A DNA stretch of 34,698 nucleotides from a virus. The DNA lies in the IMG/VR virus record IMGVR_UViG_3300049893_001119, positions 1-34,698 of that record; one strand, written 5' to 3'. Positions within the stretch are counted from its first letter, which is position 1. The number at the start of each line of letters is the position of its first letter. Shown piece by piece: positions 1-34,698 of the stretch. The notes beneath the pieces were generated by a model. That model saw only the letters and a list, made by a program, of their open reading frames with translations. It was not told the DNA's origin and did no database searches. The translations under genes and the position numbers were made by a program.

Positions 1-629
1 TGTTTTTGAAAATTCACTTGATTTTGAAAAACCGATCATAGATCAATTTGATGAAAAATATAGTGTCGATGATTGCATTTCAATGCTCAATGCGATTGGT
101 TTATCTCAAGTTCCATGCTGGGTTAGACCGATCAAAACTCTTTCCAATGGTCAAAAAGCTAGAGCAGAGGCCGTTTTAGAAATGTCTCGCGAAAAAGATT
201 TAGTAGTTATAGATGAATGGACCAGTGTAGTCGATAGAAATGTGGCAAAAGTTATGTGTCATTCAATACAAAAATACGCCAGAAAAAATAACAAAAAAAT
301 CATTTTGCTAAGTTGTCACTATGATGTTTTAGATTGGCTGTTGCCTGATTTTGTTATTGATTGTAATGAGCAAAAATATGAAGATCGGAGGTCGCTTCGG
401 CAAATTAGAAATGAAAAAATCGAATTTAATATCAGAGAATGTTCATCTAAAAAATGGAAACAATTTAGCAAGTATCATTATTTGAGTGACAATATGCCGG
501 GCGGTAAAAATTTTACATTTGGACTTTTTTTGAACGATAAACAAATTGGGTTTCAATGCTTTAGTAATTATGTGCCAGGTCGAACCGATATTTTACACTC
601 CAATAGAGTTGTCATACACCCTGACTACG
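1..629. repeat. Left copy of the terminal repeat (629 bp)
   Basis: Bases 1-629 align without gaps to 34070-34698. Bases 1-114 and 520-629 are identical in both copies; between them I count about 46 substitutions, mostly silent. The repeat shows that the molecule is circular or circularly permuted with a unit of 34069 bp. The differences suggest that two strain variants were assembled through the same locus, or less likely that the gene is duplicated. Confidence 0.9.
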
Positions 630-877
630 TTGGTTTTGGATTGGGTTTAAAAATGGCAACGGAGTGTTCTAAAATATTAAAAAATAAAGGCTATAAAATT
701 ATGGCCAAATTTAGCTCAATACCAATGTATAAATCTAGAATAAAAGATAAATCATGGAAATTTTTAGGTGCAAAAAATGATATGAAAAAATCACTAACTG
801 GCGGGGTGTTTGGTAAACAACCAAAGGCAGGATTTAGAACAAAAGTAACAACTTTTAGTTTTGAGTTTGTTGGTTGA
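2..877 (+). CDS. ABC-type ATPase fused to GNAT acetyltransferase (C-terminal part, 5' end at other window edge)
   Basis: The reading frame is open from base 2 and is the continuation of the gene that begins at 33873, because bases 1-629 repeat 34070-34698. Joined, the protein would be about 357 residues. In that numbering this part carries the ABC signature LSNGQ (113-117), Walker B ending in D137-E138 and the H-loop H172. From about residue 215 a GNAT domain follows, with a conserved YHYLS segment and the acetyl-CoA loop in HPDYVGFGLG. The Walker A lies at the other window edge. The architecture matches the COG2401-type 'ABC ATPase fused to a predicted acetyltransferase'; no membrane segments are present, so it is not a transporter. 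The stop overlaps the terS start (TGATG). The real role is unknown; modification of DNA or another macromolecule is inference. Confidence 0.85.
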   Translation, partial: VFENSLDFEKPIIDQFDEKYSVDDCISMLNAIGLSQVPCWVRPIKTLSNGQKARAEAVLEMSREKDLVVIDEWTSVVDRNVAKVMCHSIQKYARKNNKKIILLSCHYDVLDWLLPDFVIDCNEQKYEDRRSLRQIRNEKIEFNIRECSSKKWKQFSKYHYLSDNMPGGKNFTFGLFLNDKQIGFQCFSNYVPGRTDILHSNRVVIHPDYVGFGLGLKMATECSKILKNKGYKIMAKFSSIPMYKSRIKDKSWKFLGAKNDMKKSLTGGVFGKQPKAGFRTKVTTFSFEFVG

Positions 878-1257
878 TGGGAGTTCTTAGAGTGGCAAGA
901 CCAACGCTTTTTAGAGAAGAATACTGCCAAATGCTAATTGATCACATGAGCAAGGGACTTTCTTTTGAATCATTCGCCGCTGTTATTAATGTCAATCGCG
1001 ACACTCTGTACGACTGGCGCGCGCGTCATGATATATTTCTCGATGCCCAAAAGATCGGGCGAGAAAAACAATTATTAAACGATGAAATTATTCTAAACAA
1101 AGTTATTCGAGGCGAGCAAAAAAATAGCTCACCCGCCGTGCTGATTTTTAAAATGAAGAATTGCCATCAATGGAAAGACCAGCAAGATGTAAATGTAAAT
1201 GGTGGCGAGCCTTTCAAAATCGAAATCGTAAAAGATGAAAATAAAACTACTTCCTAA
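877..1257 (+). CDS. terS: Terminase small subunit (probable)
   Basis: A 126-residue protein directly upstream of the large terminase. The N-terminal part reads as a helix-turn-helix (residues about 10-50, with FESFAAVINVNRDTLYDWRA), as in many small terminase subunits, which recognise the packaging site on viral DNA and load the large subunit. The C-terminal half is mixed and charged, as expected for an oligomerisation and TerL-contact region. The ATG at 877 overlaps the upstream stop as TGATG; a TTG at 874 is the alternative. The end overlaps terL by 23 bases. The call rests on the helix-turn-helix and the position, not on a close sequence match. Confidence 0.75.
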   Translation: MGVLRVARPTLFREEYCQMLIDHMSKGLSFESFAAVINVNRDTLYDWRARHDIFLDAQKIGREKQLLNDEIILNKVIRGEQKNSSPAVLIFKMKNCHQWKDQQDVNVNGGEPFKIEIVKDENKTTS

Positions 1258-2452
1258 ACAGTACGATGTTATGCAATCGCTTGCGCCAAACATCTGTTAC
1301 CTTGGAGGAGTTGGAGCGGGCAAGACGCATATAGGCTCTGTCTGGATTTTGAATAAATGTAGTGAGAAATCAGTCGATCTAATTACGGCAAATACTTATT
1401 CACAATTACACAAGGCAACTTTAAAAGCAGTTTTTAAAAACTTTGATGAATGGAAAGTGCCATACACATACAATCAAAATGCTGGGCTATTAAAAGTGTT
1501 TAATCAAAAAGAATTTCTCTGCATGAGTATTGATGCCTATGACAATAACCGAGGAATCGAGGTTGGCAATTGGTGGGGAGATGAGGCGGCTTATTATTCC
1601 GAGGATGCGTACACCACAATGACGGGACGTAAAAGAGATAAACGAGGCAGATTGCAAACGCTTTTAACGACAACGCCCAAGGGTTATAATTGGCTTTATG
1701 ATCGATTCTCTTCTGGCGGTGAAAAACATAACCCAGAATTTTATCACTTAATTAATTGCAAGACAGAAGATAATTATCATTTGCCAAAAGAATATATCGA
1801 ATCACTAAAAGTTCAGTTCGATGAAAAATTAATTCAGCAAGAAATGCTCGGAGAGTTTGTTAATTTAACTCAAGGTAAAGTTTACTATGGTTTTAGTCGA
1901 GAGAAGTACGTTGTCGATTCTATTCCCGATCATGTTAAAACATTACCGATTTGGATCTCGATCGACTTCAACGTCGATCCATCAACTGCAATCATTTGGA
2001 GAGTTGGAGCGCATGAGGCTTGGGCGATTGATGAAGTATTTATGCGCGACTCAAACACGCCAGAGATTGCCGCAAAGTTAATTGAAAAAGGTTATCGCAA
2101 TGCAAATGTTATTGCAGATTCAACCGGAGCAAACAGATCAACAAAGGGCAAATCAGATCATATAATTTTAAGAGAAGCTGGTTTTAATGTAGTCCCTTTC
2201 ACAAACCCGCCAGTAATTGATCGCGTAAACAATATGAATAGACTTTTTAGCAAAGACACATTTAGAATATTGAGGACGCTGACCAAAACCATAAATGACT
2301 TTGAAAAAGTTTCTTGGAAAGGAACTGACTTAGATCAAAAAACAGATAAATTATTGACGCATTTATCTGACGGTGCTGGCTATCTGGCGTGGAAGTTATG
2401 GCCTATAAAAAGGGATTTTGACTACACAATATCAACCCAAAAAAGATTTTAA
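1235..2452 (+). CDS. terL: Terminase large subunit
   Basis: A 405-residue ATP-driven DNA packaging motor with a headful or cos nuclease. The Walker A is GGVGAGKT (residues 24-31), Walker B is in WWGDEA, and a TTTPKG coupling motif follows. The C-terminal RNase-H-like nuclease has its acidic residues in SIDFNVDPS, IADSTG and HLSDGAGYLAWKL. The length is on the short side of normal for the family. It follows terS with overlapping ends and precedes the portal gene, the usual packaging order. The motor works at the portal vertex of the prohead. Confidence 0.95.
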   Translation: MKIKLLPKQYDVMQSLAPNICYLGGVGAGKTHIGSVWILNKCSEKSVDLITANTYSQLHKATLKAVFKNFDEWKVPYTYNQNAGLLKVFNQKEFLCMSIDAYDNNRGIEVGNWWGDEAAYYSEDAYTTMTGRKRDKRGRLQTLLTTTPKGYNWLYDRFSSGGEKHNPEFYHLINCKTEDNYHLPKEYIESLKVQFDEKLIQQEMLGEFVNLTQGKVYYGFSREKYVVDSIPDHVKTLPIWISIDFNVDPSTAIIWRVGAHEAWAIDEVFMRDSNTPEIAAKLIEKGYRNANVIADSTGANRSTKGKSDHIILREAGFNVVPFTNPPVIDRVNNMNRLFSKDTFRILRTLTKTINDFEKVSWKGTDLDQKTDKLLTHLSDGAGYLAWKLWPIKRDFDYTISTQKRF

Positions 2453-2465
2453 CAAGGAAGTGAAT

Positions 2466-4001
2466 ATGTATTTTAATTTAGATAATCAAAATGAAAGACA
2501 AAGATTAATTGAGCAAATTGAATCGAATGAAAACAAAGGAAGAAAATCAGAGTCATATAAGCGATCTGAGATTTACAAGGATAGAATTAAGCCGTTTGTT
2601 ATTACCGAGCTAAGAAAACAATTCGATGAGGTTTCTATTCAAGAAATTCCTGTTTCATCTGGCGTGAATATTTGCAAGCGGGCCATCAATAAAACGTCGA
2701 TTGTTTATTTAACGCCGCCAAAAAGAACTTTTTCAAACACCAATGAAAATCAATCAGAGCAATTGAATCTGCTTTATACAGAGAGTGAGATAAACGTATC
2801 TCTGGCAAAGGCGAATAAATATTTTAAACTGCACAATCATGTTTTAATCCAAGTCAAACCAGAAGATAAAAAACTAATCGCAAAAGTATTTCAACCGCAC
2901 CAATGGGATGCGATCTACTATGATGACAACCCAGAAAAAGCATTGGGCTATGTGTTTACTGCCTACGATAAAGCAGACGCGGCACTAGATAACGCCAATC
3001 AAGTCAACCCAGCGACTGGCGTTGATTCTAAACTTGGGATGTCATCAACAAATTACACCGAGTCACTGGCAATAAAAGAATCAAGTAAGAGCAATAAAAG
3101 ATATTCATGTTACTATTACAGCGAAGAAAGCGGGATGGTTAGAAACTACATTTTTAATAGTGCAGGAGAAATTATTTCCGACGTACTAGAACTGGACTTC
3201 ATGCCATTTGTCGAAGTAGCAGACGGAAAAGAAAACGAATACTGGGTGCGCAACGGCTCTGCATTCTCTGACTTCACGGTCGAGTTTAACGTGCGCTTAT
3301 CCGAAAGCTCTCAGGTCGTAAAGATGCAAGGTTTCTCTCAGGCATATTTAAAAGGGCCTAAAAGCGTTATTGCTCAGAACGTAAAGGTAGGGCCTACATA
3401 TATTTTAAGATTGCCAGTTGATAAAGAAAACAACATCGAGACAGACTTTGGTTTTGCATCAACTAATGCCGATATCAATGGCACGATTGAATTCTTAAAA
3501 TCATATCTGTTTTTATTTTTATCAAGTCAGTCATTAGATCAATCGGCAATCTCAACCAATGAAACTTCAGAAAAATACGCATCTGGTTTTGAAAGATTGA
3601 TTGCAATGATTGATAGAATGATTACTAATAAAGATGATTTTGAAATCTTTATGAAGGCAGAAAAAAGAATTTATGAAGTGATTAAGGGTTGGTTAAACGC
3701 AACCGATTCAACTGAGACTCTTGAAGATGAAATCGCTGGAAAAATTCCAGAAGATTCTAAAATCTCAATTGAATACGTTAAGCCAGAATCAGTTCAAACA
3801 GAAGCAGAAGAAATTCAAGTAGCGCAAAATAAAATTGAAATGGGCGTTGCTTCTCCGATTTCGGTTATTATGAAGCTAGAAAATGTTGATCGAGTTGAGG
3901 CAGAGAAAAGATACAACCAATACATAAAAGAAAATTCTTTAAGTTCGGTTGATGCAATGGTTAATAGTGTAAAGGATGTCACAGTTGGAAATAACGCTTA
4001 A
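2466..4001 (+). CDS. Portal protein
   Basis: A 511-residue protein that follows terL and precedes the scaffold and capsid genes. Its size, position and charged, glutamate/lysine-rich C-terminus fit a dodecameric portal through which DNA is packaged and ejected. The ATG at 2466 is chosen because AAGGAAG lies six bases upstream. An earlier in-frame ATG at 2418 would overlap terL by 35 bases and has no comparable ribosome-binding site. Sequence features include NICKRAINKTSIVYLTPPKR near residues 70-90 and a helical region near the end (ISVIMKLENVDRVEAEKRY), typical of portals of the SPP1/HK97 type. Confidence 0.85.
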   Translation: MYFNLDNQNERQRLIEQIESNENKGRKSESYKRSEIYKDRIKPFVITELRKQFDEVSIQEIPVSSGVNICKRAINKTSIVYLTPPKRTFSNTNENQSEQLNLLYTESEINVSLAKANKYFKLHNHVLIQVKPEDKKLIAKVFQPHQWDAIYYDDNPEKALGYVFTAYDKADAALDNANQVNPATGVDSKLGMSSTNYTESLAIKESSKSNKRYSCYYYSEESGMVRNYIFNSAGEIISDVLELDFMPFVEVADGKENEYWVRNGSAFSDFTVEFNVRLSESSQVVKMQGFSQAYLKGPKSVIAQNVKVGPTYILRLPVDKENNIETDFGFASTNADINGTIEFLKSYLFLFLSSQSLDQSAISTNETSEKYASGFERLIAMIDRMITNKDDFEIFMKAEKRIYEVIKGWLNATDSTETLEDEIAGKIPEDSKISIEYVKPESVQTEAEEIQVAQNKIEMGVASPISVIMKLENVDRVEAEKRYNQYIKENSLSSVDAMVNSVKDVTVGNNA

Positions 4002-4515
4002 AAAAAACAAAGAAGTCAGCCAGACGTTTAATCTAAACGATCTTTTTGGGCGCAAGGTTGAGCAGTCTGAGGCTGACGCTTTTTTTGAGCTGGTTAAAGA
4101 GCGCATCATTGAGCGTTCGCAATTTGGGCTTGATGTGAACGACAACCCATTTGCTGATTACTCACCAGAGTACGCAGAGTTTAAGGGCGTTTCGGTCGGC
4201 GATGTAGATATGACGCTATCAAGTGATATGTTAGAAAATATTGAGTATGAATTTAAAAACGGAATTTTAAAAGTAAAAGTAAATGAAGATGATGCAGGAA
4301 AAGCCTATGGTCACATGACTGGTTTTAAAGGTCATCCAACAATTAAAAACGGCCCTCAAAGAGAGTTCTTTGGCGTGCAAGATGATGAGGCGGCGTTGTT
4401 CGCTGAGATGGTTGGGAGTGATAGTGGAATAACTGCCGGCGAACTAGCGCCGGATCAATTTACTTTGGAAGAAATTATCAGCGGCTTAAGGATTGGCACA
4501 GATGGCGAAGGTTAG
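3976..4515 (+). CDS. Virion morphogenesis protein, Mu gpG-like (probable)
   Basis: A 179-residue protein overlapping the end of the portal gene by 26 bases. The order of motifs resembles phage virion-morphogenesis or tail-completion proteins of the Mu gpG type: NPFADYSPEYAEFKG, then LSSDMLENI, then a GHMTGFKG segment and PQREFFGVQDDE near residues 128-138. These proteins act at the head-tail interface. The following gene (4502) shows a looser version of the same pattern. The family assignment is from motif resemblance only. Confidence 0.5.
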   Translation: MSQLEITLKKNKEVSQTFNLNDLFGRKVEQSEADAFFELVKERIIERSQFGLDVNDNPFADYSPEYAEFKGVSVGDVDMTLSSDMLENIEYEFKNGILKVKVNEDDAGKAYGHMTGFKGHPTIKNGPQREFFGVQDDEAALFAEMVGSDSGITAGELAPDQFTLEEIISGLRIGTDGEG

Positions 4516-5005
4516 AATAATCGGGCTTGATATTGCGACGAAGAAACAGAAAAGAAAAATTCTTAAGCTAGTTCAGCAATCTAATTTTAAAGATGAATTA
4601 AGAAATGATCTAATTAACGAGACAAGGGACGCTGGCGTTGAGCCGCAACTAAAAGACTCTTCTGTTAAGCATCGCCGTTACCTTGCAAAAAATAATAAGA
4701 CGCACGAAAAATATCAGGCAGAAAAATCTAATCTAACTTTGACTGGAAAGTTTTTGGATTCGATGAAATCATTTTTTATTTTAAGCAAAGGGCAATTTGT
4801 TTTTGAGTTTCCAAAAAAGAAACACCCTCCTTATTTAAAAAATAATGGCAAGCCAATAAAAGGCAAGCGCGCATCAATGTCGGATATCTATCAGTATCAA
4901 GCCGAAAAAGGCAGAGACATAGCGCAGGCATTTGAGAGAGAGGAATTTTTAAGGAAGATAAGCAAAAAATTAGTTGACGCAATTAAAAAGTTATTGCGCG
5001 ATTGA
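4502..5005 (+). CDS. Small morphogenesis protein, possibly gpG-like
   Basis: A 167-residue basic protein. The ATG at 4502 has AAGGA nine bases upstream and overlaps the previous gene by 14 bases; a TTG at 4493 is a weaker alternative. The segment LTLTGKFLDSM followed by a beta-rich stretch and FEREEFLRKIS near the C-terminus resembles the order seen in the preceding gene and in virion morphogenesis proteins. It lies between portal and scaffold, so a structural or assembly role is likely. I do not recognise a close family. Confidence 0.5.
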   Translation: MAKVRIIGLDIATKKQKRKILKLVQQSNFKDELRNDLINETRDAGVEPQLKDSSVKHRRYLAKNNKTHEKYQAEKSNLTLTGKFLDSMKSFFILSKGQFVFEFPKKKHPPYLKNNGKPIKGKRASMSDIYQYQAEKGRDIAQAFEREEFLRKISKKLVDAIKKLLRD

Positions 5006-5029
5006 CAAATCAAATATGGAGGTTCTAAA

Positions 5030-5656
5030 ATGACAACTGAAGTCACTAATCCACCTGTGGTGGATGGCTCAAATCCCGGTGGGAATCCTGAGCAAAAAGA
5101 TCAAATTAGCTATGAGTCTTTTCAAAAGGCGTTAAAAGAAAAGAAAAACGCCGCTGCGAAAGCCGAAGAAGCGACACGGAAAGTTGCTGAGTTAAGCGAG
5201 AAATTGGAAGCAATTGAACGCGAAAAACTCGAGGCCCAAGGAAAGGTTGCAGAAGTAAAAGATCGATTGGCTAAAGAAAATCTTGGGCTAAAAAAACAAT
5301 TAGAAGAAAAAGAAAAAAGCTACGCTTGGAGCATAGTTTCAAAGACGATCAAAAACGCTGTGATTCAAAACGGCGGTGTTGAGGCGGATGATCTTTTAAG
5401 AGTTTTGTCTAAGGATGATCTTGCGCTGGTTTCTGTTAAAGACGGCTATGAGGTTGATGATGAAAGTTTAAATGCTTTTATTAAAACCGTTAAAGAAAAG
5501 AAGCCGTTATATTTTCCAAACAAGGCGGCGATCAAAACAAATGACGTTGCCGTAAAAGGGAAAGGATTTGAGGACGTAAAACCTAAGCAAACTTCGCAAA
5601 TGAATGCGGCAGAGCTTGCTCAGGCAATGAGAGAACAATTGAAAGGGATTTTATAA
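5030..5656 (+). CDS. Capsid scaffolding protein
   Basis: A 208-residue acidic and lysine-rich protein immediately before the major capsid gene. Residues about 25-100 form a long coiled coil (KKNAAAKAEEATRKVAELSE and onward), and the C-terminus ends in a short helix (MNAAELAQAMREQLKGIL), both typical of scaffolds that direct prohead assembly and then leave the shell. No prohead protease is encoded nearby, so the scaffold probably exits intact. TGGAGG precedes the ATG. Confidence 0.85.
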   Translation: MTTEVTNPPVVDGSNPGGNPEQKDQISYESFQKALKEKKNAAAKAEEATRKVAELSEKLEAIEREKLEAQGKVAEVKDRLAKENLGLKKQLEEKEKSYAWSIVSKTIKNAVIQNGGVEADDLLRVLSKDDLALVSVKDGYEVDDESLNAFIKTVKEKKPLYFPNKAAIKTNDVAVKGKGFEDVKPKQTSQMNAAELAQAMREQLKGIL

Positions 5657-5676
5657 TAACAAAATAAGGAGATTTT

Positions 5677-6522
5677 ATGGCAGACGCATTAGTAGGTGTA
5701 ACGGAAACAAGCGCGGCGGCGATTGCAAACGTTGCAAAAATGGCTCAAACTTTTTTAATTCAACAATCAGTTTTACTTCCGACAGTAACTGATTACTCAA
5801 GTCTTGCTGTTCCGGGCGCATCAAGCATTAAATTGCCTCGCTCTGGCGGCTTTACCGTTGGAACAAAAGCAGAAAACACGGCAGTTGACGCTCAAATTGT
5901 TACCTATGCCTCAGACACAATCACTTTTTCTCACAGAACAGTTCAGTTCTTAATTGAAAAACTTGCTCAAAAGCAGTCAGCAGTTGACGTTGTTCAGGAC
6001 ATGTTGATGAAGGCGACTAAAGCCCTTGCATTAGATATCGATAATCTAATCATTGCGCAATTAGAACTTGCTTCATCTTCTGCGCCAGATCATCAAATTA
6101 ACTTTATCGACACAGTTAATGACGTTCTTGCAAAAGGCGATATTTTAGCGGCTCGTAAACTTTTAGTTTCTCAAAACATTAACCCAAGAGAGTGCTACTT
6201 AATGTTTGGTGCGGAGAAAGAATCAGAAGCATTGGCGCTTGCTGACTTTATCCAAGCTGAAAGATACGGCGCAAGCACGCCAATTCAATTGGGCGAGATC
6301 GGTTCAATCTACGGTCTTAAAACTTTAGTCCACACTTCTGTAACTGATTACATGCTTGCATGGCATCCAAGTGCAGTTGGTGTTGCTTTCAGTCAACCGA
6401 TTGAAATCGACATGGACAAAGACCTTGCTAACATCGGGATGAGATACTCTTTAGATTACATTTTTGGAGCAAAAGTTCTTGATAGCGGTAAGCGTTGCGT
6501 GAAAGTAGACTCTACTAACTAA
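5677..6522 (+). CDS. Major capsid protein
   Basis: A 281-residue protein following the scaffold gene, with AAGGAG before its ATG. The pattern fits an HK97-fold coat protein. An N-terminal helix is followed by a beta-rich stretch (SSIKLPRSGGFTVG), a long helix around residues 90-130 (KLAQKQSAVDVVQDMLMKAT and onward) and a peripheral domain with YLMFGAEKESEALA. The C-terminal IGMRYSLDYIFGAKVLDSG is typical of this group. A strong terminator lies directly downstream, as often seen for the most highly expressed structural gene. Confidence 0.9.
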   Translation: MADALVGVTETSAAAIANVAKMAQTFLIQQSVLLPTVTDYSSLAVPGASSIKLPRSGGFTVGTKAENTAVDAQIVTYASDTITFSHRTVQFLIEKLAQKQSAVDVVQDMLMKATKALALDIDNLIIAQLELASSSAPDHQINFIDTVNDVLAKGDILAARKLLVSQNINPRECYLMFGAEKESEALALADFIQAERYGASTPIQLGEIGSIYGLKTLVHTSVTDYMLAWHPSAVGVAFSQPIEIDMDKDLANIGMRYSLDYIFGAKVLDSGKRCVKVDSTN

Positions 6523-6535
6523 GGTACTTTTTATC

Positions 6536-6566
6536 AGGGCGTGGCTTCGGTCGCGCCCTTTTTATT
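6536..6566 (+). terminator. Intrinsic terminator after the capsid gene
   Basis: A ten-base stem (AGGGCGTGGC with GTCGCGCCCT, two G-T wobbles) closed by a TTCG tetraloop and followed by TTTTT. It lies 13 bases after the capsid stop. Some transcription must read through, because genes continue in the same direction; this would make capsid mRNA more abundant than the downstream genes. Confidence 0.9.
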
Positions 6567-6770
6567 ATGAGTTTTATTTACAATATACCAAACTACGTCA
6601 AGGCAAAAACCGAGGACGGGTTAAGAAAAAAAATGCTTGAAGTGAATCTAAAAAAGGGTGCATTTCATAAATTTTTTAGCGTGTATTTTGACGGTAAAAA
6701 CCACATCGCTTGGTTTGTTGAGGAAAAAAACTCAATGAATGACGCGATAGAAGTTCTTGATAAAAAATAA
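6567..6770 (+). CDS. Small conserved-type protein after capsid
   Basis: A 67-residue basic protein. The pattern KKMLEVNLKKGAFHKFFSV followed by GKNHIAWFVEE resembles small proteins found after capsid genes in several phages, whose role is unknown to me. Its ATG directly abuts the T-tract of the capsid terminator and has no visible ribosome-binding site. Translation may start further in (ATG at 6633) or be inefficient. The frame runs into TAA at 6768 and reopens in the same frame afterwards (see 6783). Confidence 0.55.
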   Translation: MSFIYNIPNYVKAKTEDGLRKKMLEVNLKKGAFHKFFSVYFDGKNHIAWFVEEKNSMNDAIEVLDKK

Positions 6771-6782
6771 AAGGGGGCAGCT

Positions 6783-7058
6783 ATTTCACTCCCAAATGTT
6801 TTACAAGACAGAGAGCAGGATAAGTTTGAAGAAGTTGGCGGCAAGTCAACTGTTCGAGTTAAAGTTGTATCAGACACCAGCGACGATTTAATTTATGGGG
6901 TTGATTATGATGCGATTGTTTACACATATTCGACAACTCAAGACGTGCATGAATACATGACCGGAGGAATTTCTGGGACTCTTGTCGCAACAAAAACAAT
7001 CAACTATTTTAACAATAGAAAAGAAAAAATAATAAACGAAACTTTTATCAGGGTTTAA
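6783..7058 (+). CDS. Unknown structural-region protein with apparent ATT start
   Basis: The frame between 6771 and 7058 has no ATG, GTG or TTG near its beginning, yet encodes a convincing protein of about 91 residues starting ISLPNVLQDREQDKF and ending NETFIRV. The best start is ATT at 6783, preceded by AAAGGGGGC, a strong ribosome-binding site at proper distance. The alternative is readthrough of the TAA at 6768-6770, because this frame is the same as that of the upstream gene. The protein is rich in beta-type residues and lies among head and fibre genes. The function is unknown. The next gene starts two bases after its stop. Confidence 0.65.
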   Translation: MSLPNVLQDREQDKFEEVGGKSTVRVKVVSDTSDDLIYGVDYDAIVYTYSTTQDVHEYMTGGISGTLVATKTINYFNNRKEKIINETFIRV

Positions 7059-7059
7059 A

Positions 7060-7407
7060 ATGCAAATACAGGCAGTAACTCACAACTTCACACTAGATCA
7101 AGGCGCTACACTAGAGTACGAGTTTGAAGTAACAAACCCAGATGGATCGCCGTATGATTTCACCGGCCATACAGTTCGATCACAAATGCGTCAGACCTTT
7201 AGTTCGTCGATAGCCTTTAATCTAAACCCAACAATTGACGGGAATAAAATCATTTTAAATATGACCGACGCGCAGTCTAGTGCAATATCGATACTAAACA
7301 ACTCAATTACAGACTACGTTTACGATGTTGAAATAATCAACGCATCAAGTGTAGTTTGGAAATTTGTAAGAGGCGTAATTAAAGTTACACCAGAGGCAAC
7401 AAAATAA
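7060..7407 (+). CDS. Conserved phage beta-domain protein, role unknown
   Basis: A 115-residue protein beginning two bases after the previous stop. The pattern matches a domain commonly seen near fibre genes of phages: an initial LDQGATLEYEFEV, then GSPYDFTGHTVRSQMRQ, a middle strand NKIILNMTDAQSSA, then YVYDVEI and a final VRGVIKVTPEAT. Proteins of this type are usually small beta-sandwiches; a link to fibre attachment is inference from position. It overlaps the next gene as TAATG. Confidence 0.6.
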   Translation: MQIQAVTHNFTLDQGATLEYEFEVTNPDGSPYDFTGHTVRSQMRQTFSSSIAFNLNPTIDGNKIILNMTDAQSSAISILNNSITDYVYDVEIINASSVVWKFVRGVIKVTPEATK

Positions 7408-7703
7408 TGGCAAACATTGTCGTTAATCAACAAGTGCCAGTAGTGATAAAAGCGTCAACTGTGCCGCCTGTTATTATTACAATTAATAAAGGCGAAAAAG
7501 GCGACAACGGAGAGGGCGTTCCAACTGGCGGGACAACTGGTCAAGCGTTGCTAAAAAACTCTGCGACTGACTATGATGTAGATTTTGGCGATGTTTTATT
7601 GCCATCAAATAATTTAAGCGATGTTGCCAATGCGGAAACGGCAAGGCAAAATTTAGGAGCAATAAGCGAATCAGATGCGCTTGCTCTTTATCTTAGTTTA
7701 TAG
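7407..7703 (+). CDS. Small fibre-like protein with short collagen-type segment
   Basis: A 98-residue protein. A short GEKGDNGEG collagen-like run near residues 29-37 is followed by a GGTTGQALLKNS segment and then NNLSDVANAETARQNLGA, a motif frequent near trimerisation sites of phage fibres. It probably forms or attaches a trimeric fibre, and acts together with the long protein at 7715. It sits between the capsid and the head-tail connector genes, so the fibre could be on the head. That location is inference. Confidence 0.65.
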   Translation: MANIVVNQQVPVVIKASTVPPVIITINKGEKGDNGEGVPTGGTTGQALLKNSATDYDVDFGDVLLPSNNLSDVANAETARQNLGAISESDALALYLSL

Positions 7704-7714
7704 GAATAAATAAA

Positions 7715-10186
7715 ATGGCAAAATCAATACTGAGCGAAACTATCACATTCACACCGGCGGCAAAAACTTTTAACTTCAATTCTGTTAGCGGTTTTAATCT
7801 AAAATACTTAACTGCTATCGTAAACAATACGACGAAAGAAGTTATTTATATGCCAGCAAAAGGCGCTGGTTACGGATACACCGCATTCGGATCAAACATT
7901 TTAACAGTAGAATACGACACAACGGCAATGAATGCCGGAGACGTGATTGCCTATCACTATGATGATGAGGCAAGGCAAGACGCTGACTCTAATAATTTGT
8001 CATCAATTAACACAAATATTCAAGACCAAGCTTTGTACCTTGAAGCATTAAACTTATCAATACGACAAGATTCCGATCCGTATGTTCAGTCTATTGCTAT
8101 TGGTGCAAAAGATAAGTCGTCGGGCGATCTTCAATATGGCTTAGAGTCGCGCCCATTAAGCTCACAAGTCGTTGCAACTGATAAAGGATTAATTGTAAAC
8201 TCAGTTATCCACGGAAAAACCACAGCGGGAGGCGGCTCATTTGTTGATGTAAAAGTTACGCCGTCAGGCGCGTTGTCAACTGAGGCAACCATCTCAGGAT
8301 CATTGCCTTTGCCAGCGGACGCTGCTACTGAAACAAAGCAAGACACTCAAATAACTCATTTAAATAATATTGAAACAGCTACCGAAGCAACTCAAGCCGC
8401 AGTTGAATCTCTTGATGCAAAAGTTCAAGCTGTAAAATCTATTGGAAATTTCTATCCAAATCCACTAGGCACATCAAATAATTACAGCTCGGTCGGTGAC
8501 GAAACTACAATTAGTGTTGATTCTCAAGGCAATATGCTGACTAGATCATCAACCGACGAAGGAAGTTGTCGCGAGCCTTTCGATGGCTCCGCGATTGGAT
8601 TTTCAGTCGGTACGATCACGCTGACAAATGGAGCCGACACAATCACTGGCTCTGATTTGACGGTGCTAGAAAGAAACTCATACATTAAATTGTCTGCGGA
8701 TGCAGAATCATCATGGGTGCAAGTTCTATCAATTGATACCCCAACAACAGGCAGATTGTATTCAAACTACACCGGCACAGGCGGCACAGGCGCGGTAATA
8801 CAATCAAATTATAAACCAATAACCGGCACAGGAGGATCAATTGGCGTTGCATCTTCTCTTTGCACAATAGGCGCAGGCACCACAATAAATCAATTCACTG
8901 GAATTTCAAAAGAAATTGACTACGGGCCATTAACTCAAATAGTTATTGCATCGATATCTCAAAGAATAGTCAACCAAAATATCTATATTGGTTTACAAAA
9001 TGACCCAACCGCTCCTACAAAATATGCAAGATTTAATTTTTCTGGCGCAACTAACACGGCCGCAGTTTTTGAAACGACCGACATTAGAAGTGGTACTCCT
9101 TCTGGTGCTGATATTGAAACAACCTCGTTCACTTTACCTGACGGATTAACCACGGCATCAAATTTAAGATACAAGATAGAAATAACTTCTGAATTTGCTC
9201 GCGCCTATGTAAATGACAAATTAGTCGCACAGCATTTTAATAATATTCCAGCGCACTACAATGTAATGGATATGGTCTGCGGGATTATGAACGGTGGATC
9301 ATCTCCTGCGTCGAATACAAACTTAATTTTAGATTCTTATTCAGTTGCTAACTACAACTCATTTAAAACTTCGATTGCTTCAGATGTTGAAAAAATTGTT
9401 GTGAACAATGCACCGCCAATTGTTTACGGCCCAACAAACGTAACGGCAAACAACACTGATTTTTTTGTGATTGATTGCTCGCAGTTTGCTTGCGTTGGTT
9501 TAAGGATATCTTCAGTCGGGGGGGGTGCTACAATTTCTTGGCAAGCATCAAACGACATTGCTTTTGGTGCTACTATTGCGGTTCCGGCCCATCCTGCGGC
9601 GGGCGGTGTTTCAGTGACATCATCAACAGCGGTCAACCATTTTATTATTCCTAAGGTGGCACGTTATTTAAGAGTAAGAACTACTGCCTATACATCTGGA
9701 ACGATCACCTGTGATGCTCTGGGATATCATCAAGCTCCGCTGTTAAATAACACTCAAGTTATTACGACATACTCTGGTACTCAGGCGGTATCTCAGTCTG
9801 GCACTTGGTCTTTTACGTTATCTTCGCCAAATACCGGTAACGGTGTGTCTACGTTTCATAAATTATTTTCAGCGGCAACGACCAACGCAACAAGTGTAAA
9901 AGGCTCTGCCGGGGTTATCGCAGGACTTTATTTATACAATGCTAATGCCGCCGTTAGATATTTTAAACTTTACAACAAAGCATCCGCTCCCACAGTTGGG
10001 TCTGATACCCCGGTTCTTGTAATACCTATCCCTCCAAATGGAACGCAAAAGGTAGATCATGCAATAACGTCTTTTGGTATGAGATTCTCAACTGGTATCG
10101 CTTACGCGATTACTGGTGGACTTGCCGACGCTGATACAACAGCTATTGGCGCAAACGATGTAGTAGTCGGAATTAATTACGCCTAA
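7715..10186 (+). CDS. Long fibre-like structural protein
   Basis: An 823-residue protein with AGGAAT before the ATG. The N-terminal domain (about 1-90) looks like a small beta-rich attachment domain. A coiled-coil stretch follows near 195-240 (ATETKQDTQITHLNNIETAT). The middle (about 250-530) is a beta-sandwich reminiscent of concanavalin-type lectin folds. The C-terminal third repeats beta-rich segments such as GPTNVTANNTDFFVIDCSQF and an RYLRVR strand. Sequence of this kind is typical of fibre or receptor-binding proteins. Its place in the head block, far from the tail-tip genes, raises the possibility of a head fibre. Host-surface binding is the likely role. Confidence 0.65.
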   Translation: MAKSILSETITFTPAAKTFNFNSVSGFNLKYLTAIVNNTTKEVIYMPAKGAGYGYTAFGSNILTVEYDTTAMNAGDVIAYHYDDEARQDADSNNLSSINTNIQDQALYLEALNLSIRQDSDPYVQSIAIGAKDKSSGDLQYGLESRPLSSQVVATDKGLIVNSVIHGKTTAGGGSFVDVKVTPSGALSTEATISGSLPLPADAATETKQDTQITHLNNIETATEATQAAVESLDAKVQAVKSIGNFYPNPLGTSNNYSSVGDETTISVDSQGNMLTRSSTDEGSCREPFDGSAIGFSVGTITLTNGADTITGSDLTVLERNSYIKLSADAESSWVQVLSIDTPTTGRLYSNYTGTGGTGAVIQSNYKPITGTGGSIGVASSLCTIGAGTTINQFTGISKEIDYGPLTQIVIASISQRIVNQNIYIGLQNDPTAPTKYARFNFSGATNTAAVFETTDIRSGTPSGADIETTSFTLPDGLTTASNLRYKIEITSEFARAYVNDKLVAQHFNNIPAHYNVMDMVCGIMNGGSSPASNTNLILDSYSVANYNSFKTSIASDVEKIVVNNAPPIVYGPTNVTANNTDFFVIDCSQFACVGLRISSVGGGATISWQASNDIAFGATIAVPAHPAAGGVSVTSSTAVNHFIIPKVARYLRVRTTAYTSGTITCDALGYHQAPLLNNTQVITTYSGTQAVSQSGTWSFTLSSPNTGNGVSTFHKLFSAATTNATSVKGSAGVIAGLYLYNANAAVRYFKLYNKASAPTVGSDTPVLVIPIPPNGTQKVDHAITSFGMRFSTGIAYAITGGLADADTTAIGANDVVVGINYA

Positions 10187-10195
10187 GAGGAAAAT

Positions 10196-10390
10196 ATGGA
10201 AGCAGGACAAAATGTAAAATGCTCAGAATTAAACCCATTCAGATCAATCGCTGGTGAAGCAGTTGGAGTCATTACTTGCGTATCCGTGATTGAGGGAAAA
10301 GAATTTGCTGGCGTTCTTTTTGAATCGCTTGGAGTTGAGCAAGGTCAGATTGATGCTGAAAATTATGAGGTCGTGGTGTTAAATGATTAA
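10196..10390 (+). CDS. Unknown small protein
   Basis: A 64-residue protein with GAGGAAA before its ATG. It has two cysteines (C10 and C29), no membrane segment and a C-terminal acidic stretch. The pattern reads as a small beta-barrel (VGVITCVSVIEGKEFAGVLF). I do not recognise a family. It overlaps the next gene by eight bases, so the two are probably translated together, and the position suggests a head or connector role. Confidence 0.6.
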   Translation: MEAGQNVKCSELNPFRSIAGEAVGVITCVSVIEGKEFAGVLFESLGVEQGQIDAENYEVVVLND

Positions 10391-11072
10391 CATAGATTTA
10401 AAATGCGAAGAAGTAGTTCAAATAAACGATCAAACTAGATTTGATTTGACAAAAACTTTTATCACATCGGACGAGGGAACATTAACGTCTATTAAAATTA
10501 AACCAGACTCGGTAAACTTTCCGTCATTACAGTTCACAATTACAACAAATAAATATTTAGATTATGCCTACGACGAAGACGGTGAAAAAGAAATAGAGAT
10601 AGAGGTCATTACATCTGAAACAACAAAGACAATTACAAAAACAATAAGCGCATTAAGCGTTGAAGATGATAAGCTATTCTCTAGCGACTATGATTTAGTT
10701 AAGCATGAGAATGGTATTTTTAGATATCTAAGAGAGGGTCGATCTTCTTTTTTAGATAAGCATCGCGAGGCACAGGCAGAAATACTAAGACAACTAGACC
10801 GCGAGAGAATCACAAAAACAGACGGCACGAGATTAACCAAATCAGAAATTGCCGACGTTGAAGATGTAAAAGATTGGTCAAAATACTTAGTGCTTTACTA
10901 TATTTTAAATGCTCAAAAATCAGAAGTCGGCGATGTGTTTGATGATAAATCAAAAGACTATCTGCAAAGATCAATTCAATCAAGAGCAAGTGCGCTGTTA
11001 AGACTCGACTTAAATCAAGACGGCGCAGCGGAAAACTACGACATTTTATCAACTAGGATTTTTAGAAGATGA
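10383..11072 (+). CDS. Probable head-tail connector-region protein
   Basis: A 229-residue protein. The N-terminal half (1-100) is beta-rich and acidic, while the C-terminal half is helical, including EVEDVKDWSKY-like and VLYYILNAQKSEVGDVFDDK segments, as seen in adaptor proteins between portal and tail. Its place between head genes and the putative tail terminator supports a connector role. The two halves may be two fused domains. No close family was recognised, so the call is positional. Confidence 0.5.
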   Translation: MINIDLKCEEVVQINDQTRFDLTKTFITSDEGTLTSIKIKPDSVNFPSLQFTITTNKYLDYAYDEDGEKEIEIEVITSETTKTITKTISALSVEDDKLFSSDYDLVKHENGIFRYLREGRSSFLDKHREAQAEILRQLDRERITKTDGTRLTKSEIADVEDVKDWSKYLVLYYILNAQKSEVGDVFDDKSKDYLQRSIQSRASALLRLDLNQDGAAENYDILSTRIFRR

Positions 11073-11494
11073 TTGTAGAGCTAAGATCATATTTAAAATC
11101 TAGAATACTTGACGTTAAATCAACATCTCAAGATATTGATGATTACAATGGTGAGAATGATGTTGCAGAGAATGAAATAAACCAAGGTTACAAGATTTAC
11201 TTTGGGCAAGCATCTGGTAGCGTTCTCGGTAATCACTTTGAGAAGCGCGTTCCGATTTCAATAGAACTATATTCTTACCTAGTTCAAAGCAAAAAAATGA
11301 CTGAGATTTTTGACGAGCTTTACGACTTAGCAATAAGCGTGGAAGAAAATATTCTCGATCCGATTCAAGTTAAAAATCAAAACGCCTTTACAGATATATT
11401 TCCAGAATCTATTCTATTAGAGGCATTGCCAACGAATGACAATGTAATAAGAGCAAAAATAAATTTAAACGCTATCATTAAAAGAACATACTAA
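11069..11494 (+). CDS. Probable tail terminator or tail completion protein
   Basis: A 141-residue protein overlapping the previous gene as ATGA. Small alpha-beta proteins at this position, immediately before the tail tube gene, are usually tail terminators of the lambda gpU type, which cap the tail tube. Here the pattern is an N-terminal helix, beta strands around RVPISIELYSYLVQS, a helix (MTEIFDELYDLAISVEENI) and a final strand VIRAKINLNAIIKRTY, which fits that fold. The assignment rests on order and predicted structure. Confidence 0.5.
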   Translation: MIVELRSYLKSRILDVKSTSQDIDDYNGENDVAENEINQGYKIYFGQASGSVLGNHFEKRVPISIELYSYLVQSKKMTEIFDELYDLAISVEENILDPIQVKNQNAFTDIFPESILLEALPTNDNVIRAKINLNAIIKRTY

Positions 11495-11503
11495 GGAGAG
11501 TAT

Positions 11504-12430
11504 ATGGCCGTATCACAAAGAAGAATTGAAGGATATTTTGAAGCCGCATCATTGCGATGGGGAAAGAAAAACTGCTTTACAGTTGACACCATTGCCGATT
11601 CATCTGGTTCACTTGGCGGCGATCATTTTTTAATTACTGCAAAAGATGCCGATGGCGATGACGATTTATATTATGTTTGGTTTAACACTGGCTCATCAAG
11701 TGATCCGGCAGTCGCTGGTCGCACTGGAATTGAGGTGGCAATTACAAACAATGATTCTGCCGCAACCGTAGCGACAAAAATTAAAACAGAAATCGACTCA
11801 GACGCTACATTGCCATTTAAGGTTTTAGCTATCGCAAGTGATCTTTTAACTTTTGAAAATAGATTCATTGGCGCTCTTGATGTAGCAAATGGTGCCGGAA
11901 CTTCTGGCTTCACACTTGCAACTTTGGTTGACGGCGTTGGTCTTGATCTTGGTAAAACTGCAGGCCCTATTGAACTGGCTTTTGAAACAACTGTTCAAGA
12001 ATTAAAATCAAATCAAACTGGCGCAATCGTTGCCGATGAGTTCTATACTGGCGCGGCGGTAACTGTTAGCGCGGAATTATTAGAAGTGACTAAGGCTCGT
12101 TTTGATTTACTTATGCGCGAAGTTGTCGGCGGTAGCGTTACACCTGGCGGCGGGACTGAGGTTTCGGGTCTTGGTGAATCTAAACTTTATAGATCGCTTA
12201 ACGAGCTTGGCGGTATGTTAATTATTCACCCAATCAGACTTGCATCAAGCGACAAATCTTCTGACGTTGTTTTATGGAAATGTGCGCCTAAGCCACAATC
12301 ATTAAACTTCGACGGCGAAAGCGCGCAAGTAATGCCGGTTGAGTTTACTGCTTATCTTGACGCTTCTGTCAATACTGCAATAAACTTGTTCGCTAAAGGC
12401 GACTGGACACAAACAGGATTAGAGGCGTAA
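11504..12430 (+). CDS. Major tail tube protein
   Basis: A 308-residue protein with AAGGAGAG before its ATG. The gene sits directly upstream of the tail chaperone pair and the tape measure, the standard position of the tail tube gene. Residues about 20-145 look like an inserted domain, with GGDHFLITAKDADGDDDLYY, a VWFNTGSSSDPAVAG turn and a TAATVATKI helix. I have seen this kind of module in several phage structural proteins. The core tube sequence resumes at about residue 150 (AGPIELAFETTVQELKSNQT). Inserted domains of tail tube proteins usually decorate the outside of the tail. Confidence 0.8.
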   Translation: MAVSQRRIEGYFEAASLRWGKKNCFTVDTIADSSGSLGGDHFLITAKDADGDDDLYYVWFNTGSSSDPAVAGRTGIEVAITNNDSAATVATKIKTEIDSDATLPFKVLAIASDLLTFENRFIGALDVANGAGTSGFTLATLVDGVGLDLGKTAGPIELAFETTVQELKSNQTGAIVADEFYTGAAVTVSAELLEVTKARFDLLMREVVGGSVTPGGGTEVSGLGESKLYRSLNELGGMLIIHPIRLASSDKSSDVVLWKCAPKPQSLNFDGESAQVMPVEFTAYLDASVNTAINLFAKGDWTQTGLEA

Positions 12431-12434
12431 TTAA

Positions 12435-12671
12435 ATGATTGAAATCAACGAAGAAAAATTACAAGTTAAATTTAAAGGGGTAGTCTACGAGTTGGACTAC
12501 CCTTCTGTAGAAATGTTTGAGGCAATGCAGGAAAAAGCTAAAGTTGATCCTGCGACAGTTGTAAAAGATTTAATCTTGGCCTGCGGGATGAGTGAGGATG
12601 TTTACAAAAAACTGCCGGCGAAATCTCTTGATGAAATTTTTAGTAAACTTATTGAGATAAAAAAAAACTAG
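12435..12671 (+). CDS. Tail assembly chaperone, short form (G-like)
   Basis: A 78-residue protein between tail tube and tape measure. It ends in ...EIKKN at a TAG that directly follows the slippery heptamer A AAA AAC (12662-12668). It is the equivalent of lambda gpG: it coats the tape measure during tail assembly and is absent from the virion. A fraction of ribosomes slip and make the longer form (see next entry). Confidence 0.8.
   Translation: MIEINEEKLQVKFKGVVYELDYPSVEMFEAMQEKAKVDPATVVKDLILACGMSEDVYKKLPAKSLDEIFSKLIEIKKN
12662..12668 (+). promoter_or_regulatory. Slippery heptamer A AAA AAC for -1 frameshift
   Basis: The zero-frame codons are ATA AAA AAA AAC TAG, so the X XXY YYZ heptamer sits one codon before the stop. 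This is the established type of site for tail chaperone frameshifting. The run of nine A residues makes it strongly slip-prone. Confidence 0.85.
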
Positions 12672-12955
12672 AAGAAAGTTTTATCAATAAAGCAGAGATT
12701 TGTCGCTTCTACTCTTTTAGCTACAAGGAAGTTCTAAAAATGAGCCATCAAACTTTTTGGAATCTATATAATGCAATGAAGGTGATACAGGCAAGGGAGA
12801 TGCTTTTTGCCTTGCAAGTTGCCGACTATCCAAAAAGCACAGATAAATCTAGGTCTGCTGTGTACAAAGACGTTAGAAAAAAAGCATTCCCGAATGAAAA
12901 GAAAAAAGTAATGAGCTTTGACCAAATTGGAGACTTCTTCAATGGCAGATTCTAA
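12668..12955 (+). CDS. Tail assembly chaperone extension (T-like), made by -1 frameshift
   Basis: In the -1 frame the sequence is open from the slip site (first new codon CTA at 12668) to the stop at 12953-12955. This gives 95 residues that are added to the 78 of the short form, making about 173. The ATG at 12740 lies inside this frame, but the 24 codons before it contain no stop and encode plausible protein (EESFINKAEICRFYSFSY). This is the classical G/GT arrangement, in which the T part recruits the tail tube protein. An independent start at 12740 has no clear ribosome-binding site need. The end overlaps the tape measure start. Confidence 0.8.
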   Translation, partial: LEESFINKAEICRFYSFSYKEVLKMSHQTFWNLYNAMKVIQAREMLFALQVADYPKSTDKSRSAVYKDVRKKAFPNEKKKVMSFDQIGDFFNGRF

Positions 12956-14783
12956 AATTGTTTTAGATCTTGAGATTGATGATAATGGCGCAATAAAGCA
13001 AATAGGCGGCATAAAAAAAAGAGTCGAGGCATCAGGCAAAGAAGCTGGCAAATCATTTTCCGCAGGTTTCTCTGGTGAGATAAGTGAGATAGGAGAAAAA
13101 TTTAGCTCGGTAAAAATTGGTGCGTTTGCCGCATCTGCCTCAATAGCCGCCGCTGCGGGCGTGCTGGCGGGATTTGTAAAAATAGCAAAAGACGGAATAA
13201 CTGAGTACAACGAAGCCGATAGAGCGGTAAGGTCATTTGCTAATGCCATCGAAGGAACAAGAGCTGCAGGTCAAGGAACCATTGAACTATTTCAGCAATT
13301 GGGCGATGAGCTTGAAAGCACAATCGGACTTGACGATAAATTGGTTCTACAAAATGCGGCATTGATTCAGTCATTTGCAAACCTAGATCAGCAAGGATTA
13401 AAAAGAGCGACTTTAGCCGCCGTTGAGTTTGCGGCGCTAACAAGAACATCATTTGACAGTGCGGCCGATGTTATTACAAAAGTAGCTTCTGGCGGCGTTG
13501 AGCAATTCAATAGAGCGTTTAAAAAGTTTGGAATTACGCTAGATGAGAACTTGCCAAAGCAGGAGGCATTAAATAAAGCCCTTGAGGCAATTGAGAACAC
13601 GGCCAAGGGCAAGGCCGCTGCGAGTGTTACACAACTTGATAGAGATGTTAATAAACTTTCGTCAACATACGAAACTTTTACAAAATCGGTTGGTGAGGCA
13701 ATAGTTAAAAGCGGAATATTAAACGGGTTACTAAATTCTGCATCTAGTATAATTTCAGCAATCACGCCCTCGGCAAATAACTCAGAAAATAGCATAAGGA
13801 AATTAAACTACGAACTTGAGTCATCTGAAAAAATACTAGAAAGACTAGAGTATTATAAGAAAAATCAAAAGGGATTATTTGACCAAAACGCATATAACGC
13901 AACAATAGAAAAAGTAAAAGAATTAAGGTTGCAACTAGATGATGCAAGAAAAGCTCAAACCCTCTCAGGCGAGAGAAATATTGCAAAACAAAATGCAGAG
14001 GACCAACCCCAATTTTCTACAAAGCAAATTGAGGAAATAAGCGCAAAAATAAAATCTATAGGGCTAACCGATGCGCAAGAGGCAAAACTTAGAAGAGATG
14101 AAGAGCTTGCCGCAATTATACAAGCAGAAGAGGCTGGCATTGCTACTAAAATTCCATACAATGAAAGAAAACTACAGATAGAGCAAGAGTATCAGGATAG
14201 ACTTGGACAAATAAAGGGAACGGCTCAAAACGCGCAACTCGCACAAGAACAAAAAAGCAGAGAGAGGGCGGCTCAAGTAAATGCGGCAATAAATCAAAGC
14301 ATCGCTCAGACGGCATCACTAGCAATTCAGTCGCTCACAAAATCTCTTGTTCTAGGCCAAAAGGGATTTGAGAATTTTGGTAAAAAGGTGGCCGGAATAT
14401 TGGGTGATATGTCGACTCAGCTTGGTTACACCTTGCTATTGACAGGCATTGGAATGGAGTCACTTTTTAAGCTATCTGGCACACAAGCAATTGCAGCGGG
14501 CGCAGGGTTAATTGCGCTAGGTACTATTTTAAAATCATTTTCTGGCGGGGAGTCTGGCGGCGATACTGGCGCAAGCGGTCAGGGTGCTGGTGGCGCTGAC
14601 TTTTCCGGTGGCGGCTTTTCAAATCCACAAATCGACCAGCAACAAAGACAAGAGCCAAACACGGCAGTAACTGTAAATATTCAAGGCGATGTTTTTGATA
14701 GCGAAGAAACTGGTTTAAGAATTTCTAGAATTTTAAAAGACGCAAGTTTTAATAACAATGTGCAAGTGATTGGTGTCGTATGA
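12942..14783 (+). CDS. Tail tape measure protein
   Basis: A 613-residue protein that sets tail length. The ATG at 12942 has GGAG at 12929-12932; a TTG at 12918 is in frame but less likely. The N-terminal third is alanine-rich and helical, with a hydrophobic stretch (about 60-80, AAAGVLAGFVKIA) and the typical GGVEQFNRAFKKFGI segment. Coiled coil follows at about 290-470. A second hydrophobic region lies near 490-540, then a glycine-rich segment. With about 0.15 nm per residue, an established rule of thumb, the tail would be near 90 nm. It overlaps the chaperone extension by 14 bases. Confidence 0.9.
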   Translation: MADSKIVLDLEIDDNGAIKQIGGIKKRVEASGKEAGKSFSAGFSGEISEIGEKFSSVKIGAFAASASIAAAAGVLAGFVKIAKDGITEYNEADRAVRSFANAIEGTRAAGQGTIELFQQLGDELESTIGLDDKLVLQNAALIQSFANLDQQGLKRATLAAVEFAALTRTSFDSAADVITKVASGGVEQFNRAFKKFGITLDENLPKQEALNKALEAIENTAKGKAAASVTQLDRDVNKLSSTYETFTKSVGEAIVKSGILNGLLNSASSIISAITPSANNSENSIRKLNYELESSEKILERLEYYKKNQKGLFDQNAYNATIEKVKELRLQLDDARKAQTLSGERNIAKQNAEDQPQFSTKQIEEISAKIKSIGLTDAQEAKLRRDEELAAIIQAEEAGIATKIPYNERKLQIEQEYQDRLGQIKGTAQNAQLAQEQKSRERAAQVNAAINQSIAQTASLAIQSLTKSLVLGQKGFENFGKKVAGILGDMSTQLGYTLLLTGIGMESLFKLSGTQAIAAGAGLIALGTILKSFSGGESGGDTGASGQGAGGADFSGGGFSNPQIDQQQRQEPNTAVTVNIQGDVFDSEETGLRISRILKDASFNNNVQVIGVV

Positions 14784-15556
14784 CAATAAGAACATTCTCA
14801 AAATTTCTTTATGGTTATACAGTCGATGAAAACAATTTGTTTTTAAATTTTGATGAGGGTAGTGGCGAGATTACTGCGCAGTTAATTGCTGGCGGTTATA
14901 CTTTTTCTGATATGGCATCGGAAATAGAGCGAGCATTAAATGAGGTGGGCACGCTTGAATATACTGTGACGACCGACAGAGACACTAGATTTTTTACTAT
15001 CTCAGCAACCGGCAACTTTGATTTATTAGTGCAGACAGGATCAAATGTAGGGCTAGGCATTTTCTCAACCATTGGATTCACTGGCTCAGATCGCACGGGC
15101 GCAAGCTCTTATGAAAGCGACACGGCAACCGGGATCGAATACTATCCACAAATGAAATTACAGGACTATCTTGATGCAGAAAATAATCAATCTTTTCAAT
15201 CAAGCAACATTAACGAATCTGCAAGCGGTAGCGTCGAGGTTTATTCGATTGGTGAAGTTTCATTTTACGAGATGAATATCAAATATATAAACGAATACTT
15301 AACTCGCGATAACTATTTAATGAAGGCGGACGCGAGCGCAATCGCAAATGTGAATAACTTTTTAAAATTTTGTATTAAAAAAAATCCAGTCGAATTTGTT
15401 TTTGACGTTGACGATAACTCTACATTTGAAACTATAATACTAGAGAAAACATCGAGCGACTCAAAGGGGACTGGATACAAGCTAAAAGAATTGTACGGCC
15501 AAGGACTTGAGGGTTACTTTGAGACGGGCTTATTAACTTTTAGAAAGAGAGTGTAG
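14780..15556 (+). CDS. Distal tail or baseplate protein
   Basis: A 258-residue protein overlapping the tape measure as ATGA. The gene downstream of the tape measure normally encodes a distal tail protein that joins the tube to the tip. Residues 1-120 contain a repeated beta-rich domain (LNFDEGSGEITAQLIAGGYT, SDMASEIERALNE and a TVTTDRDTRFFTISA strand), a fold often found in phage adhesion proteins. The C-terminal half, around NVNNFLKFCIKKNPVEFVFD, resembles tube-type beta-sandwiches. The exact family was not recognised. Confidence 0.6.
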   Translation: MTIRTFSKFLYGYTVDENNLFLNFDEGSGEITAQLIAGGYTFSDMASEIERALNEVGTLEYTVTTDRDTRFFTISATGNFDLLVQTGSNVGLGIFSTIGFTGSDRTGASSYESDTATGIEYYPQMKLQDYLDAENNQSFQSSNINESASGSVEVYSIGEVSFYEMNIKYINEYLTRDNYLMKADASAIANVNNFLKFCIKKNPVEFVFDVDDNSTFETIILEKTSSDSKGTGYKLKELYGQGLEGYFETGLLTFRKRV

Positions 15557-15557
15557 G

Positions 15558-16244
15558 GTGAGCACCAGCGACGGTCAGCTTTGTAATGCGGCAATATTAA
15601 ACGGAGCGTACTTATCAAAAGTAGCAGGCGGCACAACCATAGGCGTGATTGTTTTAAATCATTCTGGAAGTGGCGCACAGGTTACGAATTTACAACAAAA
15701 AATAAATGATCTAATCGCGGCAGACGTTGCGCTAGATGCAAGGCTTGATATCGTTGAGCCGAATGTTAAAAAAAATAATTATACAACTACAAGCCCGAGC
15801 GTTAATGATGATAGCGGCGATGGCTACGCAGTCGGCTCGCAGTGGTTTAACTCAACATTAAAACGCGCTTTTGTTTGCGTCGATGCAACGGCAGGCGCGG
15901 CAATTTGGAGAAGAATAGATATGATCCCATTAAAAATAGTTGATAAATACGTCCACGACTTTTCGTCTACAAACGTAACAGATGCGGCTTATGTTGAAAT
16001 TGATAACAGCACAGGATTTACAATCAAGTCAATCCAAGCGTTCTATCCTGACGGCGATGCTTTAATCATTGCAACAGGCGCGGCATCGAGTGAGGTTGAT
16101 TTGGGTTATATTTTTCCTGGCGGTAGCGGAACAAATATTGATTGCGACATTCCAGCCGGCACTAGATTATCTATGAAACTAATTTCTGGCGGCGAAACAA
16201 ACGTTGAAGGAAAATTAGTTATAAATGTTTACGGCGAGGCTTAA
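15558..16244 (+). CDS. Tail fibre-type structural protein
   Basis: A 228-residue protein starting at GTG, with TAGGG just upstream overlapping the previous stop. Residues 1-65 are low in charge and helix-prone. Residues about 75-125 contain the pattern YTTTSPSVNDDSGDGYAVGS, then WFNSTLKRAFVCVDATAG, a module found in many fibre and tail-tip proteins. The C-terminal 100 residues are a beta-sandwich. It lies between the distal tail gene and a secreted fibre-like gene. Confidence 0.6.
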   Translation: MSTSDGQLCNAAILNGAYLSKVAGGTTIGVIVLNHSGSGAQVTNLQQKINDLIAADVALDARLDIVEPNVKKNNYTTTSPSVNDDSGDGYAVGSQWFNSTLKRAFVCVDATAGAAIWRRIDMIPLKIVDKYVHDFSSTNVTDAAYVEIDNSTGFTIKSIQAFYPDGDALIIATGAASSEVDLGYIFPGGSGTNIDCDIPAGTRLSMKLISGGETNVEGKLVINVYGEA

Positions 16245-16246
16245 TT

Positions 16247-17296
16247 ATGAAGTACATTTTATTTGCGCTTTATTTATGCGTTGTGACTTTAAAAGTATAT
16301 TCTGCCGGAACATGGACAAGCTCTGGCGGCAGACAAGAAACATTCTCGCAGGGACTTAAATTTGGAACCGGAGTAACCATAGAAAGCGTTTCAACTGTTC
16401 CGACCGTGACGGCAAGAAGTGCAGTTAAGGGATCATTACTATCAAACGTCTATGGTTTGTATAGAAAAAATGACAACGGATCGACAACCAATTGGACTGA
16501 CATTCTTGGAACACAAACAACTATATTTGGAACGGCAAATCAAATTACAGCATCAAGCCCAAGCGGCGCAGTCACGCTTTCACTACCTCAAAACATTCAC
16601 ACTGGTGCAACCCCAACATTTTCAGACTTAACAATAACAGACCTTTCGTCATCTGGTGTTTTGGTTTCAAACAGCTCTGGCAACATAAATGACGTTAGTG
16701 TATTGCCAATTGAGCTTGGCGGAACAGGGGCTTCAACTTCGGCTGCGGCGGTCGCAAATCTTTTACCAAGTCAATCTGGCCAAAGCGGGAAATTTTTAAG
16801 TACTGACGGAAACAGCTTGCTATTCACATCTGGTTCAGCATCAAGTGTTGGCGTTGTTTATGCAAAAGACGTAAAAGGGCTAGGATCAACCGGAGGAACT
16901 GCAACGGTAAGTACATGGACAAAAAGGGACTTAAACACACTAGAAGGAAACACTTCTTTTATCTCTCTTTCATCTAATGAATTTACCCTGTCAGTAGCCG
17001 GAACATACGTCATAAAGGGATGCTCACCATTTAGGGCCGTAGCTGGCGCAAAAATCAGACTCTACAACGTCAGCGACTCTGCCGTAGCAATTTACGGAAC
17101 AAGCTCGGCGGTGGCAAATGGTGGGGCAAACAACCAAGACTATTCTTGCATAGGTGGAGTAGTCACGATATCAGGATCAAAAACATTTAGCGTTGAGTAT
17201 TACGTCGGATCATCAACAAATAACAATGACCTTGGCATGGCAACGGGATTCGGGGCAGATGAAGTTTATACTCAAATTGAGATTATGAAATTATGA
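16247..17296 (+). CDS. Fibre-like protein with signal peptide and C1q-like C-terminus
   Basis: A 349-residue protein. Residues 1-19 (MKYILFALYLCVVTLKVYS) look like a Sec signal peptide. The body has fibre motifs, IELGGTGASTSAAAVANLLP and GQSGKFLSTDGNSLLF, and residues about 205-349 resemble a C1q/TNF-type jelly roll (STWTKRDLNTLEGNTSFI, then TYVIKGCSPFRAVAGAKIRL). A signal peptide is odd for a tail fibre, because virions assemble in the cytoplasm. It may be a surface or released decoy or receptor-blocking protein, or the leader may not be used. The first 20 bases around the ATG are identical to those at 22404-22423. Confidence 0.65.
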   Translation: MKYILFALYLCVVTLKVYSAGTWTSSGGRQETFSQGLKFGTGVTIESVSTVPTVTARSAVKGSLLSNVYGLYRKNDNGSTTNWTDILGTQTTIFGTANQITASSPSGAVTLSLPQNIHTGATPTFSDLTITDLSSSGVLVSNSSGNINDVSVLPIELGGTGASTSAAAVANLLPSQSGQSGKFLSTDGNSLLFTSGSASSVGVVYAKDVKGLGSTGGTATVSTWTKRDLNTLEGNTSFISLSSNEFTLSVAGTYVIKGCSPFRAVAGAKIRLYNVSDSAVAIYGTSSAVANGGANNQDYSCIGGVVTISGSKTFSVEYYVGSSTNNNDLGMATGFGADEVYTQIEIMKL

Positions 17297-17745
17297 AATT
17301 TATAACACAATCAAAAAATAAAAATATAATTAAGGCTTGCGAGCTTGCGACTTCAGTACTCCATAATGATTTATTTTGGGACTCATTGGAAAATATTCAA
17401 TTTGATTTTTCAAACGATGGCAATGGTGGAAAAGTAAGCACTGAGCAATTAAAAAACCTTTTGCAAAATCACGTTACTCAAGTCGAAGTTAAAACTAAAT
17501 TCTTCTACCCTTGGTCAAAAGTAGTTGGTGTTTATTTTGGCGGGAAAGAGTTTTTTACTAATCCAAAAATGTGTCCAACTCCACACCATTTTGTAGGAAA
17601 TTTTTTACATGAATTATGTCATGTGGTTGATAATTTTGTGCCTGAGTACATCGGACACCTTAACAATAATCCAAAAGGGAAAGAAAATTCTGCACCTTAC
17701 TGGATTGGAAGAAAAGCAAAGGAATGGTCGCAAAGTGGAAAGTAG
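17293..17745 (+). CDS. Predicted zinc metallopeptidase
   Basis: A 150-residue protein overlapping the previous gene as ATGA. The zincin motif HELCH is at residues 106-110, preceded by a hydrophobic segment (HHFVGNFL). A conserved-looking NSAPYWIG segment is at 132-139. Families of small phage peptidases with HExxH and a following (S/T)APYxIG exist near lysis or tail genes; their substrates are mostly unproven. H122 or a downstream acidic residue could be the third ligand. It could process a tail protein or cut peptidoglycan crosslinks. No signal peptide was seen. Confidence 0.65.
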   Translation: MKFITQSKNKNIIKACELATSVLHNDLFWDSLENIQFDFSNDGNGGKVSTEQLKNLLQNHVTQVEVKTKFFYPWSKVVGVYFGGKEFFTNPKMCPTPHHFVGNFLHELCHVVDNFVPEYIGHLNNNPKGKENSAPYWIGRKAKEWSQSGK

Positions 17746-18364
17746 AAACTACTGGAACATAAACGGCTTACTTGATCCGCGCCCATCTAATGAGTGCGAC
17801 GGACACGATCAGAATCAATTGAGCAGAACGGCTTATTATCATTTATTTGGCGGTAAAGTTGATAAGCAGGTTTTATTTGTTGGCGTTGATGCGATGACAA
17901 AGGATTTTTATCAGACTTTTTCACAGCACCCATTAACAACATATGAAAAAGATTTTGCTTCTCACGACGAATTAACCGCTGTTATTTATACTTTGTCCTT
18001 GCTTGGATCAAAGGATAACTACATAAAATATATTAAACACTGGAGATATGTTTTTTATCCTCAAGTTTTTTTCTTTCTACTTGCCTGCAAATACAAATGG
18101 AAATGGGCGATCAATCTTGCTTATTTTCAAATGTTGTATTCAACAAGAGAAAAAGAAAAAGCAGAGAACGGCAAGTGGGATACTGACGGAGCTTTATTGT
18201 CACTTCTAAAAATTGCGACTTTTCGGAACTTAAGTATTAATAAGTTCGTGAAAGATAATAGAATTTTTACTCAGATTTATAGAAATTGGGGCTTTAAAGA
18301 GAACTTAATTAAAGAGATGTTGTCGGATTATCCTGACCATCCCTTACTGGAGCTAGTGAAATGA
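17735..18364 (+). CDS. Unknown phage protein of the tail/lysis region
   Basis: A protein of about 209 residues. GTG at 17735 is the best start: it overlaps the peptidase stop by 11 bases and begins VESRNYWNINGLLDPRP. An upstream in-frame ATG at 17609 would put 42 extra residues over the peptidase frame. A pattern of GHDQNQLS, then DFYQTFSQHP, then DFASHDELTAVIYTLSLLG and later DTDGALLSLLKIA resembles a group of uncharacterised phage proteins with an SHDE/D motif. It has a mildly hydrophobic middle (PQVFFFLLACKYKWKW). The function is unknown. Confidence 0.6.
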   Translation: MESRNYWNINGLLDPRPSNECDGHDQNQLSRTAYYHLFGGKVDKQVLFVGVDAMTKDFYQTFSQHPLTTYEKDFASHDELTAVIYTLSLLGSKDNYIKYIKHWRYVFYPQVFFFLLACKYKWKWAINLAYFQMLYSTREKEKAENGKWDTDGALLSLLKIATFRNLSINKFVKDNRIFTQIYRNWGFKENLIKEMLSDYPDHPLLELVK

Positions 18365-18471
18365 CATACGAGCCGCACAAATTCTCTTGGTTGCCTCTAT
18401 TTCTTGGTTGCTTGATGATTTTATCTATTGTCGTCATGGCAAATTTAGTAATTGAGTCGGGGTGGTTTTGA
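18361..18471 (+). CDS. Small membrane protein, 36 residues
   Basis: Starts at an ATGA overlap with the previous gene and ends by overlapping the next one. The sequence is almost all one membrane segment (LPLFLGCLMILSIVVMANLV) with a short polar N-terminus. It could be a holin-like or spanin-related peptide. The translational coupling on both sides supports a real gene. Confidence 0.6.
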   Translation: MTYEPHKFSWLPLFLGCLMILSIVVMANLVIESGWF

Positions 18472-18731
18472 GCACAGAACTTTTGATTAATATTTTACTT
18501 GCAGTTATTGGCGTTCTTTTGGTTAGACTTTTGTCAAAACTTGAGGACGGAAATATCAAACTGACAAATATTGAAATTAAAATTGCCGAGCTTGCAATAA
18601 CAATGAAAAACTACGATAAAGAATTACAGACCTTGCGCGAATGGAATCACTCGCAAGATAAAGAGATATTGAGTTTACGCGAGAGAATGCACGAGCTAAG
18701 CGATAAGATGCAACATAAAATGAGAGACTAA
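18462..18731 (+). CDS. Membrane-anchored coiled-coil protein, holin or spanin candidate
   Basis: An 89-residue protein with one N-terminal membrane segment (about 5-24, LLINILLAVIGVLLVRLL) followed by a charged coiled coil rich in E, K and R. The start is GTG 18462 or TTG 18468, both overlapping the previous gene. The layout resembles inner-membrane spanins and some phage holins or haemolysin-type accessory proteins. It is coupled to the next gene by a TAATG overlap. Confidence 0.6.
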   Translation: MVLSTELLINILLAVIGVLLVRLLSKLEDGNIKLTNIEIKIAELAITMKNYDKELQTLREWNHSQDKEILSLRERMHELSDKMQHKMRD

Positions 18732-21145
18732 TGGCAATAGCTTTATCAGTTACAACCGAGGCGATATTACAAAAAGGGACAATTGTTCCTAGTTTAATCG
18801 TTGAAATTGAGGGTTTTGATTTTCTTTTTGGAACTGTGCGCGTGGTAAAGCAAGCAAAGATCGGCGACTTTATTATAGGTGACGGCACAAAAATAGGCGG
18901 TGGCGTTGTCGATGAAACAAGTAAAGATTGGGTTAGCTTTACAGGAACAACCAATAACATCACTCAGGATATAAACATAGATCGCGCTGACGGCAATTCA
19001 ATCACATCTTTTAAAATTCAATTCATAGACAAAAACGAATCAGCAACTAGATTATTTTCCCCATCATTTCAGGTTGACGATATTCTTGGCAAAGAAGCAA
19101 AAGTTCACTTCATGCCAGTTGGTGGAGTGTTTCCCAAAGATTCAAACGCAATATTTTTGGGCATTATTGATAACGTAGAGTTTGGCGCGGGAAATGTTTC
19201 GATTAACATCGCTCACCCGAATCAGTTAAATAGGCAAGATTTATTGCCAAAGTTTACATCAAAATTAAGTGCGGCAATCAATAACAGCACGACAACCATT
19301 CCGCTTGAGGCAATTACTGGATTACTTGAGGATCAAGACGCGCTGACATCTTATGTTAAAGTTGACGATGAGATAATTAAAGTCGGCTCAATTTCTGGGT
19401 TAAACTTAATTAACTGCGTGCGCGGGCAATTAAACACGTTGGCGGCATCTCATGACGATGAATCCGATGTTGAGAGCTTTTACAGGTTGCAGGGCTTCCC
19501 TACTGATTTGGCCCTAAAAATTATGACCTCTGGGCTTGGGGAGTTTGGCGAGGAGAATGCAAAAAGATTCAATTTAATCGATTCGCTCACGACGGTTCAG
19601 AATGCAATATTTTTCCCAATTTTCAACATTGCAGATGAGTTGGGTCTAACGATTGGCGATCTTGTCTCATGTTCTGGCGCGACAAATGGCGCAAATAATT
19701 TCACAGATAGAGTCATTGAGAATATCAGTCAATCAGATTCTGGCTCTTATATTATTGTTGATGGCGCTGACTTGGTTGATGAAATAGATTCAAGCGCATT
19801 AGTAACATTTAAAAGCCAATATGACGTTCTGAATTTTGGATGTGCTATCAAGCCATATCACATCGACATACCTCAATTTCAAAGCATTAAGCAGTATTTT
19901 AGCGCGGCATTTATTGAGTACGACTTTTATATTAAAGACACGATAAACGCTAAAGAGTTTCTTGATGCAGAGGTTTATTTTCCAAGTGCTATTTATTCTA
20001 TTCCACGCAAGGGAAAAATATCAATCAACTATTCCGCACCTCCACTGGCAACGCAAGATGTAAAAACACTTTCAAGCGACAACATAAAAGACCCTGAGAA
20101 AATCAGAATAAAAAGGTCAATCAATCAAAAATTTTATAATGCTGTTGTTTTTAAATACGAGCAAGATTCTCTAGAGGATAAGTTTTTAAAAGGGCTTGTC
20201 ACGCAATCCGCTGACTCGACAAACAGAATTAAAGTCGGCAATAAAGCTTTAACCATAGAGACAAAAGGCTCTCGCAATAATGCCGAAACAAATACTGCGT
20301 TTGAAACTATATCGCGCAGGCTTTTAGATCGCTATCGTTATGGCGCTGAGTATTTTGAATGCGATGTAAATTTTGCTACTGGCTATGCAATTGATATCGG
20401 CGATCCTGTTATCGTTGACGGAGCAAGCGTTAAACTCTCCGACTCAAAAACAGGTGACAGAGATTTTATTCCGCGAGTAATGGAATGCACAAACAAAAGC
20501 ATAAATTTAAAAACGGGCGCGGTCAGCATTGAATTAACCGATACGATTTATGGCGGTGATGAGAGATACGGCGTAATAAGCCCATCATCAAGACTGGCAA
20601 GCGGATCAACCACAACCATTTTAAAAATAAAAGAATCAGTTTGGAGCGAGTCATTGTCATACGAGATTGGTAAATGGAACGACTACATTTTTGAAGATGT
20701 ATGCGTGCGCTCGGTAGATTTTTCTTATTATGAAATCACCAGGATTTTAAGCGTAAATAGAAATAATTTTACGATAAATGTAAACGCTCTACCTTCCGCG
20801 CCGCCAGAAAACTACATCATAGAAACAGCGCAATATCTTGATGGCGCAAAACAAATGAGACTTTTTAAATCTCAGCATTGTTATTTTTCTCCAATAGTTA
20901 GTGTGACTGGCGGCGATACCACAGGCCCTGAGGTTGGTGCTGGCGATGTTGCTAAGTTTTGGGTCGGCTCTAAAATTCAAATTCACCTACCGGATTACTC
21001 AGAAAACTTTGAAACATTTACAAATGAAATAACAGGCAATAAGATTTTAACAAGGGACGTAATCCCATTCACGCCAACATCTAGTCATAAAATTTCAATG
21101 ATTGGGTTTTCTGGCGATAATGGCAAGCATTACGCATGGTTTTAA
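18731..21145 (+). CDS. Large tail-tip or baseplate protein
   Basis: An 804-residue protein, the second largest in the genome, without membrane segments. The N-terminal 150 residues are beta-rich and include GTVRVVKQAKIGDFIIGDGT. The middle contains a DDEIIKVGSISGLNLINCVR strand pattern and GQLNTLAASHDDESDVESFY, which I have seen in tail-tip proteins of siphoviruses. Large beta-rich proteins between the distal tail gene and the fibres are normally tail hubs or tip proteins. It is followed immediately by two small tail proteins. The function within the tip is inference. Confidence 0.65.
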   Translation: MAIALSVTTEAILQKGTIVPSLIVEIEGFDFLFGTVRVVKQAKIGDFIIGDGTKIGGGVVDETSKDWVSFTGTTNNITQDINIDRADGNSITSFKIQFIDKNESATRLFSPSFQVDDILGKEAKVHFMPVGGVFPKDSNAIFLGIIDNVEFGAGNVSINIAHPNQLNRQDLLPKFTSKLSAAINNSTTTIPLEAITGLLEDQDALTSYVKVDDEIIKVGSISGLNLINCVRGQLNTLAASHDDESDVESFYRLQGFPTDLALKIMTSGLGEFGEENAKRFNLIDSLTTVQNAIFFPIFNIADELGLTIGDLVSCSGATNGANNFTDRVIENISQSDSGSYIIVDGADLVDEIDSSALVTFKSQYDVLNFGCAIKPYHIDIPQFQSIKQYFSAAFIEYDFYIKDTINAKEFLDAEVYFPSAIYSIPRKGKISINYSAPPLATQDVKTLSSDNIKDPEKIRIKRSINQKFYNAVVFKYEQDSLEDKFLKGLVTQSADSTNRIKVGNKALTIETKGSRNNAETNTAFETISRRLLDRYRYGAEYFECDVNFATGYAIDIGDPVIVDGASVKLSDSKTGDRDFIPRVMECTNKSINLKTGAVSIELTDTIYGGDERYGVISPSSRLASGSTTTILKIKESVWSESLSYEIGKWNDYIFEDVCVRSVDFSYYEITRILSVNRNNFTINVNALPSAPPENYIIETAQYLDGAKQMRLFKSQHCYFSPIVSVTGGDTTGPEVGAGDVAKFWVGSKIQIHLPDYSENFETFTNEITGNKILTRDVIPFTPTSSHKISMIGFSGDNGKHYAWF

Positions 21146-21691
21146 ATGAGTAATTTAGTCGAGGCAAGGCAAGATATAGAATTAGAGGAAGCAAGATTTC
21201 GCGGCGGTGTCTCTGAGGCATTTGCCACAAAGATCGGGCAATCTTTGAATTTCGTTAATCGCAGGCAATACGACAAGCATTCTTGGAACTTAAATGGGCC
21301 ATACAAAACAGGGCAAGGATCAACCGGAGTTGACGGAATTTTTACATTTCTTTTTGATGCTGAGATAGTTGGATTTTATTATTTTTCCGGAAATGTTATA
21401 AGCCCGTCTGGATATACAGAAGTTGATTTGCACTGGTATGATGTAGCAACCGGAGCAGATCAAGGAACAATTTTTTCAACAAAACCAAGAGTAGATAGTA
21501 CCGCGGCAAATAATTCTTATACAGTTCGCGACGTTTTAAACTCGACAACTTTAAAAAATCCGACGGGACACACGCTTGCAGTTTTAAACAAAACGCAGTT
21601 CGATGCTGGCGATGCTTTGAGACTTGATCTTGATAGCGCGATGAGCGGAGCAAACAATTTTCAATTCAGTATCTTTTTTAGACCGAGGTAA
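21146..21691 (+). CDS. Small tail-tip or fibre protein
   Basis: A 181-residue protein that starts directly after the previous stop. The N-terminus is helical and acidic (EARQDIELEEARFRGG), and the rest is a beta-sandwich with the pattern GYTEVDLHWYDVATGADQGT. This suggests a small distal-tip or receptor-binding accessory. No known family was recognised; the call rests on position and composition. Confidence 0.55.
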   Translation: MSNLVEARQDIELEEARFRGGVSEAFATKIGQSLNFVNRRQYDKHSWNLNGPYKTGQGSTGVDGIFTFLFDAEIVGFYYFSGNVISPSGYTEVDLHWYDVATGADQGTIFSTKPRVDSTAANNSYTVRDVLNSTTLKNPTGHTLAVLNKTQFDAGDALRLDLDSAMSGANNFQFSIFFRPR

Positions 21692-21694
21692 TAT

Positions 21695-22012
21695 ATGGCA
21701 TCATTTACAGGTAGCGAAACAGTGGTAGGAGTTGGGTCTGCAGGCGGCAGCGGAACAATTTATACAGTTCCCGCCGGAAGATGGGCAAGAGTTTATATAG
21801 GAAATGCAACCGCGGGGGGCGGGTCATCTACATTTAGCGTTGGGAGTGCATCCGCAACCATGAACGGCGGCGCATCAATAGGCATATTTGGCATTACTGC
21901 GTCTGCATATGTTGGAGGCGGTCAATACATATTAACAAGTGGACAGACCGTTAGCTCTACTGGCGGCGGGTCGATTTCAATTTCATACGTCGAGTACAAT
22001 AATCCGGTATGA
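21695..22012 (+). CDS. Glycine-rich small tail protein
   Basis: A 105-residue protein rich in glycine, serine and alanine (VGVGSAGGSGTIYTVPAGRW, then NATAGGGSSTFSVGSASATM). The short beta repeats and a C-terminal SISYVEYN resemble small adhesin tips carried by phage fibres. It is the last structural gene before the amidase and overlaps it as ATGA. Confidence 0.6.
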   Translation: MASFTGSETVVGVGSAGGSGTIYTVPAGRWARVYIGNATAGGGSSTFSVGSASATMNGGASIGIFGITASAYVGGGQYILTSGQTVSSTGGGSISISYVEYNNPV

Positions 22013-22410
22013 TGCGCAAAATAAGTTTAATAATTTTACATTGCACGGCAACCGATTCGCCAGAGCTAGACAGTGTTCAAGCCATTAGAAAAATACACAT
22101 TGAACAGCGAGGCTTTAAGGATATTGGCTATCAATACCTAATAAGAAAAAGCGGGTTAATCGAAAAAGGCAGACCAGAGAAAATCGCCGGCGCACATTGT
22201 GAAGGGTATAATCAACACTCAATCGGAGTCGCATTAAGTGGCTTGGACAAGTTTACTAAGTTTCAATTTGAGTCACTAAAAATTCTTTTGCTTGACTTGA
22301 TGAAAAAATACAACTTAGAATCTAAGGATATCGTCGGGCACGAATTGCTCGATAAAAAAGGAAAAACTTGCCCAAATTTTAATTGGCGCGAGTTTGTAGC
22401 AACATTATGA
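22009..22410 (+). CDS. Endolysin: N-acetylmuramoyl-L-alanine amidase (T7 lysozyme type)
   Basis: A 133-residue single-domain amidase that cuts the bond between muramic acid and L-alanine in peptidoglycan. The zinc ligands by comparison with T7 lysozyme are H11, H111 and C121, and the catalytic residues are Y41 and K119. The motif GRPEKIAGAHCEGYN is typical of the family. It has no signal peptide, so it needs a holin for release. It overlaps the preceding and following genes as ATGA. The initiation codon could also be the second ATG (22012). Confidence 0.9.
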   Translation: MMRKISLIILHCTATDSPELDSVQAIRKIHIEQRGFKDIGYQYLIRKSGLIEKGRPEKIAGAHCEGYNQHSIGVALSGLDKFTKFQFESLKILLLDLMKKYNLESKDIVGHELLDKKGKTCPNFNWREFVATL

Positions 22411-22703
22411 AGTACATTTTATTATTCTCTATTCTCTTTTCACTCTCATCAATGGCAATGAGAGAGAAAGTTAAGGATTATAAACTAACAGAAGAAGAAG
22501 CCGGCACACCTTGGCGTTATTTTTATAAGCAAAAGTTTAAGATTGGATTAAAAAGCGATCCTTTAATCATTACAAAATGCTACGTTATGCACGCAGAAAA
22601 TGGCGATAAAATAGAAATCGATTGCGAAGAAATGAATAAATTAAAGCCAGTTCTTGATCTTCGAGAACTTGGCGAAACAGATAAATCAGCATCAGCAATT
22701 TAA
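22407..22703 (+). CDS. Secreted or periplasmic small protein
   Basis: A 98-residue protein. ATG at 22407 overlaps the amidase stop and gives a classic signal peptide (MKYILLFSILFSLSSMA). Three cysteines lie in the mature part. The mature region is charged, with an ITKCYVMHAENGDKIEIDC pattern. Starting further upstream at 22383 would destroy the signal. Possible roles are in lysis or in protection of the periplasm. The first 17 coding bases match the fibre gene at 16247. Confidence 0.6.
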   Translation: MKYILLFSILFSLSSMAMREKVKDYKLTEEEAGTPWRYFYKQKFKIGLKSDPLIITKCYVMHAENGDKIEIDCEEMNKLKPVLDLRELGETDKSASAI

Positions 22704-22719
22704 CAAACAGGGGTAACAC

Positions 22720-22863
22720 ATGGAATTAGTATTAGCTCACAAAACGGAAATTATCACAGCTCTTTTTCTTTTATCTGAAATCTTGGCATTGATTCCAGCG
22801 GTAAAAGCAAACTCAGTATTTCAACTTCTAGTAGGCTTCTTAAAAAAAGTAGCCGGAAAATAA
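22720..22863 (+). CDS. Small hydrophobic peptide, holin candidate
   Basis: A 47-residue peptide preceded by AGGGGTAAC. It has a hydrophobic core (EIITALFLLSEILALIPAV) and the segment KANSVFQLLVGFLKKVAGK. Similar short peptides with SE.LALIP..KANSVFQL patterns occur in many phages, often next to lysis genes; some are named holins without proof. Here it lies two genes after the amidase, so holin is a fair guess. Confidence 0.65.
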   Translation: MELVLAHKTEIITALFLLSEILALIPAVKANSVFQLLVGFLKKVAGK

Positions 22864-22890
22864 TATCAACAATCAACCAGTGGAGAATTT

Positions 22891-22944
22891 ATGTCCAAGG
22901 CAATGAAAAAAGTAAAAGCTAAAAAACCAGTTAAGAAGAAATAA
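22891..22944 (+). CDS. Very short lysine-rich peptide, 17 residues
   Basis: ATG at 22891 preceded by GTGGAG gives a 17-residue peptide (MSKAMKKVKAKKPVKKK) that is about half lysine. It ends by overlapping the next gene as TAATG. The good ribosome-binding site and coupling argue for translation; the function is unknown. Such strongly basic peptides may bind RNA, DNA or membrane. Confidence 0.5.
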   Translation: MSKAMKKVKAKKPVKKK

Positions 22945-23210
22945 TGAATTGGATAGCTCTTGTAACATCTTTTTTTGATCTTTCGACGGAATTACTAAAA
23001 AAATACCCCGATAGTCATCAAAAGTTAGCGCGAGAGCTATACGATCTAATGGGCAAAGTGCAACGCTATAACAATATGTCAAAAGATGACATTGATTATT
23101 CTGCCGATGCTCATCTAAATTCAATCGACCAGCTTGCGGCGTTTGTTCAAACTCTCGCAAAAACAATTAAAACATACAATGAAATTAAAGAAAATAATTC
23201 TAATAGCTAG
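22944..23210 (+). CDS. Unknown 88-residue protein
   Basis: Starts at a TAATG overlap with the short basic peptide. It is helical, acidic at the C-terminus and has MNWIALVTSFFDLSTELLKK at its beginning, an amphipathic start without a clear membrane segment. It lies between lysis-type genes and the lipoprotein gene, which it overlaps by 32 bases. I do not recognise it. Confidence 0.55.
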   Translation: MNWIALVTSFFDLSTELLKKYPDSHQKLARELYDLMGKVQRYNNMSKDDIDYSADAHLNSIDQLAAFVQTLAKTIKTYNEIKENNSNS

Positions 23211-23490
23211 CCTTTTTTCGTTAAGCTCGTGTTACGCAATGGGCGGAAAAAGAACAACTTGGAACCCAGAACAAGAACGATCACCTGATAACAAAATTTA
23301 TTGGCCGTGTACGCAAAAACAAGTCAAAGAAAATCATGAGGGCTTATTTTGTAATCAAGTTTGTGCAAAATTATCAGGTAATGGAAAATGTATTGAAAAT
23401 AAAATAAACGTAATCGACCCAAAAAAAGAGCATGAGAATCTTTTGCGTGGCGGTTTTCTATTAGCTCCGTCAAAGTTGATATTTAAATAA
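23179..23490 (+). CDS. Lipoprotein, outer-membrane spanin candidate
   Basis: A 103-residue protein. The ATG at 23179 gives a signal peptide with a lipobox, LSSC followed by YAMGG, with the lipidated cysteine near residue 18. The mature part has further cysteines. A short lipoprotein next to the amidase and a membrane-anchored coiled-coil protein fits the outer-membrane spanin role that breaks the outer membrane in Gram-negative hosts. The two-component layout is inference. An upstream start at 23134 would remove the signal from the N-terminus. Confidence 0.6.
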   Translation: MKLKKIILIASLFSLSSCYAMGGKRTTWNPEQERSPDNKIYWPCTQKQVKENHEGLFCNQVCAKLSGNGKCIENKINVIDPKKEHENLLRGGFLLAPSKLIFK

Positions 23491-23544
23491 TACTCGACCA
23501 CTCCGCTACGTTGCAATACTTTTAAAATCATTTACAATAAAATT

Positions 23545-23606
23545 GCGCGGAGTCCTCCAAGTCTGGTAGCTACCTAGTTATTCAAGCTCGCCTACCTTCT
23601 CCGCGC
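23545..23606 (-). repeat. Inverted repeat with inner palindrome near the end of the lysis block
   Basis: GCGCGGAG (23545-23552) and CTCCGCGC (23599-23606) form an eight-base perfect stem around 46 bases, which contain the ten-base palindrome GGTAGCTACC (23565-23574). Read on the minus strand the stem is followed by AATTTTATT, so it could terminate the leftward gene ending at 23578. The long loop is unusual for a terminator. Confidence 0.4.
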
Positions 23607-23808
23607 CCTTAAGCTTATTTGATTGTGTTTTCTGATAAAGTCGATAAAAATTAGACCCGTTTAATTTTAATAGTTCTTTAGTTTTATCCTTGCCGCACTT
23701 ATCAAACACGGCTTTAAATAGGATTTCATATAATTGATGCTTGTTTGGAATTTTCTCCTCATCGTTGATTAATCTTTCTAATTCAGATTCACATATCAGT
23801 TTTGTCAT
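23578..23808 (-). CDS. Unknown small basic protein, possibly DNA-binding
   Basis: A 76-residue protein. The start ATG at 23808 is chosen because an extended -10 promoter (TGTTACAAT) ends six bases before it, which would give a leaderless message. The pattern is helical (ESELERLINDEE, then LYEILFKAVFDKCGKDKTKEL and LKLNGSNFYRLYQK), compatible with a small helix-turn-helix. It is transcribed opposite to the late block and divergent from the nuclease at 23823. The function is unknown; a regulator is possible. Confidence 0.5.
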   Translation of the reverse strand: MTKLICESELERLINDEEKIPNKHQLYEILFKAVFDKCGKDKTKELLKLNGSNFYRLYQKTQSNKLKGAEKVGELE

Positions 23809-23814
23809 GCAAAA

Positions 23815-23823
23815 ATTGTAACA
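23815..23823 (-). promoter_or_regulatory. Extended -10 promoter for the gene at 23578-23808
   Basis: Read on the minus strand, TGTTACAAT matches an extended -10 box. It ends six bases before the ATG, so transcription would start at or near the A of the start codon. It overlaps the start codon of the divergent nuclease gene. No good -35 is present. Confidence 0.45.
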
Positions 23824-24161
23824 TGAAAAAAAATAAGCCAAAGCCTAAACTTTTAGAAAAAGACTTACAAAAATATGCAATCGAAGTGATGCGACTGAAT
23901 AACTTTTATGTGTTTAGAACAAATAACACAATGATTCAAGCCGGTAGACTTTTAAAAATGCCAGATCGAGAAAAAGGTCACCCCGATTGCGTGGCGCTAA
24001 ACAAAGACGGCCAAATATTTTTCATAGAATTTAAGTCGCCAACGGGAAAACAATCAGAATTTCAAGTTATGCAACAAAAAGAAATTGAGAAAAGAGGCGG
24101 CAAATACGTTTTAATTAATTCAATTTTGGGCGTAACCGAGTTTATTGCGATTAATAAATAG
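23823..24161 (+). CDS. VRR-NUC domain nuclease
   Basis: A 112-residue single-domain PD-(D/E)XK nuclease. Conserved residues are E12 (LEKDLQ), D55 in GHPDCVAL, E69-x-K71 in FIEFK and Q77/Q81 in GKQSEFQ. Phage VRR-NUC proteins are thought to act as junction-resolving or flap nucleases in replication and recombination; an exonuclease and annealing protein are encoded in this genome too. ATG at 23823 is 14 bases from the start of the divergent gene. No strong ribosome-binding site was seen. Confidence 0.85.
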   Translation: MKKNKPKPKLLEKDLQKYAIEVMRLNNFYVFRTNNTMIQAGRLLKMPDREKGHPDCVALNKDGQIFFIEFKSPTGKQSEFQVMQQKEIEKRGGKYVLINSILGVTEFIAINK

Positions 24162-24166
24162 CTTTC

Positions 24167-24583
24167 TCATTCTTCCTCGCACAAAGTTATCTTGATTTTG
24201 TTGTTTTGCGTAGAGCATGAATCTTTACTTAAATAACAAAGCCCGCCGCTTTTTATGTTGTATAAATTACTGTCATTTACATATCGATAAAAAACCTTTC
24301 GCTTTTTCTTGGGCTTTTTTACTATCTCGTATCCAGTGATAACAAGCTCTCCCATCCAGCCTCTTGAAGTTGATGAAATATATTCAGCCCCAGTATTTAC
24401 CTGCCAAATAATGATCTTATTTTTTGCCCAATCAAGGGAAAATCTTAAAACCTTAACCGTCTTGCCCATGTTGCAGTTTCCGCATTTAATCGTGAACCCA
24501 TTGCGATGTGACTGCTCAATTTTTATTATTTTACCTTCGCCGCAAAATGGACAAGGCTTCAATTCAATTTTATTCTCTGTCAT
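24167..24583 (-). CDS. Lar-type zinc-ribbon protein
   Basis: A 138-residue protein. Residues 1-40 contain LKPCPFCGEGKIIKIEQSHR and CGNCNMGK, a four-cysteine zinc ribbon of the Lar (restriction alleviation) type. The C-terminal 100 residues include a basic KKPKKKRK stretch and are not recognised. The E. coli Rac Lar protein lowers restriction by type I systems; most phage homologues are untested. The start and preceding gene boundary repeat those at 26907-26940. Confidence 0.6.
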   Translation of the reverse strand: MTENKIELKPCPFCGEGKIIKIEQSHRNGFTIKCGNCNMGKTVKVLRFSLDWAKNKIIIWQVNTGAEYISSTSRGWMGELVITGYEIVKKPKKKRKVFYRYVNDSNLYNIKSGGLCYLSKDSCSTQNNKIKITLCEEE

Positions 24584-24596
24584 TTTTGACCTCGGC
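24563..24596 (-). repeat. Repeated gene boundary, copy 1
   Basis: A 34-base segment that covers the end of one gene (AEVKNDRE) and the start of the next (MTENKIE). It is repeated with one mismatch at 26907-26940, where the two genes outside it are different. It is a likely site of recombination that exchanges genes between boundaries. Confidence 0.8.
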
Positions 24597-25247
24597 TAAA
24601 ATATCAATTAGCAAAAAGATGCAATAGTCTTGTTGATCTTTTCTGGCAGCAGCAGCATTAGCAGCAGCAGCAGCAGCATAAGCAGCATAAGCAGCATAAG
24701 CAGCAGCATAAGCAGCAGCAGCAGCATCAGCATTAGCAGCAGCATTAGCAGCAGCAGCATCAGCATTAGCAGCAGCATTAGCAGCAGCATTAGCAGCAGC
24801 ATTAGCAGCAGCAGCAGCAGCATAAGCAGCATAAGCAGCAGCAGCAGCAGCATCAGCATTAGCATCAGCATTAGCAGCAGCATTAGCAGCAGCATTAGCA
24901 GCAGCATTGCAATGCTTTCTAATTTCATCCGTGTTAGACAAGTTGCCAGCTAATAAGTACTGAACACAATCTCTGACCCTCATATCATTAGGATTCTTGG
25001 CCTCAAAGATATGGGTCACGCTGGCTGCGCACTCAGCCGACCATTTGATTAAAACTTCTCTTGATAGTAAGTGTCGAGCCACCCATCTCTTGTCGTCAAA
25101 AGAAATATTATCCAGCAATAAAAAATCGACAAAATCGCCCTCAAATAAACTATTATTTTCAATCCAGTTTTTCCACCGATCAACGCATGGTTTTGTTGAT
25201 TTTAAAATTTCAGTATTAATTTTTGTACCTATAAATCTATTCTTCAT
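24570..25247 (-). CDS. Alanine-repeat protein (Imm-5-like putative immunity family)
   Basis: A 225-residue protein. Residues 1-112 form a non-repetitive helical domain with a WVARHLLSREVLIKWSAECA segment and MRVRDCVQYLLAGNLS. Residues about 113-200 are alanine with interspersed N, D and Y. The last 25 residues return to normal sequence. The same layout, an N-terminal domain with a conserved R.aC motif followed by A-rich helices, occurs in phage proteins of the 'putative immunity' type, whose function is not shown. Ala codons are almost all GCT. The gene overlaps the one upstream as ATGA and the zinc-ribbon gene by 14 bases. Confidence 0.65.
   Translation of the reverse strand: MKNRFIGTKINTEILKSTKPCVDRWKNWIENNSLFEGDFVDFLLLDNISFDDKRWVARHLLSREVLIKWSAECAASVTHIFEAKNPNDMRVRDCVQYLLAGNLSNTDEIRKHCNAAANAAANAAANADANADAAAAAAYAAYAAAAAANAAANAAANAAANADAAAANAAANADAAAAAYAAAYAAYAAYAAAAAANAAAARKDQQDYCIFLLIDILAEVKNDRE
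24646..24909 (-). repeat. GCT trinucleotide tract coding for the alanine repeat
   Basis: About 88 codons made almost only of GCT and of AAT, GAT or TAT. The tract is nearly a two-letter code, so length changes by slippage in units of three would keep the frame. The complementary strand gives long serine-rich false frames. Confidence 0.85.
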
Positions 25248-25609
25248 TCAAAAACCTCATAACTCCCCGTCATGTGAACGCAGGCGATGCGGTTGACGAG
25301 AGCGCACTTGTCAGCATGTTCTTTGGTTGTGCGAAAAACGGCACTGCCGTCAGGATATATATTCGCCCAACACTCCACTGTCTTAGTCACTTTTTTCTTT
25401 GGTCGCTCGACCAGCGTTAAGACTGGGTGGGTGTGCTGATTTAAATATTTTCCATCGCTGGTAAATCTGCCAAAGTTGTTGCCCTCGTTATTAATTATAG
25501 CAATTGGAAAATCCTTATGCCCAGTATCATGAACCTCAAAAACCTCATCACCAAAGAAAGTGCATTCCACCTTATCTTTCGGCTTAAATTCAAATTTTTC
25601 TTGTGTCAT
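25244..25609 (-). CDS. Unknown early protein with a deleted paralogue
   Basis: A 121-residue protein, ATG at 25609. It begins MTQEKFEFKPKDKVECTFFG, which reads like a small beta-barrel domain. Later segments include VTKTVECWANIYPDGSAVFR and VNRIACVHMTGSYEVFE. I do not recognise a family. The 13-base direct repeats (25248-25260 and 25536-25548) near both ends code for related EVFE segments. The short gene at 27132-27209 equals this gene with the 288 bases between those repeats removed. Confidence 0.7.
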   Translation of the reverse strand: MTQEKFEFKPKDKVECTFFGDEVFEVHDTGHKDFPIAIINNEGNNFGRFTSDGKYLNQHTHPVLTLVERPKKKVTKTVECWANIYPDGSAVFRTTKEHADKCALVNRIACVHMTGSYEVFE

Positions 25610-25612
25610 AAA

Positions 25613-26101
25613 TTACTCCAATTCAAAAGTTGAAACAGTGATTCGATCTTCAATATAAGTAGGTGAAATCTTTTCTGTTTTTGGATTTAGGCATAAAACC
25701 CATGTAGCATCCGCACTTGATGGAGAGTAAAGCCCATTTGGATCAGCTTGAGGGATAGTTACGTTTCCATGCTCTGGTGTTTCATCACCTCTAGCAACTC
25801 GTTGTGGATTAGTGTATTGGGTTGCATATGGAATACCAAATCCGACTGAATTACAAATCTTATGTAACTTTCCACCCATATCCCTTACATAAGTAATTGT
25901 TGGAACGGCCTTATCTCTTAATTCTAAAATATCCTTTAATTGTCTTTTTTCAGAAAATTCAATAATAGCTGGCATACCAACCGATCGAACGGCTTGAAGA
26001 TTCATTTCTTCCTGTTTCTTATTTTGAACCCGTTCTGAGAATTCCTGACACTCACAAGAAATAAATAAAGTTAATAGTAAAAGCGATAGTAATAATTTCA
26101 T
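25613..26101 (-). CDS. Conserved phage lipoprotein of the early region
   Basis: A 162-residue protein. The signal peptide ends in a lipobox FISC, so C16 is lipidated. The mature part has a long conserved body: VGMPAIIEFSEKRQLKDILE, LRDKAVPTITYVRDMGGKLH, then GFGIPYATQYTNPQR and IPQADPNGLYSPSSADATWV. Proteins with this pattern are widespread in phages of Gram-negative hosts, and none that I know has a proven role. A membrane-anchored function such as superinfection exclusion is possible but inferred. Confidence 0.75.
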   Translation of the reverse strand: MKLLLSLLLLTLFISCECQEFSERVQNKKQEEMNLQAVRSVGMPAIIEFSEKRQLKDILELRDKAVPTITYVRDMGGKLHKICNSVGFGIPYATQYTNPQRVARGDETPEHGNVTIPQADPNGLYSPSSADATWVLCLNPKTEKISPTYIEDRITVSTFELE

Positions 26102-26110
26102 ATTATCTCC

Positions 26111-26407
26111 TTATAAAGAATTGTAAAATGCTCTTTGTTCATAACTTAAATTTTCCAAGTAAACTGAAAACCTGTGCTTAATTGTGGACGCGATAACTTT
26201 TTTCGCTTCTGGTTCTGCCTTAACGTATTCCATTCTCAAGTTTTCAAAATCTCTTACCATTCCGTCGTTGTACTGCTCTGACTGTTTAAAAGTTTTGTAC
26301 TCTAATTTTCGATAGGCAGGTTTGAAAAATGAGTCCATTCCAAAACTAAAAAATGCCATCGCAACAATAACCCCCAAAAATAACAAAATGCCTAAAAATA
26401 CTTTCAT
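26111..26407 (-). CDS. Conserved phage membrane protein
   Basis: A 98-residue protein. The start ATG at 26407 has AAGGGGGG just upstream. One N-terminal membrane segment (about 3-22) is followed by a helical domain with FKQSEQYNDGMVRDFENLRM, EYVKAEPEAKKVIASTIKHR and a final SYEQRAFY. This arrangement recurs in many phages next to the lipoprotein family of the next gene, without a known role. An upstream in-frame GTG would add ten residues and is less likely. Confidence 0.7.
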   Translation of the reverse strand: MKVFLGILLFLGVIVAMAFFSFGMDSFFKPAYRKLEYKTFKQSEQYNDGMVRDFENLRMEYVKAEPEAKKVIASTIKHRFSVYLENLSYEQRAFYNSL

Positions 26408-26467
26408 AAATCCCCCCTTATTGTTTATTAATCCCACAATCGTTTTTAATCATTTTTAATTCTAGCT

Positions 26468-26536
26468 CTAATCTGTTCGCTCCATTAATCCCGCTTCTAT
26501 CTGGTCGTCTGCTTTTTGAATCATGTAATCACTCAT
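26468..26536 (-). CDS. Possible 22-residue peptide
   Basis: A short frame MSDYMIQKADDQIEAGLMER, ending TD. The ATG is one base from the stop of the gene upstream and has GGGGAAAA nearby. It is acidic and helical. No independent evidence supports translation; listed as a possible coupled peptide or a remnant. Confidence 0.3.
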   Translation of the reverse strand: MSDYMIQKADDQIEAGLMERTD

Positions 26537-26537
26537 A

Positions 26538-26927
26538 TTATTTTCCCCACTTCGAGAAGTATTCACGGGCGCGCTTGCCGTGAACTTTTACTGTTCCGAC
26601 CCAATCTGTGTTTGGGTGTCTATATTTCATAATTGTTTCACCATCACGGTCAATTAAGCAATCTACATTAGACCAACCATCATCATATCTTTTTATCGAA
26701 TTTTCTGGATCGGCATAAAACCCAATCACCTTCTCAGCGTCGAAAAGCCTCGCCTCAAGGTCTTTGAGTTTTTGCTCAAAATGGTTCGCTATCTCCAAGA
26801 CTTCACAATCACACAAAGTTTTTTCATGACTAGTTATGCCCGCTATCCCATCTTTTGGAACGAGGCAAACTAAGCCATCTAATTTTTTTAGTATATCTTG
26901 ACCAAGTTCAATTTTATTCTCTGTCAT
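26538..26927 (-). CDS. Unknown early protein
   Basis: A 129-residue protein starting MTENKIELGQDILKKLDG. The N-terminal sequence and the overlap with the XRE gene are duplicated at 24563-24596, where the next gene is a zinc ribbon instead. A central coiled coil (LEIANHFEQKLKDLEARLF) is followed by a FYADPENSIKRYDDGWSNVD segment; the end is basic. No family recognised. Confidence 0.6.
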   Translation of the reverse strand: MTENKIELGQDILKKLDGLVCLVPKDGIAGITSHEKTLCDCEVLEIANHFEQKLKDLEARLFDAEKVIGFYADPENSIKRYDDGWSNVDCLIDRDGETIMKYRHPNTDWVGTVKVHGKRAREYFSKWGK

Positions 26928-26940
26928 TTTTCACCTCGGC
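26907..26940 (-). repeat. Repeated gene boundary, copy 2
   Basis: Second copy of the 34-base boundary at 24563-24596, here joining the XRE gene to the unknown gene at 26538. Confidence 0.8.
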
Positions 26941-27135
26941 AACAAGCGTTTCAAACGAAACTGGTATTACTTTTAATATTTTTATAATAGACGAAAGACT
27001 CGGTTCTCTTTTCCCATTTAGTATTTGAGACACGGCGGCGGGAGTAATGTCAGCTTCAATCGCTAATCTTAATTGAGGCATCTTTAATTGCTTCATAATT
27101 CTGGATAAGTTTTTGCCAAAGTTCTTTGCCTTCAT
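26914..27135 (-). CDS. XRE-family transcription regulator
   Basis: A 73-residue protein with a full helix-turn-helix of the Cro/CI type. MPQLRLAIEADITPAAVSQI, then LNGKREPSLSSIIKILKVIP, show the recognition helix near residues 30-40. Its position in the middle of the leftward operon suggests feedback on an early promoter. It starts at an overlap with the truncated gene upstream. No partner repressor or integrase was found, so lysogeny is not shown. Confidence 0.85.
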   Translation of the reverse strand: MKAKNFGKNLSRIMKQLKMPQLRLAIEADITPAAVSQILNGKREPSLSSIIKILKVIPVSFETLVAEVKNDRE

Positions 27136-27209
27136 TCAAAAACCTCATCACCAAAAAACGCGCATTTCACCTTATCTTTCGGCTTAAATTCAAATTTTTC
27201 TTGTGTCAT
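27132..27209 (-). pseudogene. Internally deleted copy of the gene at 25244-25609
   Basis: A 25-residue frame (MTQEKFEFKPKDKVKCAFFG, then DEVFE and stop). It matches the first 20 and last five residues of the 121-residue gene. The 75 bases 27136-27210 match 25536-25610 at 71 positions, exactly 1600 bases apart. The deletion of 288 bases is in frame and lies between 13-base direct repeats. It may be translated, but is too short for the ancestral fold. Confidence 0.75.
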
Positions 27210-27217
27210 ACTAAATC

Positions 27218-27381
27218 CTAGTTGTTAATAAATTGAAAAATTGCCTCAACTTTACTGTAAAATTCTTTTTCTTTATTTTCTATTTCTCTGTTTAACATGG
27301 CATCGTAAACTGGTCTATAGTCATTCCCTTCCTCGTCTTTTTCCCATCAATCATTGCTTTAAATGCTTCTTCTCTTGTCAT
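27218..27381 (-). pseudogene. Small early gene with one-base frameshift
   Basis: From ATG at 27381 (AGGAA upstream) the frame reads MTREEAFKAMIDGKK and then soon hits a stop. Shifting by one base at the A run (complement of 27338-27342) gives DEEGNDYRPVYDAMLNREIE, then a coiled stretch ending QFINN at 27218. One extra A would restore a 54-residue protein. Either a recent mutation, an assembly error or a -1 frameshift at AAA AAG. The gene upstream is intact. Confidence 0.6.
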
Positions 27382-27390
27382 AAATTATTC

Positions 27391-27657
27391 CTATTGAATT
27401 AGCCCTTTTTGTTTTAAAAATTCTTGCCATTCAGTATCTTTGGCTCTCCAGAAATCAAGGCCTTTTTGTGTGCGCGTCCATACAAACGCTTTTTCAAAAA
27501 TATACGATAACCTGTTTGATCTTGTAAAAAACATATCTATGACATAATCATTAGCATCTGCCCAACTACAATAAAACTCCGCCATAAATTCCAGATACAA
27601 ATCCTCTCCCAAAAATTCGATTAGTAGTTTTTCTTTTTCTGTCATGTGATTTTTCAT
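27391..27657 (-). CDS. Unknown early protein
   Basis: An 88-residue protein. The ATG at 27657 has AAGGA seven bases upstream and overlaps the previous stop as ATGA. The sequence is aromatic-rich (LYLEFMAEFYCSWADANDYV) with a basic C-terminus. A weak similarity to small phage proteins of the recombination region is possible. No family recognised. Confidence 0.6.
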   Translation of the reverse strand: MKNHMTEKEKLLIEFLGEDLYLEFMAEFYCSWADANDYVIDMFFTRSNRLSYIFEKAFVWTRTQKGLDFWRAKDTEWQEFLKQKGLIQ

Positions 27658-27929
27658 TGAAAATCCTTAACATACTCTCGAACAATTCGCACGAGGTCGC
27701 TCTGAGTTTTTTGCGCCTCGCTTTGTCTCTTTGCAAATTCGGCGCGAGTGTATGAATTGACTTTTTCCTCGTTTAATTTCTTTGCTAAATAATTCGACTG
27801 CTCTTTCCAGATGTCTCGCTCTGATGCAAGTTCGTAGTTTTCACTCTTGATGCTTATATACTTCGCGATAAGAATAAAATTGGCGATAATCCAAATTAAA
27901 ATAAAGACCCAGTGAATATCATTACTCAT
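27654..27929 (-). CDS. Membrane-anchored coiled-coil early protein
   Basis: A protein of about 91 residues. The start ATG at 27929 has GGGAG nine bases upstream; the frame is open 42 bases further, to a start at 27971, but no ribosome-binding site supports that. A membrane segment (about 6-25, HWVFILIWIIANFILIAKYI) is followed by a coiled coil with EKVNSYTRAEFAKRQSEAQK. The topology would put the coiled coil in the cytoplasm or periplasm. It overlaps the previous gene by eight bases. The role is unknown. Confidence 0.6.
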   Translation of the reverse strand: MSNDIHWVFILIWIIANFILIAKYISIKSENYELASERDIWKEQSNYLAKKLNEEKVNSYTRAEFAKRQSEAQKTQSDLVRIVREYVKDFQ

Positions 27930-28302
27930 ATCTATTAACTCCCATTCTATTTTTTGCATCGTTAACCTCATAAATTGAAATTGTTTTAATTTCTTGCGTC
28001 ATAAACCTAATGCTTGATACTGAGTGCGATATAGCAAACGCGCCCGATTTTGCAATTGCTTCGTTTAGCGCAAGTGTCTTTTCTGCAAGCTCGCGATGAA
28101 AACGGTCATCGTTATTTTTAACAATCATTCCTTCGATGTGCTTTTTCAATTCAAGGCATCTAATTGCCGCCAATTCTCCTACGCCATCAATAATCAACTT
28201 CTCATCAAGTCCCATTTTAAAATCCTCTGTTTTTGGCATCGCAAATATTTCCTTAAACGCCGCCAAGTTTCTCTTTATATTTTCATGTAATAGTTTATCC
28301 AT
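27922..28302 (-). CDS. Unknown early protein next to RecT
   Basis: A 126-residue protein two bases after the RecT-like gene. It is mostly helical, with MPKTEDFKMGLDEKLIIDG and a LALNEAIAKSGAFAISHS segment. Genes at this place in other phages often encode recombination or single-strand binding accessories. Nothing in the sequence identifies it further. Confidence 0.6.
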   Translation of the reverse strand: MDKLLHENIKRNLAAFKEIFAMPKTEDFKMGLDEKLIIDGVGELAAIRCLELKKHIEGMIVKNNDDRFHRELAEKTLALNEAIAKSGAFAISHSVSSIRFMTQEIKTISIYEVNDAKNRMGVNRYE

Positions 28303-28304
28303 CT

Positions 28305-29087
28305 TTAATCCAGATCATTTTTTAAATTACTAAAAAACTCGGCGCGCTCTTGCTCTGCCGATTTTTCTACGTCTTGTTTTATTTTTTCAATTCGCTCCTG
28401 CTCATCGTCAACTTTTTTAATCTCGGCCGTAGGAGTAAAATCCGCCACGATATCGTTAACTGTTTTTGTTTTAATTTCTTCGGTGGCGTATTGCAAAGTT
28501 AGTGGCGCATTATTTGTTGGGATAGTATCAAACTGATCCTCGCAAATACTTGCACCGCTTAACACGTCTGGGAAAACAGTCTTTAAAGCCTTTGATCTAG
28601 CTTTTCTTAAAAACATTGTCTCCTCGTAGAGCTTCCAGACCTGTTTATCAAGTGAGCCAGTTTTTTTTGCCTCGTTTCTAGTATAAGCAAAAGTTTTTTC
28701 GCTCTCGCCTTTTCTAGTTATCTTTGCAACGCTGGCAAAAATTTCTTCGCCTAAGTTTTTATTTTCAAGCGAGATGCGAGTATAGTTTTTATCAACGCAA
28801 TACTCATCATAACTATCGAGCTTGCCACTTGCCTTAACAATTGCTAACGGCAACTCACCAAATAGCGATGGCGTTCCATTGATAATTGCTATTTGTCTAA
28901 GCGCGTTCATTGGCGCTTGAATCCCTAGCTCTTTTGCGTACTGAATTGCAGTCACCACTTGCGCCGGTTGCGTGTACGCTTTTGGCAACATACCAGACTT
29001 TACCGCCATCTCAGCAACACGCCATAACTCTTGATGATTTTCGGCGATCATTTTACCATCGACGACATTTATTAATTCATTGCTCAT
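28305..29087 (-). CDS. recT: RecT-family single-strand annealing protein
   Basis: A 260-residue protein with AAGGAG before its ATG. The N-terminal half shows the family pattern: LWRVAEMAVKSGMLPKAYTQ, then PAQVVTAIQYAKELGIQAPM, NALRQIAIINGTPSLFGELP and the YTRNEAKK segment. The C-terminal 60 residues are acidic and repetitive in E, K and D, as in many annealing proteins. RecT proteins coat single strands and anneal them during recombination and replication of the phage. It is paired with the exonuclease at 29808 but separated from it by an HNH gene. Confidence 0.85.
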   Translation of the reverse strand: MSNELINVVDGKMIAENHQELWRVAEMAVKSGMLPKAYTQPAQVVTAIQYAKELGIQAPMNALRQIAIINGTPSLFGELPLAIVKASGKLDSYDEYCVDKNYTRISLENKNLGEEIFASVAKITRKGESEKTFAYTRNEAKKTGSLDKQVWKLYEETMFLRKARSKALKTVFPDVLSGASICEDQFDTIPTNNAPLTLQYATEEIKTKTVNDIVADFTPTAEIKKVDDEQERIEKIKQDVEKSAEQERAEFFSNLKNDLD

Positions 29088-29824
29088 TTTAAATTCTCCT
29101 TATTTTTTTTATCTACCATATCTTCCAAACTTTTGTACGAACCAATGTATTTATTTTTAAAATAAAGCTCAATTTTGCTCTTTCTAACGGCAATCTTATA
29201 TCCAGTGATGTCACTAAAACATTTTTCTAAATAAAATTTATATTTATTCACCCTTGCGCCATTGAAATTAGTTTTACCATTCTTGAAAAATTCATTCATT
29301 CTGTCTGATAGAGTTAAAATACTTGATGCGGACAAAATGGACTTCATTGCAAGGTTGTCCCAACAAACAAAACGCACGCCGCCGCCACCCTTTGGGCCAG
29401 CAATCCTAATGTGAAACAGTCTGCCGTCTAGACCAATTAATTTTCTAATAAGCTCAGAAGTAGATTTATCTGTTCGTGATGAATTTTTTATATTTTCTTT
29501 TACAGAAACTTCTCTTAGATTTAATTTTCTGTTATCTCTTGGATTTCTGTTTATGTGATCGATTAAGCGTGAATCTTTGTTAATTAGTGGTAAAAATGTC
29601 TTATGTGATAGGCCATAGTATAAAAATCTGTGATACATATATTTTTTATTAATGTAATTTCTCCCACAGAGATAACCACTAGGATGGATATACCAAGACT
29701 CTTTATTATTGAAATCCATTATAAAATCGTCATAATCAATGATATATGGGGCATCGACTCCAGTAAACCAAACCTCAACAAATTTTCCGCAATCAGAAAC
29801 CTTGCTTCTATGTATTTTTGCCAT
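29084..29824 (-). CDS. HNH homing endonuclease between exonuclease and RecT
   Basis: A 246-residue protein. The HNH core is LIDHINRNPRDNRKLNLREV, with following SVKENIKN. The C-terminal region carries a KSKIELYFKNKYIGSYKSLE segment, a DNA-binding type seen in such enzymes. It overlaps both neighbours: the exonuclease end by 17 bases and the RecT start as ATGA. This is typical of a selfish free-standing endonuclease that has inserted between genes without disrupting them. The ATG at 29824 (MAKIHRS) is preferred over an earlier start at 29845. Confidence 0.85.
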   Translation of the reverse strand: MAKIHRSKVSDCGKFVEVWFTGVDAPYIIDYDDFIMDFNNKESWYIHPSGYLCGRNYINKKYMYHRFLYYGLSHKTFLPLINKDSRLIDHINRNPRDNRKLNLREVSVKENIKNSSRTDKSTSELIRKLIGLDGRLFHIRIAGPKGGGGVRFVCWDNLAMKSILSASSILTLSDRMNEFFKNGKTNFNGARVNKYKFYLEKCFSDITGYKIAVRKSKIELYFKNKYIGSYKSLEDMVDKKNKENLK

Positions 29825-30560
29825 ATGCATACCAAGGTAAATCAATAACCTGTAATCCCATAAATAATTCTTCGCCTGTTTTTTCTTTCGTCTGCCATTC
29901 TTTCCACTTGTTCAAAATTCTTTTGTATTCACTTCTGCCAAGCTCTAAAGCGCGATCTTCTAACACAAACGCGCCGCAAATATAAGGCGCTTCTTTTTCT
30001 TGCACAATGAATACAAACTTTTTTACATCATGCCCGCATTGAGAAATTAGATCGGAATAGAAAGCGGCCTGACGATTGTATGAAAAATTTACGATAGATT
30101 TCGCAAACTCATTTATATTGGCCGTAGTTTTTAAATCAAAAACGTAACCGTTATTGCTCATGTCCAGCTTGCCGCGCACTTTAACGCCTTCAAATTCGCC
30201 GCAATAAACTTGCTCGTTAATTGAGCCGTGCAGCATTGTTGAGATTAGTTTGCTTGATTTTAAAACGTCTCGCATCGCTTTTAACTGCACTAGCATATCC
30301 ATGCTTAAAATCGTTTTATTTGCGTTTTGCTGACTAAATTCATCCCATAGCTTACCCGCTTTTCTTCCCTCGTAAAAACAGTATAAAGAGTCAAATTTAT
30401 CGGGCTCTAAAATAAAGGCATGATAAGCACTGCCAAAAATCATTGCTGGCGTTGGTTCTTCTTTTAATTCATGCTTGCGCTCAAAAAGAATTGGATGCTT
30501 GTCGATTAGAGTTAAATCAGAATTAGAAATTTCGGTGCGTAAAAAGTATTGATCTATCAT
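29808..30560 (-). CDS. RecE-type exonuclease (PD-(D/E)XK)
   Basis: A 250-residue nuclease related to the C-terminal part of RecE/exonuclease VIII. H47 in GSAYHAFILEPDKFD, D133 in GKLD, D142-x-K144 in DLKT and Q164 in NRQAAFY mark the active site. It degrades one strand of double-stranded DNA to give a single strand for the annealing protein. The ATG at 30560 has GGGGGG seven bases upstream; the frame extends further but without a start signal. It is the first gene of the leftward operon and its leader is structured. Confidence 0.85.
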   Translation of the reverse strand: MIDQYFLRTEISNSDLTLIDKHPILFERKHELKEEPTPAMIFGSAYHAFILEPDKFDSLYCFYEGRKAGKLWDEFSQQNANKTILSMDMLVQLKAMRDVLKSSKLISTMLHGSINEQVYCGEFEGVKVRGKLDMSNNGYVFDLKTTANINEFAKSIVNFSYNRQAAFYSDLISQCGHDVKKFVFIVQEKEAPYICGAFVLEDRALELGRSEYKRILNKWKEWQTKEKTGEELFMGLQVIDLPWYAYGKNT

Positions 30561-30728
30561 TTGTCCCCCCAGAACAAAATAAAAAAAAGAGTTAGCCAAC
30601 TACTGGGGGTAATTAAACTAACTCTTTAGCCGCAACTTTCAAATTTCGGTGAGTTTTATTTACTACCCCAAAAACATTTTGTAAACCGATGGCGGCAAGA
30701 ATTTAGGCATTTATTTTTCGCCACCGGC
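30561..30728 (-). promoter_or_regulatory. Structured 5' leader of the exonuclease operon, possible attenuator
   Basis: The leader (minus strand) can form a hairpin near its 5' end (30686-30694 with 30719-30727, nine bases with one mismatch). A perfect ten-base stem AAAGAGTTAG/CTAACTCTTT (30586-30595 with 30618-30627) follows and is itself followed by a T run, like a terminator. Its loop carries ACCCCCAG (30603-30610). This can pair over seven bases with CTGGGGG (30566-30572) at the ribosome-binding site. An upstream GGGGTA (30664-30669) can compete for the same loop. Confidence 0.6.
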
Positions 30729-30735
30729 CCAACAA

Positions 30736-30763
30736 ATTATTTTGTGTCGATGTTAAACTACAA
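30736..30763 (-). promoter_or_regulatory. Probable promoter of the leftward early operon
   Basis: On the minus strand TTGTAG (30758-30763) and AATAAT (30736-30741) are separated by 16 bases. The start would fall near 30728, about 168 bases before the exonuclease ATG. The -10 is good, the -35 weak. Confidence 0.45.
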
Positions 30764-30914
30764 AAGTTATGAAATTAAAATCTATATTTTTTCGCTAACT
30801 ATTTAATAGCTCGAAAAAGATTGATTAAAAAATATGTTTACAATGCGTGACCTTTAATTAAAAATTTTTGAGCTTCTCGCAAAAGCACTACATTTAATCG
30901 GCCTAGAAATAGGT

Positions 30915-30944
30915 TTGAAAATACAAAGCCAATTCCTTAGTAAT
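30915..30944 (+). promoter_or_regulatory. Probable promoter of the replication genes
   Basis: TTGAAA (30915-30920) followed after 17-18 bases by TAGTAAT (30938-30944). A small hairpin CCTA-GAAA-TAGG (30902-30913) directly upstream could be an operator. The rest of 30600-30991 contains no gene that I can support. Confidence 0.45.
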
Positions 30945-30991
30945 GTTCAATGCGAGAGCCTTTGCTGAGGGGTTGGTTTTTTTGAGGTCAT

Positions 30992-31726
30992 ATGTCCCGT
31001 GGAACAAAAAACTATTTTAGGCATCATACAGGCGCATTTGAGGATCCAAAAATACAAAAAGCTATCGATCTTTTAGGGTATGAGGGTTACGCATATTACT
31101 TTATTATATTAGAATTGTGCGTCAAACAATGTGAGAACGAATATAAAAACCCGATAACAATTCACCAACAAACTCTCCGCATTGTACTAAGAAAGTCGCA
31201 ACAAAGTTGCCACAAAGTGGTGACAAAGTTGCAAGAAAGTGGTCTCTTTGTTGTAACATTTACGAAAAGTTGTTACGAGTTCTCAATACCTAACTTGTCG
31301 AAATATATGGGAAGATATGAATCTAAATTGTCGTTAAATGTGCCTAATAAAAGAAAAGAAAAAGAAAATAAAATAAAAGAAAATAAAATAAAAGAAAATA
31401 GTATTGCACCGAACGCCGCCGATGTCGTCGATTCGATGCCAGTTAGATCGGGTATTCTACAAAAGGTTTCAGATAAAACTTATAACTTGTGGCTTAAAAT
31501 ATATCCGAACGATTACATAGAAACTGAAGCCGTAAAAATGGAAACATGGTTATCAATCAACGAACACAAGGCCCCTAAAAAAAACTGGGGTAATTTTATT
31601 TCTAATTGGTTGTCCAGAGGTTGGGATCAACACAGAAAAAATTTACCAAGCGCAATCACAAAAGGAAAAGAAACAGCTCAACAACGACAAGATAGGATTT
31701 TAAATTATGAATACCCAGAAATTTAA
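30992..31726 (+). CDS. Replication initiator-type protein (Lin1244/Lin1753-like N-terminus)
   Basis: A 244-residue protein. The N-terminal 110 residues show the winged-helix pattern of phage replication proteins: FRHHTGAFEDPKIQKAIDLL, GYEGYAYYFIILELCVKQC, then QQTLRIVLRKSQQSCHKVVT. A charged hinge with repeated KENKI follows. The C-terminal domain around LWLKIYPNDYIETEAVKMET and NWGNFISNWLSRGW resembles helicase-loading parts. Such proteins bind the origin and bring in the host replisome. GAGG precedes the ATG. It is coupled to the loader-like gene downstream by a 20-base overlap. Confidence 0.75.
   Translation: MSRGTKNYFRHHTGAFEDPKIQKAIDLLGYEGYAYYFIILELCVKQCENEYKNPITIHQQTLRIVLRKSQQSCHKVVTKLQESGLFVVTFTKSCYEFSIPNLSKYMGRYESKLSLNVPNKRKEKENKIKENKIKENSIAPNAADVVDSMPVRSGILQKVSDKTYNLWLKIYPNDYIETEAVKMETWLSINEHKAPKKNWGNFISNWLSRGWDQHRKNLPSAITKGKETAQQRQDRILNYEYPEI
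31361..31400 (+). repeat. AT-rich 15-bp tandem repeat in the initiator gene, possible origin
   Basis: The unit AAAGAAAATAAAATA occurs twice in full and then for ten more bases. It codes for the KENKI repeats in the hinge of the initiator. It is purine-rich on this strand and has no C. Origins of lambdoid phages lie in the initiator gene as iterons plus an AT-rich region, so an origin role is possible. Confidence 0.45.
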
Positions 31727-32207
31727 AAAAGATATTTTTGAAGCATTGAAAAAATTAGCAGTAATTAAACGCACAGACGTTACCTCTGATTGTTTATTTT
31801 TTATGTCCGAGGAATTATCAAATTACCAACCTTCCGAGGTTGTTGGAGCAATAGAAAAATGTCTAAGAGAAAAAAAATTTTTTCCCGATATATCTGAAAT
31901 ACTAGAAATAATTTCCCCTCCTTTATCTGAATCAGAAGAGGCTTTAATGCTGGCCAATCAAGTTATAGAACTTTGCTCGAACTGCTCTCGTTTTATCAGC
32001 GAAAAAGAAATAATCGAGAGAGTTGGAGAAAAAGGATTGAGGATGATTAATTTTTTTGGTTTAGATTATTTAATTAGAATGGAGTATGACCAAATCAATA
32101 CAGTTAGAGCGCAATTAAGAGAAAGCGCAAAATCCATAATGAAAAGCGAAAGGCCGCCAATGAAAGAATTAACGCACATCTCTGAATTTTTAAAAATTGG
32201 ACAGTAA
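31707..32207 (+). CDS. Probable helicase loader or loader-like replication protein
   Basis: A 166-residue helical protein overlapping the initiator by 20 bases. The segment SEELSNYQPSEVVGAIEKCL followed by KKFFPDISEILEII resembles phage helicase loaders and G39P-type inhibitors, in which a '..fP...ei' motif is common. The C-terminal part is helical and basic. It probably helps bring the host DnaB-type helicase to the origin; no helicase gene was found in this genome. Confidence 0.55.
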   Translation: MNTQKFKKDIFEALKKLAVIKRTDVTSDCLFFMSEELSNYQPSEVVGAIEKCLREKKFFPDISEILEIISPPLSESEEALMLANQVIELCSNCSRFISEKEIIERVGEKGLRMINFFGLDYLIRMEYDQINTVRAQLRESAKSIMKSERPPMKELTHISEFLKIGQ

Positions 32208-32250
32208 ATTTATTTAGTGATAATTGATTTTCGGGCAGATAGTTTAATAG

Positions 32251-32280
32251 ACTTAAAATATTCTAGACAATGTTTTAAGT
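32251..32280. terminator. AT-rich inverted repeat between convergent genes, weak terminator candidate
   Basis: ACTTAAAA (32251-32258) and TTTTAAGT (32273-32280) form an eight-base perfect but AT-rich stem between the loader gene and the leftward small genes. It could end transcription from both sides; no G-C core is present, so confidence is low. Confidence 0.3.
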
Positions 32281-32334
32281 TAAAACGCGGCCGTAAAAGG
32301 CTGAGTTATGGTGAAAATCCACGATGCCCTTCAT
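32275..32334 (-). CDS. Possible 19-residue peptide
   Basis: The ATG follows the previous stop directly (TAAATG) and the frame reads MKGIVDFHHNSAFYGRVLT before TAA. It has the composition of a normal small protein and could be the shortened end of an older gene. No independent support. Confidence 0.3.
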   Translation of the reverse strand: MKGIVDFHHNSAFYGRVLT

Positions 32335-32511
32335 TTATTTCACCTCGACCATGCTTAAAATATCCGCCCGCCCGTAATTGGCCCGAACGTATTCCTTAGC
32401 ATCTTCGAATATTACCTGCTCATTTTCCTTAATTGTTTTAAACTCAATATGTAAAGTGCGCGACTTGTATTTGTCTGAGTATGTTTTGATTTTTAGTTTA
32501 AAGGTGCGCAT
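32335..32511 (-). CDS. Unknown small protein, 58 residues
   Basis: The perfect ribosome-binding site AAGGAGG is located just before ATG at 32511, inside the end of the gene upstream, with a 19-base overlap. The protein reads MRTFKLKIKTYSDKYKSRTL and continues with FKTIKENEQVIFEDAKEYVR and a final LSMVEVK, a beta-alpha layout. The role is unknown. Confidence 0.7.
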   Translation of the reverse strand: MRTFKLKIKTYSDKYKSRTLHIEFKTIKENEQVIFEDAKEYVRANYGRADILSMVEVK

Positions 32512-32750
32512 TTAACCTCCTTTTCAAAGTTTTTAAAAAACCAGCTTATCAAAAAGTTCTCAATCCAAGCATGCTCGGCGCTGGTCATATCGGATAGCTC
32601 GTATTTCACGTTTAAATCGTCGTAGGCGCATCCGGGGCGGTCGATCCATGTGAACGCAACCATAACATCTTGAGGCTCGTAATCGACCCAATTTGAGTTA
32701 AATCCATATAGCATCTCAGTGACGCAAAACTTTTTACTAAATTCGTTCAT
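32493..32750 (-). CDS. Unknown small acidic protein
   Basis: An 85-residue protein starting at an ATGA overlap with the previous gene. It is rich in W, D and E (NSNWVDYEPQDVMVAFTWID and SAEHAWIENFLISWFFKNFE) with no membrane segment. Acidic small early proteins of phages often bind host proteins, including nucleases that use DNA as substrate. No family recognised. Confidence 0.6.
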   Translation of the reverse strand: MNEFSKKFCVTEMLYGFNSNWVDYEPQDVMVAFTWIDRPGCAYDDLNVKYELSDMTSAEHAWIENFLISWFFKNFEKEVKCAPLN

Positions 32751-32923
32751 ATATTCTCACTTGTTAATTGTTGCTCCAATTCTTTAACGCATCGATCAAT
32801 AAACTCTTGCAAAGATTCCCCGTTGAGTTTAATTATTTTTATCTCATGCGGGTATAATCTAATCGCAAAATGTTTTCTGCACTCTCCACGCGGCTTTTGT
32901 TTTGCCCCTTTTTTACGGCCCAT
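32747..32923 (-). CDS. Small ribbon-helix-helix type DNA-binding protein
   Basis: A 58-residue protein with AAAGGAA before the ATG at 32923. A basic N-terminus (MGRKKGAKQKPRGECRK) is followed by a strand HFAIRLYPHEIKIIK and two helices (ESLQEFIDRCVKELEQQ), the layout of a ribbon-helix-helix dimer. It may regulate the divergent promoters between 33171 and 33343. Its stop overlaps the next gene. Confidence 0.7.
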   Translation of the reverse strand: MGRKKGAKQKPRGECRKHFAIRLYPHEIKIIKLNGESLQEFIDRCVKELEQQLTSENI

Positions 32924-32925
32924 AA

Positions 32926-33171
32926 CTATTCCTTTGGGAATTTAGACTTAATCGCATTGCCCAAATTCGTTAGCTGTCTCTCGTTTATCTTACGGTACTC
33001 TTGCAATATCTCAGCTTTGAAACTTAGATTAGCGTTCTTGTTTTTAATCACTTTCACAAGAATTTGCTCGATCAGAGTTAGCTTTTCCATTTCGGTATCA
33101 GTTGCAAAGCTAGCGATATAGTCAACTTGCATTAAAAATTCTTGGACTGACTCGGAGTTTTTTGTTTTCAT
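32926..33171 (-). CDS. Unknown first gene of the small leftward operon
   Basis: An 81-residue protein starting MKTKNSESVQEFLMQVDYIA. It is helical (TEMEKLTLIEQILVKVIKNK and ANLSFKAEILQEYRKINERQ). No ribosome-binding site precedes the ATG; instead a promoter -10 ends six bases before it, so the message is probably leaderless. An upstream TTG at 33195 would lie within the promoter. No family recognised. Confidence 0.6.
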   Translation of the reverse strand: MKTKNSESVQEFLMQVDYIASFATDTEMEKLTLIEQILVKVIKNKNANLSFKAEILQEYRKINERQLTNLGNAIKSKFPKE

Positions 33172-33177
33172 ATAAGT

Positions 33178-33206
33178 AGTATATACAACACTCAATTAAA
33201 AGTAAA
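33178..33206 (-). promoter_or_regulatory. Promoter giving a leaderless transcript
   Basis: On the minus strand TTTACT (33201-33206) and TATACT (33178-33183) are 17 bases apart. The start of transcription is expected at or next to the A of the ATG at 33171. Confidence 0.65.
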
Positions 33207-33253
33207 ATCCGAAGCTATTGATTCCTCGTAATTATTTTCGCGCTAAGTACCTA

Positions 33254-33282
33254 TTGACACGTTGCGGTTTTTAACGTCCAAT
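33254..33282 (+). promoter_or_regulatory. Rightward promoter of the ParB-like/ABC-GNAT operon, with operator-like repeat
   Basis: A perfect -35 TTGACA (33254-33259) and TCCAAT (33277-33282) are 17 bases apart. Between and touching them is the inverted repeat ACGTT (33259-33263) and AACGT (33273-33277), well placed for a repressor. The region 33207-33342 has no gene. Confidence 0.6.
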
Positions 33283-33342
33283 AAAATCAAAGGCATCCGG
33301 TGGATCGCCTTAACTTTGCGCCTGTGGCAAAAAGGAAAATTC

Positions 33343-33873
33343 ATGGAAATCAAGTCTAAAGAGATCAAAATTGTCCCTATTGAGTCGATCATACCGAATC
33401 CAAAAAATCCGAACAAACACGATGAGTCACAAATAGACAGACTGTGTAAATTATTTGAGTTTCAGGGTTTCAGGCAACCTTTAATAATCTCAAACAGAAC
33501 AGGCTTTTTAGTATGTGGACATGGCCGCTTAATGGCCGCTCAAAAATTAAAAGTAAAAGAATTGCCAGTGATATTTCAAGACTTTTTAAGTGAAGCTCAA
33601 GAGTATGCTTTTTTAGTTTCGGATAACGAGATTGCGAGATGGTCCGAGTTTGACAAAATTAAAGCATACGAAGATTTAAAAGAAATTGATTTGGGTGATT
33701 TTGAATTACTTGGATTTGAAAAAAACCCTTATGAAATAAAAGAACTAAACAGCGAAGAGATTTCAGACTTTAAACAAGAAATTTTAGTTGTCATAACCTG
33801 CGTTGACGAGAATGAGCAATCGTCTTTATTCTCTGAATTTCAACAAAGAGGTTTAAATTGCAAAATTATCTAG
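33343..33873 (+). CDS. ParB-like (ParB/Srx-fold) protein
   Basis: A 176-residue protein. ATG at 33343 has AAAGGAAA upstream; a start at 33262 lies in the promoter. Motifs are NPKNPNKH (19-26), GFRQPL (42-47), VCGHGRLMAAQKL (58-70) and LVSDNEIARW (91-100). The C-terminal 30 residues (ILVVITCVDENEQSSLFSEF) form a small domain often found in phage ParB-like proteins that neighbour DNA methyltransferases. ParB/Srx proteins can bind DNA and hydrolyse nucleoside triphosphates, and some act as nucleases; no partner ParA is present. It overlaps the ABC/GNAT gene by one base (TAGTG). Confidence 0.85.
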   Translation: MEIKSKEIKIVPIESIIPNPKNPNKHDESQIDRLCKLFEFQGFRQPLIISNRTGFLVCGHGRLMAAQKLKVKELPVIFQDFLSEAQEYAFLVSDNEIARWSEFDKIKAYEDLKEIDLGDFELLGFEKNPYEIKELNSEEISDFKQEILVVITCVDENEQSSLFSEFQQRGLNCKII

Positions 33874-34698
33874 TGCATTTAAAATCAGATTCTCCAAAAT
33901 CGTTTCGTTGTCAAAAAGCCGCGAACTCGGTTGACTTAGATTTAGAAAAAAAATTAGAGCATAAATTAGAGATTCAATGCGACATTCAAACACCATTCAA
34001 CGTGGGATTAATTATTGGAGCTAGTGGGTCAGGCAAAACAACACTAGCAAAAAAAATTTTTGGTCAAAATGTTTTTGAAAATTCACTTGATTTTGAAAAA
34101 CCGATCATAGATCAATTTGATGAAAAATATAGTGTCGATGATTGCATTTCAATGCTCAATGCGATTGGTTTATCTCAAGTTCCGTGTTGGGTTAGACCGG
34201 TCAAAACGCTCTCCAATGGTCAAAAAGCTAGAGCAGAAGCTGTTTTGGAAATGTCGCGAGAAAAAGACATAGTAATTTTAGACGAATGGACTAGCGTTGT
34301 TGATAGAAACGTGGCAAAAGTCATGTGTCATTCAGTGCAAAAATACGCTAGAAAAAATAACAAAAAGATCATTTTGTTAAGTTGTCATTATGACGTTTTA
34401 GAATGGTTATTACCTGATTTTGTTATTGATTGCAATGAGCAAAAATATGAGAATCGGAGGTCACTTCGACAAATCAGAAATGAAAAAATCGAGTTCAATA
34501 TCAGAGAGTGTTCATCTAGAAAATGGAAACAATTTAGCAAGTATCATTATTTAAGTGACAATATGCCGGGTGGTAAAAATTTCACATATGGACTTTTTTT
34601 GAACGATAAACAAATTGGGTTTCAATGCTTTAGTAATTATGTGCCAGGTCGAACCGATATTTTACACTCCAATAGAGTTGTCATACACCCTGACTACG
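33873..34698 (+). CDS. ABC-type ATPase/GNAT fusion (N-terminal part, runs off the window)
   Basis: GTG at 33873 overlaps the ParB-like stop as TAGTG; a TTG at 33858 is the alternative, with AAAGAGG upstream. The Walker A GASGSGKTT is at residues 49-57. It is followed by an unusually short helical part, so the whole ATPase core takes only about 180 residues. The window ends inside the GNAT domain; the rest is at 630-877. In this copy Walker B is IVILDE instead of LVVIDE, and other changes are conservative, which shows selection on the protein. See 2-877 for the function. Confidence 0.85.
   Translation, partial: MHLKSDSPKSFRCQKAANSVDLDLEKKLEHKLEIQCDIQTPFNVGLIIGASGSGKTTLAKKIFGQNVFENSLDFEKPIIDQFDEKYSVDDCISMLNAIGLSQVPCWVRPVKTLSNGQKARAEAVLEMSREKDIVILDEWTSVVDRNVAKVMCHSVQKYARKNNKKIILLSCHYDVLEWLLPDFVIDCNEQKYENRRSLRQIRNEKIEFNIRECSSRKWKQFSKYHYLSDNMPGGKNFTYGLFLNDKQIGFQCFSNYVPGRTDILHSNRVVIHPDY
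34070..34698. repeat. Right copy of the terminal repeat (629 bp)
   Basis: Matches bases 1-629 without gaps; the outer 114 and 110 bases are identical and the middle differs at about 46 sites. This is the overlap by which the genome closes to a circle of 34069 bp. Confidence 0.9.

Follow-up and report, generated by a model that had tools for sequence, protein, structure and literature searches.

The ParB-like protein and the adjoining fusion of an ABC ATPase with a GNAT acyltransferase domain (ABC-GNAT) encoded on the virus record IMGVR_UViG_3300049893_001119 (IMG/VR) probably constitute a system for acylating phage DNA bases that takes over the role of Mom, with ParB as a partner, and confers protection against restriction. 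The whole record of 34,698 bases was analysed and is referred to below as the window. The evidence consists of the families and folds of the two proteins, the intact catalytic motifs, the linkage to ParB, the coupling of a C-terminal ParB tail to ABC-GNAT, and the exchange with Mom; the presence of Mom in the same slots of related phages suggests that the pair would attach a chemical group to phage DNA bases. For the ABC-GNAT architecture, a DNA-acylation function has already been predicted: PMC7824862, citing Iyer et al. 2013, describes a GNAT plus ABC ATPase predicted to acylate a DNA base in an as yet uncharacterised way, with QAX98348.1 as the example. What the present comparison adds is evidence for ABC-GNAT standing in for Mom.

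Gene Organization at the Contig Ends

The gene pair and the terminase genes lie on the plus strand across the two ends of the window, as follows.

33343..33873 (+): ParB-like ORF, 176 aa (Pfam, PHROG, AlphaFold model)
33858..34698 (+): ABC-ATPase/GNAT gene, 5' part (ABC and first GNAT part), running off the contig end
1..877 (+): ABC-ATPase/GNAT gene, 3' part, second allele, residues 72-362, stop at 875-877
874..1257 (+): terminase small subunit (TerS), directly 3' of ABC-GNAT (phrog_309, E 2.5e-15)
1235..2452 (+): terminase large subunit (TerL; PF03237, E 3e-14; phrog_2, E 1.8e-38)

Positions 34070-34698 and 1-629 showed 92.7% identity over 629 nt; the 46 differences lie in the inner part of this overlap, whose outer 114 bases on one side and 110 on the other are identical. 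The differences changed only nine residues, all conservatively, indicating that the ABC-GNAT gene is under purifying selection. A circular or terminally redundant genome assembled with two alleles was preferred over two separate gene copies at the contig ends, because of the identical bases flanking the divergent part and because a related contig (L009, ~80% DNA identity) has one copy, with ParB, ABC-GNAT and TerS in unbroken order. We read the contig ends as two alleles of one ABC-GNAT locus in the sampled phage population, so that the gene would continue at 1-877. The original prediction had completed the gene there: the continuation was supported by the overlapping ends and the order in L009, whereas a single sequence was not, as the two alleles differ at 46 of 629 positions. 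Several searches were run with a full-length ABC-GNAT sequence that combines both alleles. The predicted terminase neighbourhood held, with TerS and TerL following ABC-GNAT.

The ABC-GNAT gene starts at TTG 33858, which has a Shine-Dalgarno sequence, AAAGAGG, at 33845-33851 (6 nt upstream) and aligned with the ATG starts of Pmp13 and of a Psychrobacter pygoscelis prophage (L104) in a start-codon comparison. The one-base overlap first proposed for the two genes would require a start at GTG 33873, and this codon is GTA in L009; the overlap is therefore most likely 16 nt. Overlaps in the family are usually 16-22 nt (22 nt in 64 loci, 19 in 8 and 16 in 7). Nor was a strong shared promoter upheld, since a promoter scan returned no plus-strand site upstream of the gene pair and the TTGACA at 33254, with TCCAAT at 17 nt spacing, is weak.

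Domains and Motifs of ABC-GNAT

A single chain matched ABC_tran (E 5.7e-9) and Acetyltransf_1 (E 1.2e-4) in Pfam, and phrog_11143, a family without an assigned function, covered nearly its full length (E 1.2e-80). COG2401 is the label that the original prediction gave to this fusion type. At E 1e-12 no specific NCBIfam family was found for ABC-GNAT, and PADLOC gave generic ABC/ATPase matches only. Homology extended to QAX98348.1 of Aeromonas phage AsFcp_2 (31.8% identity over 89% of the query, E 8e-36) and to a protein of phage pT24 (36.8% over 80% of the query). The window protein shares the two-domain ABC ATPase-GNAT architecture of the family of Iyer et al. 2013, as cited by PMC7824862, and the exemplar QAX98348.1 is a full-length homologue.

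ParB and ABC-GNAT were modelled as separate chains, the latter with AlphaFold on the L009 protein, which is 90% identical to that of the window. In the model (pLDDT 92.6, pTM 0.87), residues 1-210 form an ABC fold that matches HrtBA-type ATPases with Z about 14.6. Residues 211-362 form a GNAT fold (Z 14.9) similar to that of many GNATs, among them the protein acetyltransferase RimI (Z 14.8). The ATPase motifs named in the original prediction were intact, as was the GNAT acyl-CoA loop.

34017..34040 (+): Walker A, GASGSGKT, residues 54-61; G54, S56, G57, G59 and K60 each 99% conserved in 103 homologues
34209..34223 (+): ABC signature, LSNGQ, residues 118-122; S119 and G121 invariant in 103 homologues
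34269..34286 (+): Walker B, IVILDE, residues 138-143; D142 and E143 invariant in 103 homologues
34386..34388 (+): H-loop histidine, H177; invariant in 103 homologues
34545..34550 (+): GNAT HY pair, H230-Y231; invariant in 103 homologues and weakly aligned with the HYS motif of Mom
629..646 (+): GNAT acyl-CoA loop, VGFGLG; canonical form Q/RxxGxG

The first position of the acyl-CoA loop is Q in most homologues (QxxGxG) and V in the window, and the GNAT residue R273 was also invariant in the 103 homologues. No membrane segment was detected in ABC-GNAT, the maximum 19-residue Kyte-Doolittle value being 0.99, in agreement with the prediction that the fusion has no membrane part. An ABC transporter was ruled out, as there is neither a membrane part nor a permease and the partner gene encodes ParB; in Gram-positive phages the gene is often mislabelled as an iron-siderophore ABC transporter.

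The ParB-like Protein and Its Tail

The ParB-like protein consists of a ParB/Srx N-domain (residues ~7-112, with the box GHGR at 59-62) and a C-terminal tail. It matched PF02195 (ParB_N, E 1.3e-6) and phrog_620 (E 1.4e-28), its N-domain matched the phage ParB/DNA-methyltransferase family phrog_498 (E 1.4e-33), and PADLOC returned a type II methyltransferase match (E 3.5e-18). The best PDB match of its AlphaFold model (pLDDT 89.7) was the CDP-bound ParB 6sdk (E 5.3e-8), and other CTP-type ParBs were also among the fold matches. The protein thus shares the N-domain fold of the ParB/Noc CTPases, but differs from them in having only the N-domain and a tail of ~43 residues; no complete HTH domain was present in the 176-aa model, which had only short helices after residue 112, and the canonical GxRR box was replaced in the window ParB by GHGR.

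By tail alignment and HMM, residues ~145-176 of the window protein form a tail of the kind tied to ABC-GNAT. In the family, this tail spans ~43 residues with the pattern VIVxCxDExxQxxLxxxLxxEGxxCKV. In Mu-like and Porphyromonas phages it is a separate ORF of 42-79 residues directly before ABC-GNAT, and in the A11-searched clade it was free-standing in 36 of 71 loci and part of ParB in the other 35. In five ParBs that do not neighbour ABC-GNAT, two of them paired with Mom, the tail gave no significant match (best E 0.047). The free-standing occurrence before ABC-GNAT, together with the lack of a significant match in these five ParBs, indicates that the tail is the constant partner of ABC-GNAT, and it is probably the part by which ABC-GNAT is docked.

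Two loci bear on how the tail is annotated and arranged. The ORF L015:2864-2992 of Porphyromonas phage011a, annotated as 'acr candidate', corresponds to a free-standing ParB tail preceding ABC-GNAT, which makes the anti-CRISPR label doubtful. In a Gemmataceae MAG (L132:7410-9110), ParB, tail and ABC-GNAT occur naturally as a single open frame.

Exchange of ABC-GNAT with Mom

In Psychrobacter phage Y8A the gene order is ParB, Mom (phrog_1384, E 1.7e-52), TerS and TerL, and in the prophage L104 it is ParB, ABC-GNAT, TerS and TerL, the arrangement of the window. The two are 76% identical over 102 aa of the ParB N-domain, 67% in TerS and 34% in TerL. At the DNA level they are alike over the first ~379 nt of ParB; the similarity then stops inside ParB and resumes in TerS, a break from which it follows that the C-terminal part of ParB and the enzyme were exchanged together. 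The sequences thus indicate that in Psychrobacter the tail and ABC-GNAT are exchanged as a unit against another ParB C-terminus and Mom. A second exchange was found in Porphyromonas, where one slot contains the tail ORF, ABC-GNAT and a formyltransferase in phage011a and a Mom homologue in the sister phage012a, between flanks of 90% identity (left 2.7 kb) and 81% identity (right-end 91 bp). ABC-GNAT is therefore seen to substitute for Mom in two unrelated phage groups, and these exchanges provide matched natural phage pairs for a direct comparison of modification.

Further parallels with Mom came from other phages. In Mu, Com precedes mom and activates its translation (PMC6483171), and in Mu-like phages a Com zinc ribbon (PF10122, E 8e-21 to 5e-6) was located upstream of the tail and ABC-GNAT. 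In Microbacterium phage Appa, the ParB gene overlaps the Mom gene. Together with the exchanges, these arrangements make DNA modification the most economical reading. The original prediction that the pair modifies phage DNA gained support from the exchange in two phage groups and from Com upstream, and the modification itself stands as a prediction from sequence. If it is correct, a widespread phage gene gains a function, as a second, ATP-using answer to the problem that Mom solves.

Mom is likewise a GNAT-type phage DNA-modification enzyme with an HY motif at an alignable position, but it has neither an ABC domain nor a tail partner, and its sequence similarity to ABC-GNAT is marginal. Against the Mom profile (phrog_1384), the window GNAT gave a weak PHROG match (E 0.0032) and Pmp13 an E of 0.092, while an hhalign profile comparison was collinear and not significant (E 0.087).

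A protein target is a rather unlikely alternative. The GNAT domain would then acetylate host RNA polymerase or a ribosomal or nucleoid protein during host takeover, with the ATPase as a regulatory module, as might be argued from the presence of RimI among the nearest folds and from the phage GNATs acetylating RNA polymerase that are described in PMC7824862. The Mom exchange in two phage groups, Com upstream and the ParB linkage point instead to DNA.

Distribution and Gene Neighborhood

The homologues came from phages, viral contigs and genomes, with hosts in the Pseudomonadota, Actinomycetota, Bacillota, Spirochaetota and Planctomycetota. Laboratory phages with the pair include LE3/LE4 of Leptospira biflexa, P335 of Lactococcus and Jace of Gordonia. 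Among the 295 loci with enough upstream sequence, which were picked for ABC-GNAT and not for ParB, a ParB ORF lay directly upstream of ABC-GNAT in 220, many of the loci being mutually related so that 220 is not a number of independent events. Elsewhere in the same 2.85 Mb, ParB occurred 15 times, equivalent to ~0.0045 expected per comparable slot. The pairing originally noted in the window was thus confirmed in 75% of the loci; about a quarter of the ABC-GNAT loci are without ParB. The pairings of phage ParBs with methyltransferases, as in the phrog_498 proteins, and with Mom suggest that ParB-like proteins may be a common platform for several phage DNA-modifying enzymes.

Many phage loci have TerL no more than two genes downstream (19 Terminase_6N and 14 Terminase_3 matches among 132 downstream proteins). 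This proximity and the ParB fold of the partner would suit a role in packaging or partition, in which DNA-loaded ParB and ABC ATPase would assist the terminase and the acetyltransferase would adjust this activity. We regard this role as distinctly improbable, because the cassette of Mu-like, Porphyromonas and other phages follows the tail genes, far from the terminase, and because Mom replaces ABC-GNAT beside the terminase without an ABC domain or tail.

An RNA target is more improbable still. TmcA is an ATPase-GNAT enzyme that acetylates tRNA, and ASCH-domain genes, relatives of the N4-acetylcytidine hydrolase YqfB, were observed among seven downstream proteins (e.g., L005:5097-5531 and L011:4114-4506), which would fit a tRNA or mRNA acetyltransferase. 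The ParB linkage, the Mom exchange and an ABC domain in place of a helicase-type ATPase all speak against it. TmcA resembles the window protein in that an ATPase is fused to a GNAT whose presumed target is the amino group of a base, but the window ATPase is of the ABC and not the helicase type, and it is encoded by a phage gene linked to ParB.

In one clade, 53 of 61 loci have a formyltransferase gene (PF00551) immediately after ABC-GNAT. Formyltransferases after ABC-GNAT were located as follows.

L007:5092-5709, L015:4116-4589 and L016:1823-2473: formyltransferase, PF00551
L156, L157, L176 and L188-L267: formyltransferase, PF00551

This downstream gene hints, speculatively, that the transferred group may carry a formylatable amino group. 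Other neighbours include an aspartate decarboxylase (a source of beta-alanine) near ABC-GNAT in three unrelated loci (L013:4098-4523, L171 and L115) and an asparagine-synthase match downstream in one locus.

About 30 of 333 loci encode ABC and GNAT in different frames, nearly always -1, with an overlap of about 80-150 nt. The split falls at the ABC/GNAT linker in the following loci.

L005, L011, L012, L019, L032, L268-L278, L283, L291, L296, L299
L300, L302, L307, L309, L332, L339, L341, L342

Most of them carry T_TTT_TTN or A_AAA_AAN at the linker and lack a GNAT-frame start codon, which suggests programmed -1 frameshifting; alternatively, the split may reflect phase variation or homopolymer errors. 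In the literature consulted, no description was found of the ParB and tail linkage, the Mom exchange, the operons with Com or formyltransferase, or the frame split, some of which Iyer et al. 2013 may contain.

Proposed Mechanism

In the DNA acylation that we favour, the GNAT domain would take an acyl group from acyl-CoA and place it on an exocyclic amino group of DNA bases. The ABC domain would spend ATP to engage or distort the DNA, presumably by dimerising in a nucleotide-driven manner, and so make the base accessible; TmcA may serve as a rough analogue. The original prediction had the ATPase drive DNA scanning or domain switching. ParB would bind ABC-GNAT through the C-terminal tail and load or direct it on phage DNA, possibly acting as a CTP-dependent clamp. 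Expression would precede packaging, a timing suggested only by the gene order beside the terminase, and the modified phage DNA would withstand host restriction. In a more elaborate version, an ATP-driven pathway of its own to hypermodified DNA, a ParB clamp carries ABC-GNAT, which adds an amino-bearing acyl group to the base, a GAR-transformylase-like enzyme formylates this group in one clade, and in some phages -1 frameshifting determines how much ATPase alone is made relative to ATPase-GNAT; taken as a whole, we consider this version unlikely.

The window contains a second candidate anti-restriction gene at 24167-24583 (minus strand), encoding a Lar-like restriction-alleviation protein (PF14354, E 2.5e-9). 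Palindromes of 6 bp are under-represented in the window (394 observed against 580 expected), which may be taken as a sign of past restriction pressure. Given the Lar-like gene and this palindrome avoidance, any protection by the pair would be incomplete. The product of 24570-25247 (minus strand) bears a weak resemblance to Imm5-like immunity proteins (PF21805, E 9.8e-5), with a score under the curated threshold.
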